A stretch of DNA of 64,000 bases from Bradyrhizobium sp. 195 (GTDB lineage Bacteria > Pseudomonadota > Alphaproteobacteria > Rhizobiales > Xanthobacteraceae). Location of the stretch: contig NZ_CP082161.1 in the NCBI RefSeq assembly GCF_023101665.1, positions 7,980,501 through 8,044,500 of the forward strand, written 5' to 3'. This document shows, in pieces, positions 1-64,000 of this stretch. The notes under the pieces are model-generated. The model saw only the letters and a list, made by a program, of their open reading frames with translations. It was not told the origin of the DNA and searched no databases. The translations under genes were made by a program, and so were the position numbers. Position 1 is the stretch's first letter. Each line of letters begins with the position of its first letter.

Positions 1-700
1 CATTCGAGAGCCCATTACGCTGCAGCAGCTCTGGCATATCAACAAAGAAAAGTTGCTCAACGAATTTGTCCGCGCATTGCGAGTCCTCGCCTAGCACGAA
101 GAATATCTGCGGCCGCACTACATCCCGCTCCAGCTCGGATTCTATCGCTTCGCGGAAATATCGTCGTTGCGTGCGTCGGTCGCACAGATAAGGTAGCAGC
201 CGAGCGAATCTTTTCGACCGCGCTTTTCCCGACTGATTTGGCGCTACTCCCTCATTCAACACAAATCGATGCAGCTCCGCAATTAATTCATCAAGGTTGG
301 TGGAGCCCGTCCGATCGAAAGCGGACAGGTCGACGGCCTGCCTGATCCGCACCAAGCCGCTCATTTCCTCGCGGCCAATATCGTCAAGTTTGGCTATGAC
401 CAGCTTGTTCTTTGCGCTGCCATGGTCGAACTCTCGGAAAAGAGAATCAGAGCGCGCGGGATTGTTCGAATTTCGAGAGAGAAAGAAAAGAACGCAGGCC
501 GCGCCCTCATACGCTTTGCGTATTTCGTCCTCCCACGATGCGCCGGACCGTATACCCGGGAGCGCTAATCGGTGCGCGGCAATGCCAACTTCACCCGGTC
601 GATCAATCCATAGTGGGATTCCGGCTGCCAGAAGTGCCCCTAGTATGGGCTTCACGGTCGCTCTATCTAAGCTGGCGTAGGAAATGAAAATGTAGCGCAT
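1..700 (-). CDS. TIR-domain protein with probable iSTAND region (partial, 3' end outside window)
   Basis: The reverse strand reads open from an ATG at 700 to the window edge, 233 codons with no stop. Residues 1-100 look like a TIR domain: the opening strand reads YIFISYASLD, then GIPLWID near residue 27, a WEDEI helix near 56 and VLFFLS near 70. Glu90 in LFREF is a candidate for the catalytic Glu of NAD-cleaving TIRs. Residues 165-218 carry LPYLCDR followed by RPQIFFVLGED, which resemble the LCDR and HG-type blocks described for inactive-STAND (iSTAND) domains of bacterial conflict systems; this match is from memory. The role would be an NAD-depleting or signalling immune effector, by inference. 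The partner gene should lie left of the window. Confidence 0.75.
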   Translation of the reverse strand, partial: MRYIFISYASLDRATVKPILGALLAAGIPLWIDRPGEVGIAAHRLALPGIRSGASWEDEIRKAYEGAACVLFFLSRNSNNPARSDSLFREFDHGSAKNKLVIAKLDDIGREEMSGLVRIRQAVDLSAFDRTGSTNLDELIAELHRFVLNEGVAPNQSGKARSKRFARLLPYLCDRRTQRRYFREAIESELERDVVRPQIFFVLGEDSQCADKFVEQLFFVDMPELLQRNGLSN

Positions 701-1379
701 CGGCAAACAGCCTGCTGCAATAGGAGACAGTCACCTAAAGTTGCTAGGCTCTCACCACCTAATTTCTCTGTCAATTGGAAATTGTCTCCGCTAGTACAGC
801 AGACTGACTGACGCCGCATTGCGGAAAACCAAAGCTGACACATCAAACCGGGGACCAGCTTTCCAAATCGGCACCGTCAAACATACATGTTAGGTCATTG
901 CCTTTGACGGGTCGCGTAGCGTCTTCGTCTTGCCTTGATCCAGGCGCGTCGGACGCTTTGGCATTCCGCGGGCACTTTATTGGGAACTCGCGCGGGCGCG
1001 CTTCCATAGAGAAAACCGTCTAGGAACCCCGGGCCTAATATCGCTGCCAATCGTTTTATGGAACATTTGATAAGCCTCGCCCTTCAATGAGGTTTAGATC
1101 TTTGCTGTGCGGCTTCCTCCTGCACCCATGGGGACGTCGCGGCTGCACATGATTCGACACCCATGTCCTGTGGTTGTATTGATTCATTAGCAAAGCCGGT
1201 TTCGATGGCTCCTGCGGCGTTTCTAGCGACGGAGGATCAAGCCTCAACAATTACCGCGGCAATTACAATCCAGACGAGGTAAACTTCGGGCCTCAAGTAC
1301 AACTAAAGATTGCGACTCGACGAATACGGAACTACAATTTTTTATAGAGGAACGACACCGCATGAGCAGGTGAACAGAA
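701..1379. other. Intergenic stretch with no convincing gene
   Basis: About 680 bases between the divergent TIR gene and the TIR-like fragment. It is more AT-rich than the rest of the window. The only open frames are short and lack a good start. It probably contains the promoters of both flanking genes, but no clear -35/-10 pair was recognised. Confidence 0.4.
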
Positions 1380-1510
1380 TGGCTAAGCCCAAGGTTTTTG
1401 TCAGTTACGATCATTCTGAAGACAGCGATTATAAGCGATTGCTTCAGGCTTGGGATGCAAATCCTAACTTCAAGTTCGACTTCGATAGTAGGGGCAACTT
1501 GCCTGTGTAA
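1380..1510 (+). pseudogene. Truncated TIR-like protein (ThsB/DUF1863 family) fragment
   Basis: An ATG at 1380 opens a 43-residue frame. Its first 39 residues match the start of the TIR-like DUF1863 family that includes the Thoeris sensor ThsB: KVFVSYDHSED, then LLQAWDANPNF and FDFDSRG. It stops after four unrelated residues, whereas the family runs well over 100. A faint second block reading VTIIGK appears in another frame near 1520, consistent with an internal deletion plus frameshift. It is probably a decayed defence gene. A short functional peptide is possible but less likely. Family assignment is from memory. Confidence 0.55.
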
Positions 1511-1663
1511 CGCTTGTTACGATAATCGGAAAAATCCAAATAAGATCATCGACAAGGGTAAGCTGGCGACCTTCCCGTGGCACCAACGATCGGTGTACGG
1601 CATGTACAATGCGATTGATCGAGTTAGGATCGGGCGGGTTTATCCCAACAACGGAGAACCCGG

Positions 1664-2092
1664 ATGCCGATCCTCAAGTCCCTCTCGTTCACCGCGTTGC
1701 CCAAAGCTGCCAATGACCCGGTCCAGATGCGCCGGACCAAGTTCATCGCCAAGCTGGAGGAGCAGAAGTTGCTCCTCGCCGATCCGAACCACATCCGGAC
1801 CGTCCAGCGCTGGACCAAGGTCAACGGCGAGCGTCAAGCTACGACCAAGCAACAGGCTGTCCGTCCCTGGTGGAAGACCGACGCGAGCGGACAGGTGGTC
1901 ATGTCGGTCAAGTTTGGATCGAAGCCGATGGAGTTCGAGAAGGGCAAGGCCGGCATCGTCGTCGGCTCGAAGGACAAGCTGCCTGCTGTCATCGATGCCC
2001 TGATCGGAGCTGTCCGTGCCGGCGAGCTGGACGAGCACTTCAGCCAAGCTGCCAAGACCAGCGGCATCGGCAGGTCCCGGAAAGCCGCTTGA
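1664..2092 (+). CDS. DUF6641 family protein
   Basis: The frame encodes 142 residues beginning MPILKSLSFTALPKA. The body is basic and carries RPWWKTDASG and FEKGKAGIVVGSKDKLP, which I recognise as features of the DUF6641 family. No catalytic motif, signal peptide or membrane segment is visible. The family has no known function that I can name. It lies between a decayed TIR-like gene and an XRE regulator, so it probably belongs to the accessory block. A stretch AACAACGGAGAACCCGG just upstream contains GGAG and could serve as ribosome binding site. Confidence 0.75.
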   Translation: MPILKSLSFTALPKAANDPVQMRRTKFIAKLEEQKLLLADPNHIRTVQRWTKVNGERQATTKQQAVRPWWKTDASGQVVMSVKFGSKPMEFEKGKAGIVVGSKDKLPAVIDALIGAVRAGELDEHFSQAAKTSGIGRSRKAA

Positions 2093-2621
2093 TTTTCCGG
2101 TTGGGCTGGGCGGCTTCAAGCTTCCCGGCCCGTTTTCCGAGTCCTCCCGGACGAGGACCATGAGGCTTCGTCGCTGATCGTTTCTCCTTAAGGCTTGTAC
2201 TTCACATTGCCACTAAGATTTTCAGCGGGACACGGACCGCTCCGGTGCACATTCGTCTTAATGAGCCGTTGAAGACGCTCGTCCGGGCGCTCAAACGCAA
2301 ACTGAGGAATGACAATTTCGGACGTGAGGTGCTCAACGGCCCGGTCCTTCCGACGTCGCCCTTCATGTCCCTTATCCCGGCCGTCCACCAAGGCCGTCTG
2401 CGCCGGCAACCATCTTTCCCCGACGCGTTGTCGCTCGTCTAGCTTGCCTTTGAGCCCGGCATGGCCATGTCTCCCGGACGAAACCATTTCGTCCAGCGCT
2501 TCGCGCGTAAACCCCTGGACGAGTAGGGACCAAGCCGGGAAGCTCTCTGGACCCGGTGAGTAGCGCGGCTGGTCATGCCCTTCCGATCATGCCGGAGAGA
2601 CGAACGGGGCCGGAAGGGGAA
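2093..2621. other. Unassigned intergenic stretch between DUF6641 and XRE genes
   Basis: About 530 bases between the convergent DUF6641 and XRE genes. Open frames on both strands are short, low in complexity and lack recognisable motifs. Short runs of the type CCGGACGA and TCCCGGAC recur here, but no clean inverted repeat or terminator was found. Confidence 0.35.
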
Positions 2622-2861
2622 TCAGCCAGCCTTCCGACGGCTAGTAGCCCTGGTTGGCTTCCGGAAAAACTCGGCCGGGTCCACGTCCAGGATCTTGGCC
2701 AGCTTCTCGATGATCTCCAGGCCGACGTAGGTCACGGCCCGTTCGACCCGGCTTAGGTAAGCCCGGTCCACTCCAGCATCGTTCGCCAGCCGCTCCTGCG
2801 AGAGCTTCCGGTCATGCCGGATGCGCCTGAGGTTGGTCGCGAAAACTTGGCGAAGGTCCAT
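2622..2861 (-). CDS. XRE-family helix-turn-helix transcriptional regulator
   Basis: This 79-residue protein is essentially a single Cro/C1-type HTH domain. Residues 5-65 contain RIRHDRKLSQERLANDAGVD (recognition region) followed by YLSRVERAVTYVGLEIIEKLAKIL, the usual helix 3 and helix 4-5 pattern. A basic tail follows. Such small regulators usually bind as dimers to palindromic operators and often govern mobile or defence modules. The gene reads away from the exported protein at 2959, so it may control itself and that neighbour; this is inference. Confidence 0.9.
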   Translation of the reverse strand: MDLRQVFATNLRRIRHDRKLSQERLANDAGVDRAYLSRVERAVTYVGLEIIEKLAKILDVDPAEFFRKPTRATSRRKAG

Positions 2862-2958
2862 GTACGGACCAGACCAACCTGTGGTTTATTAGCCCACGGC
2901 TTTAAAGCCTCAAAAAATCAACTGCTGACCGATTTGTATTTTGGGACAAGGGGCTTCA

Positions 2959-3417
2959 ATGAAAAGGATCAGCGCGACTGTAACCCTGCTTCTGCTGCTG
3001 GGCATTCCGCTTTCAATTACCAACATTCAGGCGCTGTACACGTGGTTTCCGTCGCTGAAACCAGCAATCGCAAATGCTATCGACGTGGCTACCGGCTACG
3101 CTCCTCTGACAGGGCCGTCCCTTAAAGTATCCCATGAGTGCAGGTATCTGGACCGAAAGGCGACGCAGTGTTGGAGCCACTTAAAGATCGTATCCATGAA
3201 CGAACAGCCAATTACTATTGAGCAGGTTGTCGTCAACGGCAGGCCAGAGTGCGTGTTGGACAACGGCCTCGTAATGCTGATGGCAGCGCAGTTCATCAAT
3301 GTAACTGAAAAGACGATCAAGACCGGTGACGCCTATGGCGTCGGGCTGAGCTGTGAACCGGTGACTCTGAAGATTGTGACCGACAAAGGCACGTGGACTG
3401 GAGGGGCCGCGGGTTGA
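2959..3417 (+). CDS. Putative exported or membrane-anchored protein of unknown function
   Basis: Encodes 152 residues. The ATG at 2959 is preferred over the in-frame TTG at 2941 because AAGGGG sits at good distance in front of it. Residues 5-20 form a hydrophobic segment (VTLLLLLGIPLSI) that could be a signal or anchor. The rest has four cysteines (HECRYL, QCWSHL, PECVLD, LSCEP), suggesting disulphides in the periplasm. I do not recognise a family. It lies in the accessory block, between the XRE gene and the tRNA-Ser boundary. Confidence 0.65.
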   Translation: MKRISATVTLLLLLGIPLSITNIQALYTWFPSLKPAIANAIDVATGYAPLTGPSLKVSHECRYLDRKATQCWSHLKIVSMNEQPITIEQVVVNGRPECVLDNGLVMLMAAQFINVTEKTIKTGDAYGVGLSCEPVTLKIVTDKGTWTGGAAG

Positions 3418-3551
3418 GTGGATGAGCTTTGGGTAGTGCCAGGCCGACTACCGAGGCGCACTGACCGAAAATTTGTGTGGGGCGGAATGTGGGGCTCAGC
3501 TACCCTGAAATTCGATAAATCAATTAACATCAAGGGTATGCGGATAACTCG

Positions 3552-3641
3552 TGGCGGAGAGAGTGGGATTCGAACCCACGGTACGGTTTCCCGCACACAC
3601 GCTTTCCAAGCGTGCGCCTTAAGCCACTCGGCCATCTCTCC
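3552..3641 (-). tRNA. tRNA-Ser (anticodon GGA)
   Basis: On the reverse strand the gene starts GGAGAGATGGCCGAG and ends TCTCTCCGCCA, giving a seven-pair acceptor stem, discriminator G and an encoded CCA. The anticodon arm CGCTTGGAAAGCG shows anticodon GGA. A long variable arm and the T-arm GGGTTCGAATCCC are present, as expected of serine tRNA. Its 3' end faces the accessory block at 1-3550. Confidence 0.97.
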
Positions 3642-3834
3642 GGAGCGCCCTCTCTTGAAGGGGCGCCGATGATTTTGCAAGGGATCGAAGAAGAATCGCG
3701 CGAATTTTCCGCAACTTGTTGTATTTGCGAGATAATATCTGCCGTCGCACATGCCTTGGCCGGCCTGGCGGCTGAACCCGCGGCGGGTTTAGGACGACGA
3801 TTCACACGAGAGCGCCAACGCGACCGGGGATGCC

Positions 3835-4176
3835 ATGACGATCCGCAAGACCATCACCGTGCTGGGCCTGATATCGGCCCTTGTCCCCGTCTTCGCCGTG
3901 CCGGCCCTGGCCCAGGTCTGCACCCGGCAGGGCGTCGATGTGAGCTGCAACGACGGGCGGCGCGGCGGGCTATCCGGCGATGCCATCATCTGGCCGGACG
4001 GCACGCGCTCGAGCTCGAGCCCGCATCCAAGCGTGATCATCGGCAACAAGAGTTCGGTGCATGTCGGGCCCGGCGTGTTCGTCGGCCAGGGCAAGGGCAT
4101 GGTGCCGATGGACGATCCCAACGCGCCGAACAAGCGGCAGTGCGCGATCCTGGATGGCGTGTCGTATTGCTATTGA
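3835..4176 (+). CDS. Small secreted protein of unknown function
   Basis: Encodes 113 residues. Residues 1-26 form a clear signal peptide ending VPALAQ. The mature part is about 87 residues, Gly/Ser-rich, with four cysteines (QVCTRQG, VSCNDG, RQCAIL, SYCY) that could form two disulphides. GGGGAT lies just before the ATG. No family is recognised; similar short exported proteins are common in Bradyrhizobium, from memory. Confidence 0.75.
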   Translation: MTIRKTITVLGLISALVPVFAVPALAQVCTRQGVDVSCNDGRRGGLSGDAIIWPDGTRSSSSPHPSVIIGNKSSVHVGPGVFVGQGKGMVPMDDPNAPNKRQCAILDGVSYCY

Positions 4177-4197
4177 AGCTCGTTATTTGCGGCTAGC

Positions 4198-4321
4198 CGT
4201 CATGCCCGGGCTTGTCCGCCTGCGCGGCCGAAGCCGCTTCGGCGCGGCGAAGGCCGTGCATCCACGTTCTTTGTAGCTTGGGGCGAGGCGTGGATGACCG
4301 GGACAAAGCCCGGCCATGACG
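4198..4321. repeat. Palindromic intergenic repeat
   Basis: The left end reads CGTCATGCCCGGGCTTGTCC and the right end GGACAAAGCCCGGCCATGACG, which are nearly exact reverse complements. Inner arms around CGTGCATCCACG and CGTGGATG also pair. It separates the secreted protein from the convergent otsA and may act as a terminator-like hairpin. Confidence 0.8.
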
Positions 4322-4328
4322 CAGGAAC

Positions 4329-5792
4329 CTAAATCAACCGCACGCCTGATATCGCCGACCTCAGCCAGCGCAGTGCTTGCGGCGGCTGCGCTGCGAGCGG
4401 CGCTTCCACGGCCTTCTCGGTCCGGCATTTTTCCAGCTCTGCGACGAAGTCGGCCGACCATTGCTGGATGGTGTGGCCGCGCAGCTTCTTCATCATCGCG
4501 TCCCAGCGCATCTTGCGCTCGGTGAGCGGCATTGCGGCCGCCACCGCGATCGCGCGCGCCATGCCGTCGATGTCGTGCGGATTGACCAGCAAGGCGGTAT
4601 CGAGCTCGTTGGCGGCGCCCGCAAACTTCGACAGCACCAGCACGCCGGGATCGGCGGGATTTTGCGCGGCGACGTATTCCTTCGCGACGAGGTTCATGCC
4701 GTCATGGAGCGGCGTCACTACGCCGACCTGCGCTGTCCGATAAAGACCAGCGAGCACGGCCTGACTGAAACCCTTGTTCAAATAGCGGATCGGGGTCCAG
4801 TCCACTTCGCCGTGGCGGCCGTTGACGTCGGTGACGAGGCGCGCGACATCGTTCTGGAGATTGCCATAGGCCTCGATCGCGCCGCGCGAGGGGTTGGCGA
4901 TCTGAAGCAGCGAGATGCTGCGCGCAAACTGCGGCTGGTCCGTCCAGAGCCGGTCGAATGCGCTGATGCGGTTGACGAGACCTTTCGAATAGTCGAGGCG
5001 GTCAACGCCGATCGCGAGCCGCTCGCCGTTGAGGCTGCGCCGCAGCCGCGACACATCCGGATGCGATGCCGATTTCGCGGCATAGGCTGCGAACTTCTCC
5101 GCATCGATCCCGATCGGAAATACCTCGCAGCGGGTGCGGCCATGCTGGGAGATCGCAACACCGTCCTCGATGGTGAGGCCGAGCTCGCCGCCGACATAGC
5201 CGAGGAAGTTCTGGCAATCCTCATTGGTCTGGAAGCCGAGCAGATCGTAGGCCAGCATCGCCGTGATCAGCTCACGATGATTGGGCACGCCTTGCATTAC
5301 CGCGGTGACCGGCCACGGCGTATGCAGAAAGAAGCCGATCGGATCGTTGACGCCAAGATCACGCAGTTCCGCACCGAGCGCGAGGAAGTGATAATCCTGC
5401 ACCCAGAACGCGGTCTTGGTTTTTCGGAAGCGCATCAAGGCGCGCGCCATGAAGGCGTTGACCTCGCGATAGCTGACATAATCTTCGCGGGAGACGCGAA
5501 TCAGATCGCTGCGCGAATGCAGCGCCGGCCACAGCGCCGAATTGGCGAAGCCTTCGTAATAGCCGCCGTAATGCGCCGCCGGCAGATCCAGCGTCGCAAT
5601 CGCGCCCGTTCCCAGTGCTTCGATCTCGGCGAATGGTTCCTTCTGATGGCCATCGCGCACCCGGCCCGAAGATCCCACCCAGATCGCGCCCGAATGTTCC
5701 ACCACCGGCAACAAGGCCGCCGCGAGACCGCCCGTCATGGGCTCGTTAGGCTTGCCGCGCGCGACGCGATTCGAAACGACGACTAAGTTCAC
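4329..5792 (-). CDS. otsA: Trehalose-6-phosphate synthase (UDP-forming)
   Basis: Encodes 487 residues, normal for the GT20 family. It joins UDP-glucose and glucose 6-phosphate to give trehalose 6-phosphate in the cytosol. Family motifs are visible: NLVVVSNR at the N-terminus, the WVGSSG block, HTPWP near residue 157, a GVDRLDYSKGL block near 260, and HDGMNLVAKEYV near 360. The start is GTG at 5792, preceded by AGGAGGGG at ideal spacing. It lies about 240 bases downstream of otsB, in the same direction, and has its own candidate stress promoter. Confidence 0.95.
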   Translation of the reverse strand: MNLVVVSNRVARGKPNEPMTGGLAAALLPVVEHSGAIWVGSSGRVRDGHQKEPFAEIEALGTGAIATLDLPAAHYGGYYEGFANSALWPALHSRSDLIRVSREDYVSYREVNAFMARALMRFRKTKTAFWVQDYHFLALGAELRDLGVNDPIGFFLHTPWPVTAVMQGVPNHRELITAMLAYDLLGFQTNEDCQNFLGYVGGELGLTIEDGVAISQHGRTRCEVFPIGIDAEKFAAYAAKSASHPDVSRLRRSLNGERLAIGVDRLDYSKGLVNRISAFDRLWTDQPQFARSISLLQIANPSRGAIEAYGNLQNDVARLVTDVNGRHGEVDWTPIRYLNKGFSQAVLAGLYRTAQVGVVTPLHDGMNLVAKEYVAAQNPADPGVLVLSKFAGAANELDTALLVNPHDIDGMARAIAVAAAMPLTERKMRWDAMMKKLRGHTIQQWSADFVAELEKCRTEKAVEAPLAAQPPQALRWLRSAISGVRLI

Positions 5793-5826
5793 AGGTCGTC
5801 CCCTCCTGTTTCATTCCACCCCGTTT

Positions 5827-5851
5827 AACTGCCGTTCATCAATATGGTTCC
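5827..5851 (-). promoter_or_regulatory. Candidate EcfG (general stress sigma) promoter for otsA
   Basis: On the reverse strand GGAAC at 5851-5847 is followed after 17 bases by GTT at 5829-5827, about 35 bases before the otsA start. The alphaproteobacterial PhyR-EcfG general stress sigma factor recognises GGAAC, 16-17 bases, then GTT. Trehalose synthesis is a typical target. The match is short, so chance is possible. Confidence 0.45.
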
Positions 5852-6034
5852 TGATCATCGTTTCAACGAATTGAAACCAAAATCGGGCGTGCGCGTTGGA
5901 ACTGGTTTCGCTTGTGGGAACCGGGAATTTCACTGCAAAGACAGCTTTTGCGGCGTTGTTGCGCAGCACTCATTGCGGTCCGCATGGGCGCCATCCCCAG
6001 AGCTTCGTGTCGGCGGCGTGGCGCCGCCTTGGTT

Positions 6035-6853
6035 TCACCTTGGATCGAGCAGGAGGGCAAGGAACGCGCGTACGTCGCTCGGGGCGTCGAAATGGCCGTT
6101 CACGCCCATGGCACGGCGGCCGACCGAGAAGGCAAGGCCGTTCATGTCCGGCATGATCGCGAATACGGTTTCATCGGTGACGTCGTCGCCGATGAAGATC
6201 GGACGCCGCCCCTTGAAAGGCTCCCGATTCATCAGTTCACGCACGCCGGTCGCCTTGGTGAATCCGGAATGCTTGATCTCGCAGACGAACTTGCCGGGCA
6301 GCACCTCGATGGGCGCATTGGGCAGGTCGGCGCGGATCACCGAGACGGATTCATAAATCGCTTTCTCCGCATGCGGCGCGAGGCGGTAATGCAGAGCGAG
6401 CGAATAACCCTTGTCCTCGAGCAGAATGCCCGGGCTGAGCTTGGCGATGGCCGCCAACCGCCGCTTCAGCTCCTTGTCCAGCGGGGGCGCGTGCACGGCA
6501 TCGGCCTCATTGTCGACCGACAGTCGCATCTCGGCACCATGGCCGGCGACGGCGCGAAACACGTCGGGCGCGAAGATCAGGTCGATGTCGTTGAGCGAGC
6601 GGCCGCTGACCAGCGCCAGCGCGCCGGAGGTGCGCTCGGTCAGATGCTTCAACGTTTCTGACAGCCCCGGCGGCACCCACACCTCACGCGGGGTCGGCAT
6701 CAGGTCGAGCAGGGTCCCGTCGATGTCGAGCAGAATTGCGGTCTCGTTGAGATGCGGCACGAGCGCATGCGGCACCGGCACCGTTTCGGGCGTGTCGTCG
6801 TCGAATACGGTGGGCTGCTGGTCCAACGCCATTTCTGCAAGTTCCGATTTCAT
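6035..6853 (-). CDS. otsB: Trehalose-6-phosphate phosphatase
   Basis: Encodes 272 residues of the HAD superfamily. It removes phosphate from trehalose 6-phosphate to release trehalose. HAD motif I is LLDIDGTLLD near residue 40 (nucleophile first Asp, acid second Asp), motif II is the VSGR block near 100, and motif IV is FIGDDVTDE near 215. The gene begins only 4 bases after the permease stop, so the two are surely cotranscribed. Residues 1-30 are an acidic extension before the HAD core. Confidence 0.94.
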   Translation of the reverse strand: MKSELAEMALDQQPTVFDDDTPETVPVPHALVPHLNETAILLDIDGTLLDLMPTPREVWVPPGLSETLKHLTERTSGALALVSGRSLNDIDLIFAPDVFRAVAGHGAEMRLSVDNEADAVHAPPLDKELKRRLAAIAKLSPGILLEDKGYSLALHYRLAPHAEKAIYESVSVIRADLPNAPIEVLPGKFVCEIKHSGFTKATGVRELMNREPFKGRRPIFIGDDVTDETVFAIMPDMNGLAFSVGRRAMGVNGHFDAPSDVRAFLALLLDPR

Positions 6854-6857
6854 CAGT

Positions 6858-8342
6858 CTACTCCATATAGGCGAGCGGCCGCGCGATTTGTTCGAGCGAT
6901 TTGCGCTCCGCCGAGACGGCGTAGCGCCAGGCCACGATCGCGGCCGCGATCATCAGGGCTGAGCCCAGCAGGTAGCCGGCGAACACGCTGGTGCGCGACC
7001 CCGTATCGATCAGCACGCCGAACAGCGCCGGCCCGACCACGCCGCCGATACCGGTGCCGACGGCATAGAACACCGCGATCGCCAGCGCGCGAACTTCGAG
7101 CGGAAAGGTCTCGCTGACGGTGAGATAGGCCGCGCTCGCGGCCGGCGAGGCAAAGAAGAAAATCACCATCCAGGCGATGGTCTGCCCCTGGGCGGTGAGC
7201 ACGCCGATGGAGAACAGATAGCCCGAGAGCGCCAGCAGCAGGCCCGACATGCCGTAGGTAAACATGATCATGGCGCGGCGTCCCAGCGTATCGAACAGCC
7301 GGCCGAGCAGCAGCGGCCCGAGGAAATTGCCGGCAGCAAAGGGAAGCAGGTACCAGCCGACGTTTTCGGCGCTAATGCCGTAAAAATCGGTCAGCACCAG
7401 CGCGAAGGTGAAGAAGATTGCATTGTAGAAGAACGCCTGCGCGCTCATCAGAACGAGGCCGACCAGCGCGCGCTGCCGGTACACCGAGAACAGCGTGTGG
7501 ACGACCTCGCGGATCGGCGTGTGGTCGCGCATCCTCAGGCGGATCTTCGTGAAGCGCCCGTCGGCCGCATCCTGGCCGTGTCCGACCACCGAGCGCTCGA
7601 TCTCGTCGACGATGGCATGCGCTTGGTCGGGACGGCCGTGGATCATCAGCCAGCGCGGGCTTTCCGGAATCCACATCCGCATCAAGAGCACGACGAGGCC
7701 GAGCGTCGCGCCGATCAGATAAGCGAGACGCCAGCCGAGGTCGGGGTTGATCACGGCAGGATCGAGCAGGACGATGGCCGCGACCGCGCCCATCGCAGCC
7801 CCGATCCAGAAGCTCCCATTGATGACGAGATCGGTCCAGCCGCGATAGCGCGCCGGCACCAGCTCCTGGATGGTCGAATTGATCGCGGTGTATTCGCCGC
7901 CAATGCCGGCGCCGGTGAGAAAACGAAACAGCGCGTAGCTCGCGACATCCCACGACAGAGCCGTCGCGGCCGTCGCCGAAAGATAGAGCGCCAGCGTGAT
8001 GAAGAACAGCTTCTTGCGGCCGATGCGGTCGGTGAGCCAGCCGAAGCCGAGCGCGCCGAGCACGGCACCGGCGAGATAGGCGGAATTGGCAATGCCGAGA
8101 TCGAGGTTGGTGAAATGCAGCGACGAACTCTGTTTCAGGGCGCCCGAGAGCGCGCCGGCAAGCGTCACCTCGAGCCCGTCGAGGATCCAGGTGATGCCGA
8201 GCGCAAGCACGACGCGAGTGTGAAAGCCGCTCCAGGGCAGCGCGTCGAGGCGCGAGGGAATGCTGGTCTCGACGATGCGATCGGCGGCGGCCGCCGCGAC
8301 CACAGGAGCATAGTTCGGCGCTGGGCTTTGCTGCAATGCCAT
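6858..8342 (-). CDS. MFS transporter (metabolite:proton symporter type)
   Basis: Encodes 494 residues from the ATG at 8342; longer in-frame starts exist up to 8513 but read through low-complexity sequence. About 12 membrane segments are seen. MFS signatures are present: GWLTDRIGRKK in the loop after TM2 and GIGGEYTAINS in TM4-5, as in the sugar and aromatic acid porters of the family. A long hydrophilic stretch near residue 240 is the central loop. It is the first gene of a permease-otsB-(otsA) run, so it may move a compatible solute or sugar; substrate unknown. Confidence 0.85.
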   Translation of the reverse strand: MALQQSPAPNYAPVVAAAAADRIVETSIPSRLDALPWSGFHTRVVLALGITWILDGLEVTLAGALSGALKQSSSLHFTNLDLGIANSAYLAGAVLGALGFGWLTDRIGRKKLFFITLALYLSATAATALSWDVASYALFRFLTGAGIGGEYTAINSTIQELVPARYRGWTDLVINGSFWIGAAMGAVAAIVLLDPAVINPDLGWRLAYLIGATLGLVVLLMRMWIPESPRWLMIHGRPDQAHAIVDEIERSVVGHGQDAADGRFTKIRLRMRDHTPIREVVHTLFSVYRQRALVGLVLMSAQAFFYNAIFFTFALVLTDFYGISAENVGWYLLPFAAGNFLGPLLLGRLFDTLGRRAMIMFTYGMSGLLLALSGYLFSIGVLTAQGQTIAWMVIFFFASPAASAAYLTVSETFPLEVRALAIAVFYAVGTGIGGVVGPALFGVLIDTGSRTSVFAGYLLGSALMIAAAIVAWRYAVSAERKSLEQIARPLAYME

Positions 8343-8524
8343 CGGGTTGTTGTGTCTGATCAATGGAAGTGCCCCCGGCTCACGTGTTGTGGACGGGGTC
8401 GATCCGATCATCGGGGTGCGGCATTCCGCCTGCCACCTGCGACAACGTCTGCGGCGAGACCAGGTTCCCATGGGAACGGCGCTTCGTGCCGCTGGTTTCC
8501 GATGGGGCCGCAAGGAATTGACGC

Positions 8525-8898
8525 ATGGCTCATGTCAGAAAGACGACACAATCCCGCAAAACAGCCGCGCGCAGGAAGACCAGCGCGAGGCGTCCCACGA
8601 CGGCGCGCAAGAGCCCAAGCGCGGCGCGCCGAAGCGCTGGTCGCAGCGCGTGACGAAGCAGAGCGACGCGCTCGACCTCAAGCAAGGCGTGTTCAAGCTG
8701 ACCAGCGCGAAGAAGATCGCGGCCTCGCTGAAGCGCTCGGCCGAGCACAGTTCACGCCGCAAGGCGGGGGCTTATCGCTCGGCGCTGTCGATGCTGACCT
8801 TCTACATCAACCGCGCCGGCAAGACGCTGCCGCAGACACAACGCGCCCGGCTGGAGAAGGCGAAGGTGGAGCTGAAGCGGGAGTTTGGGAGGGAGTGA
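8525..8898 (+). pseudogene. DUF3175 protein with apparent frameshift
   Basis: The DUF3175 domain is intact in the frame ending at 8898: RWSQRVTKQSDALDLKQGVF, then SAKKIAASLKRSAEHSSRRK and SMLTFYINRAGK. The best start, ATG at 8525 with AAGGA seven to eight bases ahead, opens another frame rich in Lys/Arg (MAHVRKTTQSRKTAARRK) that stops at 8653. A single missing base between about 8600 and 8640 would join the basic tail to the domain. Otherwise translation would need a start such as ATG at 8470 within odd sequence. This could be a real mutation, a sequence error or a programmed shift. The family is small and of unknown role. Confidence 0.6.
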
Positions 8899-8920
8899 GG
8901 CCAGGTGGCGCTCCAATTCC

Positions 8921-9065
8921 GCTGTCGTCCCCGACAAGCGAAGCGCAGATCGGGGACCCATAACCACAGAGAAAGTTTGGCGACGACTCGGAGTTGCCGG
9001 CTTGCTCCATAACCGCTCCCTGTGGTTATGGGTCCCGGGTTCGCTTCGCGCCCCGGGACGACAGC
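8921..9065. repeat. Palindromic intergenic repeat
   Basis: The ends are GCTGTCGTCCCCGACAAGCG and CCCCGGGACGACAGC, near-reverse complements, and inner arms GGGACCCATAACCACAG and CTGTGGTTATGGGTCCC match exactly. The element lies between the DUF3175 gene and the convergent chemoreceptor and could fold into a long hairpin in RNA. Confidence 0.85.
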
Positions 9066-9084
9066 GGAGTGTGGCGCAGCGAGC

Positions 9085-11118
9085 TTACGCCGCCCGGATA
9101 TTGCCCATGAAGCGATCGAGCTCGGCGCGCAGGCGGGTGCTTTCGGATGACAGCGTCTTGGCCGAGTGCAGCACCTCCTCCGAGGCCGAGCCGGTCTCGG
9201 CGGCGCCGCGGTTGACCTCGCCGATATCGGTGGCCGCGGTCTGGGTGCCCTGCGCGACGGTCTGGACACTGCGCGCGATCTCCTGCGTTGCCGCGCCCTG
9301 CTGCTCGACCGCGCTCGCGATCGAGGTCGAGATCGACGAGATCTGGCCGATGGTCGCCCCGATCTCCTTGATCGCGGCAACCGATTCCGCCGTGGCGCCC
9401 TGCATGCCCGTGATGTGCGAGGAGATCTCGTCCGTGGCCTTCGCGGTCTGGCTCGCCAGCGACTTCACTTCGCTCGCAACGACGGCAAAGCCACGCCCGG
9501 CTTCGCCGGCGCGTGCCGCCTCGATGGTGGCGTTGAGCGCCAAAAGGTTGGTCTGCTCGGCAATCGCCGTGATCAGCTTGACCACTTCGCCGATCTGCTG
9601 GGCCGCATGCGACAGCTTGCCGATGCGCCCGTCGGTCTCCCTGGCCTGAACCACGGCGGCCTCGGCAATGCGGCTGGAATCGCGGACCTGGCGGCCGATC
9701 TCCTCGACCGAGGCCGAGAGCTCTTCCGTCGCGGTCGCGACCGACTGCATGTTGGAGGACGCCTGCTCGGAGACGCCCGCGACCTGGCTCGACAGGCTCT
9801 GCGTGGTCTCGGCGGTGCGGGTCAGCGTCGAAGCCGCCGATTCCAGCTGCACGGCGGAGGCCGAGACGTTGGAGACGATGGCGCCGACCGCGTTCTCGAA
9901 ATCATCCGCAAAGCGAATCAGCTCGGCGCGCCGGCCTGCAGCCTGCTCGCGGTTCTGGACCTCGCTGGCGGCGGCATCGCGTTCGGCTTTGGCAACGGCT
10001 TGAACCTTGAACTCCTCGACCGCACCGGCCATCTCGCCGATCTCGTCCTTGCGGCCGAGGCCCGGCAGCACGACGTCGAAATTACCCGAGGCCAGCTCGC
10101 GCATCGCCTTGCACATCGCGATCATCGGACGCGAGATGCCGTTGCCGAGCATCAGGGCGAGCACAGCGCCGATGGCGAGGCCGCCGAGCGCCAACATCAC
10201 CATCAGCCGCTCGGTGTCCATGATCGTCGCATTGGCGCTGGCTTCGATGCGCTGCTGATCGGCAGTCAGATCCGACCGCAGCTCGCCCGAGAGCTTGAGG
10301 ATGCCTGCCGCCGTCTTGGTCATATCGCCGTTCAGCTTGACGATGATCTTCACATTCTCCGACAGCTTGGTGAAGGAGGTGCGGTATTGCTTCAGAAGGT
10401 TGCCGATCTCGGTCACGCGGTCGGTGATCTTCTGGTCGTTCGCATAGATCGAGACCAGCAGGGTCTCCAGGAATTTGACTCGCGCGATCACGCCATCGGC
10501 GGTCTTCGGCTCCGGCTTGGCTACGAAGGCGCTGACCGAGGTGGAGACCGCCAGATATTGCGAGGTGATGTCCTTGGCCGTGGTCTGGACCGAGGCCAGC
10601 CCGGCCAGCGCGGCAGTATCGGCAAGGTCGTCGAACTTGAAGCGGATCTTGTTGCCGACGCTGTTGAGCTCATCGGCCGCGATCTTGTTGTTCTCGCGCG
10701 TCAGGGTGATGATTTCGCCGAACACCTTCGTGAAGCGCTGGAACTCAGCCTCGAGCTTGCCGACCTGCTCACGGCGGGCGGCACCGGTCGTGGCGGCCAT
10801 CGACTTTGCGATCGCGCTCCTCAGATTCTCTTCAGCCGCCTTGGCCGCGGTCTCGTCATCGGCCGCGCCGGTCAGGGTATAGGCCCGCGCCAACCCCTGA
10901 TAGGCGATCAGCTCGCGATCGACCGTCCGGGCAAGGTCGGCTTCCGACACGCTGGTTCGGTAGGAGGCGACGGCGCCCTGGATCCGCTCGAAGCCGAAAT
11001 AGGCGAAAGCCATACTGACGGCGAGGATGGCTAGCACTGCCACGAAGCCGAGGATGATTTTTGCACGAAAACGCAACGTTGGCAGCTTCGATAGGCGCGA
11101 CTTCGACGTGACCGACAT
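9085..11118 (-). CDS. Methyl-accepting chemotaxis protein (second of tandem pair)
   Basis: Encodes 677 residues from the ATG at 11118, preceded by a G-rich ribosome site. TM1 is near residues 20-42 and TM2 near 300-325, with a periplasmic helical sensor between them. A HAMP domain follows ([20 protein letters not shown]), then the cytoplasmic signalling domain with the conserved hairpin tip [19 protein letters not shown]. It senses a ligand and drives CheA; the ligand is unknown. The C-terminal half is nearly identical to the gene just upstream, while the sensor half differs. No CheR-binding pentapeptide is seen at the end. Confidence 0.95.
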
Positions 11119-11345
11119 TCCCCCCACCCCATTCCATTCGCGGAAAACCAGGCGCAGCCCGGAAGCAGCCCGCTTCCAGACTCGCCGGCACGGTACGGGG
11201 CAAAGGATAAGCTGTGGTAAATTTGCGACGCCGCAACTGGCGGTTATATGACGCGGGGAATTTGTTAAGGCGCGCTTTCCGACGCGGGGACAATTGAATG
11301 CCGCGCCAGTGTCCGCTGTCGTCGCGGACAAGCGGACGAAGATCA

Positions 11346-11435
11346 GTAGGGTGGGTTAGGCGCAGCCGTAACCCACCACTTAACTTTCCACGCCGACTGC
11401 GAGGCGGTGGATTACGCTTCGCTAATCCACCCTAC
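11346..11435. repeat. Palindromic repeat, GTAGGGTGGG family (variant)
   Basis: Begins GTAGGGTGGGTTAGGCGCAG and ends GCTAATCCACCCTAC, with inner arms TAACCCACCAC and GGTGGATTA. It is a variant of the element also seen at 18999, 21207, 47138 and 54957. It fills most of the 331-base gap between the two chemoreceptors; the rest of the gap holds the upstream region of the 9085-11118 gene. Confidence 0.8.
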
Positions 11436-11449
11436 AGGTTCCGCGGGTT

Positions 11450-13489
11450 CTACGCCGCCCGGATATTTCCCATGAAGCGATCCAGCTCGGCGCGCAGGCG
11501 GGTGCTTTCGGATGACAGCGTCTTGGCCGAGTGCAGCACCTCCTCCGAGGCCGAGCCGGTCTCGGCAGCGCCGCGGTTGACCTCGCCGATGTCGGTGGCC
11601 GCGGTCTGGGTGCCCTGCGCGACGGTCTGGACGCTGCGCGCGATCTCCTGGGTCGCCGCGCCCTGCTGTTCGACCGCGCTCGCGATCGAGGTCGAGATCG
11701 ACGAGATCTGGCCGATGGTCGCCCCGATCTCCTTGATCGCGGCAACCGATTCCGCCGTGGCGCCCTGCATGCCCGTGATGTGCGAGGAGATCTCGTCGGT
11801 GGCCTTCGCGGTCTGGCTCGCCAGCGACTTCACTTCGCTCGCAACGACGGCAAAGCCACGCCCGGCTTCGCCGGCGCGTGCCGCCTCGATGGTGGCGTTG
11901 AGCGCCAAAAGGTTGGTCTGCTCGGCAATCGCCGTGATCAGCTTGACCACTTCGCCGATCTGCTGGGCCGCATGCGACAGCTTGCCGATGCGCCCGTCGG
12001 TCTCCCTGGCCTGAACCACGGCGGCCTCGGCAATGCGGCTGGAATCGCGGACCTGGCGGCCGATCTCCTCGACCGAGGCCGAGAGCTCTTCCGTCGCGGT
12101 CGCGACCGACTGCATGTTGGAGGACGCCTGCTCGGAGACGCCCGCGACCTGGCTCGACAGGCTCTGCGTGGTCTCGGCGGTGCGGGTCAGCGTCGAAGCC
12201 GCCGATTCCAGCTGCACGGCGGAGGCCGAGACGTTGGAGACGATGGCGCCGACCGCGTTCTCGAAATCATCCGCAAAGCGAATCAGCTCGGCGCGCCGGC
12301 CTGCAGCCTGCTCGCGGTTCTGGACCTCGCTGGCGGCGGCATCGCGTTCGGCTTTGGCAACGGCTTGAACCTTGAACTCCTCGACCGCACCGGCCATCTC
12401 GCCGATCTCGTCCTTGCGGCCGAGGCCCGGCAGCACGACGTCGAAATTACCCGAGGCCAGCTCGCGCATCGCCTTGCACATCGCGATCATCGGACGCGAG
12501 ATGCCGGTTCCGAGCAGGAAGGCGAGGACCGCACCAAGCAGCGTACCGCCAATGGCGAGGATCAGAACCAGGTGCTCGGTCTGCCCGATGGTCGCTTCCG
12601 ACTCCGACTCCAGCCGTTGCTGTTCAGCGACGAGGTCCGCCTTCATGGCGGTCGCTCCTTGCAGGATCGCGCCGGCCGAGCCGCTCATCGCGGTGACGAG
12701 GTCGTCGACCAACTTGGCTTGCGCAATCAGCTTCTCCAGCGCTTCGCGATAGGCCGTAAGAAACGCTTTGGCCTCCTTCAGGCCGGCGACGATCTTGTCG
12801 TCCATGGAATAGATCGCGCCGAGCGAGTTCTCGACGAACTTCAGTCGCGCCATCGCGCTCGCTCCGATGGATTGGTCGGAGTTGAGAATGAAATTGCTCG
12901 CGGCCGCGCTCGCGGTCTGGAATTGGGCGTTGACCTGCTTGGTGCCGAATTCGATCGCCTGCGCCTCGGAGTCCGAGGCGTTGTTGCCGACGTCGTCCAG
13001 CTTGTATTTCAGGAGGTTGGCGTTGCGCTGAAGCTGATTCTGGACCAGAAGCGCGCTGTCGCGCTTGGCCTGCAGAATCTTGGCGAAGGTCGCCGAGAAG
13101 TTGGAAAATTCCTTGGCGAGCTTGTTGAGGCTCTCCAGCCGCGCCGGCTGCTTGGCATTCTTGATCGCCTGATCGATGGCATTCTTCAGGCTGGCCTCGG
13201 CGTCCAGCGCCGCCTTGGCATCGTCGTCCTTCCCGGTCACCACGAAGTAACGGGCGGCCGAGCGATAGCCGAGCAGCTCGCGATCGATATTGCGGGCAAG
13301 ATCGGCCTCCGAGACGCTGCTCCGGTAGGATCCGACGCCTTCCGAAACGCGCTCGAAGCCGAGATAGGAGAAGGCCATGCTGCCGGCGGAGATCGCCAGC
13401 ACGACGGCAAAGCCGAGGATGATCTTGGCGCGGAACCTGAGCGTGGGAAATATTGTGCTCTTTGACGGCGACGCGATACGCCCGGACAT
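11450..13489 (-). CDS. Methyl-accepting chemotaxis protein (first of tandem pair)
   Basis: Encodes 679 residues from the ATG at 13489, chosen because GGGGTGGGA precedes it as in its neighbour; an in-frame ATG at 13501 is possible. It has TM1 near residues 20-42, a periplasmic helical sensor, TM2 near 300-325, a HAMP domain and the signalling hairpin with tip [19 protein letters not shown]. From the HAMP onwards it matches the gene at 9085 almost base for base, but the sensor region differs, so the pair likely reads different signals through the same output. Confidence 0.95.
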
Positions 13490-13874
13490 TCCCACCCCCA
13501 TTATTTATTCCAAAGCCGCGATCCGAAGGCGCCCCGCCTCCCCGACCGCGTGCGCAAAACTAAGGCAGAAACGTCAAGGGGCGGTAAATTCGTCCTATCT
13601 CCGCGCGCTCCGGCTTCTTGGCCAAAGGCCCACCGAATGGGGCACCGGCTGGCATCCCACGCAAGCAGTGCACCTTAATAATGAGAACATGCTGGGGATC
13701 GCCCTCGCCCCCCGCCTCAGCTGCCGAACCGCGGACGCCGACTCGCAGAGCCCCGTGGGCCCGGCAGGATCAATGACTTTTCCATGACGCGGGCGACCAA
13801 AATCCTAGTTGCAAAGTTCCGGGTCGCTGTCTCTAATTAGAAACAATCAAAATCGATCCCGGGAGGACTACACC
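13490..13874. other. Divergent intergenic region between chemoreceptor and coxS
   Basis: About 385 bases between divergently read genes, so it should contain both promoters. GGGAGGA at 13861-13867 is a strong ribosome site deciding the GTG start of coxS. No clean promoter elements or repeats were identified. Confidence 0.4.
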
Positions 13875-14360
<486 letters not shown>

Positions 14361-14445
14361 AGCGGCGCGCCTCGATAGAACAAATCACCGCTGCCGCTCT
14401 CGAAGGAAAGCGCAGCCATAGAATTTCCGGTCGGGAGGACCAGAC

Positions 14446-16788
<2,343 letters not shown>

Positions 16789-16803
16789 GAGGGAGCAACG
16801 AAG

Positions 16804-17604
16804 ATGTACCAGACCAAATATCATCGCGCCTCCTCGGTCGACGAGGCCGTCAGCCTGTTCGCCAAGGGCAGCGAGGCCAAGTTTCTGGCCGGCGGCCAGA
16901 CGCTGTTGCCGGTGATGAAGCAGCGGCTCGCCAGTCCCTCTGACGTCATCGACCTCGGCAAGATCAAGGAGTTGCAGGGCGTCGAATTGTCGGGCGATAC
17001 GCTGACAATCAAGGCCGCCACGACCTATTACGACATCATGACGAATGCCGATGTGAAGAAGGCGATTCCCGCGATCGCCCATCTCACCTCGGTGCTCGGC
17101 GACCCTGCCGTGCGCTATCGCGGCACGATCGGCGGCTCGATCGCCAACAACGATCCCGCGGCGGACTTCCCCGCCGCGCTGCTCGCGCTCGGCGCAACCG
17201 TCAAAACCAACAAGCGGTCGATTGCGGCGGAGGACTTCTTCCAGGGCCTGTTCTCGACGGCGCTGGAAGACGGCGAGATCATCACGGCCGTGTCGTTCCC
17301 GGTGCCGGCGAAGGCGGGCTATGAGAAGATGCGTCACCCCGCCTCGCGTTTCGCCCTGACCGGCGTGTTCGTGGCGCAGACCAAATCGGGCGAGGTTCGG
17401 GTGGCCGCCACAGGGGCCTCGCAGAGCGGCGTGATGCGGGTGCCTGCGATCGAAGCCGCGCTGAAGGCCAACTGGTCGCCATCGGCGATCGACAGCGTCA
17501 GCATTTCGGCGAACGGATTGCTGGCCGACATCCACGGCACGGCGGAATACCGCGCCAACCTCGTCAAGGTGATGGCGCAGCGCGCGGTCGCCGCCGCGAG
17601 CTGA
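16804..17604 (+). CDS. coxM: Molybdenum hydroxylase medium subunit, FAD protein (CoxM-like)
   Basis: Encodes 266 residues, usual for the FAD subunit of xanthine dehydrogenase-type enzymes. FAD-binding motifs are seen: FLAGGQTLLPVMKQRL near residue 30 (AGGxT form) and TIGGSIANNDPAADFPAA near 110. It passes electrons from the CoxS clusters to the respiratory chain or another acceptor. It begins 15 bases after coxL and ends the operon at a strong terminator. Confidence 0.93.
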   Translation: MYQTKYHRASSVDEAVSLFAKGSEAKFLAGGQTLLPVMKQRLASPSDVIDLGKIKELQGVELSGDTLTIKAATTYYDIMTNADVKKAIPAIAHLTSVLGDPAVRYRGTIGGSIANNDPAADFPAALLALGATVKTNKRSIAAEDFFQGLFSTALEDGEIITAVSFPVPAKAGYEKMRHPASRFALTGVFVAQTKSGEVRVAATGASQSGVMRVPAIEAALKANWSPSAIDSVSISANGLLADIHGTAEYRANLVKVMAQRAVAAAS

Positions 17605-17684
17605 GCATGATCCGGAAAGCCAGATCGTGCTCAAAATGAACTAAAGAGCGGTCGCGACTTAGCGTCTCGACACAAATTTTCCGC

Positions 17685-17717
17685 GGCGCGCACTTCGGTG
17701 CGCGCCGTTTTATTTTT
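17685..17717 (+). terminator. Rho-independent terminator after coxM
   Basis: GGCGCGCAC, loop TTCG, then GTGCGCGCC form a perfect nine-pair GC stem, followed by GTTTTATTTTT. It lies about 80 bases after the coxM stop and is the clearest intrinsic terminator in the window. Confidence 0.9.
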
Positions 17718-17858
17718 GGCCCTGCGGCATGAAAACTGCTTGCCTCGCTGGCGTGAAGGCGAGAAAAGTTAATCAGCCAATTAACTCGCCCCTAAGAGCA
17801 ATGTCAGAGGTGATTGCCGCGCCACCGGCATCCGCCCGCGACCCGAGGAAACAACAAC

Positions 17859-18983
17859 GTGCTCGACAAACCAGCCCAAGAAAAATCAGACGGCTCCTCC
17901 GTCCGCGCCTCCGGCCCGCTTTCGGGCTTCCGCATCGTCGAATTCGCCGGCATCGGCCCCGGCCCGTTCGCCTGCATGATGCTGGCCGACATGGGCGCCG
18001 ATGTCGTCACGCTCGACCGTATCGGCGCGAAGAAGAGCATGAAGTCGGTGGCGGGCCGCGGCCGCAAGGTGATCGAGCTCGACCTCAAGGACAAGGCGGC
18101 GATCGCGCAAGCGCTGGACCTGCTCGCGAGCGCCGATGCGCTGGTCGAAGGTTTTCGTCCCGGCGTGATGGAGCGGCTCGGCCTCGGGCCGGACGTCGTG
18201 CTCGCGCGTAACCCGAAGTTGGTCTACGGCCGCATGACCGGCTGGGGCCAGGAAGGCCCGCTTGCGAACGCGGCCGGCCACGACATCAACTACATCTCCA
18301 TCACCGGCGCGCTCGCCGCGATCGGCACGAAGGAGGCGCCGGTGCCGCCGCTCAACCTGGTCGGCGATTTCGGCGGCGGCGCGCTCTATCTCGTCGTCGG
18401 TGTGCTTGCAGCGCTTTTGGAAGCATCAAAGTCCGGCAAGGGCCAGGTCGTCGACGCCGCGATGTGCGACGGCGCGGCTTCGCTGATGTCGTTCTTCTTC
18501 GACATGACCACGATGGGACGCTGGACCGAAGGGCGCAACCAGAACTTCCTCGACGGCGGCGCGCATTTCTATGGCGTCTACGAATGCGCCTGCGGCCATT
18601 TCGTCTCGATCGGCTCGATCGAGCCGCAATTCTACGCCCTGCTGCGCGAGCACGCGGGCCTGACGGACGCCGACTTCGACGCGCAGATGAACCCCAAGGC
18701 CTGGCCGGCGCTGAAAGAGAAGCTGAAGGCCGTGTTCAAGAGCAAGACGCGCGAGGACTGGTGCAAGATCATGGAAGGCACCGACATCTGCTTCGCGCCG
18801 GTGCTGACCATGTCGGAGGCAACAAAGCATCCACACATGGTCGCCCGCAACGTCTTCGTCGAGCGCCACGGCGTGAAACAGCCTGCCCCCGCACCGCGTT
18901 TCTCGCGCACGCCGTCGGCGGTGCGGGAGCCGGAAGGTGCTGAGATTGGGGCTGTGACAAAGGCGTGGAAGGCAGCGAAGTAG
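17859..18983 (+). CDS. CaiB/BaiF CoA-transferase family protein (alpha-methylacyl-CoA racemase-like)
   Basis: Encodes 374 residues from the GTG at 17859, chosen because GAGGAAA lies ahead. Class III CoA-transferase features are visible: the N-terminal [20 protein letters not shown] block, the [15 protein letters not shown] block and [12 protein letters not shown], and the DHDINY-type segment AGHDINYIS characteristic of alpha-methylacyl-CoA racemases. It may epimerise 2-methyl-branched acyl-CoA so that beta-oxidation can proceed, or transfer CoA. It reads in the same direction as cox genes, but the terminator at 17685 separates it. Confidence 0.85.
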
Positions 18984-18998
18984 TCCTACGCTCTAATC

Positions 18999-19092
18999 CG
19001 TAGGGTGGGCAAAGGCGCTCTTGCGCCGTGCCCACGTTCTCTCCGCAATTGGATAAAGGTGGTGGGCACGCTTACGCTTTGCCCACCCTACG
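18999..19092. repeat. Palindromic repeat, GTAGGGTGGGCAAAG family
   Basis: Begins CGTAGGGTGGGCAAAGGCGC and ends GCTTTGCCCACCCTACG, with inner arms CGTGCCCACG and GTGGGCACG. It lies between the convergent racemase and hppD genes and may serve as a bidirectional terminator. Confidence 0.85.
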
Positions 19093-19105
19093 GGGACGGC
19101 GCGCC

Positions 19106-20221
19106 TTACGCCGCATCCACCTTCAACACGCCGCGGCGGATCTGATCCTCCTCGATCGATTCGAACAGGGCCTTGAAATTGCCCTCGCCGAATCCGTCGT
19201 CGCCCTTGCGCTGGATGAACTCGAAGAAGATCGGACCGATGGCGTTGGCCGAGAAGATCTGCAGCAGCACCTTGGTCTGGCCGCCCTCGACCACGCCTTC
19301 GCCGTCGATGAGGATGCCATTCCTCTGGAGACGTGCGAGGTCCTCGCCATGCTTGGGCAGGCGCGTATCGATCTTCTCGAAATAGGTCTCGGGCGGCGCC
19401 GGCATGAACGGCAGGCCGGCGTCACGCAGGTCTTCGATGGTGCGGTAGATGTCGCGGCACCCGCAGGCGACGTGCTGGATACCCTCGCCGCGATAGGTCT
19501 TCAGATATTCCTCGATCTGGCCGGAATCGCCGGCGTCCTCGTTAATGGGAATACGGATCTTGCCGTCGGGGCTCGTCAGCGCGCGCGAGAACAGGCCGGA
19601 GGCGCGGCCCTCGATATCGAAGAAGCGGATCTGGCGGAAGTTGAACAGCTTTTCGTAGAAGCCTGCCCAGACATCCATGCGGCCGCGATGGACATTGTGG
19701 GTGAGGTGGTCGAGATAGAATAGGCCGGCGCCGACCGGCCGCGGATCGCGCGCCCCAAGCCATTCGAATTCGGCATCATAGGCCGAACCCTTGGAACCGT
19801 AGCGATCGACCAGATACAGCAGGCTGCCGCCGATGCCCTTGATCGCGGGCACGTCGAGCGTCTTCTGTGTGGATGATACGTCCGCCGGCTCCGCACCGAG
19901 CGAAATCGCCCGGTCATAGGCCGCCCTCGCGTCGACGACGCGGAACGCCATCGACGGAGCGCAAGGCCCGTGCGCGGCGACGAAGTCGTAGCCGTGGGTG
20001 CCTGGCTCCTCGTTGACGAGATAGTTGATGTCGCCCTGGCGATAGACCGTGATCTTCCTGGTCTTGTGGCGCGCAACGGGCGCATAGCCCATCAACTTGA
20101 ACAGCGCGTGCAACTCGCCCGGGTTGGGATGCGCATATTCGACGAACTCGAACCCGTCGGTACCCATCGGATTGTCGGCGCTAATAGTGGCCGGCGGTGC
20201 ATCATGCGGAAACGGTCCCAT
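19106..20221 (-). CDS. hppD: 4-Hydroxyphenylpyruvate dioxygenase
   Basis: Encodes 371 residues of the vicinal oxygen chelate family. It turns 4-hydroxyphenylpyruvate into homogentisate with a non-haem iron. Iron ligands are expected in HLTHNV (near 190), GIQHVACGC (near 270) and the C-terminal FFEFIQRKG Glu (near 345); the last block and GFGEGNFKALFESIE are diagnostic of HPPD. GGGAGA before the ATG is a good ribosome site. It is divergent from the Lrp-type gene, and it feeds hmgA and fahA downstream in the window. Confidence 0.95.
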   Translation of the reverse strand: MGPFPHDAPPATISADNPMGTDGFEFVEYAHPNPGELHALFKLMGYAPVARHKTRKITVYRQGDINYLVNEEPGTHGYDFVAAHGPCAPSMAFRVVDARAAYDRAISLGAEPADVSSTQKTLDVPAIKGIGGSLLYLVDRYGSKGSAYDAEFEWLGARDPRPVGAGLFYLDHLTHNVHRGRMDVWAGFYEKLFNFRQIRFFDIEGRASGLFSRALTSPDGKIRIPINEDAGDSGQIEEYLKTYRGEGIQHVACGCRDIYRTIEDLRDAGLPFMPAPPETYFEKIDTRLPKHGEDLARLQRNGILIDGEGVVEGGQTKVLLQIFSANAIGPIFFEFIQRKGDDGFGEGNFKALFESIEEDQIRRGVLKVDAA

Positions 20222-20302
20222 GGTGTTCTCCCTGTTGCTGGGAGGAACTATCCTTCATGCGGCACGCAAAGGGCGTGCAAATGGGGTACGATTTTGACAT
20301 AA

Positions 20303-20319
20303 TGCGCACGATCCGTGCA
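20303..20319. promoter_or_regulatory. Candidate operator dyad between hppD and Lrp gene
   Basis: TGCGCACGATCCGTGCA is an imperfect dyad in the roughly 100-base gap between the divergent hppD and Lrp-type genes. Lrp/AsnC proteins bind such dyads. It overlaps one possible GTG start (20315) of the regulator, which fits autoregulation. Weak evidence. Confidence 0.3.
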
Positions 20320-20323
20320 TGAA

Positions 20324-20818
20324 ATGGACAAAACGCGCATGATCTCAATAGACGTGTTCGACCTCAAGATCCTCAGCGCGCTCCAGGACGACGGCCGCCT
20401 CACCAACCAGGAACTCGCCGACCTCGCCGGGCTCTCGGCCTCGCAATGCTCGCGCCGGCGCATGCGCCTCGAGGAGGAGAAGGTGATCGCGGGCTATCAC
20501 GCCGATCTCTCCAGCGAGGCGCTCGGCTTCGGCGTGGTCGCCTTCATCCAGGTGACGCTCGCGACTCACTCGCCGGATAATTCGAAGCGGTTTCGCGCGC
20601 TCGTTGGCCGCATCGACGAAATCCAGGAGGCATATTCGCTCACTGGCGACGCCGATTACGTGCTGAAGGCGGTTCTGCGCGATCTCAAGGGCCTCTCCAA
20701 CCTCGTCAACGACGTGCTGATGCCGCACCAGAGCGTCGCGCATGTGCGCTCCTCGATCGTGCTGGATAGGCTGAAAGAGAGTTCGCGGCTGCCGCTCAAG
20801 GAGATCAAGGCCGGCTGA
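20324..20818 (+). CDS. Lrp/AsnC family transcriptional regulator
   Basis: Encodes 164 residues from the ATG at 20324; GTG at 20315 and ATG at 20339 are alternatives, and none has a strong ribosome site. Residues 10-60 form the winged HTH (DVFDLKILSALQDDGRLTNQ, then LSASQCSRRRMRLEEEKVI), and residues 70-150 form the ligand-binding RAM domain (FIQVTL, AYSLTGDADYVLKAV). It is divergent from hppD, so it probably senses an aromatic amino acid and controls hppD; this is inference from position. Confidence 0.92.
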   Translation: MDKTRMISIDVFDLKILSALQDDGRLTNQELADLAGLSASQCSRRRMRLEEEKVIAGYHADLSSEALGFGVVAFIQVTLATHSPDNSKRFRALVGRIDEIQEAYSLTGDADYVLKAVLRDLKGLSNLVNDVLMPHQSVAHVRSSIVLDRLKESSRLPLKEIKAG

Positions 20819-20890
20819 AATCGAGGGAAATGCGGCATTCGCGCAGCCCAGGCGATCTGCGATGATCCGGTCCAATCCGGAGATTCTGCC

Positions 20891-21202
20891 ATGGCCCTCC
20901 AGCTTCGACCGAATTGCGAATATTGCGACCGCGACCTGCCGCCTGATGCAACGGATGCGCGGATCTGCTCGTATGAATGCACGTTCTGTGCAGACTGCGT
21001 CGAGACGAAGCTCTCCAATGTCTGCCCGAATTGCGGCGGCGGCTTTGCCCCGCGCCCGATCCGTCCCACGCAGGAATGGCGGCCGGGCGTCTGCACGACC
21101 AGGCAGGTTCCGTCCGACAAGCGGGTGCATTTGAAGTACAGCTTCGAGGATGTCGCGGCGCATTGCGCGCGGATCAGGGATGTGCCGCCGGAGAAGCGAT
21201 AG
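20891..21202 (+). CDS. DUF1272 family zinc-binding-like protein
   Basis: Encodes 103 residues. The first 50 carry cysteine pairs typical of the DUF1272 family: NCEYC, ICSYECTFCADC and VCPNCGG, which look like a zinc site with two knuckles. The second half is basic and less conserved. The function is unknown; I infer metal or nucleic-acid binding from the cysteines only. It stands alone between the Lrp gene and a palindromic repeat. Confidence 0.85.
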   Translation: MALQLRPNCEYCDRDLPPDATDARICSYECTFCADCVETKLSNVCPNCGGGFAPRPIRPTQEWRPGVCTTRQVPSDKRVHLKYSFEDVAAHCARIRDVPPEKR

Positions 21203-21206
21203 GTCT

Positions 21207-21285
21207 CGTAGGGTGGGCAAAGCGAAGCCTGCCCACCATGTCCATCGCGTGGGCACGGCGCTAGCGCGCCTTTGCCCACCCTACG
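21207..21285. repeat. Palindromic repeat, GTAGGGTGGGCAAAG family
   Basis: Begins CGTAGGGTGGGCAAAGCGAA and ends GCCTTTGCCCACCCTACG, with inner arms GCCCACCATG and CGTGGGCACG. It lies between the convergent DUF1272 and fahA genes. Confidence 0.85.
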
Positions 21286-21301
21286 AACCCGAGAACGCGA
21301 C

Positions 21302-22576
21302 TTACTCCACCGCCAGGATCGTCCCCTCGACCTCACCAAAGCCGACGCGATAGCCGTTGCCCTGGCACCAGCCGCGCATCACGAGGCTGTCGCCGTCTTC
21401 CAGGAATGAGCGTTTCACTCCGCCCGGCAATTCGACCGGCTCGGTGCCGTTCCAGCTGATCTCCAGCAAGCTGCCGCGCTGGTTCTTTTCCGGGCCTGAG
21501 ATCGTACCGCTCCCCAGGAGATCGCCGACATTCATGGCGCAGCCAGAGGAGGCGTGGTGCATGAGCTGCTGCACCGACGACCAGTACATGTACTTGAAAT
21601 TGGTGCGGCCGATGCTCGCGGGCGCATTGCCGCCCGCGGCGCGCAAGGAGACGTCGAGCGCGATGTCGTAGTTCTGCGGCTTCGCCTGTTTGAGATAGTC
21701 GAGCGGCACCGGCTCTTGCTCCGGGCCCTTCAGGCGGAACGGCTCCAGCGCCTCGCGCGTCACCACCCAGGGGCTGATCGATGTCGCGAACGCCTTGGCG
21801 AGGAACGGGCCGAGCGGCACATACTCCCATTGCTGGATGTCGCGCGCGCTCCAGTCGTTGAGCAGCACGAAGCCGAAGATCATCTCCTCGGCCTGTTGCT
21901 CGGTCAGCATGCCGCCCATCGGCGACGGCTGGCCCATCACCACGCCCATCTCCAGCTCGAAATCGAGCCGCTTGCACGGCCCGAAGCTCGGCACGTCCAC
22001 ATTCGGCGGCTTCAGTTGCCCGCGGGGGCGCTTCACGCTCGTGCCTGACACCACGACGGTGGACGCGCGGCCGTTATAGGCGATCGGCATATGCAGCCAA
22101 TTCGGCTGCAGTGCATTGTCCTTGCCGCGGAACATCACGCCGACATTGGTGGCATGTTCTTTCGAGGAATAGAAATCGGTGTAGCCGGAGACCGCGAACG
22201 GCAGATGCAGTCTGGCATCGCGCATCGGCACGAGCGCCTGCTTACGCAGCTCCTCGTTGTCGCGCAGCTCCGGATGGTCGTGTCGCAGCAACTCGCTGAT
22301 GCGGGCACGGTTGTTGCTCCAGACCTTTGGTCCGAGCGCCATGAACGGATTGAGCGAGGGTCCGGAGAAGACGCCAAGCGGGCCGACATCGAGCCGGGAA
22401 TCCTGTTCGAGCTCCCAGAGATCCAGTACGTAATTGCCGATCGCGACGCCGACACGCTGCGTCGGGTTGGCCGCGGTCGAGAACACGCCGTAAGGCAGGT
22501 TCTGGATCGGGAAGTCGGAGGCGGGATCGACGTGGATGAAGGAACGGAGGCTGGGGTCGTTGGGGTGCGTTGTCAC
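21302..22576 (-). CDS. fahA: Fumarylacetoacetase
   Basis: Encodes 424 residues. It cleaves fumarylacetoacetate to fumarate and acetoacetate, the last step of tyrosine and homogentisate breakdown. Family blocks are visible: HATNVGVMFRGKDNALQPNW near 140 (catalytic region), YNGRASTVVVSG near 165, FELEMGVVMG near 205 (metal-binding Glu pair) and LLNDWSARDIQ near 235. GTG at 22576 is the start. It follows hmgA after a palindromic repeat, in the same direction. Confidence 0.95.
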   Translation of the reverse strand: MTTHPNDPSLRSFIHVDPASDFPIQNLPYGVFSTAANPTQRVGVAIGNYVLDLWELEQDSRLDVGPLGVFSGPSLNPFMALGPKVWSNNRARISELLRHDHPELRDNEELRKQALVPMRDARLHLPFAVSGYTDFYSSKEHATNVGVMFRGKDNALQPNWLHMPIAYNGRASTVVVSGTSVKRPRGQLKPPNVDVPSFGPCKRLDFELEMGVVMGQPSPMGGMLTEQQAEEMIFGFVLLNDWSARDIQQWEYVPLGPFLAKAFATSISPWVVTREALEPFRLKGPEQEPVPLDYLKQAKPQNYDIALDVSLRAAGGNAPASIGRTNFKYMYWSSVQQLMHHASSGCAMNVGDLLGSGTISGPEKNQRGSLLEISWNGTEPVELPGGVKRSFLEDGDSLVMRGWCQGNGYRVGFGEVEGTILAVE

Positions 22577-22593
22577 TTTGGCTCCGTCCTATC

Positions 22594-22753
22594 TTCCTTC
22601 TCCCCTTGTGGGAGAAGGTGGCGCGAAGCGCCGGATGAGGGGTTTCTCTCCGCGAATGCAGAAGTAAGAGAGTCACACGCGGAGAGAGACCCCTCACCCG
22701 TCTCGCCGCTTCGCGGCGAGCCACCCTCTCCCACAAGTGGAGAGGGGAAGAAA
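22594..22753. repeat. Palindromic repeat, CTCCCC/GGGAGAAGG family
   Basis: The ends are TTCCTTCTCCCCTTGTGGGA and CTCCCACAAGTGGAGAGGGGAA. Inner arms GGTGGCGCGAAGCGCCGGAT and CCGCTTCGCGGCGAGCCACC pair, and TGAGGGGTTTCTCTCC matches GAGAGACCCCTCA. A second copy lies at 60272. Here it sits within the hmgA-fahA run and could reduce fahA transcription or protect the upstream mRNA. Confidence 0.85.
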
Positions 22754-22755
22754 AG

Positions 22756-24102
22756 CTACGGCTTGCTCGGATCGAACCGCTTCTCGAGACCCTTCCAGCA
22801 ATCCGCGTAATCGTCCTGCAGCGTCGAGGCATTCGCGGCGTGCGCGGTGACGCGTTGCGGGTAGCGAGTCTCGAACATGAAGGCCATGGTGCCGGTCAGC
22901 TTCACCGGTTTCAGCTCGCCGTTGCTGGCGTGCTCGAAGGCGTCGCGGTCCGGGCCGTGCGGCAGCATGCAATTGTGCAGGCTCATGCCGCCGGGGACGA
23001 AGCCTTGCGGCTTGGCGTCATAGACGCCGTAGATCAGGCCCATGAACTCGCTCATGATGTTCATGTGATACCAGGGCGGACGGAAGGTGTTGTCGGCGAC
23101 CATCCAGCGTTCGGGGAAGATCACGAAGTCGATATTCGCGGTGCCCGCCGTCTCGGACGGCGAGGTCAGCACCGTGAAGATCGAGGGATCGGGATGGTCG
23201 AACCCGATCGCCCCAACCGGCGAGAAGGTGCGCAGATCGTATTTGTAAGGCGCGTAATTGCCGTGCCATGCGACGACGTCGATCGGCGAATGCGGCAACG
23301 CCGTCTTGAACAGCGAGCCGCCCCATTTCACGTAGAGCTCGGTCGGCGTGTCCTTGTCCTCGTAATGCGCGACAGGGGTGAGGAAGTCGCGCGCATTGGC
23401 GAGACAATTGGCGCCGATCGGCCCGCGCTCGGGCAGCGTGAACGCGCCGCCATAGTTTTCGCAGAGATAGCCGCGCGCCGGGCCGTTCGGGATCTCGACG
23501 CGAAACTTGACGCCGCGCGGGATCACCACGATCTCGCCCGGCTCGGCGTCGATGCGGCCGAACTCGGTGACGAGGCGAAGATTGCCCTGCTGCAGCACGA
23601 ACATCAACTCGCCGTCGGCATTGTAGAAATGCTGGTCCACCATCGATTTGGTGATGAGATAGACATGCGCGGCCATGCCAGCCTGCGTATTCACATCGCC
23701 GGCGGTCGTCATGGTCTGCACGCCCTGGACGAAGGTCACATCATCCTTCGGCAGCGGCGTCGGGTCCCAGCGCATCTGCGCAATCGGCAGATCGTATTCG
23801 TGGCACGGCGCGGAGCGCCACAGTCCGGCATCGACCTTCTCGAAACGCCCGGAATGCTTCACCGAGGGGCGAATACGATAGAGCCAGGAGCGTTCATTGG
23901 TGCCGCGCGGCGCGGTGAAGGGCGAGCCCGAGAGCTGCTCGGCATAGAGGCCATAGGCGCAGCGCTGCGGCGAGTTGCGCCCTATCGGCAGCGCGCCCGG
24001 CAGCGCCTCGGTCTCAAAGCTGTTGCCGAAGCCCGACATATAGCCCGGCGTGACCTGAGCCGAGCTTCGGATGATCTGATCAGGCGAGGTATTGATGTTC
24101 AT
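22756..24102 (-). CDS. hmgA: Homogentisate 1,2-dioxygenase
   Basis: Encodes 448 residues, the normal size. It opens the ring of homogentisate to maleylacetoacetate using Fe(II). The start ATG at 24102 is set by AGGAGGAGGG upstream; longer frames are artefacts. Visible features: [20 protein letters not shown] at the N-terminus, and conserved blocks [20 protein letters not shown] and [18 protein letters not shown] near 330-360, which hold iron ligands; [11 protein letters not shown] near 400. It begins two bases after the MBL gene stop. Confidence 0.96.
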
Positions 24103-24104
24103 GA

Positions 24105-25061
24105 CTACCCTCCTCCTTGCAAGGCCGCCCACATTTCCTGGTCGCGCTTGTCGGTCCAGATCACGGGATCGTCGATCCCCGACGCTTCGTCGAAGGCGCG
24201 CGACACGTTGAACGGCAGGCAGTGCTCGTAAATTGCGAAGCTGTGGAATTTCGGATCCATCACCTCGCGCGTTGCCGCCATCGTCTCCTTCAGCGTACGC
24301 CCCTTCGCAACCGAGATTTCGGCCGCACCATAGAGCGAGGTGACGAAGTCGCGCGTCATCGCGATGGCTTCGCGCACCGTGGCTGTACCCTTCAGCGCAT
24401 CGCCGCGGCCGGGCGCGATCGCCTTCGGATTGAAGTTGCGTATCTCGTTCAGCGTCAGCGGCCATTCGCGCAAGTGAGCATCGCCGCAATAGCAGGCCGA
24501 GTGATATTCGATGAGATCGCCGGAGAACATCACCTCAGCGTCCGGCACCCAGGCGACGATGTCGCCGGAGGTGTGACCGGCCCCGAGCTGCATCAGCCGC
24601 ACCTCGCGCTTGCCGAGATAGATCGACATCTCGCCTTCGAAGGTCAACGTCGGCCAGGTCAGGCCGGGAATGCTCTGCGCGTCCTGGAACAGCCGCGGAA
24701 AGCGGCCGTATTCGGAATCCCAATCCTGCTTGCCGCGCTCCTCGATCAGTCGATACGTCTCCTGCGAGGCGACGATGCCTTGCGCCTTGTAAGCGGAGGC
24801 GCCGAGGACGCGCACGGCATGATAGTGCGACAGCACGACATATTTAATCGGCTTGTCGGTGACAGTGCGGACGCGCTCGATCACCTTGTTCGCCATCGCA
24901 GGGGTCGCCTGCGCGTCGAACACCAGGCAGCCGTCGTCGCCGACGATGATTGCGGTGTTCGGATCGCCCTCGGCGGTGAAGGCATAGAGATCGGTACCGA
25001 TCTCGGAGAAGGTGATTGTCTTCTCGGAGAGGTCGCCGGTGGATGCGAAGTTCTTCGCCAT
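24105..25061 (-). CDS. MBL-fold protein with degenerate metal site
   Basis: Encodes 318 residues from the ATG at 25061, with AAGGA seven bases ahead. The metallo-beta-lactamase fold is clear: [19 protein letters not shown] near 36-53, and [28 protein letters not shown] near 165-195. The usual HxHxDH motif is replaced by HYHAVR at residues 79-84, so the Asp and third His for the second metal are missing. Later His and Asp ligands (GHTSGD, SGDL) remain. It lies between DUF2783 and hmgA in a tight operon. A hydrolase or isomerase step in homogentisate breakdown is possible but not shown. Confidence 0.85.
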
Positions 25062-25085
25062 CAATTCGTCCTTCAATTCACGGGG

Positions 25086-25310
25086 TCATTGTTGTTGCTG
25101 TTGCTGCTGCTGGCCGTCGATCATGCGCCGCTTGGCGAGCGTGATCGCCTCGCGCAGCACATCGATGTCGCCGATATGGTTGGCGAGGATCAGCACCAGT
25201 GCTGCGTCTAAGTCGGCGCTCTGCTCCTCCGTGAGACCACGATGGGCCTCGGCGATGGCACGGAAGGCATCGTCAGGTCGCGCGAAGTTGGAGCTGGTGG
25301 AGAGTGGCAT
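25086..25310 (-). CDS. DUF2783 small protein
   Basis: Encodes 74 residues from the ATG at 25310, with GAGG ahead. The sequence FARPDDAFRAIAEAHRGLTE and ALVLILANHIGDIDVLREAI matches the DUF2783 family as I recall it. The last eight residues are all Gln, from a CAG/CAA repeat. It sits between a FAD monooxygenase (its start region overlaps that gene's end) and the MBL gene. It may be a small coupling partner of the monooxygenase, as MhaB is for MhaA in Pseudomonas putida 3-hydroxyphenylacetate 6-hydroxylase; this is inference. Confidence 0.8.
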   Translation of the reverse strand: MPLSTSSNFARPDDAFRAIAEAHRGLTEEQSADLDAALVLILANHIGDIDVLREAITLAKRRMIDGQQQQQQQQ

Positions 25311-25318
25311 GAAAAACC

Positions 25319-26959
25319 TCAATTCAGGCCTTGTGTCAGGCCTTGCGCCCGCGACAGCGCCGCCGCGATCGCCGCCCGCGTCGGATGGCGGAAGCGCGCC
25401 GCGACGTAGCCGTCCGGCCGGAGCAGATAAGCGGCGCCCGGCTCGGCGTCATATCGCTTTGCAACGAGGCCCGCGGGATCGGCAGGTCCGCCCGTGCCGT
25501 CGATGCGGATGTCCTTCACCCCATCGGGCGCAGCGACCGCCGCGCCGTTGCTGAACGACAGCAGCGCAAAGTCCGTTCCACCCGTCCGGAATGCATCCGT
25601 CAAATAGCCGTGCTCGCCCGTACCCATCGCAACGGGGGCATCGAGCATGGAGCAGCCAGGAGCCGGTCCGCCGCGCCACGCATCCGCATCAGGCGACGAC
25701 AACGGCGAATCATAGCTGCACGGCACCGACAGCCTGCCGCCATTGACCATGCGTTTGCCGAACGCCGTCTCCTTGGCGAGCGACAGCACCGCCTTGCGCA
25801 GCCGGGCTTCCTGATGCGAGTTCGGCGCCATGAAATCGGTCGAGCGCGTGGATTCGCGAATGTTCTCGTCGGCGGCCATGCTGCGCTCGGTATGATAGCT
25901 CTCGAGCAGGCTCGCGGGCGAGGCGCCGCGCAGCACGCGGTCGAGCTTCCAGGACAGATTTTCGGCGTCCTCGAGTCCGGAATTGGCGCCGCGCGCGCCG
26001 AACGGCGAAACCTGATGCGCGGAGTCGCCCGCGAAGATCACACGGCCATGGATGAAGCGGTCCATCCGCCGACACTGGAATTTGTACAGCGAGATCCACT
26101 CGAACTCGAACTTGTCGTGCCCGAGCATGCGGGCGATCCGCGGCCGCACGTTCTCCGGCTTCTTCTCGACGACTGGGTCGGCGTAACGATTGAGCTGGAG
26201 ATCGATGCGCCAGACATCGTCGGGCTGCCGGTGCAGAAGCGCCGAGCGTCCCGCATGGAATGGCGGATCGAACCAGAACCAGCGCTCGGTCGGAAATTCC
26301 GCGGTCATCTTGACGTCGGCGATCAGGAACTGATCCTCGAACACCTGTCCCGCGAACTTGGCGCCGACCATCTGCCGCAGCGAGGAGCGCGCGCCGTCGC
26401 AGGCGATGACATATTGCGCGTGCAGGCGATAGGCGCCCTCAGGCGTTTCGATCGTCAACAGGGCGGAATCGTTGCGCTGCTCCAGCGCCGTCACCTTGTT
26501 GCGCCAGCGCAGGTCGATCTCGGGCAGATCCTGGATGCGATCGACCAGATAGGCCTCGGCGTAGTATTGCTGCAGATTGATGAAGGCGGGCCGCTTGTGG
26601 CCGTCCTCGGGCAGGAGGTTGAACTGGTAGAGCTGAGAGTCCCCGTGGAAGATGCGGCCGACGCTCCACACCACGCCCTTGGCGACCATGCGGTCACCGA
26701 CGCCGAGCCGGTCCCAATATTCCAGCGACCTCTTCGAGAAGCAGATCGCGCGGGAGCCCTCGCCGATGCGGTCGGCGTCGTCGAGAAGGACGACGCGCTG
26801 GCCGCGCTGGGCGAGATCGATCGCGAGCGACAGCCCGACCGGGCCGGCGCCGACAACCACGACCGGATGCTCGGCCGGGCTTTGGCCAGCGCGGTCCTGA
26901 TCGGGATGGCGGCGATAACCGAACTGGGCTTTGGCCTGATGCGTCTTGGCCTGCGCCAT
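25319..26959 (-). CDS. FAD-dependent aromatic monooxygenase (MhpA/PheA/TfdB type)
   Basis: Encodes 546 residues. FAD-binding motifs are present: VVVVGAGPVGLSLAIDLAQRG near 33-53 (GxGxxG), CDGARSS near 190 (DG motif) and GRVIFAGDSAHQVSPFGARG near 305 (GD motif). A C-terminal thioredoxin-like region typical of MhpA relatives follows. It would hydroxylate a phenolic acid using NAD(P)H and oxygen. GAGGA before the ATG. It leads a run with DUF2783, MBL and hmgA, suggesting a route into homogentisate, and is divergent from the MarR gene. Confidence 0.9.
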   Translation of the reverse strand: MAQAKTHQAKAQFGYRRHPDQDRAGQSPAEHPVVVVGAGPVGLSLAIDLAQRGQRVVLLDDADRIGEGSRAICFSKRSLEYWDRLGVGDRMVAKGVVWSVGRIFHGDSQLYQFNLLPEDGHKRPAFINLQQYYAEAYLVDRIQDLPEIDLRWRNKVTALEQRNDSALLTIETPEGAYRLHAQYVIACDGARSSLRQMVGAKFAGQVFEDQFLIADVKMTAEFPTERWFWFDPPFHAGRSALLHRQPDDVWRIDLQLNRYADPVVEKKPENVRPRIARMLGHDKFEFEWISLYKFQCRRMDRFIHGRVIFAGDSAHQVSPFGARGANSGLEDAENLSWKLDRVLRGASPASLLESYHTERSMAADENIRESTRSTDFMAPNSHQEARLRKAVLSLAKETAFGKRMVNGGRLSVPCSYDSPLSSPDADAWRGGPAPGCSMLDAPVAMGTGEHGYLTDAFRTGGTDFALLSFSNGAAVAAPDGVKDIRIDGTGGPADPAGLVAKRYDAEPGAAYLLRPDGYVAARFRHPTRAAIAAALSRAQGLTQGLN

Positions 26960-27069
26960 ACACTATCCTCGGCTCTGGTCAGGACTGGACCGATCTGCTA
27001 GATAGTCTCACGTGCAACTATTTTGGACCGGAGCCGGCCGGCCGTCAACTGGAATTCGGAGCGCGCTCC

Positions 27070-27609
27070 TTGGCGAGAACCAGCGACATCGCATTGAAGG
27101 CCCGCGAAGCCGATGAGGCTTCTGCGCGGCCAAAGGCACGACTCGACCTGTTCAAGTTCGTCCCGTTCCGCCTCAACCGGCTCGCGGCCGAGGTCAGTTC
27201 CGCGCTCTCGGTCGAGTATCAGGAACGGCATGGTCTCGACATTCCGGCCTGGCGCGTGATCGCCACGCTCGGGTTCCGCAACGATGCCTGCAGCGCGCAG
27301 TACATCGCGCAATGCACCCGCACGCACAAATCGACCATCAGCCGGGCTGTGACGACGTTGCTGCATCAGGAGTTGATCGAGCGGGTCGAGAACGAAGCCG
27401 ACCGCCGCGAATTCCGCCTGCAACTGACGAAGAAGGGCCGCGCGCTCTACGAAGAGCTGTTCCCGCAATTGCTGCGGCGGGAAGACGAAATCCTCGCCTG
27501 CCTCTCCGCGCAGGAGCGCAAGCAGCTCGCGGCGCTGCTCGGCAAGATCGAGCAGAGCCTCGATCTGATCCAGACCAGCGAAGAGGCCGACGCGAAGCAG
27601 GCGTACTGA
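27070..27609 (+). CDS. MarR family transcriptional regulator
   Basis: Encodes 179 residues from a TTG at 27070; no in-frame ATG exists near the start. The winged HTH spans residues 50-120: AWRVIATLGF, AQYIAQCTRTHKSTISRAVT (recognition helix) and the wing VENEADRREFRLQLTKKG. Such proteins respond to aromatic acids. It is divergent from the FAD monooxygenase with about 110 bases between, so it most likely represses the monooxygenase-DUF2783-MBL-hmgA operon. Confidence 0.93.
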   Translation: MARTSDIALKAREADEASARPKARLDLFKFVPFRLNRLAAEVSSALSVEYQERHGLDIPAWRVIATLGFRNDACSAQYIAQCTRTHKSTISRAVTTLLHQELIERVENEADRREFRLQLTKKGRALYEELFPQLLRREDEILACLSAQERKQLAALLGKIEQSLDLIQTSEEADAKQAY

Positions 27610-27638
27610 TTGAGTCGCCCGCGGGTAGCGCCAGCCCC

Positions 27639-27685
27639 GTTCATCCTTCGAGGGCCGCTGAATAAGCGGCCACCTCAGGGTGACG
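27639..27685. repeat. Short palindromic repeat
   Basis: TTCATCCTTCGAGGGCCGCT and AGCGGCCACCTCAGGGTGACGG form an imperfect hairpin between the MarR gene and the convergent lactonase-like gene. It belongs to the ATCCTTCGAG family, with a larger copy near 45048. Confidence 0.6.
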
Positions 27686-27713
27686 GCGATGGGGTCGCGC
27701 TCGCTTTACGCCG

Positions 27714-28520
27714 TCACTTCGCAAACGACCGCGACGGCGGCAGGTGCAGCGCCCAGGCCTCGACCTTGTCGCTGGCGCGCGGATAGATCTCCGTCACGAT
27801 CGGATCGTGTCCGGGGATGAATCGATCGGGGTGGCCGGCGAGGCGCTCGATCGTCTCCCAACCCACCGCCATGTCGCCGACATTGTAGACGATCGGGAAC
27901 GGGCTGCGCCGCTGCAGATTGGCGTAATAATGCGCGGCATCGGACGCCAGCACCACCGGTCCACGCGCGGTTTCGACCTTGACCACCTGCAAGCCGTCGG
28001 AATGACCGCCAACACGATGCACGGTGACGCCGGACGCGACCTCGCCGTCGCCGGAGTAAAACGTGACACGCTCGCCATAGACGTGGCGCACCATCTGCGT
28101 GACGTGCTCGACCGAGAACGGATGGCGCAGCAGGCCGTTGCACATGCAGCGGCCGGTCGCGTAAGCCATCTCGCGCTCCTGCAGATGGAAGCGCGCATTC
28201 GGGAAGCGATCGAGATTACCGGCGTGGTCGTAATGCAGATGCGTCACGATGACGTCGCGAATGTTTGACGCCGCAACGCCAAAGCGCTCCAGCGCATCGA
28301 CCGGATTGAGCGTCAGCTTGCGCGCCCGCGCGCTCGCCTCCTCGGCATTGAAGCCGGTGTCGACCAAGATGTCGCGGCCGCCCCCGCGGATCAGCCAGAC
28401 GAAATAGTCAAGGTCCTGCGCCGCGCTGTCATGCGGATCGGGCTGAAGGAAGTTCATGCTGGGGGTGCGCGGCGACATCGTCGCATAGCGCAGGGCGTAG
28501 ATTTCGTAGGCGTTTCCCAT
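27714..28520 (-). CDS. N-acyl homoserine lactonase family MBL-fold hydrolase (AttM-like)
   Basis: Encodes 268 residues from the ATG at 28520 (AAGAA ahead); an ORF up to 28598 reads through unlikely sequence. The intact metal motif is HLHYDHAGN near residue 110, with further ligands in VGGHSDG near 185 and SDAAH near 205, and a C-terminal GHDP near 240. This matches AttM/AiiB lactonases that open acyl-homoserine lactone rings, a quorum-quenching role, though related enzymes act on other lactones. It stands alone and diverges from the caspase-like gene. Confidence 0.85.
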   Translation of the reverse strand: MGNAYEIYALRYATMSPRTPSMNFLQPDPHDSAAQDLDYFVWLIRGGGRDILVDTGFNAEEASARARKLTLNPVDALERFGVAASNIRDVIVTHLHYDHAGNLDRFPNARFHLQEREMAYATGRCMCNGLLRHPFSVEHVTQMVRHVYGERVTFYSGDGEVASGVTVHRVGGHSDGLQVVKVETARGPVVLASDAAHYYANLQRRSPFPIVYNVGDMAVGWETIERLAGHPDRFIPGHDPIVTEIYPRASDKVEAWALHLPPSRSFAK

Positions 28521-28900
28521 GATTCTTGCTTTTTTGCTTTGCTTTTCTGAGTGGACCTTCCGGGACGATCCTGCGCAGCAAGCCATTGTCCGCTGCAAAG
28601 GTCAAACGCTTCGCGGCGCGAGGGAGCAGGCCTTCAACGTGAGACCAATCACATTTTCGTCGCCATGGAGGTCCTAACGTGCCGCCGGTAAAATCGAGCC
28701 GGATCACGTCGAGCACAAACATGACAGACTGCTTATCCCCCTTGCGGCGCACCCGGACGTTGCGGTCAATCGTCGCGATAACGCCGAATCTCCAAGTGGT
28801 TGACGCCCCCCGTCCCCGGTTTGATAATGCAGGAAGCGTAAGTTAAGGTCGCCGCGGCGCAAGCTGGGAACGGCGCCTTTTTGGCTGGACCGCGCTGAAT
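28521..28900. other. Divergent intergenic region
   Basis: 380 bases between the divergent lactonase and caspase-like genes. No coding signal, terminator or obvious repeat was found. It should hold both promoters. Short open frames on the reverse strand have no recognisable features. Confidence 0.35.
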
Positions 28901-30439
28901 ATGAAAATTCGCTTCTTTTTTCTTCTACCCTTGCTCATCTCACTCGTCCCGACTGCTCCATCGCTTGCGGCCGGTGACCGTTTTGCGTTGGTCATCGGCA
29001 ATGCCAAATATCCGGACGCGGATGCCCCGCTGAAGGAACCGATCAACGATGCGCGCAACGTCGCCGACGAGCTCAAGCGCGACGGCTTTGCCGTCGAGAT
29101 CGGCGAGAATCTGACCGGCGACGGCATGCGCCGCGCCTTCGACAAGCTCTACGGCAAGATCAAGCCGGGATCGGTGGCGCTGGTGTTTTTCAGCGGCTTC
29201 GGCATCCAATCGGCGCGCCAGAGCTACATGCTGCCGATCGATGCGCAGATCTGGACGGAATCCGACGTGCGCCGCGACGGTTTCAGCCTCGAGACCGTTC
29301 TCGGCGAGCTCAATACCCGCGGCGCCGGCGTGAAGATCGCGCTGATCGACGCCTCCAGGCGGAACCCGTTCGAGCGCCGGTTCCGCAGCTTCTCGGCCGG
29401 CCTGACCCCGGTCATCGCGCCGAACGGCACGCTGGTGATGTATTCGGCCGCGCTGGCCTCGGTGGTCTCGGACGCCGGTGGCGATCACAGCCTGTTCGTC
29501 CAGGAGCTCCTCAAGGAAATCCGCGTCCCCGACCTGATGGCCGAGGAGACTTTGAACCGGACCAAGATGGGCGTCACCCGCGCTTCCCGCGGCGAGCAGG
29601 TGCCGTGGATATCCTCTTCATTGGCCGAAGATTTCTCGTTCAGCCCGGGAGCCGGCGGATCGCGTCCGGCACCGGCGACGCCGCCTGCGCCTCCCGCGCC
29701 GCCGCCGGTCGTCGCCAACAACCCGCCGCCGCCCGCGCCGCCGACACCGCCTCCGCCGCCGAAGCCGGCCGACACCGCTGCGGCACCTGCGCCTGCGCCT
29801 GCTCCGCCACCTGCGCCTGTTCCCGCGCCGGCCCCGAAGCCTCAGGTCGAGGCCGCCCTGCCTCCGCCGCCACCGCCGGTGAAACCGATCGACCCCGCTC
29901 CGGCGCCGAGCACGGACAGCGGGCCGAGTGCCGCCGCCCTGGCCGACGATCCCACGATCAAGAGCCTGACCTCCAAGATTGCCGCCAATCCGGACGACGT
30001 GAACGCGCTGTACCGGCGTGGCCAGGTCTATGCCAGCAAGGGTGCCTACAACCTCGCCATCAAGGATTTTGACGACACGCTCCGGATCAACACCAAGGAT
30101 GTCGAGGCGCTGAATAACCGCTGCTGGACCCGCACCGTCGTTGGCGACCTCCAGGGCGCGCTGAAGGATTGCAACGAGGCGTTGCGGCTGCGGCCGAACT
30201 TCGTCGATGCGCTGGATAGCCGGGGGCTCGTCAACCTCAAGTCGGGCGCGGTCAAGAATGCCATCGCCGATTTCGACGCAGCCCTGAAGATCAACCCGCG
30301 CCTGACCTCCTCGCTCTATGGGCGCGGCCTCGCCAAGCAGCGCAACGGCTCCGCCCAGGAAGGCGCGCTCGATATCGCCAACGCCAAGGCGATGGATCCG
30401 AACATCGTTCAGGAGTTCGCAAGCTACGGAGTGCGTTGA
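28901..30439 (+). CDS. Caspase-fold (C14) protein lacking catalytic dyad, with TPR repeats
   Basis: Encodes 512 residues. Residues 1-24 are a signal peptide (LLPLLISLVP to SLAAG). Residues 26-235 form a p20-like caspase fold: RFALVIGNAKYPDA, LVFFSGFGIQ, SYMLPIDAQ, IALIDASRRNPF. Where active proteins have His in GHG and Cys in DAC, this has Phe100 and Ser152, so proteolysis is unlikely. Residues 250-335 are a long Pro/Ala-rich linker, and residues 350-500 hold several TPRs (ALYRRGQVYASKGAYNLAIK). It is probably periplasmic. OmpA and RND genes follow downstream. Confidence 0.9.
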   Translation: MKIRFFFLLPLLISLVPTAPSLAAGDRFALVIGNAKYPDADAPLKEPINDARNVADELKRDGFAVEIGENLTGDGMRRAFDKLYGKIKPGSVALVFFSGFGIQSARQSYMLPIDAQIWTESDVRRDGFSLETVLGELNTRGAGVKIALIDASRRNPFERRFRSFSAGLTPVIAPNGTLVMYSAALASVVSDAGGDHSLFVQELLKEIRVPDLMAEETLNRTKMGVTRASRGEQVPWISSSLAEDFSFSPGAGGSRPAPATPPAPPAPPPVVANNPPPPAPPTPPPPPKPADTAAAPAPAPAPPPAPVPAPAPKPQVEAALPPPPPPVKPIDPAPAPSTDSGPSAAALADDPTIKSLTSKIAANPDDVNALYRRGQVYASKGAYNLAIKDFDDTLRINTKDVEALNNRCWTRTVVGDLQGALKDCNEALRLRPNFVDALDSRGLVNLKSGAVKNAIADFDAALKINPRLTSSLYGRGLAKQRNGSAQEGALDIANAKAMDPNIVQEFASYGVR

Positions 30440-30583
30440 TATTTTTTTGGGTTGAGGCGGTCGACGCCTCGAACCTTGAACAGCCCAAGGAAGACTAATG
30501 GGCGGATGCCGCGACAGGTCTTTTCCGAGGCCTATTGCTGGAAATTGGAAGCACGCAAGCTGGCTGCGCAGGAGGGACTGGCT

Positions 30584-31255
30584 ATGAGATTGGCTGCAAA
30601 GGGACTGACCGCGATCCTGTCCATCATCACCATCGGTGCCGCTCTGTCGCTGCCGACCTCGTCCGCCTTCGCCGGCGAAGAAAGCAACAGCAAGAACGTA
30701 ACTGAGGACGAGATCGTCCGCGCACTCGCCCCACCCGCGAAGAAGCCTCTGACCCGCGGCCTCTCGATGGCCCCGCAGGCCGATCCCGCGCCGAACGCGG
30801 CGGAGACCAAGCTGATCCAGTCCGTTCGCGGCCGCTCGACGCGCTCGCTCTCATCGACCGAACGCGAGGAAATCGCCTCAGTCGCCAAGGACAAGCCGAA
30901 CATCGATCTCGAAATCACCTTCGACTACAACTCGGCCAATATCAGCGCCAAATCGATGCCCTCCGTGCAGGCGCTCGGCCGCGCGCTGACGAGCCCCGAC
31001 CTGAAGGGATCGACCTTCGTGGTCGCCGGCCACACCGACGCCGCCGGCGGCGAGACCTACAACCAGGACCTGTCGGAGCGCCGCGCGGATTCGATCAAGC
31101 GCTACCTCGTCGACAAGTACAGCATCTCGGCAACCGACCTCGTCACCGTCGGCTACGGCAAGAGCAAGCTGAAGGACCCGAGCCAGCCGATGGCCGAGGC
31201 CAACCGCCGCGTGCAGGTCGTCAACATGGAAAACAAGACCACCGCATCGAAGTGA
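30584..31255 (+). CDS. OmpA family protein
   Basis: Encodes 223 residues from the ATG at 30584, set by AGGAGGGA. Residues 1-29 are a signal peptide ending SSAFAG. The C-terminal OmpA-like peptidoglycan-binding domain spans about 105-215: ITFDYNSANIS, VVAGHTDAAGGETYN, DLSERRADSIKRYL and VGYGKSKL. It lacks a beta-barrel, so it is probably a periplasmic or lipid-free cell-wall anchor. It lies 145 bases after the caspase-like gene and before the RND adaptor. Confidence 0.92.
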   Translation: MRLAAKGLTAILSIITIGAALSLPTSSAFAGEESNSKNVTEDEIVRALAPPAKKPLTRGLSMAPQADPAPNAAETKLIQSVRGRSTRSLSSTEREEIASVAKDKPNIDLEITFDYNSANISAKSMPSVQALGRALTSPDLKGSTFVVAGHTDAAGGETYNQDLSERRADSIKRYLVDKYSISATDLVTVGYGKSKLKDPSQPMAEANRRVQVVNMENKTTASK

Positions 31256-31413
31256 GCACGACGTAATCCTTTGCAGTGACAAGTCGTGATGTGGTGTAAG
31301 GTCTCGCTTCCAAAGCGCGTCCCGCAGCCTTGCGGGACGCCGCTTCGTTTCATGGAAACGCTCTTGATGGGCCTCGCGCGGACGGCCGTGAGCCAGGCCA
31401 GGATGATCCGGCG

Positions 31414-32343
31414 ATGAACCTCTCCGAATATCTCAAGCCTGCCGGCACCGTGGTGTTCGTCGTCGCGCTCGGCGTCGGCTATTATCTGTTCGAGCATCGC
31501 AAGCGCCCCGAGCCGAAGGAGACGCAGAGCGAGGCGCTCGTCATCGTGACGAAGTCGACCAATGCCTGCTTCTCCGACCTGGTGCGGGTGACCGGCTTCT
31601 TCGTGCCGCGCCGCGAGGCCGTGGTCATCGCCGATCAGGAGGGATCCAGGGTCACCGACCTCCTGGTCACCGAAGGCACCGTCGTCTCCGACAACCAGGA
31701 GCTGGCGCGCCTGACTGCGCCGCCGCAGATCCCGGGCCAGCCGCAGCGACCCGGCCCGCAAGGCCCGATCTCGCTGAAGGCGCCTGCGCCGGGCCTCGTC
31801 ACCGAAGTCCGCACGATCGTCGGCGCGCCCGCATCCCCGCAGGCCGGCCCGATGTTCCGCATCGCCGTCAACAACGAGATCGAGCTCGATGCTCAGGTCC
31901 CGGCAGTGCACATGCCCAAGCTCAGTTCCGGCGCCACCGTGCGCATCAGCCGCGACGACGCGCCCGACTTGATCGGCCGGGTCCGGCTGGTTGCGCCCGA
32001 GATCGACCGCGCCACGCAGCTCGGCCGCGTCCGCATCAGCGTCACCAACAATCCCTCGCTGAAGGTCGGCGTGTTCGCCCGCGCCTCGATCGACGCCAAG
32101 CGAAGCTGCGGTGTCTCGATCCCCAAGACCGCGATCGACCATCTCACCATTCAGGTCGTCAAGGGCAACACGATCGAGACGCGCAAGGTACGGGTCGGAC
32201 TGTCGTCCGACAGCGCGACGGAAATCCTCGAAGGCCTCGACGTCGGCGAAATCGTCGTCGCCGACGCCGGCTCTTCGCTCCATGACGGCGACCAGATCAA
32301 GACCATGTTCGCCGATGAACTCGATCGCACGCGGGTACGCTGA
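31414..32343 (+). CDS. RND efflux periplasmic adaptor subunit (HlyD/MFP family)
   Basis: Encodes 309 residues. One N-terminal membrane segment (residues 10-27, AGTVVFVVALGVGYYLF) anchors it. Residues 45-100 and 140-160 form the lipoyl/barrel parts with CFSDLVRVTGFFVPRREAVV near 52 and EGTVVSDNQELARL near 85. The central region is Pro-rich and short, with no long coiled-coil hairpin. It links the inner-membrane pump to an outer channel. Its stop shares bases with the permease start (TGATG), so the two are translationally coupled. A paralogue lies at 53941. Confidence 0.88.
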   Translation: MNLSEYLKPAGTVVFVVALGVGYYLFEHRKRPEPKETQSEALVIVTKSTNACFSDLVRVTGFFVPRREAVVIADQEGSRVTDLLVTEGTVVSDNQELARLTAPPQIPGQPQRPGPQGPISLKAPAPGLVTEVRTIVGAPASPQAGPMFRIAVNNEIELDAQVPAVHMPKLSSGATVRISRDDAPDLIGRVRLVAPEIDRATQLGRVRISVTNNPSLKVGVFARASIDAKRSCGVSIPKTAIDHLTIQVVKGNTIETRKVRVGLSSDSATEILEGLDVGEIVVADAGSSLHDGDQIKTMFADELDRTRVR

Positions 32344-35300
32344 TGGCTCTCAATATCTCGGCATGGTCGATCCGTAATCCGCTGCCGTCGGTCGTCTTCT
32401 CGATCATCCTCCTGATTCTCGGCTGGGTGTCCTTCACCAAGCTCGCGGTGACGCGGCTGCCTTCGGCCGACATTCCCGTGATCTCGGTCGTGGTCTCGCA
32501 GTTCGGCGCGGCGCCCGCCGAGCTCGAATCGCAGGTGACCAAGACGGTCGAAGACGCGGTCTCCGGCGTCGAGGGCGTGCGGCACATCACCTCACAGATC
32601 ACCGACGGCGTGTCGGTCACCACCATCCAGTTCGCGCTGGAGACCAACACCGACCGCGCCCTCAACGACGTCAAGGACGCGGTGACGCGTGTGCGCTCGA
32701 ACCTGCCGCAGAACGTCACCGAGCCGCTGATCCAGCGCGTCGACGTCATCGGCCTGCCGATCGTCACCTATGCCGCGATATCGCCCGGCAAGACGCCGGA
32801 GCAGCTTTCCTATTTCGTCGACGACGTGGTCAAGCGCGCGCTGCAAGGCGTCCGCGGCGTCGCCCAGGTCGAGCGCATCGGCGGTGTCGAGCGCGAGATC
32901 CTGGTCTCGCTCGACCCGGACCGTTTGCAGGCAATGGGTCTGACCGCCGTCAATGTCAGCCAGAGCCTGCGCGGCACCAATGTCGACGTCGCCGGCGGCC
33001 GCGCCGAGATCGGCAAGAACGACCAGGCGATCCGCACCCTCGCCGGCGCCAAGACGCTGAGCGATCTCGCCGGCACCATGATCCCGCTGTTCGGCGGCGG
33101 CGAGGTCCGGCTCGACGATCTCGGTACCGTCACCGACACCATCGCCGACCGCCGCACCTTCGCTCGCTTCAACGGCGAGCCGATCGTCGCGCTCGGCATC
33201 AAGCGTTCCAAGGGCGCCAGCGACGTGAAGGTGGCCGAGGCCGTGCAGAAGCGCGTCGACGCGCTCAAGGCCGCCTATCCGGACGTCGACCTGAAGGTGA
33301 TCGACACCTCGGTCGAATACACCAACGGCAATTACCACGCGGCGATCTCGACCCTGTTCGAAGGCGCTATCCTCGCCGTCGTCATCGTGCTGCTGTTCCT
33401 GCGCGACCTGCGCGCCACCATCATTGCCGCGATCTCGCTGCCGCTGTCGATCTTCCCGGCGTTCTGGGCGATGGACCTCCTCGGCTTCTCGCTGAACCTC
33501 GTCAGCTTCCTCGCTATCACGCTGTCGACCGGTATTCTCGTCGACGACGCCATCGTCGAGATCGAGAACATCGTCCGGCACATGAACATGGGCAAATCGC
33601 CCTATCGTGCCGCCCTCGAAGCCGCCGACGAGATCGGCCTCGCGGTGATCGCGATCTCGCTGACCATCATCGCGATCTTCGCGCCCGCAAGCTTCATGTC
33701 GGGCATCGCCGGACAGTTCTTCAAGCAGTTCGGCATCACCGTCTCGGTGCAGGTCTTCTTCTCGCTGCTCGCGGCGCGCTTCGTCACACCGGTGCTCGCA
33801 GCCTACTTCCTCAAGCACGGCCATCACGAAGAGCCGCCGCCCGGCCGCGTGCTGCGGTCCTATCATCGGATCGTGGCCTGGTCGGTGAAGCACTATTTCA
33901 TCACGGTGCTGGTCGGCTTCGGCGTCTTTGCCGCCTCGATCTGGAGCATCACGCTGCTGCCGCAGGGATTCCTGCCGGCGCAGGACAGCGCGCGGTCCCT
34001 GCTCGCCCTCGAGCTGCCGCCGGGCACCCAGCTCGCCTACACCGAAAAGGTCACCGAGGACATCGTCGCGCGCCTGCGCAAACGGCCCGAGGTGAAGAGC
34101 ATCTTCGTCGACGGCGGGCGCGTTCCGCCGGGCACCCAGGAAGTCCGGCGCGCGGCACTGATCATCAATTACACGCCCAAGGATGCCCGCGACATCACCC
34201 AGCGCGAGCTCGAATTTTCGATCAGCCAGGAGCTGGAGAACATTCCGGACATCCGCTTCTGGTTCCTCGACGAGAACGGCCTGCGCGCCATTTCGCTGGT
34301 CGTGACCGGCGTCGACGCCAACATCGTCAACAATTTCGCGAGCGAGCTCGCGACGCAGATGAAGCGGATTCCGACCATCTCCAACGTGATCTCGGAAACC
34401 ACGCTGGAGCGGCCCGAATTGCGCGTCGAACCGCGCGCCGATCTCGCCGCGCGGCTCGGCGTCTCGACCGAAAGCCTGTCGCAAACCATCCGCGTCGCCA
34501 CCATCGGCGATGTCGGACCCGCGCTCGCCAAATTCGACGTCGGCGACCGACTGGTGCCGATCCGCGTGCAGCTCGAGGATGCCGCCCGCGGCAATCTGAA
34601 GACGCTCGAACAGCTGCGCGTCCCGCTCGGCGAGCACGGAGAGAAGGGCGGCGTGCCGCTCTCGGTCATCGCCGACGTCAAGCTCGACCAGGGTCCGACC
34701 AGCATCAACCGCTATGATCGTGAACGGCAGGCGACCGTCGCCGCCGACCTCGTCGGTTCCGCCGCGCTCGGCGACGCCACCAAGAAGATCTACGACCTGC
34801 CGGTGATGAAGAGCCGGCCGAAGGGCGTGAGGGTCTCTCCCTCCGGTGATGCCGAGAGCCTGAACGAACTGTCCGACGGCTTTGCCACCGCGATCACGGC
34901 GGGCCTTATGATGGTCTACGCAGTGCTGGTGCTGCTGTTCGGCACCTTCCTGCAGCCGATCACGATCCTGTTCTCGCTGCCGCTCTCGATCGGCGGCGCG
35001 ATCGCGGCCCTGCTGCTCACTGGCAAGCAGCTCACCACGCCTGTGTGGATCGGCATTTTGATGCTGATGGGCATCGTCACCAAGAACGCGATCATGCTGG
35101 TTGAATTCGCCATCGAAGCCATTCACGCCGGCAAGCCGCGAGACGAGGCCATGATCGACGCCGGCATGAAGCGCGCCCGCCCGATCGTGATGACCACGAT
35201 CGCGATGGCCGCGGGCATGATGCCGAGCGCGCTCGCGGTCGGCGCCGGCGGCGAGTTCCGCTCGCCGATGGCGCTCGCGGTGATCGGCGGCCTGATCTTC

Positions 35301-35477
35301 TCGACCATCCTGTCGCTGGTGTTCGTGCCCGCGATGTTCATGGTGATGGACGATTTCGGCGCCCTGATCTGGCGCTTCGCCAAGCGGCTGATTGTCCACA
35401 GCGAGGATGCCGAGACGGACGGTCATCACGGAGCGGCACCGGAATCGAAGGACGTCGCACATCGCGCTGCGGAATGA
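32343..35477 (+). CDS. RND efflux permease (AcrB/MexF-like family)
   Basis: Encodes 1044 residues, the full size for the family, with about 12 membrane segments and two large periplasmic loops. Family blocks are visible: the N-terminal IRNPLPSVVFSIILLILGW, ILVDDAIVEIENIVRHM near 400 with the proton-relay Asp pair, and IVTKNAIMLVEFAIEA near 910. It exports small molecules using the proton gradient. No outer membrane channel gene is adjacent. The substrate is unknown. Confidence 0.95.
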   Translation: MALNISAWSIRNPLPSVVFSIILLILGWVSFTKLAVTRLPSADIPVISVVVSQFGAAPAELESQVTKTVEDAVSGVEGVRHITSQITDGVSVTTIQFALETNTDRALNDVKDAVTRVRSNLPQNVTEPLIQRVDVIGLPIVTYAAISPGKTPEQLSYFVDDVVKRALQGVRGVAQVERIGGVEREILVSLDPDRLQAMGLTAVNVSQSLRGTNVDVAGGRAEIGKNDQAIRTLAGAKTLSDLAGTMIPLFGGGEVRLDDLGTVTDTIADRRTFARFNGEPIVALGIKRSKGASDVKVAEAVQKRVDALKAAYPDVDLKVIDTSVEYTNGNYHAAISTLFEGAILAVVIVLLFLRDLRATIIAAISLPLSIFPAFWAMDLLGFSLNLVSFLAITLSTGILVDDAIVEIENIVRHMNMGKSPYRAALEAADEIGLAVIAISLTIIAIFAPASFMSGIAGQFFKQFGITVSVQVFFSLLAARFVTPVLAAYFLKHGHHEEPPPGRVLRSYHRIVAWSVKHYFITVLVGFGVFAASIWSITLLPQGFLPAQDSARSLLALELPPGTQLAYTEKVTEDIVARLRKRPEVKSIFVDGGRVPPGTQEVRRAALIINYTPKDARDITQRELEFSISQELENIPDIRFWFLDENGLRAISLVVTGVDANIVNNFASELATQMKRIPTISNVISETTLERPELRVEPRADLAARLGVSTESLSQTIRVATIGDVGPALAKFDVGDRLVPIRVQLEDAARGNLKTLEQLRVPLGEHGEKGGVPLSVIADVKLDQGPTSINRYDRERQATVAADLVGSAALGDATKKIYDLPVMKSRPKGVRVSPSGDAESLNELSDGFATAITAGLMMVYAVLVLLFGTFLQPITILFSLPLSIGGAIAALLLTGKQLTTPVWIGILMLMGIVTKNAIMLVEFAIEAIHAGKPRDEAMIDAGMKRARPIVMTTIAMAAGMMPSALAVGAGGEFRSPMALAVIGGLIFSTILSLVFVPAMFMVMDDFGALIWRFAKRLIVHSEDAETDGHHGAAPESKDVAHRAAE

Positions 35478-35543
35478 GATTCGAAGGCAAGCAGCCAAAG
35501 GGACGCACTGGCGAAGGGCGCCCCCAGGCGTTATGTTACCTGT

Positions 35544-35783
35544 ATGACTTTCACGCGGATCACGATCGACCCTACGGTCTGCACCGGCAAGCCCTGCATT
35601 CGCGGGCTGCGTTTTCCTGTCGCACGGTTGCTCGGCCTGTTGGCGGCCGGCGAGACCCGGGAGTCGGTCCTCAACGATTACCCGTATCTCGAACGCGAAG
35701 ACATCGATGAAGCGCTGCGCTACGCGGCCTTCCTCGCGGAAGACGAGGCTGTCGAGCTGCCCTCCACCGTCCCGGCATCGTGA
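35544..35783 (+). CDS. DUF433 antitoxin
   Basis: Encodes 79 residues. The DUF433 family pattern is clear: RITIDPTVCTGKPCIRGLRF, then LLGLLAAGETRESVLNDYPYL and DIDEALRYAA. It is a small HTH-like protein acting as antitoxin to a PIN-like DUF5615 toxin. Its stop overlaps the GTG start of the toxin by four bases, the usual arrangement. The partner is frameshifted, so the pair may be dead. Confidence 0.9.
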   Translation: MTFTRITIDPTVCTGKPCIRGLRFPVARLLGLLAAGETRESVLNDYPYLEREDIDEALRYAAFLAEDEAVELPSTVPAS

Positions 35784-36143
35784 AATTCCTCGTTGACATG
35801 CCGCTCTCGCCGGCGTTGTCGCGCTGGCTGACAGAGAGGGGGCATGATGCCGTTCACGCCTCCGAGGCTGGCCTTCATGCTGCGAGCGATATTGAGATCA
35901 TCGAGCGCGCCAGGCGGGAGGCGCGTACGGTCGTGACAGCGGACCTCGACTATCCTCGTCTCATCGCAACCGCGGGCACCGACAGCCCAAGTCTCGTTCT
36001 CTTCCGAGGCGGCGATTGGACAGAAGAAGGTGTCCGAACGCCGACTGGCGGAGGTTCTATCCGCTCTGACTGAGGACGAGATTCAGAGCAGCATCACTAT
36101 CGACCGGAATCGTGTGCGCCGACGCTGGCTCCCGATCGGTTGA
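35780..36143 (+). pseudogene. DUF5615 PIN-like toxin, C-terminal frameshift
   Basis: The GTG at 35780 opens a frame with the expected PIN-like start KFLVDMPLSPALSRWL, HDAVHASEAGL near 25, and VVTADLDYPRLIA near 55 with acidic metal ligands. At about 36031 the frame shifts by one extra G. In the original frame it ends early at 36073, with 97 residues and a non-family tail. In the shifted frame the expected tail follows (VSERRLAEVLSALTEDEI, then RNRVRRRWLPIG), ending at TGA 36143. The acidic core remains, so some activity of the short form cannot be excluded. Confidence 0.75.
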
Positions 36144-36146
36144 GCC

Positions 36147-36821
36147 CTACTCGTTCCGCGCGATCGCGGTCAGCTTGTTCATGTTCCGCAGCAATATCCG
36201 GCCGCGCTGGAGATCGAGGATCGCTTCTTTACGCCAGGCCTGCAGCTGGCGGTTGACGCTCTCGCGGGCGGCGCCGACGAAGACGCCGAGCTGCTCCTGC
36301 GAGATGTGCACCTCGGAGCCGAAATCGGCGGCGAGTGCGCAGAGCCGCCGCGCCAAACGCACCGGCAGCGGCTGCAGCATGGATTCCTCCATGCGCTCGC
36401 TCTGCCAGCGGATGCGCTGGCAGAGCAATGCGATGATCTTGATCGCGACCTTCGGCTCGCGTTCGAGGAAGCTGAGAAAATCTTCGCGCCGCAGCACGAA
36501 CAATTCGCTGGCCTCGCCCGCGGTCGCATCCGCGGTGCGATTCTGGCCATCCAGCACCGCGACTTCGCCGAACAGGTCGCCCGGCCCCATGAAATTCAAC
36601 GTCAGCCGGCTGCCGTCGGAGGCGCCGGTTTCGATGCGGACCTGGCCGCGGCGCACGCCGAACAGCGCGTCGCCGGGATCGCCCTTCTGGAACAGCACCT
36701 CGCCGTTCCCCAGATGCTGGGTGTGACAGAGATTGGACAACCGCTGGAGCTCGTCTGTACCGAGATCCGCGAACATCGCGTTCATCTTCAGGATGACCGC
36801 AAATTCGGCCTGCTTGCTCAT
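36147..36821 (-). CDS. Crp/Fnr family transcriptional regulator
   Basis: Encodes 224 residues from the ATG at 36821, with AAGGAC eight bases ahead; a longer in-frame start at 36920 is less likely. Residues 10-125 form the cyclic nucleotide-binding-like domain (GEVLFQKGDPGDALFGVRRG, FMGPGDLFGEVAVLDG). Residues 150-215 form the winged HTH with recognition helix GAARESVNRQLQAW. No FNR-type N-terminal cysteine cluster is seen, so it may sense cAMP. It is convergent with the broken toxin gene, three bases apart. Confidence 0.92.
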   Translation of the reverse strand: MSKQAEFAVILKMNAMFADLGTDELQRLSNLCHTQHLGNGEVLFQKGDPGDALFGVRRGQVRIETGASDGSRLTLNFMGPGDLFGEVAVLDGQNRTADATAGEASELFVLRREDFLSFLEREPKVAIKIIALLCQRIRWQSERMEESMLQPLPVRLARRLCALAADFGSEVHISQEQLGVFVGAARESVNRQLQAWRKEAILDLQRGRILLRNMNKLTAIARNE

Positions 36822-37068
36822 TTCAATGTCCTTGTGAACGTCCTGGTCAGTTTTCTTGGCAAACCGCTGGAAACCATCAACATCAGGATCGCGTAAAACC
36901 GCGCCGGGGAAGTGTGTCATAAGTCACATAACTTTGCAGCACCCCCTGACTATTTTTACGCGCTTGGAGCTGCTTCCCGTCCGGGGATAAACTCAGGCGC
37001 AAAGGATGGGTGCGAAGGGTGGTCGTCTGCGGGATTCGACGCCGATTGTCCGTCGCTGGAAAGTCGAG

Positions 37069-39132
37069 ATGAGAGCAGTAAAATTCGCCGGCGCGGCTCT
37101 GGCCGCCGTCATCCTCGTGATCGCAATCCTGCTGGTGGTCGGGATCCCCTCGGGCTTCCTGACCTCGACGATCGCCTCGCGCGTCGAGAGCGCGACCGGG
37201 TATCGTCTGTCGGTCGACGGCACCACCAGGATCAGCCTGTGGCCGACGCTGCACGTCACCCTAAACGACCTTACGCTTGCCGACCCCCGGGATCGCAGCG
37301 GCATCACGCGCCTGACGGTCGACAGCGTGCAGGCTGACATGTCGCTCTCGAGCGTATGGTCGGGCCGCCCTGAGATCAGTGAGCTCGTCGTCACCCATCC
37401 CGTGCTCTACCAGCCGCTGCTGCGTGAGCGCCTGCCGAATCCGGGCTCCTCGTCGAAGCCGCTCGCGCCCGATGTCGGCGGCGCGTCCATCGCCCGCGTC
37501 AAGGTCACCGACGGCGAAGTCGCATTCTCCCGCGTGCGCGATCGTGTCGAGGGCCGCATCAGCACCATCAACGCCGACGCGACCGTCGACCACGACCGCA
37601 AGGTCAACATCACCGGCACCGCGCGCGTCGGCGACCACCCGACCAAATTCGACATCAAGGCGACCACGCCGGCGCCGCCGGCCGACCGACCGACCATCCC
37701 GGTGGATTTCGCCATCGACATGCCTAGCGTGCTGAAGTCTCAACTCACCGGTCACGCCGATATGCGGCTGAGCGGCGATGTCGTGATGATCAACGGCGTG
37801 AATGGCAAGCTCGGCGACGGCGCATTCAACGGCTGGGCTTCGGTCGACATTGCGAGCAAGCCCCTGGTCAAGGTCGACCTCGACTTCCAGCGGCTTGCGA
37901 TTCCGCTGGCGAAATCGCCGGAGGGCACGGCCGGGCAACCCTGGAGCAATGCGCCGATCGACGTGTCCGGGCTCAACTATGTCGATGCGCAGGTGAGGAT
38001 TTCCGCGAACGAGGCCGTGATCGGCGATGCACGCATCGCGCCGCTGGCGCTCGATGGCAAGCTCGCCGGCGGCGTGCTGAAGGCCGGCACCGCCAATCTC
38101 GGCGCCTATGGCGGCCAGGTCTCGGGCGAGGTGATCCTGGACGCGACCACCGGCGCGCCGAGCTTTGCCATGCATTCCGATCTCGTCGGCGTGCGCGCGC
38201 TGCCGCTGCTTCAGGGCCTTGCCGAATTCGACCGCATCGACGGCAAGCTGCAGGCCAAGCTCGCCTTGCGCAGCGCCGGCACCAGCCAGCGCGCGCTGAT
38301 GGCGAACATGCAGGGCACGGCCTTCGTCAATTTCCAGGACGGCGCCATCCGCGGCATCAACGTCGCGCAGATGATCCGCTCGTTGACCTCGGGCACGCTG
38401 TCCGGCTGGCAAGACAACCAGGACCAAGGCCGGGAGCAGAGCACGGATTTGTCGCAGCTCTCGGCCTCGTTCCGCATCGACAAGGGTCAGGCGGTGACGA
38501 CCGATCTCAATCTGATCGGGCCGCTGGTCCGCGTCACCGGCGCCGGCACCATCGCGCTCGACACCAAGATGATGGGTTTTCGCGTCGAGCCGAAGCTGGT
38601 GATGACGACCGAAGGTCAGGGCCGCGCCAATGAGCCGGTCGGCTTCGGCATTCCCGTGATGATCCAGGGCAGCTGGTCGCAGCCGCGGATCTATCCTGAT
38701 ATGGCCGGCATGCTGGACAATCCGGATGCCGCCTATGCCAAGCTGCGCGAGATGGGCAAGGGCCTGTTCGGCCCTGACGGCGCCGGGCTCGGCAACATTC
38801 TGGGTAGCCTCGGTCTCGGCGGCACGACAGCGCCCGGCGGCAATGCGGCCGGCAATGCCAATCCGCAAACCCAGCAGCCGGGCCAGAACAATCTGCTCGG
38901 CGGCGGGCTCGGGGAGGCGATCGGCAATTTGATTCAGCAGGGGCTTTCCAATGGCGCGGGAAGCAGCACTGGCACCGCGCCGGGCACCGGCCGCAGCCGC
39001 AGCCTGCCGGCAACGCCCGCCACACCGGCGCCGCAGGCCTCGCCCGCGCCCCCAGCTATGGACGACCCACCGGCCGCGCAGCAGGACAGTCAGCCAATGA
39101 ACGACGTGCTGCGGCAACTCTTTAACCGGTGA
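37069..39132 (+). CDS. AsmA family protein
   Basis: Encodes 687 residues from the ATG at 37069; a start at 37006 would add 21 residues. Residues 5-26 form an inner-membrane anchor (AALAAVILVIAILLVVGIP). The large periplasmic body has AsmA features: YRLSVDGTTRISLWPTLHV near 45 and the C-terminal domain with MQGTAFVNFQDGAIRGINV near 420 and LVRVTGAGTIALDTKMMGF near 485. A long Gly/Asn/Pro-rich tail follows residue 570. AsmA-like proteins are bridge-type lipid transport or outer-membrane assembly factors. No operon partner is evident. Confidence 0.9.
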   Translation: MRAVKFAGAALAAVILVIAILLVVGIPSGFLTSTIASRVESATGYRLSVDGTTRISLWPTLHVTLNDLTLADPRDRSGITRLTVDSVQADMSLSSVWSGRPEISELVVTHPVLYQPLLRERLPNPGSSSKPLAPDVGGASIARVKVTDGEVAFSRVRDRVEGRISTINADATVDHDRKVNITGTARVGDHPTKFDIKATTPAPPADRPTIPVDFAIDMPSVLKSQLTGHADMRLSGDVVMINGVNGKLGDGAFNGWASVDIASKPLVKVDLDFQRLAIPLAKSPEGTAGQPWSNAPIDVSGLNYVDAQVRISANEAVIGDARIAPLALDGKLAGGVLKAGTANLGAYGGQVSGEVILDATTGAPSFAMHSDLVGVRALPLLQGLAEFDRIDGKLQAKLALRSAGTSQRALMANMQGTAFVNFQDGAIRGINVAQMIRSLTSGTLSGWQDNQDQGREQSTDLSQLSASFRIDKGQAVTTDLNLIGPLVRVTGAGTIALDTKMMGFRVEPKLVMTTEGQGRANEPVGFGIPVMIQGSWSQPRIYPDMAGMLDNPDAAYAKLREMGKGLFGPDGAGLGNILGSLGLGGTTAPGGNAAGNANPQTQQPGQNNLLGGGLGEAIGNLIQQGLSNGAGSSTGTAPGTGRSRSLPATPATPAPQASPAPPAMDDPPAAQQDSQPMNDVLRQLFNR

Positions 39133-39376
39133 TGGGCTGACTGGCGGGCTGAACTCCACGGCCATCCCCTTACATCAGCCTCTCGCCCCGGCTTCCTTCG
39201 AACGGACGAGGCTGCGCCAATTCACTCCCCCTTCCACCCGCCCCACGTCCACAGGGAGTAACCACGCCGGCCGGTCCCCCGCCGCGCGGCGGTCCTTTGG
39301 CCCAAATTGTGATAGAACGGCCCCGAAGGGGCTACGCCCGTAGCGCCGGCGTCGATGGCGGCGCGAGAGGATCGGG

Positions 39377-41824
39377 ATGGCAGGAGCGAACGACAAGAGA
39401 CGGTTTCTGCGCGAGGGCCTGTTCGCCAAATACGTCGTCTCCCTCGTCGGCCTCGTCGTGTTCGTCCTCGCCGTCAACGGCGCGATGGAGACCTGGATCT
39501 CCTACCGCGCCACCCGGACGCAGCTCACCGACGGCCTCGAGGACAAGGCGCAAGCAGCGGCCCGCCGGATCGAGCAGTCGATCTCGGAGCTCGATCGCCA
39601 GATCAGCTGGGTGACGCGGGCGAGCCAGGACACCCTCGAGAAGCGCCGCGCCGACTACGCATCGCTGCTGCACCAGGTCTCCGTCGTCAACCAGCTGTTC
39701 CAGCTCAACGGTGACGGCCGCGAGGTGCTGCGCGTCTCGCGCCAGTCGACCACGACCGGCAGCAACGCCGACCTCTCCCGCGACATGCGCTTCACCGAGA
39801 CCGTCGCCCGCGGCGTCAGCTATGCGCCAGCATGGTTCGTCGACCGGACGCCGTTGATGTCGATCTCGGTGGCGCATTCCGGCTTCAATGCCGGCGTCAC
39901 CGTGGCGGAGATCGATCTCAGCTTCCTCTCCGACTTCCTGTCGGACGCGCAAGTCGGCAAGGCCGCCTTTGCCTATGTGGTCGATCCGCGCGGCCGCGTG
40001 CTGGCGACATCGTCGAAAGGGCCCGATGTCGGCAAGGACCTGTCGAAGCTGCCGCAGGTTGCGGCCGCGATCGCGCCCGGCCACGAGCCCGACACCTCGG
40101 GCACCGACTTCAACGGCCATGCGGTGATGAGCGCCGCGAGCACCGTGCCGAAGCTCGGCTGGAGCGTGCTGTTCGAGCAGCCGACCACGCAGGCGCTGAT
40201 GCCGATCCGCGACCAGCTGGTGCGCATCGCGCTCCTGATCGGGATGGGCCTGATGGTCGCGATCCTCGCCGGCACGCTGCTCGCCCGTCGCATGATTATC
40301 CCGATCACGGCGCTGCGCGACGGCGCGCACAAGCTCGGCGAGGGCGATTTCAGCCACCGCATCGAGGTGCGCACCTCGGACGAGCTGGAAGATCTCGCCG
40401 GCCAGTTCAACCGCATGGCCGGCCAGATCCAGGAGACCTATTCGAACCTGGAGACCAAGGTCGATGAGCGCACGCGCGATCTCGCGCAGTCGATCAACGA
40501 GCTGAAAGTTCTGGAGGAAGTCGGCCGCGCCGTTGCCTCCTCGCTCGATCTCAACGCCGTGCTGCCGACGATCGCCGCGCGCGCGATCGAGATCACCCAT
40601 GCCGACGCGGTGCTGATCTACGGCTTCGATGCCGAGAGGCGCCGCTTCCACCTGGTCGAGGCCAATGGCATCGACAAATCCGCAGACGGCGCCCATGTCA
40701 CCATCGACGAAGGCGAGAACATCCTGAGCGATGCCGCCAGGAGCGGCGAGCCGATCGCGCTTCCCGATCTCGATCATGCCGCCGAGCAGCCGCTGCGCGA
40801 GGTCGCGATCGCCGCCGGCTTCCACTCGGTGCTGGTTGTGCCGCTGGTCGACCAGCAGGGCACGCTCGGCTCGCTGGTGGTGCTGCGCCGCGCCGGTGGC
40901 GAGTTCGCCGGCAGCATCATCGGCCTGATGCGCACCTTCGCCAACCAGGCCGTGCTGGCGATGCGCAATGCGCGCCTGTTCACCGAGGTCGATCACAAGG
41001 GCCGCGAGCTGGAGGCGGCGAGCGAGACCGTGCGCGCCCAGGCCGACAAGCTCAAGCAGCAGACCGAGCAGCTCAAGGACTGGAACAAGTCGCTGGAGGA
41101 ACGCGTCAAGACCCAGCTCGGCGAGATCGAGCGCATCCGCAAGCTCGAGCGTTTCCTGGCGCCGCAGGTGGCGCAGCTGATCGCGTCGTCCGACAGCCCG
41201 GAAGGGCTACTCACCAGCCAGCGCCGCGAGGTGACCGTGGTGTTCTGCGATTTGCGCGGCTTCACCGCGTTCACGGAAGCGACCGAGCCGGAAGAGGCGA
41301 TGAACGTGCTGCGCGAATATCACGCAGCGCTCGGCAAGCTGATCTTCAAATACGAGGGCACGCTCGACAAATATGCCGGCGACGGCGTGATGATTCTGTT
41401 CAACGCGCCGATCCAGTTCGAGGACCACACCAAGCGCGCCGTGAAGATGGCGGTGGAGATGCGCGAAACCATCGGCCCCTTGACCGAACGCTGGCGCAAC
41501 CGCGGGCACAGTCTGGGCTTCGGCATCGGCATTGCGGTCGGCTATGCCACGCTCGGCCAGGTCGGCTTCGAGCAGCGGCTGGAATATGCCGCGATCGGCA
41601 GCGTCACCAACCTTGCCTCGCGCCTCTGCGGCGAGGCCAAGCCCAACCAGATCGTGGTCAGCCGCCGCGTCTACGGCATCGTCGAGCCTTTCGTCGAAGC
41701 CCGCGCCCTCGACGATCTCCAGCTCAAGGGCTTCAATCACCCCGTACTCGCCATGGAGATTTTGAGCTGGCGCGAGGAGGTGGCGAACGTGGTGGATGCC
41801 GCGGCGGTTCGGATGCGGGGTTAA
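39377..41824 (+). CDS. Class III adenylate/guanylate cyclase with sensor, HAMP and GAF domains
   Basis: Encodes 815 residues. TM1 is near residues 18-38, then a Cache-like extracellular sensor to about 270, TM2 near 275-300, HAMP near 300-360 (LARRMIIPITALRDGAHKLG), GAF near 380-535, a coiled coil near 540-600, and the class III cyclase domain near 610-790 (VTVVFCDLRGFTAFTEATEP with the metal Asp, and KYAGDGVMILFNAP). It would make cAMP or cGMP in response to an outside signal. The Crp-type regulator 2.5 kb away could be a target, but this is only proximity. Confidence 0.93.
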   Translation: MAGANDKRRFLREGLFAKYVVSLVGLVVFVLAVNGAMETWISYRATRTQLTDGLEDKAQAAARRIEQSISELDRQISWVTRASQDTLEKRRADYASLLHQVSVVNQLFQLNGDGREVLRVSRQSTTTGSNADLSRDMRFTETVARGVSYAPAWFVDRTPLMSISVAHSGFNAGVTVAEIDLSFLSDFLSDAQVGKAAFAYVVDPRGRVLATSSKGPDVGKDLSKLPQVAAAIAPGHEPDTSGTDFNGHAVMSAASTVPKLGWSVLFEQPTTQALMPIRDQLVRIALLIGMGLMVAILAGTLLARRMIIPITALRDGAHKLGEGDFSHRIEVRTSDELEDLAGQFNRMAGQIQETYSNLETKVDERTRDLAQSINELKVLEEVGRAVASSLDLNAVLPTIAARAIEITHADAVLIYGFDAERRRFHLVEANGIDKSADGAHVTIDEGENILSDAARSGEPIALPDLDHAAEQPLREVAIAAGFHSVLVVPLVDQQGTLGSLVVLRRAGGEFAGSIIGLMRTFANQAVLAMRNARLFTEVDHKGRELEAASETVRAQADKLKQQTEQLKDWNKSLEERVKTQLGEIERIRKLERFLAPQVAQLIASSDSPEGLLTSQRREVTVVFCDLRGFTAFTEATEPEEAMNVLREYHAALGKLIFKYEGTLDKYAGDGVMILFNAPIQFEDHTKRAVKMAVEMRETIGPLTERWRNRGHSLGFGIGIAVGYATLGQVGFEQRLEYAAIGSVTNLASRLCGEAKPNQIVVSRRVYGIVEPFVEARALDDLQLKGFNHPVLAMEILSWREEVANVVDAAAVRMRG

Positions 41825-41946
41825 CTTCCTCGCCTGCCTCACCTGGTGAGGCATCGCTTGTTAGCGCGCACCGACAGATGTCGCGATCCCGCGGCACATC
41901 GCGCCCGGGTTTTGCGTAGGTCTTGCTACCCTTCGAAATGGAAGGG

Positions 41947-42057
41947 CGCAGGGAAGACCGGGCACCGGCTGGCACCCGCAAGCCCCCTGTGCGTGAGTGC
42001 GTGATAGTCGCTCACAGGGGAGAAACAGGTGTGGCCGAATGCCCGGCCTTCCCTGCG
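41947..42057. repeat. Large nested inverted repeat (cruciform)
   Basis: Outer arms CGCAGGGAAGACCGGGCA (41947-41964) and TGCCCGGCCTTCCCTGCG (42040-42057) match in 17 of 18 positions. Inside, CCCCTGTGCGTGAG and CTCACAGGGG form a second stem. The structure would fold strongly in RNA or single-stranded DNA. Confidence 0.85.
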
Positions 42058-42444
42058 CAGTGGTTGAAACGGCTTATGTCGCGCTCTCGCCGGTGAGTCG
42101 ATTCTCTGTTGCCACCGTCGTCTTGCAGCTTTCATCGGATGCGCCGGTCCGGTCGGACCAGCGCACCGCTGCAACACTTGACGCCAGAAATTCGGGCGTC
42201 ACGACCACACGATTTTGCCGTACGCGTTCGACATCGTCGTACACGCGCCCGCTGATCGCTCACGGGGACTACCCGCCCTGCGACCGCATCTGGCGCCAAC
42301 GCCGCCCGCGTCCACCGCCCCTCACCCCACGAACCCTGACGATCGCGATCCGTCCCTTACCATGGGATGAGTTGGGAGGGAGCATAGGGTGTGTCGCCCT
42401 TCTGGTAAAGAGAATTTTTCTTTATCCGAATATCATGCGCGGTC

Positions 42445-42521
42445 GCCCGGATGAAGCGGAGCGAAATCCGGGGTCGTGCCACAAGCGACAGCCCCGGATT
42501 GCGCTTTCGCTCCATCCGGGC
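42445..42521. repeat. Palindromic repeat, GCCCGGATG family
   Basis: The left arm GCCCGGATGAAGCGGAGCGA pairs with the right arm TCGCTCCATCCGGGC, and ATCCGGGG pairs with CCCCGGAT. It is a separate family from the GTAGGGTGGG element. Confidence 0.8.
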
Positions 42522-42733
42522 TACGGGCCAACAAATATGAAAGACAACCCCATGCACAGTAGACGGGGCTTTGAGATCAATGGGTTACGAAGGACGGCCA
42601 GACGATACTTGTAAACGTTCTTTGGCACGTCGGGCAAAACACCGGCGGAACGGTCTCACCCCCGAACCACATCCCACCTCCCCGCGACTAACCCTCGCCT
42701 CAACGGCGCGGCGACTCTGATCGGAGACGACCT

Positions 42734-43600
42734 GTGACGTTTGCCTTGCCTTCGCGTGCTTATGATCTGCAGATGCTGGATCGTCCGGCCGACCGGGCGC
42801 GCGATCACGGCTGGGTCTACGGGCTGCCACCGGGTATCAGCAGCGAGCAATGGCCGCTCGATCCGGTCACCGGCTATCCGCTGATGCACGGCTTCACGCT
42901 TCTGCTGCCGGAAGACTATCGCGTGCATGGCGCGGACATCGTCGCGGTGTCGTTCTTCGCCACTCCGGCTGATCACACTGACGGCGGCGCAACCGATACC
43001 CCCGAGATCCGCGAGGCGGTGATGGCGCGGCCATCGCATCCGCGTCTGTCGCGCATGACCGACATCCTCGACTACGAATATGCTGCGCTGTTGCTGACCA
43101 AGAGCGAGTACGAAGGCGCGTTCGCGACACCGCCGGCGCCGCTTGCGCTGGCGACGGCTGATCGGCCGCGCTGGCTCGATGTCGGCGGCGCCAGCGCTTT
43201 CTACGGGGCCGCCCCGCCCTTTGCGCAGAGGATGTTCGCGGGCCCTCCGCGCACCGATCCGACAGAGAACCTCGGTATCGCCTTGATGCCGCGCGCGACC
43301 GATCCCAACGCCGGCAGGGACCCGCAGGATCCGCACTTCCCGCGCAACCCGCCGAGCGACTATCAGCCCTACTATTACTTTGTCGGCGGCGTCCCGAGCA
43401 CCGAGAATTACCGCCTGCACGACTGGGCCAAGGATCACGCCCACAACCATCTCGGCGGCACCATGCGGCCGTGCCAGGCGGTGCCGGAGATGAGCCCGTT
43501 CTACATCGAGTTCGAGGAATATTTCGGCGGCTACAATTTCGGCACCGGCAACGCGCAGCTCGACTTCAGGGATATGAAGTTCGACTGGGCGTGCGGGTGA
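42734..43600 (+). CDS. Protein of unknown function
   Basis: Encodes 288 residues from the GTG at 42734, with GGAG ahead. There is no signal peptide or membrane segment, so it is probably cytosolic. It is rich in Pro, Tyr and Asp, with aromatic clusters such as PYYYFVGG near 215 and FYIEFEEYFGGYNF near 260. The C-terminal strand-rich block is faintly like a DUF1963-type fold, but I would not assign it. A long preceding region full of repeats and a back-to-back convergent Spy-like gene give no functional hint. Confidence 0.7.
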   Translation: MTFALPSRAYDLQMLDRPADRARDHGWVYGLPPGISSEQWPLDPVTGYPLMHGFTLLLPEDYRVHGADIVAVSFFATPADHTDGGATDTPEIREAVMARPSHPRLSRMTDILDYEYAALLLTKSEYEGAFATPPAPLALATADRPRWLDVGGASAFYGAAPPFAQRMFAGPPRTDPTENLGIALMPRATDPNAGRDPQDPHFPRNPPSDYQPYYYFVGGVPSTENYRLHDWAKDHAHNHLGGTMRPCQAVPEMSPFYIEFEEYFGGYNFGTGNAQLDFRDMKFDWACG

Positions 43601-44869
43601 TCACGCCCCTCGCTTCGGCCCAATCGCCTCGAACCCCGCCTTCTGCTCGTCGCTCAAGTCGGCTTCGAAATCATCGAGCGCGTCAGCAACTCCGTTCACG
43701 GCCTGCAGCATCGTCTCCAGCCGCGCCTTGGCGGCGGTGAGGCGGGCCTGGGGCGTCGCGGCGGGCTGTGACGGGCAGGCGCTGAGCGTTTCCATGGTGC
43801 GCAGGGTGGTGTCCTGCAGCACCTCGAAACGGGCGCGGGCGGTGTCGTCGAGATGGAGCGTCGAGGCGATATCGCCCGCGGGCCATTGCTGCTGCACCAA
43901 CTGCTCGTACTGACGCTGCAGCTTTTCGTCATAGCGGGGATCGCTGTCGGCGTCGCACGCTGATGCAGCCTGCGCATCCTTCTTCTGGCCCGCGGCCAGC
44001 GCGGCGCGGCGCTCCTTGGCCAGCCCGTCAAGCTTTGCCTTCTGGCCGTCGTCAAGGAGCCCCTCGAATTTCGCGAGCGGTGGCGCGAACGTATCCATCG
44101 CCTTGATCATGACCGTGAGACGCTCGCGCATCAGGCCAAGGCGCTCCGCTGCGGTCGCAGGTACCTCGGCCGGGCAGGTGGCGCGGATGCTATCGCGGGC
44201 AGCCTGCCAGGCGTTCACGAGCTCGTCGAGCGCGACGCGCTGCAATTCGTTGGGCTGCACGGCGGCGGATATGAGTTCCGCAGGGAAGCCGGCGGGATCG
44301 CTGACATCGCAGATGTTTTGCGCCGACGGGATCTTGCGCGCGCGCCTGCCTTGCGGCGCGGTGTAGGCGGCGAGCTCGGTGGCGGCGTAAGGCGAGAAGA
44401 TCGCGGCATAGATGTCGCCATAGCCATAAAGCGAGATACTGGTGGTGTCGGCGAAGATGATCGCATTGGCGAGATCGTCATGCGCGAACGGCCAAAACAC
44501 CGGGCCGGCCCAGCCATAGCTGCCGTCGGGATGGCGCCACCAGCCCTGCGGGCGGCGGCCGCCGCGCCAGCCCGCCAGCGCGGCTTGCGCCGAGAGAGCC
44601 GCACGGACGATGTAGGGGTTGGAAGGCTGGCCGCGCTCGGCACCGCGCGGATCTTGCGACCTCAGCGCGGCGGAGCGGTATCGACTACCCCGCACCGCCA
44701 TGCGGGAATGGCGCAGTCGCGACGCGCCGATCATGTGGCCGACGGCGAAACGCGCAACGCCGAGCGGACCGCCGCGCAATCCGAACTGGGCCTCGGCTCT
44801 GGTAGGCAACAGCACTGCCGCAATCAGGAGGGTCGCGCCGGTCAGCGCCAGTCCCATGCGTCCCGACAT
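43601..44869 (-). CDS. Spy/LTXXQ-motif family periplasmic protein
   Basis: Encodes 422 residues from the ATG at 44869. Residues 1-27 form a signal peptide (ATLLIAAVLLPTRAEA). Residues 30-190 are a Gly/Arg/Ser-rich region with YGYGDIYAAIFSPY. The C-terminal two thirds contain two LTXXQ-like helical units: FEGLLDDGQKAKLDGL near 260 and FEADLSDEQKAGFEAIG at the end, as in Spy/CpxP chaperones but longer. It has three cysteines spaced far apart. It may bind unfolded envelope proteins; function is inferred. Confidence 0.8.
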   Translation of the reverse strand: MSGRMGLALTGATLLIAAVLLPTRAEAQFGLRGGPLGVARFAVGHMIGASRLRHSRMAVRGSRYRSAALRSQDPRGAERGQPSNPYIVRAALSAQAALAGWRGGRRPQGWWRHPDGSYGWAGPVFWPFAHDDLANAIIFADTTSISLYGYGDIYAAIFSPYAATELAAYTAPQGRRARKIPSAQNICDVSDPAGFPAELISAAVQPNELQRVALDELVNAWQAARDSIRATCPAEVPATAAERLGLMRERLTVMIKAMDTFAPPLAKFEGLLDDGQKAKLDGLAKERRAALAAGQKKDAQAASACDADSDPRYDEKLQRQYEQLVQQQWPAGDIASTLHLDDTARARFEVLQDTTLRTMETLSACPSQPAATPQARLTAAKARLETMLQAVNGVADALDDFEADLSDEQKAGFEAIGPKRGA

Positions 44870-45047
44870 GACCGCTGACCTGACCAATTCGGCCTCCTCC
44901 CAGCGCCAAGCGCGCACTGCGCCGCATCGAGATGACGCGCGAGGGAACCAATTGTTCCCAGGCGGCACAGGGCAAAGCGTCGCGGGCGATGACTCTTTCC
45001 TTTTGCGCAGGCTATCGCGTATGGCGCTTTGCGCGACCTGAGCGCGC

Positions 45048-45181
45048 CTCGTCCTTCGAGACGGCCGCTTCGCGGTCTCCTCAGGATAAGGCTAACTGGC
45101 ATCGGTGCTCGTTGAAGCGAGTGCCCGCGCACTCCGTCCTTATCCTGAGGGCCCGCCAAAGGCGGGCGTCTCGAAGGATGG
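45048..45181. repeat. Palindromic repeat, GTCCTTCGAGAC family
   Basis: The left part CTCGTCCTTCGAGACGGCCG pairs with the right part GGCGGGCGTCTCGAAGGATG, and TCCTCAGGATAAGG pairs with CCTTATCCTGAGG. It fills much of the 330-base gap between the Spy-like gene and the LysM gene, with little else in the gap. A fragment of the same family lies near 27639. Confidence 0.8.
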
Positions 45182-45199
45182 CCGCAGAGGGAAGCCCCC

Positions 45200-46240
45200 T
45201 CACTCTGCCTTCTGCGGCATGACGAACGTCTGGCCGGGATAGATCAGATTGGGGTTGTGGATCTTGTCGCGGTTGGCCTTGAAGATCACGGCGTAGCGGG
45301 CGCCGTCACCGTAGGCGAGGCGGCTGAGCGCCCACAGGCTGTCGCCGCGGGAAATCACGCGGTTGCCGCCTGCCTCCGCCGGTGCGGCCTGGAGCGCGTC
45401 CGTCGGCGAGGCCGATGCCACATTCGTCGCGGCGGGGGCCCGCGCCATGACCTTGGGTCTCGGTGCGCCGGTCAATTTCGACCGGATGGGGGACCTGTCG
45501 GGAGTCGAGGCAAGATGCGGCGCGCCCGACGGCAGCGACGCCACGACGTCCGATTTGTCATCCGCCTTCTCGGCCTGTTTCGACTCCTGCTTCGCGACCG
45601 GCACCGGACGCGCAGGCGGCGGCGCCGCCTCGGCGATGGTCACCGGCATGGTCCGGCCGGACTGCGTGACCGTGCCATCCGGCGCCCTGGCCCGGAGCGT
45701 CAATTCATAGGAACCAGAGGGAAGTTGCGGCGGGGTCATCACGAATTGGCCCGAGGCGTCGGCGACCACCGTATCGAGCGGCTTGCCATCGCGCAGCAGC
45801 TCAACCTTCGCGCCCGGCGCGGCCTGGCCGGCAATCACCGCCGCCTCGCCGTGATCGTCGACGCGGGCGACGTCGAAACGGGGACCCGTGTCGGCGACCG
45901 CCGGCGGCTTGACCGGCGCGAGATCCCCCAGCGCCGCGACCTGCTTCTGGGTCTCGGCCAGCGCGCCGGCCTTCGGCGCCGGCGCCACTGGTGCTGGCGC
46001 AGGCGGCGTGGCGGCGGCAAGCTTTGGCTGTTCCGGTTTGGGCGCTTCCGGTTTCGGCGCGGGCTTGAGGTCGACCTTGGCCTCGACTTTGGGTTCGGCC
46101 TTGGTCTCCGGCTTGGCGGCGATTGCGGTCTTGGTCCCATCCGGCAGCAGACGGCGCAGCTCGGTCGGGCCGATCACCAGCACCGTGCCGACCAGGGCGA
46201 GCAGGCAGAACGCAATGAAGGCCTTGGATGCGGTCATCAT
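45200..46240 (-). CDS. LysM domain protein, membrane-anchored
   Basis: Encodes 346 residues. Residues 5-24 form an N-terminal membrane anchor (FIAFCLLALVGTVLVIG). Residues 35-100 are a Lys/Pro/Ala-rich spacer. Residues 115-200 look like an Ig-like or carboxypeptidase-regulatory-like domain (GPRFDVARVDDHGEAAVIAG, PSGSYELTLRARAPDG). The final 50 residues are a LysM domain (VISRGDSLWALSRLAYGDGA, NPNLIYPGQTFVMP) that binds peptidoglycan. It probably spans the periplasm. Confidence 0.92.
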   Translation of the reverse strand: MMTASKAFIAFCLLALVGTVLVIGPTELRRLLPDGTKTAIAAKPETKAEPKVEAKVDLKPAPKPEAPKPEQPKLAAATPPAPAPVAPAPKAGALAETQKQVAALGDLAPVKPPAVADTGPRFDVARVDDHGEAAVIAGQAAPGAKVELLRDGKPLDTVVADASGQFVMTPPQLPSGSYELTLRARAPDGTVTQSGRTMPVTIAEAAPPPARPVPVAKQESKQAEKADDKSDVVASLPSGAPHLASTPDRSPIRSKLTGAPRPKVMARAPAATNVASASPTDALQAAPAEAGGNRVISRGDSLWALSRLAYGDGARYAVIFKANRDKIHNPNLIYPGQTFVMPQKAE

Positions 46241-46416
46241 CGGAAACGAACCTTGGGTGACAAATCAGCGAGGCCGGCAAGGTGCGCCGATTTGGCCACC
46301 GCAGCAAGTCGGTCGAAGGGATGATCGCTTAGCCAATGCGCCGGGGATGAACCGGCGCGGCCCCCTCGGCGTCAAATCAGCGAGGCCGCACCGCGGCTAT
46401 ATTTTAGGATTTTCCC

Positions 46417-47112
46417 GTGACCGCATTTTTTCGCACCGCGCCATGGCTGGCGCTTGCCCTGACGCTCGCCGCTTCTCCCGCGCTCGCGGCCTCCGGCCCG
46501 CCGCCGGGCTTCGTCCTCACCGACAACGCCGACCTCACCTTCACCTCGCCCGACGGCGCCACCAGGCTTGAGCAGTACATGAAGGACAGCGAAGACCTTT
46601 TCGGCGTCAAATGGCAGGTCTGGGCGCGACGCGGCGAGCAGATGACGGAGCTGAAGCCGGAGCAGGGCTACGGCGCGGGCTTCCGCTTCACCAGCGATTC
46701 GCAATGGCTGGTACGGATGCAGAAGACCGGCTCGGGCTCGCAGGATCTGTTTCTTTATCACGTCGAGAACGGCGCCTTCGTCAACGCGACGAAGAAGTCG
46801 CTCAGCGACCTCGCCTGGGCCTATTTCCACAGCCGGCCCGACACTGGGAACATGAAGCTCGACTACCACATCTCCGCCAACCTGATGAAGGGCACGGAAG
46901 ATGCCTATCGCTGGCTCGGCGTCGACTGGCCCAGCAACCGCTACCTCGTGATCTCGCTGTCGGGCGAAATGGACAAGCATCCGAAGAACGTCGCCGTGAA
47001 GGGTCTGGCGGATTGGAAATGCCGTTATGACCTCACGACCGGCAAGTTCGACGTCCCCAAGATGTTCGCCAAGGGCAATGCGGAAGCGTTGAACTGGGAG
47101 ATCAAGCGGTGA
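46417..47112 (+). CDS. Secreted protein of unknown function
   Basis: Encodes 231 residues from a GTG at 46417, preceded by TTAGGA. Residues 1-24 form a signal peptide ending PALAAS. The mature protein has aromatic-rich repeats of strand type (DLFGVKWQVWARRGEQ, GYGAGFRFTSDSQWLV, LDYHISANLMKG) and only one Cys. No family is recognised. It is divergent from the LysM gene. Confidence 0.72.
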   Translation: MTAFFRTAPWLALALTLAASPALAASGPPPGFVLTDNADLTFTSPDGATRLEQYMKDSEDLFGVKWQVWARRGEQMTELKPEQGYGAGFRFTSDSQWLVRMQKTGSGSQDLFLYHVENGAFVNATKKSLSDLAWAYFHSRPDTGNMKLDYHISANLMKGTEDAYRWLGVDWPSNRYLVISLSGEMDKHPKNVAVKGLADWKCRYDLTTGKFDVPKMFAKGNAEALNWEIKR

Positions 47113-47137
47113 GGACGGCTTCGTAGGCTCGTGGCTT

Positions 47138-47232
47138 CGTAGGGTGGGCAAAGCGGAAGCGTGCCCACCACCTCCATCCATCATGGACAGATCGTGGGCA
47201 CGGCGCGCGAAGCGCGCCTTTGCCCACCCTAC
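47138..47232. repeat. Palindromic repeat, GTAGGGTGGGCAAAG family
   Basis: Begins CGTAGGGTGGGCAAAGCGGA and ends GCCTTTGCCCACCCTAC, with inner arms GTGCCCACC and CGTGGGCACG. It follows the secreted protein and precedes the GGDEF-EAL gene. Confidence 0.85.
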
Positions 47233-47385
47233 AAGACCTGAGCTGGGCATCCGGCGGTGAGCGCGTCGGCCTTCGAGTCCAGGGAACCAACCCACTGATT
47301 CCGCTCCGATTCATAGTTCCCTAACCCTTGATGGTAACGGGGTCTTTTCGGTTTGGCTGCATCTTGCATCCCACGGGAGGGCTGC

Positions 47386-50049
47386 ATGGGCACATCGATC
47401 CGATGGACCGCGCGTATGCGCGCGTTGCTCCGTCGCTGGCGGGGAGCGCCACTGACATGGCTGATCGTCGGCGGCTTCGTGCTGATGGCCGCGATGGCCG
47501 TGGGCACCGCGCTCACCGTCGACCGCTTCCGGCAGAACGCGATCGAGAGCGGCCGCGAAAGCCTTGAAAACTCCGTGCGCCTGCTGGCCCGGCATTTCGA
47601 CCGCGAGTTCGAGGATTTCGCGGTGCTCCAGAAGAGCATCATCGCCGAGCTCGAGAGCCGCGGCATCGAATCCGCCGACATCTTCCGCAGCGAGATGGGC
47701 ACGCTGGCCATGCACGAGGTGCTGCGTGCAAAAGCCAGCGGCTGGTCCGACGTTGCCGGTGCCAATCTGTTCGATGCCAGCGGCGTGCTGATCAACTCGT
47801 CGCGGCGCTGGCCGGTCGCCGACGTCTCGGTCGCCGACCGCGGCTATTTCAACCGCCTCAAGAACGATCCGGCCGCGCAGGAAGAGATCGAGGTCGTACA
47901 GGGCCGGATCGGCAACGGACCGGCGATTGTGCTCGCACGGCGCGTGTCCGGCCCGCACGGCGAATTCCTTGGGCTGGTCTCGCGCGCGATCGCGCCCGAG
48001 CAGCTCGAGTCCTTCTTCGCCTCGACCGGGCTCGGCGAGGAATCCTCGATCGCGATGCACCACCAGAACGGCCAATTGCTGGCGCGCGTTCCGCGTGTCG
48101 ATGCGATGATCGGGCAGAATTTTCGCAAGGGCACACCGGAGCAGATGGCGGTGTTCGAGCGCACCTTCGTCTCCATGCAGATCGCAAGCCCGATCGACGG
48201 CAAGGACCGCATCGTCGCCTCGCGCCTCCTCGCCGGCGAGCCGCTGGTCGTGGTCGCGACCAAATCGCTGGACGCGACGCTCGCGACCTGGCGCACGCAA
48301 ACGAAATTCTTCGTCACCGTCGCCGTGTTGTCGATCGGCCTCCTGGTGCTCACGCTGTTCCTGATCTTCCGCCAGGTCACGCACCGGCTCTCGATCGAGA
48401 AGCAGCGGCTGGACACCGCGATGAACACGATGACGCAAGGGCTCCTGATGTTCGATCAGGACGAGCGGCTGATCGTCTGCAACCGGCGCTACATCGAGAT
48501 GTACGGCTTGTCCCCTGATGTGGTGAAGCCCGGCGCCCATTTCCGCGACGTGATCCAGCATCGCCATGACACCGGATCGTTCCACGGCGACGTCGCGTCC
48601 TATTGCGACGACATCCTGAGCAATGTCGGGCGCACGCAGAACACGATCGTCGAGACCGCCGACGGCCGCCTGATCGAGGTCAAGAACCAGCCCGGCGCGG
48701 CCGGCGGCTGGCTCGCCACCCATGAGGACGTCACCGCCCGCATCCGCGCCGACGAGCGCATCGCGCATATGGCGCATTACGACGCGCTGACCGACCTGCC
48801 CAACCGCGTCTTGATGCGCGGGCATCTGGAGCGGCGCGTTGCCGAGCTCCGCGAGGGCAAGCCGTTCGCCATCCTCTATATCGACGTCGACGAGTTCAAG
48901 GGCGTCAACGATTCGCTGGGGCACGAGGTCGGCGACGAGCTGCTGCGCCAGGTGGCGATGCGCCTGCGCGCCTGCGTCAGCGGCAACGATCTCGTCGCCC
49001 GGCTAGGGGGCGACGAATTCGCCATCGTCAAGGCCGGCACCCGCGACAAGGCCGAGCTCACGGCGCTGGCGGAGAACATCCTCGCGGCGTTGCGCGCGCC
49101 GGTGGATTGCAAGGGCCAGGACATCCCGACCGATGCCAGCATCGGCATCGCGATCGCGCCCGACCACGGTGACAATCTCGACGATCTGCTCAAGCGCGCC
49201 GATCTTGCGATGTACGCGGCGAAGTCGGAAGGGCGCCGCACCTACCGCGTCTTCGCGCCCGAATACGACGCCAAGGCGAGGCTGCGCCGTCAGCTCGAGC
49301 TCGATCTGCGTCAGGCGCTCGTTCGCGGCGAGTTCGAGGTGCACTATCAGCCGCTGGTCGATCTCGCGGCCAATGTCGTGACCGGCTGCGAGGCGCTGCT
49401 GCGCTGGCGCCATCCGGAGCGCGGTATGATCTCGCCGGCGGACTTCATTCCCGTGGCGGAAGACACCGGGCTGATCGGCGAGATCGGCGAATGGGTGCTA
49501 AAGCAGGCCTGCACCGAGGCCGCCTCCTGGCCCGGCCAGATTCACATCGCAGTCAACGTCTCGCCGGTGCAGTTCCGCTCGCGGACGCTGGCGCTCAAGG
49601 TCGCCGCGGCGCTTGCGGAGTCCGGGCTTGCGCCCGGACGGCTCGAGCTCGAGATCACCGAGACGGTCCTCATCCGCGACGACGAGGAGGCGCTGACGAT
49701 CCTGCAGCAGCTGCGCGAGCTCGGCGTGCGCATCGCGCTCGATGATTTCGGCACCGGCTATTCGTCGCTGAGCTATCTGCACCGCTTCCCGTTCGACAAG
49801 ATCAAGATCGACCGCAGCTTCATCAGCGACATCGGCGAACCCGAGGATTCCTCCCCGATCGTGCGGGCCGTGGTGCACATGGCCGCCGCCCGCCACATGG
49901 CGACGACTGCCGAAGGCGTCGAGACCGAGGCCCAGCGCGAGGTGCTGCGCCAGCTCGGATGCAGCCAGATGCAGGGCTGGCTGTTCAGCCCGGCCGTGCC
50001 CGCAGCGAAATTGAAGCAGCTCTTGTCGGCGCACGCCGCGGCGGCTTAG
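47386..50049 (+). CDS. GGDEF-EAL (diguanylate cyclase/phosphodiesterase) sensor protein
   Basis: Encodes 887 residues from the ATG at 47386, with GGAGGG ahead. TM1 is near residues 20-45, a Cache-like periplasmic sensor runs to about 300, TM2 is near 305-330, and a PAS domain is near 340-455 (MTQGLLMFDQDERLIVCNRR). The GGDEF domain has an intact RLGGDEFAIV near 541, so cyclase activity is likely. The EAL domain has GCEALLRWRHP near 668, DDFGTGYSSLSYL near 785 and EGVETEAQ near 845, so phosphodiesterase is possible. No RxxD inhibitory site precedes GGDEF (SGND instead). It turns c-di-GMP over in response to an outside signal. Confidence 0.94.
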   Translation: MGTSIRWTARMRALLRRWRGAPLTWLIVGGFVLMAAMAVGTALTVDRFRQNAIESGRESLENSVRLLARHFDREFEDFAVLQKSIIAELESRGIESADIFRSEMGTLAMHEVLRAKASGWSDVAGANLFDASGVLINSSRRWPVADVSVADRGYFNRLKNDPAAQEEIEVVQGRIGNGPAIVLARRVSGPHGEFLGLVSRAIAPEQLESFFASTGLGEESSIAMHHQNGQLLARVPRVDAMIGQNFRKGTPEQMAVFERTFVSMQIASPIDGKDRIVASRLLAGEPLVVVATKSLDATLATWRTQTKFFVTVAVLSIGLLVLTLFLIFRQVTHRLSIEKQRLDTAMNTMTQGLLMFDQDERLIVCNRRYIEMYGLSPDVVKPGAHFRDVIQHRHDTGSFHGDVASYCDDILSNVGRTQNTIVETADGRLIEVKNQPGAAGGWLATHEDVTARIRADERIAHMAHYDALTDLPNRVLMRGHLERRVAELREGKPFAILYIDVDEFKGVNDSLGHEVGDELLRQVAMRLRACVSGNDLVARLGGDEFAIVKAGTRDKAELTALAENILAALRAPVDCKGQDIPTDASIGIAIAPDHGDNLDDLLKRADLAMYAAKSEGRRTYRVFAPEYDAKARLRRQLELDLRQALVRGEFEVHYQPLVDLAANVVTGCEALLRWRHPERGMISPADFIPVAEDTGLIGEIGEWVLKQACTEAASWPGQIHIAVNVSPVQFRSRTLALKVAAALAESGLAPGRLELEITETVLIRDDEEALTILQQLRELGVRIALDDFGTGYSSLSYLHRFPFDKIKIDRSFISDIGEPEDSSPIVRAVVHMAAARHMATTAEGVETEAQREVLRQLGCSQMQGWLFSPAVPAAKLKQLLSAHAAAA

Positions 50050-50136
50050 CGGGCGGCGCAGTTCATCGCCGCGCTCCCTCGACAAAGCCCGCATGCTCGA
50101 AGCGGTCCCAGTCTCGCGTTCATCTCCTGGTCGGTG

Positions 50137-51135
50137 TCATTCGACCACTTCGTCGGCCCGCAGCAGAATGGAGGTGGGAATGGCGAGACCAAGGGCCTTG
50201 GCTGCTTTCAAATTGACCCCGAGCTCGAACTTGACCGGCTGCTGCACGGGAAGATCTTCCGGCTTCGCGCCCTTGATGATCCGGTCGACGTAGCGGGCGG
50301 AGCGCCGCAGCATGTCGGGCGTGTTCGCACCGTAGCTCAACAAGGCGCCTGCCTCGGCCAGCCCGAACGGCGGCGCGGCGAAGGCGGCCGGCATCCGGTG
50401 TTTGGCAGCGGCTTCGATGATGCGGGCCCGGTTGACGAAGAACAGGCCCTCGACCGTCGATACCAGCAGGCCATCACATTTTTGATCGCTCGCCTGCCGG
50501 ACAGCGCCGTCAAAGTCCTCCGCCTGGCGGGCTTCTACCGGATGCACCGCAAAGCCCAGGACGCGCGCGGAGGCGCGCGCCTCCCTCAAGACGAGTGCAG
50601 CATCCGGCACCGCCGGATTCACCAGCACCGCCAGCCGCATCAGGCCCGGAAGCATCTCTCTCAACAACTCGATGTTCTTGCCGACCTGCTCGACCATCAA
50701 GTTCGAAAAGCCGGTGATGTTTGTACCGGGGTGTTGCAAGCTCTTGACGAATCCGAAGCCGACCGGATCGGTCACATTGGCCATCACGATCGGGATCGTC
50801 GTTGTTGCTTGCTTCAGCGATTGAACAATGACGCTCGCCGGCGCAACGAGGACATCTACCCTGGCTCGCACCAGCTCTTCGGCGATCCCCGGCAGAAGCT
50901 CGAGTTTTCCCTGCGCAAAGCGCGCTTCGAGAGCAATCGTCCGGTCTTCGATATAACCCAGCTCGCGCAGTCCCGCGCGGAATGCGTCGTGAAACGGACT
51001 TACGACCGATTGCGGAGCGATCCAGACAATGCCCACACGCGGAACATGCTCACGCTGCTGAGCGCGCGCGGGCAACGCACCCAAGGTGGTCGCGCCGCCC
51101 AGGATGATGATGAACTCTCGCCGTCTCATGTTCAT
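50137..51135 (-). CDS. ABC transporter substrate-binding protein
   Basis: Encodes 332 residues from the ATG at 51135 (the one at 51129 is also possible). The start MNMRRREFIIILGGA suggests a Tat-type signal peptide, ending near ARAQQ. The mature protein has the pattern of the ABC_sub_bind (TrpX/DUF534-like) family: PRVGIVWIAP, FRAGLRELGYIEDRTIALEARFA and NVTDPVGFGFVKSLQHPGTN near 140. It would bind a small ligand in the periplasm. No ABC permease or ATPase is adjacent, so it is an orphan. Confidence 0.9.
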   Translation of the reverse strand: MNMRRREFIIILGGATTLGALPARAQQREHVPRVGIVWIAPQSVVSPFHDAFRAGLRELGYIEDRTIALEARFAQGKLELLPGIAEELVRARVDVLVAPASVIVQSLKQATTTIPIVMANVTDPVGFGFVKSLQHPGTNITGFSNLMVEQVGKNIELLREMLPGLMRLAVLVNPAVPDAALVLREARASARVLGFAVHPVEARQAEDFDGAVRQASDQKCDGLLVSTVEGLFFVNRARIIEAAAKHRMPAAFAAPPFGLAEAGALLSYGANTPDMLRRSARYVDRIIKGAKPEDLPVQQPVKFELGVNLKAAKALGLAIPTSILLRADEVVE

Positions 51136-51276
51136 GCCCGATCGGAGAATGGACGGTAACGGCAAATACCGCGGTTCGGAAGTGCTTAGGCAGCCTCCGA
51201 ACCCTTCGGCGCGAACATCCGCGTCGGGAAGGAAGCTCGATTTGTCCGGCGCGGACGGGCCCGATCGCGACAGTCG

Positions 51277-51490
51277 GATTCGACCACCCCGACTGGCACA
51301 ACGGCTTCGAGCATGATCCCGAAGAGGCCGCTCGGGTTCGGGTCGGTCTGTTGCGGGAGCTGGCGGCGAGCGAAGAGCTCCTCGTCGCCACGCACATGCC
51401 GTTCCCCTCGGTCGGCCGGGTGCGGTCGACGGCGACCACTTTCGCTGGGTCCGGCCTTGTGGGACTACTGACCCGCGCCTCGGGTCGGAA
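51277..51490 (+). pseudogene. C-terminal remnant of an MBL-fold hydrolase
   Basis: In one frame the sequence reads DHPDWHNGFEHDPEEAARVR, then LLRELAASEELLVATHMPFP and SVGRV, which resembles the C-terminal part of MBL-fold hydrolases. The expected final strand (VDGDHFRWV) follows in another frame, indicating a one-base shift near 51425. The N-terminal metal motif is absent upstream. This is probably a decayed gene. Confidence 0.5.
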
Positions 51491-51550
51491 GCGCGATGAC
51501 GATCGTCATCGCGCTTTCGCGCAGCATGACATGACGCAGGAGCGACGTGC

Positions 51551-51673
51551 TCACATCAAACGTTTTGCGGCACGCACTTCGGCGATCTCGGAGTCGGGAT
51601 GGCTGACGATGGTGGCGAACATGATGCCGCTGATGATGAGCGACCAGGCGGTGTTCCAATAGATCCAAAACAC
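51551..51673 (-). CDS. Very small membrane protein (40 residues)
   Basis: A GTG at 51673 has GGAGG seven bases upstream and encodes 40 residues. Residues 2-23 are hydrophobic and aromatic (FWIYWNTAWSLIISGIMFAT), a likely single membrane helix, followed by a charged tail (HPDSEIAEVRAAKRLM). Such small proteins are often missed in annotation. The function is unknown. It lies between the MBL remnant and another short gene. Confidence 0.6.
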   Translation of the reverse strand: MFWIYWNTAWSLIISGIMFATIVSHPDSEIAEVRAAKRLM

Positions 51674-51755
51674 GTGCCAGCCTCCATTCGATTCATCCGC
51701 CCGCGGGATCAGGGTAACGGCAAGGTGAGGCCGCCGTTCCCGGTGCGGGTGCAGG

Positions 51756-51932
51756 CTATTTTTGTTTGGTCGGCGGCGACGCGGGATCGGTTTGACTGGT
51801 GTGGCGCTTTGCCACGACGTCGGCGTCGCGCTCGCCCTCATGCGGGCGCTGCGGCGGCTTGGGCTGGCCTTTCTGGCCGCCATGCTTGCCGCCCATGTCG
51901 GGCTTACCTTCGAGATCGTTTTCGCGGGGCAT
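51756..51932 (-). CDS. Small hydrophilic protein (58 residues)
   Basis: An ATG at 51932 opens a 58-residue frame ending at TAG 51756. The product is Gly/Lys/Gln/Pro-rich (MPRENDLEGKPDMGGKHGGQ then KGQPKPPQRPHEGERD) and probably disordered. No strong ribosome site is visible. The ordered composition and 80-base spacing to the small membrane protein suggest a real gene, but no family is recognised. Confidence 0.5.
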   Translation of the reverse strand: MPRENDLEGKPDMGGKHGGQKGQPKPPQRPHEGERDADVVAKRHTSQTDPASPPTKQK

Positions 51933-52071
51933 GCCGGTTCAATGCGCTGCCGCGGCATTGGTTCGGATTGCGCCGGCGGTTTTCGCCTGTGAACGAGTTC
52001 ATAGGATTGCCGCGGTTTGCAGTGCAGGATCTCGGGTGCCCCGGACATTCTTGACCTATGGATTCGGCCTG

Positions 52072-52203
52072 ATGCGGAAGCGGCTCATCGCCTGGACCAT
52101 CCTGACATCCGCCCTGGTTGCGGTCACAGTCTGGACCGTGCTCGGACCGCCCGCTCCTCCGTCCAGCCCGCATCTGCCCTCCCGGACGGCTTCCATGCGG
52201 TAG
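52072..52203 (+). CDS. Possible small membrane peptide (43 residues)
   Basis: An ATG at 52072 opens 43 codons beginning MRKRLIAWTILTSALVAVTV, a basic N-terminus followed by a hydrophobic helix, then a Pro/Ser-rich tail. There is no clear ribosome site and no family, so it may be a chance frame. Confidence 0.3.
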   Translation: MRKRLIAWTILTSALVAVTVWTVLGPPAPPSSPHLPSRTASMR

Positions 52204-52329
52204 CCCTCCCGGCGACCGATCCAATTTCGGCATCGATCGATCCCAATTGGAATTTGGTGCGGTGGCGCGCCGCCGGCTATCCTCGCCGGCAAAACGACGA
52301 TGCCGCGACCCGGCCTTCAGGAGGAGCCC

Positions 52330-53457
52330 ATGTTGAGACCGACCCGACGCATCGCATCCAAAGCGCCACGCGCTGCGATTGCCACCACCCTGTTCGCAGC
52401 CCTCACTCTCATTTCTGGAGTCCACGCCGGCATGGCCGAGACCTTCGCCTATGTCGGCAACGCCGACAGCAACGACATCAGCGTGTTCAAGATGACCGCC
52501 AGCGGCGAGATGACGCCCGTGCAGACGGCCGCCTTCAAGGGCGTCGAGAAGCCCGGCTCCTCGACGCCGCTCGCGATCACGCCCGACCACCGCGTGCTGA
52601 TTGCCGGAATCCGCTCGCAGCCGTACCTCGCCGTGAGTTTTGCGATCGATCCCAAGACGGGCCAGCTCAGCCATATCGGCAACGGACCGCTCGCCGACAG
52701 CATGGCCAATATCGCCGTCGACCACAGCGGCAAGTTCCTGTTCAGCGCCTCCTATGGCGGCAACAAGGTCGCGCTGAATCCGCTGCTTGCAAACGGCGTC
52801 GCCGGCGAGCCGAAGCAGGTGATCCCGACCGGGCTGAATGCCCATGCCTTCCTGCCCTCGCCCGACAACCGCTTCGCGTTCGCGACCAATCTCGGCTCCG
52901 ACCAGGTGCTGAGCTTCGCGTTCGATGTCACCGCCGGCACGCTGACGCCGAGCGATCCGCCGACCCACAAGGTGCCGGAGAAATCGGGGCCGCGGCACTT
53001 CGTGTTTCATCCGGGCGGGAAGTTCGTCTATCTCCTCCACGAGCTGAACGGCGACGTCGCAGCCTTCACCTATGAGGCCAAGAGCGGCGCCTGGGACGAG
53101 ATCCAGCGCACCACCGCGCTGCCAGAAGGGTTTTCCGGCAAACCCTGGGCCGCCGACATCCACATCACCCCGGACGGCCGCTTCCTCTATGCCTCCGAGC
53201 GCACCACCAACACGCTCACCGCCTACAAGGTGGACGCGACCAGCGGCAGGCTGACCACGATCGGCAGCGTGCCGACCGAGAAGCAACCGCGCGGTTTCAA
53301 CGTCGATCCCTCCGGCCGCTACCTCGCCGCGGTCGGCGAACTCGCCGACAGCATGACGGTCTATGGGATCGACCAGAGCAGCGGCGCGCTGGCCAAGCTG
53401 AAATCCTATCCGACCGGCAAGAAGCCGAATTGGGTGGAGTTTCTGAACCTGCCGTGA
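52330..53457 (+). CDS. Beta-propeller lactonase family protein (6-phosphogluconolactonase/YbhE-like)
   Basis: Encodes 375 residues from the ATG at 52330, with AGGAGG ahead. Residues 1-38 form a signal peptide (AAIATTLFAALTLISGVHAG). The rest is a seven-bladed propeller of YbhE type: FAYVGNADSNDISVFKMTAS, SGPRHFVFHPGGKFVYLLHE near 220, and RFLYASERTTNTLTAYKVDA near 285. The signal peptide sets it apart from cytosolic Pgl, so it probably hydrolyses lactones in the periplasm or is a non-enzymatic propeller. Confidence 0.9.
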   Translation: MLRPTRRIASKAPRAAIATTLFAALTLISGVHAGMAETFAYVGNADSNDISVFKMTASGEMTPVQTAAFKGVEKPGSSTPLAITPDHRVLIAGIRSQPYLAVSFAIDPKTGQLSHIGNGPLADSMANIAVDHSGKFLFSASYGGNKVALNPLLANGVAGEPKQVIPTGLNAHAFLPSPDNRFAFATNLGSDQVLSFAFDVTAGTLTPSDPPTHKVPEKSGPRHFVFHPGGKFVYLLHELNGDVAAFTYEAKSGAWDEIQRTTALPEGFSGKPWAADIHITPDGRFLYASERTTNTLTAYKVDATSGRLTTIGSVPTEKQPRGFNVDPSGRYLAAVGELADSMTVYGIDQSSGALAKLKSYPTGKKPNWVEFLNLP

Positions 53458-53527
53458 GGCAGGCGCGGCGGAGCTACGTAATCATCCGTAATTTCGCGAG
53501 GCCCGGCTTGGAGTCATATCACCGGGC

Positions 53528-53698
53528 ATGGACCGTCAGATCGTTTTCAGGTGCCCCCGAACCGGCATGAACGTGCAGCATCGGCTTGACGACGAGCCGA
53601 GCGGTCGCACGCATGTTTCCGTGCCGTGCCAGGCCTGTACGCGCCTGCACCTGATCGATCGTTCCACCGGCAAGCTGCTGGGCGAGCGCCCGAGCTGA
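53528..53698 (+). CDS. Small zinc-ribbon-like protein (56 residues)
   Basis: An ATG at 53528 encodes 56 residues: MDRQIVFRCPRTGMNVQHRL, then a short charged part, VSVPCQACTRLHLIDRSTGK and LLGERPS. Cys9 and the CxxC pair at 37-40 (PCQACT) suggest a small metal-binding fold with another ligand such as His. I recall similar short proteins in Bradyrhizobium genomes. It stands alone downstream of the lactonase. Function unknown. Confidence 0.65.
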   Translation: MDRQIVFRCPRTGMNVQHRLDDEPSGRTHVSVPCQACTRLHLIDRSTGKLLGERPS

Positions 53699-53940
53699 CG
53701 GCCAGCCATTGCCGCGGTCTCCGGCGTGACGTTCTTGACGTGATCCACACCCCATGGACGGCCGCAATCACGCCGCCCCGCGCCCGGGGGCGGCGAACCT
53801 GATCTCCAATCCCGCGACTAATCAATGACTTGCCGCGGCGGCGCGCGCCGGCGTGGCATCCTGACATGGGCAACGCGGCCGTAGTCCGGCCCGTTGCCAT
53901 CTGCTATCGATCGAAGGGCTTGAACCCCGTGGAATTTCCG

Positions 53941-54831
53941 ATGCGTCATTTGCCCCGTGCCGTTGTTCGAAGCCTGTGTCCCGCAGCCGTCGCCGGCGTG
54001 CTGCTCCTCGGTCAATATCCGGCCAGAGCTGCCGATGACGACGCGCCCAAGGGGCCGGCCGTCACGGTGCTGAAGGTCGCAAAATCCTGCTTCTCCGACA
54101 TCGTCGAGGCCACCGGCACGATCATCGCGCGGGAGGAAACGTCGGTGCGGCCCGAGCGCCCGGGCCTGAAGGTCACGGACGTGCTGGCGGAAGCCGGCGA
54201 CACCACCACCGCCGGCCAGGTGCTGGCGCGGCTAGCGCTCCCCGAGGGCGGCACGCTGCAGGTCACCGCGCCGGTGGCGGGCGTGATCGCGACCTCGACG
54301 GCCCAGATCGGCAATCTCGCCTCGGCCAAGGGCGAGGCGCTGTTCACGATCGTGGCGCGCAGCGAATACGATCTCGTCGGCCTGGTGGCGACCACCGATA
54401 TGCGCAAGCTCGCCGTCAATCAGCCGGCCACGGTGCGGATCGCCGGCGCCGGCGACATCGACGGCAAGGTGCGCCGCATCGGCCCGACCGTCGAGCCGAA
54501 CATCCAGCAGGGCATGGTCTATATCGGCATCTCCTCGCAGAAGCGGCTGCTGCTGAAGGCGAGTGGGCGCGCGCTGATCAAGACCGGGCAGAGCTGCAAC
54601 GTCGCGGTGCCGCTGACAGCAGTGCAATATTCCTCCGCCGGCACCGTCGTGCAGGTGATCCGCCGCAACCGCGTCGAGACCAAGCGTGTCGAGGTCGGCT
54701 TGATGTCCGGCGGCAATATCGAGGTCCGCGACGGTCTCAACGAAGGCGATGTCGTCGTCGCCCGCGCCGGCGCGCTGTTGCGTGAAGGCGATCCGGTGCG
54801 TCCGGTGATGGCCGCGGAAGCGGCGAAGTAA
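53941..54831 (+). CDS. Orphan efflux adaptor protein (HlyD/MFP family)
   Basis: Encodes 296 residues from the ATG at 53941. Residues 1-32 form a signal peptide or anchor (LCPAAVAGVLLLGQYPARA). The adaptor pattern is clear: VAKSCFSDIVEATGTIIARE near 45, LAEAGDTTTAGQVLARLALP near 80, APVAGVIATSTAQIGNLASA near 105 and MSGGNIEVRDGLNEGDVVVA near 265. It resembles the adaptor at 31414, sharing the CFSD block. No pump gene is next to it. A convergent caspase-like gene lies downstream after repeats. Confidence 0.87.
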   Translation: MRHLPRAVVRSLCPAAVAGVLLLGQYPARAADDDAPKGPAVTVLKVAKSCFSDIVEATGTIIAREETSVRPERPGLKVTDVLAEAGDTTTAGQVLARLALPEGGTLQVTAPVAGVIATSTAQIGNLASAKGEALFTIVARSEYDLVGLVATTDMRKLAVNQPATVRIAGAGDIDGKVRRIGPTVEPNIQQGMVYIGISSQKRLLLKASGRALIKTGQSCNVAVPLTAVQYSSAGTVVQVIRRNRVETKRVEVGLMSGGNIEVRDGLNEGDVVVARAGALLREGDPVRPVMAAEAAK

Positions 54832-54838
54832 CCACGAT

Positions 54839-54925
54839 CGTCATTGCGAGCGCAGCGAAGCAATCCAGAATCTTTCCGTGGAAGGATTCTGGATTGCTTC
54901 GTCGCTTCGCTCCTCGCAATGACGG
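54839..54925. repeat. Palindromic repeat, CGTCATTGCGAGCG family
   Basis: CGTCATTGCGAGCGCAGCGA at the left pairs with GCTTCGCTCCTCGCAATGACG at the right, and AGCAATCCAGAATC pairs with GATTCTGGATTGCT around a short centre. It is a compact hairpin element between the adaptor and the GTAGGGTGGG repeat. Confidence 0.88.
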
Positions 54926-54956
54926 TGGAGAGGCAGACGTGCCCAAGCACGCACGC

Positions 54957-55050
54957 CGTAGGGTGGGCAAAGCGAAGCGTGCCCACGTCTTTCTATCGAA
55001 ATCTTGGAAAAATGGTGGGCACGGCGCTTCGCGCCTTTGCCCACCCTACG
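54957..55050. repeat. Palindromic repeat, GTAGGGTGGGCAAAG family
   Basis: Begins CGTAGGGTGGGCAAAGCGAA and ends GCCTTTGCCCACCCTACG, with inner arms CGTGCCCAC and GTGGGCACG. It lies between the convergent adaptor and caspase-like genes. Confidence 0.87.
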
Positions 55051-55075
55051 AGGGCTCGCGAGCCCTCAGAAAAAA

Positions 55076-55924
55076 CTAGCCGCCGGCTTCGCCGAAATGG
55101 ACGTCTTCGAGCAGCGAGGAGGAAACCATCGGGACCTGGTCGCCTTCGCTTGCGCGCGAGATGGCGACGCGGGTCTTGTTGAAGACGCTTTCGGCGCTGC
55201 CCCGTGCGTTGAGGTTGTTGAGGAATTCGCTGACCAGCACGCTGTGCTCGCCCTTGCCGTCGTCGACGACCTTGCCGGGCGAGGCCGAGGTGAGGATCAG
55301 GGCATTGTCGGACGCGCTGATCGGCGCGAGGCCGTGGCTGTAGGAGCGGAAGCGGCGCTCATAGGGATTGCGGCGGGAGGCGTCGACGACGACGAGCCTG
55401 GCCTTGGCGCCCTGCTCCTTCATCATGTCGAGCACGCCATCGATGGAAACGCCCTGGCGGCGGACGTCGCTTTCCTTCCAGATCGCGGCATCGACCGGCA
55501 GCATGTAGCTCTCGCGGCCGGCCTGCACGCCGTAGCCGCCGAAGAACAGCATGACGACGGTATCGCGCTTGATCCGCGACTTCAGGCGGTTGACGGCACG
55601 GACCATGTCGTCCTTGGTCGCGTCTTCCACCATGTCGACGTCAAAGCCGTTCTTGCGCAGGGACGAGGACAGCGCGCGCGCGTCGTTGATCGACTGCGTC
55701 AGCGGCGCGCTGGCGTCGGGATAATGTCCATTGCCGATGACGAGTGCGAGGCGGGAGGTCTGGGCGATCGAACCCGTAACCTGGTCGGTCGAGACGGCCT
55801 TGGCGGCATCGATCGCGCGCATGTTGAGAGCAGCATGGGCGCCGATCACCAGCGAAACCGTGCCGATGAGGGCCGCGGCCACCGCGATCGTGCGTCTGGA
55901 AAGGTCGAGCTGCTTTACATTCAT
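55076..55924 (-). CDS. Caspase-fold (C14) protein lacking catalytic dyad
   Basis: Encodes 282 residues from the ATG at 55924. Residues 10-33 form an N-terminal membrane segment (TIAVAAALIGTVSLVIGAHA). Residues 58-270 form the caspase fold: RLALVIGNGHYPDA, VVMLFFGGYGVQ, SYMLPVDAAIW, LVVVDASRRNPY. The catalytic His of GHG is Tyr131 and the Cys of DAC is Ser183, so proteolysis is unlikely. It lacks the linker and TPRs of the paralogue at 28901 but is close in the fold. It is probably anchored and faces the periplasm. Confidence 0.88.
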   Translation of the reverse strand: MNVKQLDLSRRTIAVAAALIGTVSLVIGAHAALNMRAIDAAKAVSTDQVTGSIAQTSRLALVIGNGHYPDASAPLTQSINDARALSSSLRKNGFDVDMVEDATKDDMVRAVNRLKSRIKRDTVVMLFFGGYGVQAGRESYMLPVDAAIWKESDVRRQGVSIDGVLDMMKEQGAKARLVVVDASRRNPYERRFRSYSHGLAPISASDNALILTSASPGKVVDDGKGEHSVLVSEFLNNLNARGSAESVFNKTRVAISRASEGDQVPMVSSSLLEDVHFGEAGG

Positions 55925-56357
55925 CTCGGTTCGTTTCCTGTGCCAAAGACCAGCCAAGCGCGCGCACACTGTTTGAGTAGCGCGATAGCGTCTTTAGGTT
56001 TGAGGGATGGCCGGGGATGTGCCCCCGAATTGCGCGCAATTTGCGGCGCCGCACCAAACAAACCCTTAACCGGATATCGCCTCCCCGGCAATAGATTGCC
56101 CAAAATTTGAGCTAAGACTCTGAAGACATTAGTTAATTTCTCAAGCCAGATTTGTGCGTTTCCACCTCCGCGGACGCTTCCCGAGCCTCAATCATGCAGC
56201 CTTCGTGCCGGCTTTTCCCGTGACTGTGATCACATTTGTTTTTCCTGCGAATCCGGGTAGCCTTTTCAACGACTTGCAAGGGGGGTGGCGCGTTGGGAGC
56301 GCGCTGGCCGGCCCCCCGGCCAAAAACCCCGCCAGAGTCCCCGCGACCAGGTATTTC
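55925..56357. other. Divergent intergenic region
   Basis: About 430 bases between the caspase-like gene and the unknown gene at 56358. An in-frame upstream extension of the latter exists back to 56154, but it has no ribosome site and an unlike composition. TGTGATCACA at 56226 is a perfect ten-base palindrome with no known meaning. No terminator was found. Confidence 0.35.
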
Positions 56358-58088
56358 ATGAGCTTTCATTATTTTGCCGGCGCCGCCTGCCGGGCGTTGC
56401 TGGCGCCGAAGGACGGTCCCTCGCTTTACGACGTCTGCGATCCCGTATTATCTGCTACAGCCAGCGGCGATCCGCATCTGGCCAAATTCTACAAGACCGC
56501 GCTCGGCAATCCCGCGCTGCGGGTGCTGCTGCGGCGGGCCGGGCTGCCCGAGCTGCGCGACGAGGCCAGGCTGACGGCGCTGCGCAAGGCGCTGGTTCGC
56601 GCCCGCGACGAGACCGAACCCGACTGGGCGGCGGTCGGCCAGCCGGTCGCCGATCTCGTCGACAGCATCGCTACCGACCATCCCAAGCCGCCGCCGGCGA
56701 TATTCACCGGCTCCGCGCCGCCGCAGGCGCAGATCGACGGCGTGATCCGCGATTGCGCGCAGCATCTGCTCGGCTCCTACCGCCGAAACGGTTTCCTGCC
56801 GACCTATGCCGCCTTCAACCTGATCGGCGATCCCGATTTCCGCGGCCGCGAGCTGATCATGGCGCTCACGGGCCTCAACGCCCGCGGCTACAAGAATTCC
56901 TCGCTGCTGTTCAACCTCGCCCGCGTCTTCATCGCGCGCTCGCCGGCCCGGGCCATCGTCAATCCGCCCTGGACCGGCATCGCCGAACCGATGTGGGAGC
57001 CGGTGCAGATCCGGCACCGCTCGGCCTATTACGACGCGTTCTTCATCGAGGCGCTGCTGAGCTATGGCGAGACCGGGCTCGCCTCGCAGTCCGACAAGAT
57101 CGCCGCGGAGCGCGCCATCGCCGACATGGTGGATTTCTGCGTCAACATCAGCCGCGAGGAGGTCGAGGGCATCGACGGCGCGCGCTTCAACGTCATCACT
57201 GCGCTGGCGCCCGCGCCGCATCCGCGCTTCTCTCGCTACTTCGCGCAGATCAAGCAGGATCTCGGCTTCGGCATCTACGTGCCTGACTGTGACACCACGG
57301 CGTGCTCGATCTCGGCAGCGACGCAGGCCGGCTGTACCGACGCGATCATCGACCAGCCGCTGCTCGACTTCTATTCCGGCTATCAGGTGCGCGCCGGCAT
57401 CAACGCGCCGCGCGTGACCGTGCCGCTCAACGACAATATCGACTATGAGGGCGGGGTCGCGACCTGGATCGACAATCTCGCGGGCGAGCGACCCTACGGC
57501 AACGATCTCGATCCGACGCTCAATCTCGACATTCTCGAGGTCAGCTTTCGCAACCTCGCACGCTGGCAGATCCTGGAGACGCCGTCGCGGCTCGCCACGG
57601 TGCATCGCATCATCGGCTTCCAGAAGCGGCTGGCCGCCAGCGGCGCCTTCGCCAATCCGCGCTCGCACATCTATTACCTGCCGGAGCTCTACAGCGCCTA
57701 TTTCGGCCGCTGCTATGCGGCCTTCCTGGCGCTGCCGCTGGCGGCGCAGGCCGCGATCGATCCCGCCGGCGATTTCGATTTCATCCGCCATCGCGTGCTG
57801 TCCTACGTCAAGGGCGAGCTGATGGCCGCGGAGATGAACGTGTTCGACGCGGCGCTGGCGCTGATCGCGCTCGGCCATCTCGGCGCCGACCCGCGCGCCT
57901 TCGCACCGGCGCTGAACGTGATCGTCGCGAACCTCGGCGAAGGCGGCCGCCGCGGCCCGTTCCGCGCCTATGAGTGGAACAAGATGAAGACGCCGACGCG
58001 GATCCTGGTCGGCGGGCCGGAGGTGACGTCGGCGTTCGTGCTGATGGGGCTGGCGGTGGCGCGCAGGCGAATGGTGAATGGCGAGTAG
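56358..58088 (+). CDS. Large protein of unknown function with DxDTTA motif
   Basis: Encodes 576 residues from the ATG at 56358. There is no signal peptide, and the sequence looks largely alpha-helical. Near residue 310 it has PDCDTTACSISAA, which resembles the DxDDTA motif of class II terpene cyclases and other alpha/alpha toroid proteins, with the third acid changed to Thr. Other features are LNARGYKNSSLLFNLARVFI near 180, IVNPPWTGIAEPMWEP near 205 and GGRRGPFRAYEWNKMKTPTR near 535. The family is unknown to me; a cyclase or prenyltransferase-like toroid is a guess. Confidence 0.72.
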   Translation: MSFHYFAGAACRALLAPKDGPSLYDVCDPVLSATASGDPHLAKFYKTALGNPALRVLLRRAGLPELRDEARLTALRKALVRARDETEPDWAAVGQPVADLVDSIATDHPKPPPAIFTGSAPPQAQIDGVIRDCAQHLLGSYRRNGFLPTYAAFNLIGDPDFRGRELIMALTGLNARGYKNSSLLFNLARVFIARSPARAIVNPPWTGIAEPMWEPVQIRHRSAYYDAFFIEALLSYGETGLASQSDKIAAERAIADMVDFCVNISREEVEGIDGARFNVITALAPAPHPRFSRYFAQIKQDLGFGIYVPDCDTTACSISAATQAGCTDAIIDQPLLDFYSGYQVRAGINAPRVTVPLNDNIDYEGGVATWIDNLAGERPYGNDLDPTLNLDILEVSFRNLARWQILETPSRLATVHRIIGFQKRLAASGAFANPRSHIYYLPELYSAYFGRCYAAFLALPLAAQAAIDPAGDFDFIRHRVLSYVKGELMAAEMNVFDAALALIALGHLGADPRAFAPALNVIVANLGEGGRRGPFRAYEWNKMKTPTRILVGGPEVTSAFVLMGLAVARRRMVNGE

Positions 58089-58139
58089 CGAATGGGGCTG
58101 ATCACAGCTCTATTCGCCACTCCCTATTCGCAATTCGCC
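58068..58139. repeat. Inverted repeat of ATTCGC units
   Basis: GCGAATGGTGAATGGCGAGT and AGCGAATGG on the left pair with ATTCGCCACTCCCTATTCGC and AATTCGCC on the right, around CTGATCACAGC. It overlaps the last residues of the 56358 gene and could act as its terminator. Confidence 0.7.
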
Positions 58140-58252
58140 CGCTTCGATGACGGGAAGTTGAAAGCTCATCCGTTAGGCGAGCGCTGGCCGAGCGGACAAA
58201 AGCCGACCACAATTGCGCGGTCTATCGAGATTTTCATCACACGCGGACCGGC

Positions 58253-58978
58253 ATGTTGCGAAAATTCCTGATTGCGCTGTCTTTGCTTGCCATCCCGTCG
58301 ATGGCGCACGCCGCCGACATCGCGGGCACGGCAAAGGTCCGCGCCGGCGATGCCGTCGTGATCGGCAACACGCGCATCCGGCTTGGCGGCATCGACGCAC
58401 CCGCAGTCGACCAGCTCTGCCTCAACACCAAGGCCGAGCGCTGGACCTGCGGCGTCGCGGCGCGCGAAGAACTCGCCAAATACGCCGACGGCAAGAGCTG
58501 GGTCTGCCACACGAGGTCGATCGACCGGCGCGGCCGCACCGTGGCGCGCTGCGAGGTCGGCGGCGAGGACATCCAGAAATGGCTGGTGCGAAGCGGCTGG
58601 GCGCTGGCCTACACCCGCATCTCCAAGGACTACGAGCCTGACGAGGCCGCCGCGCGTGAGGCAAAAGCCGGGATGTGGCAGGGCGCCTTCATCGCGCCCT
58701 GGGACTGGCGCGTCCGCAACAAGAAGACCACCATCCTCGGCGCGACCAAGCCACCCGACGGCGCGCATGCGGTGCTGCTCGCCTCGGCCTCGGGGCCGGT
58801 CGCGCCCTCCCCGGATTGCACCATCAAGGGCAACGTCAACAGCGCCGGCGAGTGCATCTTTCACCAGCCGACCAGCCGCTGGTACACCCAGATCAAGATG
58901 AAGATCAGCAAGGGCACCCGCTGGTTCTGCTCGGTCGAGGAGGCGGAAGCCGCCGGCTGCCGCGAGACCAAACGATAA
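58253..58978 (+). CDS. Thermonuclease family protein (SNase-like)
   Basis: Encodes 241 residues. Residues 1-21 form a signal peptide ending AHAAD. Residues 22-150 form the nuclease-like OB-fold: TRIRLGGIDAPAVDQLC near 43 (Arg and Asp of the active site), a DRRGRTVARCEVGGEDIQKW block near 90, and a GWALAYTRISKDYEPDEAAA block near 117 followed by KAGMWQGAFIAPWDWR. The C-terminal 75 residues have four cysteines and no assignment. It probably cleaves nucleic acids in the periplasm; key residues look kept. Confidence 0.88.
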   Translation: MLRKFLIALSLLAIPSMAHAADIAGTAKVRAGDAVVIGNTRIRLGGIDAPAVDQLCLNTKAERWTCGVAAREELAKYADGKSWVCHTRSIDRRGRTVARCEVGGEDIQKWLVRSGWALAYTRISKDYEPDEAAAREAKAGMWQGAFIAPWDWRVRNKKTTILGATKPPDGAHAVLLASASGPVAPSPDCTIKGNVNSAGECIFHQPTSRWYTQIKMKISKGTRWFCSVEEAEAAGCRETKR

Positions 58979-59078
58979 CCCAGACCTGCGTTTTCCGTGC
59001 TTTTCCTGAGCGCCTCCAACGCGTAGAAACATAAATCATCAACCTTCCACCGTCTCCACGACACAAGGAATGACAGCA

Positions 59079-60266
59079 ATGACCGTTCGCGCGGGCCGGG
59101 AGTTTCTGGCCATCCCCGGGCCCACCAACATGCCCGACGAGGTGCTGCGGGCGATGCACCGTCCGGCGATCGACATCTATTCCAAGCAGATGCTCGATCT
59201 GACCGAGAGCCTGCTCGCGGATATTTCGAAGCTGTTTGCGACCAAGGGCAAATCCTACATCTACATCGCCAACGGTCATGGCGCCTGGGAAGCGGCGCTC
59301 AGCAACGTGCTGTCGCGCGGCGACAAGGTGCTGGTGCTGGAGAGCGGCCGCTTCGCGATCGGCTGGGGCAATGCGGCAGCGCTGATGGGCGCCGAGGTCG
59401 AGGTGCTCAAGGGCGACTGGCGCCGCGCGGTGCGGCCGCACGAGGTCGAGGAGCGCCTGCGCCGCGACAAGGACCACACCATCAAGGCCGTCGTCGTCGT
59501 CCAGGTCGACACCGCTAGCGGCGTGCAGAACGACATTGAGGCGATCGGCAAGGCGATCAAGGCCAGCGGCCATCCCGCGCTGTACATGGTCGACACCGTG
59601 GCGTCGCTCGGCTGCATGCCGTTCGAGATGGACAAATGGGGCATCGACGTCGCGATGTCCGGCTCGCAGAAGGGCCTGATGACGCCGCCCGGCCTCGGCT
59701 TCGTCGCCGCCAATGCGCGTGCGCTCGAGGTGCACAAGAAGGCGAACATGTCGACGCCCTATTGGAGCTGGAGCGAACGCGAGGGCACGGAGAATTATCG
59801 CAAATATGCCGGCACCGCGCCGGTGCATCTGTTGTTCGCGCTGCGCCAGGCGATCGACCTCTTGCACGAGGAAGGCCTGGAGAACGCCTTCCGCCGCCAC
59901 AGCCTGCTCGGCGAAGCTGCGCGCCGCGCCGTTGCCGCATGGTCGGAAGGCCAGGTGCTCGGCTTCAACGTCGCGGAAGCCAGCGAGCGCTCCAATACCG
60001 TGACCACGGTGACGATGAGCAACGGCCACGACCCCGCGGTGCTGCAACGCTATTGCAAGGACAAGTGCGGCGTCGTGCTCGGCACCGGCATCGGCGATCT
60101 CTCGGGACAAGCCTTCCGCATAGCCCATATGGGCCACGTCAATGCGCCGATGCTGCTCGGCACGCTCGGGGTGATCGAGATTGGGCTCAACGCGCTGAAG
60201 ATCCCGCACGGCAAGGGCGGACTGGAAGCCGCGGTCGCGTATCTCGGAGAAGAGGTGGCGGCGTAA
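59079..60266 (+). CDS. Serine-glyoxylate aminotransferase-like (alanine-glyoxylate family)
   Basis: Encodes 395 residues from the ATG at 59079, because AAGGA lies nine bases ahead; an ATG at 59070 is too close to it. It is a class V PLP aminotransferase: FLAIPGPTNMPDEVLRAMHR at the start, GHGAWEAALSNVLSRGD near 65, and the PLP-lysine region MSGSQKGLMTPPGLGFVA near 195. It would convert glyoxylate to glycine with serine or alanine as donor, as in one-carbon or glyoxylate metabolism. No partner genes of the serine cycle are adjacent. Confidence 0.93.
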   Translation: MTVRAGREFLAIPGPTNMPDEVLRAMHRPAIDIYSKQMLDLTESLLADISKLFATKGKSYIYIANGHGAWEAALSNVLSRGDKVLVLESGRFAIGWGNAAALMGAEVEVLKGDWRRAVRPHEVEERLRRDKDHTIKAVVVVQVDTASGVQNDIEAIGKAIKASGHPALYMVDTVASLGCMPFEMDKWGIDVAMSGSQKGLMTPPGLGFVAANARALEVHKKANMSTPYWSWSEREGTENYRKYAGTAPVHLLFALRQAIDLLHEEGLENAFRRHSLLGEAARRAVAAWSEGQVLGFNVAEASERSNTVTTVTMSNGHDPAVLQRYCKDKCGVVLGTGIGDLSGQAFRIAHMGHVNAPMLLGTLGVIEIGLNALKIPHGKGGLEAAVAYLGEEVAA

Positions 60267-60271
60267 GCTTT

Positions 60272-60427
60272 CTTCCTTCTCCCCTTCTTGGGAGAAGGTG
60301 GCGCGAAGCGCCGGATGAGGGGTTCTATCCGCGAAGTTCACTGCGAGTTGCGCGCGTGGAAAAAGACCCCTCACCCGCCTCGCCGCTACGCGGCGAGCCA
60401 CCCTCTCCCACAAGGGGCGAGGGTGAG
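60272..60427. repeat. Palindromic repeat, CTCCCC/GGGAGAAGG family
   Basis: Begins CTTCCTTCTCCCCTTCTTGG and ends CTCTCCCACAAGGGGCGAGG, with inner arms GGTGGCGCGAAGCGCCGGAT and CGCTACGCGGCGAGCCACC. It is the second copy of the element at 22594 and lies between the aminotransferase and the convergent SGNH-like gene. Confidence 0.85.
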
Positions 60428-60428
60428 A

Positions 60429-61532
60429 TCAGCGCTCGACGCGATACGCCTCGACCTGCGTCTTCAGCTCGTCCAGCGATGCGGTCGGCGCCTTCGGATC
60501 GACCCGATATTCCCCGTTCGCCAGCCACTGCAGCACCATCGCATCGATCACCGGCGAGTGGTGGATGACATCACCGTAATTGTTGAGATCGTGCGTCACC
60601 GCCTTGATCGCGCGGAAATCGTACAGACGCACGTTGGGAAGCTGCGTCAGGCGCCTAGCGATGTGCGCCGTGAGATCGGTGACGAGCTTCAGCGTCGCAG
60701 GCGATGCATCGCGCATCGCGACGAATTGCAGGATCGAATAAGGCGGGAAATAGATGTCGAAGGTCGCGTCGGGATGGCGCGTGATCAGGCCGACGGCATC
60801 GCGCTCGAAATGACTGACCATGGCGTCGTAGCCGTAGCCTTCACCGAGAAACCGGCTGCGCGTGGGAGCGGTGATGTAGGTAAAGGCCGCGAGCGTCCGC
60901 CTCGCATTGTAGCCGCCCGCGACGTCGAAATCCCTGGCCAACGCATAGATGTCGTCGACATCGGAAAGCGCAAACTTGATGGGGAGATAAGGCGCCGCCC
61001 GCGTCAGCGGCCCTCGCAGCGGCGGAACCGAGCGCAGCAATGCGAACAGGGATTCCTTCGCCATCGCGGCACTGAACAGATAGGACGCGAACCCCTTGGC
61101 CGTCCCCCGATAGAGATCGACGGACAGATAAGGATCCGTCTCGATGTCGGCGGCATCGACGAAGATGAAATCGTCCATCGCCCAGATCACGCGACGGGCG
61201 CCGTGATCGATGGCCTGCTCCAGCACAAAACCCTGCTGGCGCGAATTGGAGCCGGTCATCGCCAGCTTGAGCGAGTGGACGCCCAGCGCGCGGTCGATGG
61301 CGCTCTGACGAAAATGGATCGCGAGCGAGGTGCCCATGAAGGCGGTGTCGAACGACTGGCTGCGGATCAGTCCGGCATTCTGCACGCGCGTGTCGTCGGA
61401 ATAGAAGGCCGCCAGACGCGAGGGGCGAAACAATTGCAAGGGATCGACGACGTAGGTGAGCAAAGCCGCGCCCAGCACGCCCGCGATGCTGGCGAGCAGA
61501 AGACGCCTCAGCTGTGTGAACGTGCCCTGCAT
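60429..61532 (-). CDS. SGNH/DltD-like protein paired with MBOAT acyltransferase
   Basis: Encodes 367 residues. Residues 8-30 form an N-terminal membrane segment (RLLLASIAGVLGAALLTYVV). Residues 60-75 hold DTAFMGTSLAIHFR, with a Ser in a GDS-like block, and near 320 NNYGDVIHHSP resembles the DxxH block of SGNH hydrolases. Proteins of this kind lie next to MBOAT enzymes (AlgX/AlgJ, DltD) and pass acyl groups to an envelope polymer. Its ATG shares one base with the MBOAT stop (TGATG). Confidence 0.75.
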   Translation of the reverse strand: MQGTFTQLRRLLLASIAGVLGAALLTYVVDPLQLFRPSRLAAFYSDDTRVQNAGLIRSQSFDTAFMGTSLAIHFRQSAIDRALGVHSLKLAMTGSNSRQQGFVLEQAIDHGARRVIWAMDDFIFVDAADIETDPYLSVDLYRGTAKGFASYLFSAAMAKESLFALLRSVPPLRGPLTRAAPYLPIKFALSDVDDIYALARDFDVAGGYNARRTLAAFTYITAPTRSRFLGEGYGYDAMVSHFERDAVGLITRHPDATFDIYFPPYSILQFVAMRDASPATLKLVTDLTAHIARRLTQLPNVRLYDFRAIKAVTHDLNNYGDVIHHSPVIDAMVLQWLANGEYRVDPKAPTASLDELKTQVEAYRVER

Positions 61533-62968
61533 CAGAAGCGGAAATAGATGAATTCGCTGTGGCTCTGGATGCCCAGCAGCCCGAATGCGAGCACCAGCGA
61601 CGCCGCATAGAGGACCAGCGGCCGCATGCGCCCTGCCCGCAAGGTCTCGCCGACCCTGCGGTTGCCGTGATCATATCCCATGAGCGCTTGCGTGTTCGGC
61701 GCCAGCCACACCAGCGCAGCGTAGATGGAGACCAGCACCAGCGCCGCGATCTCCTCGCGGCCGAACACGATATTCGAGGGATCAGCCATGGCATGGAGAA
61801 CTCGCAGCGCCCAGGCGACACTCTCCGCACGGAAGAACACCCAGGCGACGACGACAGCCAGGAAAGTCAGCGCTGCTCCGGCGATGCGGACCGGGCGCGC
61901 GAGAACAGATGGAATGGCCGGCACCAGCGCATTGAAGGCGTGATTGATACAGAGATAAGCACCGTGCAGCGCGCCCCAAATAACAAAGGTCCAGGCCGCG
62001 CCGTGCCAGAGCCCGCCGAGCAGCATCGTGACGATCAAATTGGCGTAGCGTAGCACGCGGCCGCGCCTGTTACCCCCGAGCGGGATATAGAGATAGTCGC
62101 GCAGGAATTGCGACAGCGTCATGTGCCAGCGGCGCCAGAATTCGACGATGCTCGTGGCCTTGTAGGGCGAGTTGAAGTTGACGGGCAGAAAGATGCCGAA
62201 CATCAGCGATATCCCGATCGCCATGTCGGAATAGCCGGAGAAGTCGAAATAGAGCTGGAACGTGTAGGCGAGCGCACCCAGCCAGGCCTGGTCGAAGCTC
62301 GGCGAGCGCGCCTCGAAAGCAAGCGCGACCAGCGGCTGGATGCCGTCGGCAAGGCAGGTCTTCTTGAACAGTCCGATGGCGAAGATGATGACGCCGCACA
62401 GGATCAGATGCGCGTCCGGATGCTTGGCGTCCTTCCGCTCGAATTGCGGGATCATGTCCTTGTGGTGGAGGATGGGTCCTGCGATCAGGTGCGGAAAATA
62501 GGTCACGAACAGCGCGTAGTGCGGCAGCGCGTAGGCGGCGACCTGACCGCGATATGCATCCACCAGAAATGCGATCTGGGTGAAGGTGTAGAAGGAGATG
62601 CCGACCGGCAGCAGGATGTGGACCGCGGCATGCGTGCCGAACAGCGCGTTGACGTTCTCGGTGACGAAGCCGGCATATTTGAAGATGCCGAGCAAGATGA
62701 GATCGCCGGCGACGCCAAGCGCGAGCACCGCCTTTCGTTGCGACGGGCCGAGCTTCGCCACGATCAGCAGATGACCGGCGCCGTAGTTGAAGGCGATCGA
62801 CAGCAGCAACAGGGCCACGAACTGCCAGCTGCCGATGGCGTAGAAGGCGAGCGAGGCCAGCGCCAGCCAGATCACCGGCGTCAGATTGCTGCGCCGCCCG
62901 AGCCAGAAATAGCCTGCGAGCACGAGGGGCAGGAACAGCAGGATGAACGGATAGGAATTGAACAGCAT
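61532..62968 (-). CDS. MBOAT family O-acyltransferase (AlgI/DltB-like)
   Basis: Encodes 478 residues from the ATG at 62968; a longer frame to 63109 is unlikely. It has about 11 membrane helices. Family blocks are visible: LPVGISFYTFTQIAFLVDAYRG near 135, FDFSGYSDMAIGISLMFGI near 235, WRRWHMTLSQFLRDYLYIPL near 270 and the catalytic His in GGLWHGAAWTFVIWG near 310. It moves acyl groups, often acetyl, across the inner membrane for polymer modification. It is coupled with the SGNH-like gene downstream. Confidence 0.93.
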   Translation of the reverse strand: MLFNSYPFILLFLPLVLAGYFWLGRRSNLTPVIWLALASLAFYAIGSWQFVALLLLSIAFNYGAGHLLIVAKLGPSQRKAVLALGVAGDLILLGIFKYAGFVTENVNALFGTHAAVHILLPVGISFYTFTQIAFLVDAYRGQVAAYALPHYALFVTYFPHLIAGPILHHKDMIPQFERKDAKHPDAHLILCGVIIFAIGLFKKTCLADGIQPLVALAFEARSPSFDQAWLGALAYTFQLYFDFSGYSDMAIGISLMFGIFLPVNFNSPYKATSIVEFWRRWHMTLSQFLRDYLYIPLGGNRRGRVLRYANLIVTMLLGGLWHGAAWTFVIWGALHGAYLCINHAFNALVPAIPSVLARPVRIAGAALTFLAVVVAWVFFRAESVAWALRVLHAMADPSNIVFGREEIAALVLVSIYAALVWLAPNTQALMGYDHGNRRVGETLRAGRMRPLVLYAASLVLAFGLLGIQSHSEFIYFRF

Positions 62969-63103
62969 CAGGCTGGACCGGCGGCGGGGATATGTCCGTA
63001 AAGCATACACGGGGCCGGTCAACAACCCGGCGACCTGGCGCGGGCGCGCTGGCAATTCGGGGGCTTGTCGCCATATTATGGGCGACCCGCTGCCTTCGAC
63101 GGC

Positions 63104-63186
63104 CGTCATTGCCGGGCTTGTTCCGGCAATCCATCGCTAAAGGATTCGTCTTTGATGGATGCGCGGGTCAAGCCCTCGCATGACGA
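63104..63186. repeat. Palindromic repeat, CGTCATTGCCGGGC family
   Basis: CGTCATTGCCGGGCTTGTTC at the left and GGGTCAAGCCCTCGCATGACG at the right pair imperfectly, and ATCCATCGCTAAAG with GATGGATG near the middle. It lies between the MBOAT gene and the oligopeptidase. Confidence 0.7.
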
Positions 63187-63217
63187 GATAAGTTTCGGTG
63201 AGACGAATGAGGATCGA

Positions 63218-64000
63218 GTGACACAAGCCAAGACGCCTTCAGCCAAGACACCTTCCCAGCCCCCCGTCGCCCCGCGCCGGCCGCATTCCTTCATGCGGCA
63301 CGGGATCAATGTGACCGACGATTATGCCTGGTTGAAGGACGCGAAATGGCAGGAGGTGCTGCGCGATCCCACGGTGCTCGACCCCGACATCCGTAAATAT
63401 CTCGACGAGGAGAACGTCTACACCGAGAGCCTGCTCGGCCACACCGCTAGCCTTCAGAAGACGCTGGTGCGGGAGATGCGCGGGCGGATCAAGGAGGACG
63501 ATTCGAGCGTCCCCTCGCCCGACGGCCCCTTCGCCTATTTCCGCAGGTTTCGCGAGGGCGGACAGCACGAGTTGTTCGGCCGCATGCCGCGCGAGGGCGG
63601 CGATGGCGACATCGTGCTCGATGGCGACGCGCTCGCCAAGAACCACAAATATTTCAAGTTCGGCGGCAGCCGGCACTCGCACGATCACAAGCTGCAGGCC
63701 TGGAGCGCCGACACCAAGGGCTCCGAGTATTTTTCGATCCGCGTGCGCGACTGGGCCACGGGCAAGGATTTCGACGACCTCGTCGAGGAGACCGACGGCG
63801 GCATCGTCTGGGCCGCGGACTGCAAGAGCTTCTTCTATGTAAAGCTCGACGACAATCACCGGCCGATGCAGGTGTGGCGGCACAGGCTCGGCACCAGGCA
63901 GGCCGACGACACACTCGTCTACGAGGAACAGGATGCCGGCTGGTTCACCCATCTGCACGAGAGCACCAGCGGCCGCTTCTGCGTGATCGCGGGCGGCGAT
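63218..64000 (+). CDS. ptrB: Oligopeptidase B (S9 family peptidase), N-terminal part
   Basis: Reads open from the GTG at 63218 (GAGG ahead) to the window edge, 261 codons. It matches the N-terminal propeller of prolyl oligopeptidase-like enzymes: DDYAWLKDAKWQEVLRDPTV near 36, YLDEENVYTESLLG near 68, FAYFRRFREGGQHELFGRMP near 105 and SEYFSIRVRDWATGKDFDDL near 170. The catalytic Ser-Asp-His domain lies outside the window. The enzyme cleaves short peptides after basic residues in the cytosol or periplasm; no signal peptide is seen. Confidence 0.9.
   Translation, partial: MTQAKTPSAKTPSQPPVAPRRPHSFMRHGINVTDDYAWLKDAKWQEVLRDPTVLDPDIRKYLDEENVYTESLLGHTASLQKTLVREMRGRIKEDDSSVPSPDGPFAYFRRFREGGQHELFGRMPREGGDGDIVLDGDALAKNHKYFKFGGSRHSHDHKLQAWSADTKGSEYFSIRVRDWATGKDFDDLVEETDGGIVWAADCKSFFYVKLDDNHRPMQVWRHRLGTRQADDTLVYEEQDAGWFTHLHESTSGRFCVIAGGD

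Follow-up and report, generated by a model that had tools for sequence, protein, structure and literature searches.

A predicted TIR-headed MoxR-vWA-iSTAND ternary conflict system on a tRNA-Ser island of Bradyrhizobium sp. 195

The 64,000-nucleotide stretch of the Bradyrhizobium sp. 195 genome analyzed here (the window) corresponds to G000:C1:7980501-8044500, and its left edge cuts through a minus-strand gene. An initial annotation of the visible part had read it as a TIR domain fused to a probable iSTAND region, in a frame open to the window edge and with a partner further to the left. In the whole genome this frame (window 706..2) ends normally at C1:7979839 and is unbroken outside the window, and extending the sequence leftwards, as had been proposed, yields a complete gene in which both Pfam families score over their cut-offs:

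G000:C1:7979839-7981206, minus strand: the whole TIR-iSTAND gene, 455 aa from TTG (window 706) or 453 aa from ATG (window 700).
Window 1..706, minus strand: the 5' half of this gene, open to the window edge and intact beyond it.
Window 317..691, minus strand: TIR domain, residues 6-130 of the 455-aa product; Pfam TIR_2, 48.7 bits (cut-off 28).
Window 1..193, minus strand: first part of the iSTAND domain (residues 172-324), which continues left of the window; Pfam iSTAND, 52.5 bits (cut-off 24).

The anticipated partner proved to be a pair of overlapping genes. The TIR-iSTAND gene (gene 1) is followed by a gene for a MoxR AAA+ ATPase (gene 2) and one for a 1013-aa membrane protein of vWA type (gene 3), both left of the window, with overlaps of 4 nt between genes 1 and 2 and 17 nt between genes 2 and 3. 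Close named relatives of the three products occur in Bradyrhizobium japonicum USDA 38, Mesorhizobium and Rhizobium leguminosarum, and the catalytic domains recognized in the operon are the TIR and MoxR domains only.

The predicted model of the TIR-iSTAND protein matches solved TIR and ORC/STAND-type AAA+ folds in a fold search, in keeping with the proposed fusion (the two structure models used here, of this protein and of the 1013-aa protein, are of medium quality, with mean pLDDT values of 72.6 and 72.3). Seven homologues (36-81% identity) cover 97-100% of the TIR-iSTAND protein when aligned, and each domain has columns that are invariant. E90 (453-aa numbering) is glutamate in 9/9 aligned homologues and, from its position, is a candidate for the catalytic glutamate of the TIR domain. 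Sequence searches of the PDB gave no usable alignment over the E90 stretch with a characterized NADase: the TIR-iSTAND profile returned no matches, the TIR domain alone returned only a chance lectin (E 1.8), and the TIR domain of the related locus L054 returned 22 sequences at E<=1, mostly TIRs, in displayed alignments that end before the E90 stretch. At the place of the P-loop the iSTAND domain reads GEDSQCAD, in which C209, A210 and D211 are invariant in 9/9, and the Walker A pattern GxxxxGK[ST] is not seen there in the alignment of nine sequences, which points to a catalytically inactive STAND module, a criterion of the class to which we assign the operon below. No transmembrane (TM) helix was called in the protein, which is thus presumably cytoplasmic. 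The LCDR motif singled out by the initial annotation falls within LxxLxDRxxQ, a motif found in the majority of the 56 upstream proteins aligned (described below); the accompanying HG-type block is best fitted by EFDHG but, in our reading, is located in the TIR part and not in the iSTAND part. A contig scan with the TIR-iSTAND alignment gave 54 pattern matches and no relatives, and tblastn against plasmids matched one of 72,556 records, a Nostoc plasmid, at 24.5% identity over 68%. PADLOC returned two weak matches at E<=1, both in the first 36 residues (SAVED_TIR, 0.0054; PDC-S66, 0.071). This genome holds six TIR_2 matches over the cut-off, and the TIR of the window is the second weakest by score.

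The MoxR protein is short (337 aa) and matches AAA_5 in Pfam at 35 bits; its Walker A residues (G58-P60-G61-G63-K64) and its Walker B motif LIDE are invariant in 21 sequences, and Midasin is matched in the PDB search (E 2.4e-05). Searches of the three operon products with Pfam and PADLOC found no ThsA, SAVED-domain, APAZ or Argonaute part, save the weak SAVED_TIR match of the TIR protein, and Thoeris, SPARTA and TIR-SAVED CBASS were not adopted as the identity of the operon.

Gene 3 encodes, in order, a CoxE-type four-helix domain (four helices at residues 11-86 in the predicted model), two TM helices separated by a short loop, a degenerate vWA domain (region 250-440) and, after a linker, the third TM helix (TM3) and Sel1 repeats, the TM helices being called by a crude hydrophobicity rule. 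Homology to its N-terminus is seen in 43 segments from other loci, in an alignment made with the same profile and so not independent. Comparison of the other loci with the vWA and N-terminal profiles of the Sel1 clade by hhalign gave 99.9% and 99.4%, values likewise not counted as independent, because both alignments were cut from one alignment made with that profile. No Pfam vWA family was found in the protein itself, or in the 11 Sel1-clade proteins even at E<=10. When the vWA parts of ten relatives were scanned with Pfam, that of locus L080 exceeded the VWA_CoxE cut-off of 26.4 bits, scoring 31.4 bits where it aligns with gene 3, that of L070 stayed below it with 15.7 bits, and the remaining eight gave no vWA match. 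Bridging homology via L080, together with the published description of the class, thus identifies the alpha/beta region of gene 3 as a predicted vWA domain. Fold searches with the 1013-aa model listed Sel1, TPR and other helical-repeat chains and no vWA chain; they are silent on the vWA fold, since Sel1/TPR chains filled the result lists. The metal site is only partly kept: the first aspartate is present in 10/11 Sel1-clade members vs 42/63 aligned segments of other loci, the second in 0/11 vs 33/60, and the DxSxS motif in 0/63 aligned segments. The other ten Sel1-clade homologues are 35-67% identical to gene 3, and because it is common to 11/11 at this divergence, the loss of the second aspartate looks inherited.

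Residues flanking TM3 bear on which side of the membrane the tail occupies. K/R number 2-6 before TM3 and 0-1 after it in 10/11 homologues with TM3 called (for homologue P0017 the segment at 646 was used), and in 44 other loci with a TM helix at this place the count before vs after is higher in 36, equal in 5 and lower in 3. C668 and C703, directly after TM3, are invariant in 11/11. The K/R bias and these cysteines suggest that the Sel1 tail probably lies outside the inner membrane. The tail itself gave Sel1 and weak TPR matches only, with no catalytic domain found by Pfam or fold search.

A comparison of the gene neighbors of homologues, as the initial annotation had advised, was made by a contig scan for MoxR relatives, from which the best 80 of at least 483 relatives (at least 584 stretches) were kept; since these 80 loci were chosen by MoxR similarity, the counts that follow are not frequencies in nature. 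The MoxR profile matches in 80/80, a homologue of the vWA protein (profile of its first 440 residues) or of the vWA-linker is present in 67/80, and an iSTAND homologue occurs in 42 at E<=0.1 (32 at 1e-3), the iSTAND profile having no match in the other 38. All three components lie somewhere in the locus in 41 of the best 80, and shuffled ORF proteins searched as a control on our profiles gave no matches. The loci span filamentous cyanobacteria and many other groups; the Bradyrhizobium/rhizobial lineage is, to our knowledge, not known as multicellular. The proteins upstream (n=56, our own and those of 55 of the 80 loci, the other 25 being omitted with the upstream frame cut, absent or doubtful) matched the Pfam families iSTAND (32), TIR_2 (17), DUF4062 (7), EAD11 (7) and trypsin-like (4), in a set that includes some plainly other proteins, such as one adenylosuccinate synthetase. 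A preprint describes DUF4062, in the part that concerns it, as an NADase resembling TIR that acts against phages (PMC13174449), so an NAD-directed head appears common in this upstream sample.

Swapping of N- and C-terminal domains is seen among the relatives. FGE-sulfatase tails occur in 18/45 loci with TM3 (our own and 44 others) and in 5/13 without it, in a census that leaves 23/80 loci unclassed, and TM3 gives no clean division of the tail types, as FGE-sulfatase is found in both groups. TIR_2 tails occur in 3/13 loci without TM3 and are not among the 25 commonest of the 124 families in the 45 with it. Tails of TIR-headed relatives are FGE-sulfatase-like (L041, L054) or combine WD40 with PASTA (L019). 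A locus of Sphingomonas colocasiae (L048:7404-14043) has the same gene order, a TIR head and a weak iSTAND match (E 0.0034), and the tail of its vWA protein after the TM helix is a penicillin-binding transpeptidase (PF00905, 1.4e-24), a cell-wall enzyme in a conflict-type locus.

The operon lies on an island of 38.7 kb at tRNA-Ser(GGA), about C1:7945404-7984065, with the following features:

C1:7945544-7946734: tyrosine integrase with arm-binding, central and catalytic domains, starting 140 bp past a 14-bp repeat.
G000:C1:7951482-7953782, plus strand: 766-aa protein joining an asparagine-synthase-like N-terminus to a C5 cytosine DNA methyltransferase, an unusual combination in a DNA-modification enzyme.
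G000:C1:7959570-7962208, minus strand: two overlapping radical-SAM genes, 398 and 485 aa, weakly viperin-like in PADLOC.
G000:C1:7968034-7970594 (L092:2034-3260 and 3437-4594), plus strand: type III-A retron, PRTase-wHTH and reverse transcriptase, ~5 kb left of the operon.
G000:C1:7972742-7975210, minus strand: Mrr-type nuclease with DEAD helicase, 822 aa, 593 bp downstream of the vWA gene.
Window 1664..2092, plus strand: DUF6641 protein, 29.3 bits (cut-off 27); an island gene, operon membership not implied.
Window 2622..2861, minus strand: small helix-turn-helix protein; an island gene, operon membership not implied.
Window 3552..3641, minus strand: tRNA-Ser(GGA), whose last 14 bases (3552-3565) form the right, attR-like boundary; DNA left of 3552 is island.

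The extent of the element follows from the recurrence of the 14 bp of the tRNA end at C1:7945404, the integrase adjoining that repeat, and the end of homology at the tRNA. Window 3480-4300 was compared with 60 genomes of the genus, this one included. Among the matches listed, one that starts at 3549-3552, the 3' end of the tRNA, is present in 56 of the 59 others, and none from another genome extends further left. Taken alone, such a sharp end could reflect intergenic DNA that is not conserved, and we give it weight only in combination with the repeat, the integrase and the drop in GC. In 2-kb bins the GC content of the island is mostly 0.52-0.59, vs 0.643 for the window; an exception is a GC-rich segment (0.63-0.67) near 7948-7954 kb, in which an IS21-type transposon lies. 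The island also has a second, short integrase. The reverse transcriptase and PRTase-wHTH protein by which a type III-A retron is predicted were both recognized (PADLOC RT_III-A 2.4e-163 and PRTase_III-A 4e-115; PRTase-CE and wHTH-PRTase_assc in Pfam), and the best PADLOC match of the 822-aa Mrr-type protein is the first part of an IIG REase-MTase (3.4e-90), and its Pfam matches include no methyltransferase family. Judged from these sequence features, the operon sits on a well-marked, predicted mobile defence island. Some 105 bp at window 4196-4300 recur often in related genomes and, among the matches listed, at five further sites of this genome, and are therefore regarded as a dispersed repeat.

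Two other explanations were weighed. According to the first, the genes are a housekeeping MoxR-vWA chaperone set of CoxD/CoxE-like type whose task would be the assembly of a metallo-protein or envelope complex, the TIR and iSTAND domains acting as scaffolds. The bridging homology to CoxE-type vWA domains is in its favor, as is the service of MoxR-vWA pairs in assembly in CoxDE and other systems, noted in passages of PMC7159879. Against it stand the AT-rich island with its retron, the swapping of N- and C-terminal domains among relatives, and rarity: PF19995, a profile that misses divergent iSTANDs, was matched at E<=0.001 in 1/195 genomes of the genus, 1/397 of the order and 3/398 of the phylum, in overlapping samples that each count our own genome. 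We consider a housekeeping role very unlikely. The second explanation, that the locus is a degenerating, non-functional island remnant, draws on the lost metal aspartate of the vWA domain and on a small, seemingly truncated ORF nearby. The latter is a 43-codon ORF start at window 1380-1510 on the plus strand that stops early; we take it to read like the beginning of a TIR-like protein, and as a Thoeris-like TIR remnant it has no Pfam, PADLOC or PDB match. However, the three long frames of the operon are intact and overlapping, the vWA change is shared by 11/11 homologues and appears inherited, and the TIR, MoxR and C668/C703 positions are invariant, which makes decay of the operon improbable in the extreme.

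The alternative that we favor is membership in a class predicted computationally in 2020. In the iSTAND ternary systems of Kaur et al. 2020, as set out in the passages of PMC7159879 that concern them, a MoxR and a CoxE-type vWA protein accompany an iSTAND protein that may carry a TIR domain; the MoxR is without the N- and C-terminal extensions seen in VMAP systems, and the vWA protein, with TM helices in some cases, ends in a variable tail (PEGA, OmpA, PASTA, Sel1) that usually follows a TM helix. Most but not all of these vWAs keep both metal-site aspartates, metal-site losses are reported for FtsH and beta-propeller systems, and iSTAND ternary systems are enriched in multicellular bacteria (same passages). 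Our operon shares with them the three components, the CoxE-type four-helix N-terminus, the N-terminal TM helix, the TM helix followed by a Sel1 tail and the TIR on the N-terminus of the iSTAND protein, and its third component is an iSTAND without Walker A encoded next to MoxR and a CoxE-type vWA protein. It differs from the account in these passages in its location on a tRNA-Ser island in a rhizobial lineage and in the absence of the second metal-site aspartate from 11/11 members of this Sel1 clade; possession of both aspartates is not a defining feature of the class. We are highly confident that the operon is a MoxR-vWA-iSTAND ternary conflict system, and the conflict role suspected at the outset is supported, at the level of prediction, by domains, gene neighbors and related loci. 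The suggestion that it might be an undescribed immune system did not hold: the operon is a further case of the class, whose organization, including TIR at the iSTAND N-terminus and Sel1 after a TM helix, was already described by comparative genomics in those passages of PMC7159879. A non-exhaustive search of the open-licence literature found no experimental test of any iSTAND ternary system.

Two better-known groups provide points of comparison. In Avs and other active STAND NTPases, the effector is found at the N-terminus of the STAND module. This is also the arrangement in passages of PMC10907252, and our protein resembles it in carrying TIR N-terminal to the STAND module. In contrast to those NTPases, the P-loop motif is absent here, energy would presumably come from MoxR, and the putative sensor tail belongs to a separate protein; Avs was for these reasons not adopted as the identity of the operon. 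With VMAP ternary systems, as portrayed in parts of PMC7159879 and PMC10907252, the operon shares the MoxR and vWA switch, a third component with an N-terminal signaling domain and a variable vWA tail, whereas here the third component is iSTAND, not VMAP, and the vWA protein is membrane-linked.

Taken as a whole, a MoxR-vWA-iSTAND system in which Sel1 senses and TIR executes is the likely explanation of the operon, although for the signaling direction itself we see about an even chance. From the families to which they belong, the TIR domain would act as an NADase, MoxR and vWA would have chaperone action and the operon would serve in defence; we infer, in addition, that Sel1 lies outside, with the tail as sensor and TIR as executioner. 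In this mechanism, the Sel1 tail (or the iSTAND part) would detect an envelope or phage cue, and the vWA domain would pass the signal to the MoxR ATPase, acting as a threshold switch. The iSTAND module would then let TIR domains assemble and become active, and these would consume NAD+ (or make an ADPR-type signal), such that the infected cell dies or stops growing. An abortive-infection output, as initially proposed, seems to us somewhat probable. For the sister VMAP systems, passages of PMC10907252 propose the vWA-protein tail as sensor and the N-terminal domain of the third component as effector, and DGRs that diversify such tails are read there as marking antigen sensors.

In the opposite direction, sensing, perhaps of nucleic acid, would fall to the iSTAND protein and TIR would produce a nucleotide signal; with MoxR-vWA providing the threshold, the TM-Sel1 tail would be the effector that acts on the cell wall. 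This direction is possible, and we are inclined against it. It is the authors' own reading in the relevant part of PMC7159879, where sensing is assigned to the third component and the effector role to the vWA tail, and where Sel1 is listed among peptidoglycan-associating effectors; a Sel1 tail could bind peptidoglycan as its output. Inactive STANDs have been proposed as nucleic-acid receptors (in a passage of PMC8195603), and the TIR-headed relative L048 has a penicillin-binding transpeptidase tail. The DGR-diversified tails of the sister systems, read as sensors in those passages of PMC10907252, argue the other way, as do the tail of gene 3, with Sel1 (and weak TPR) but no catalytic domain, and the TIR domain, with E90 kept in 9/9. 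Because the tail is without a known enzyme and the head has one, the anatomy fits the direction given in PMC10907252 better than that of Kaur et al., as far as the passages concerned go. This falls short of proof, since other TIR-headed loci carry transpeptidase (L048), FGE-sulfatase-like (L041, L054) or WD40 plus PASTA (L019) tails. Beyond the preferred reading, in which the tail senses and TIR executes, the operon might even be a Toll-like receptor split over three proteins: extracytoplasmic Sel1 would sense an envelope or phage cue, the vWA protein would relay the signal across the inner membrane, MoxR would set the threshold and the iSTAND-held TIR would destroy NAD+ in the cytoplasm, while a vWA domain with a partial metal site would contact MoxR otherwise than by MIDAS peptide capture. 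We regard this proposal, both parts taken together, as doubtful.

For the sister class, two opposed readings have been published, which differ in the end taken to sense and the end taken to kill. With TIR and MoxR catalysis on one side and a variable, non-enzymatic and probably periplasmic tail on the other, the operon of Bradyrhizobium sp. 195 would be suited to separating them.
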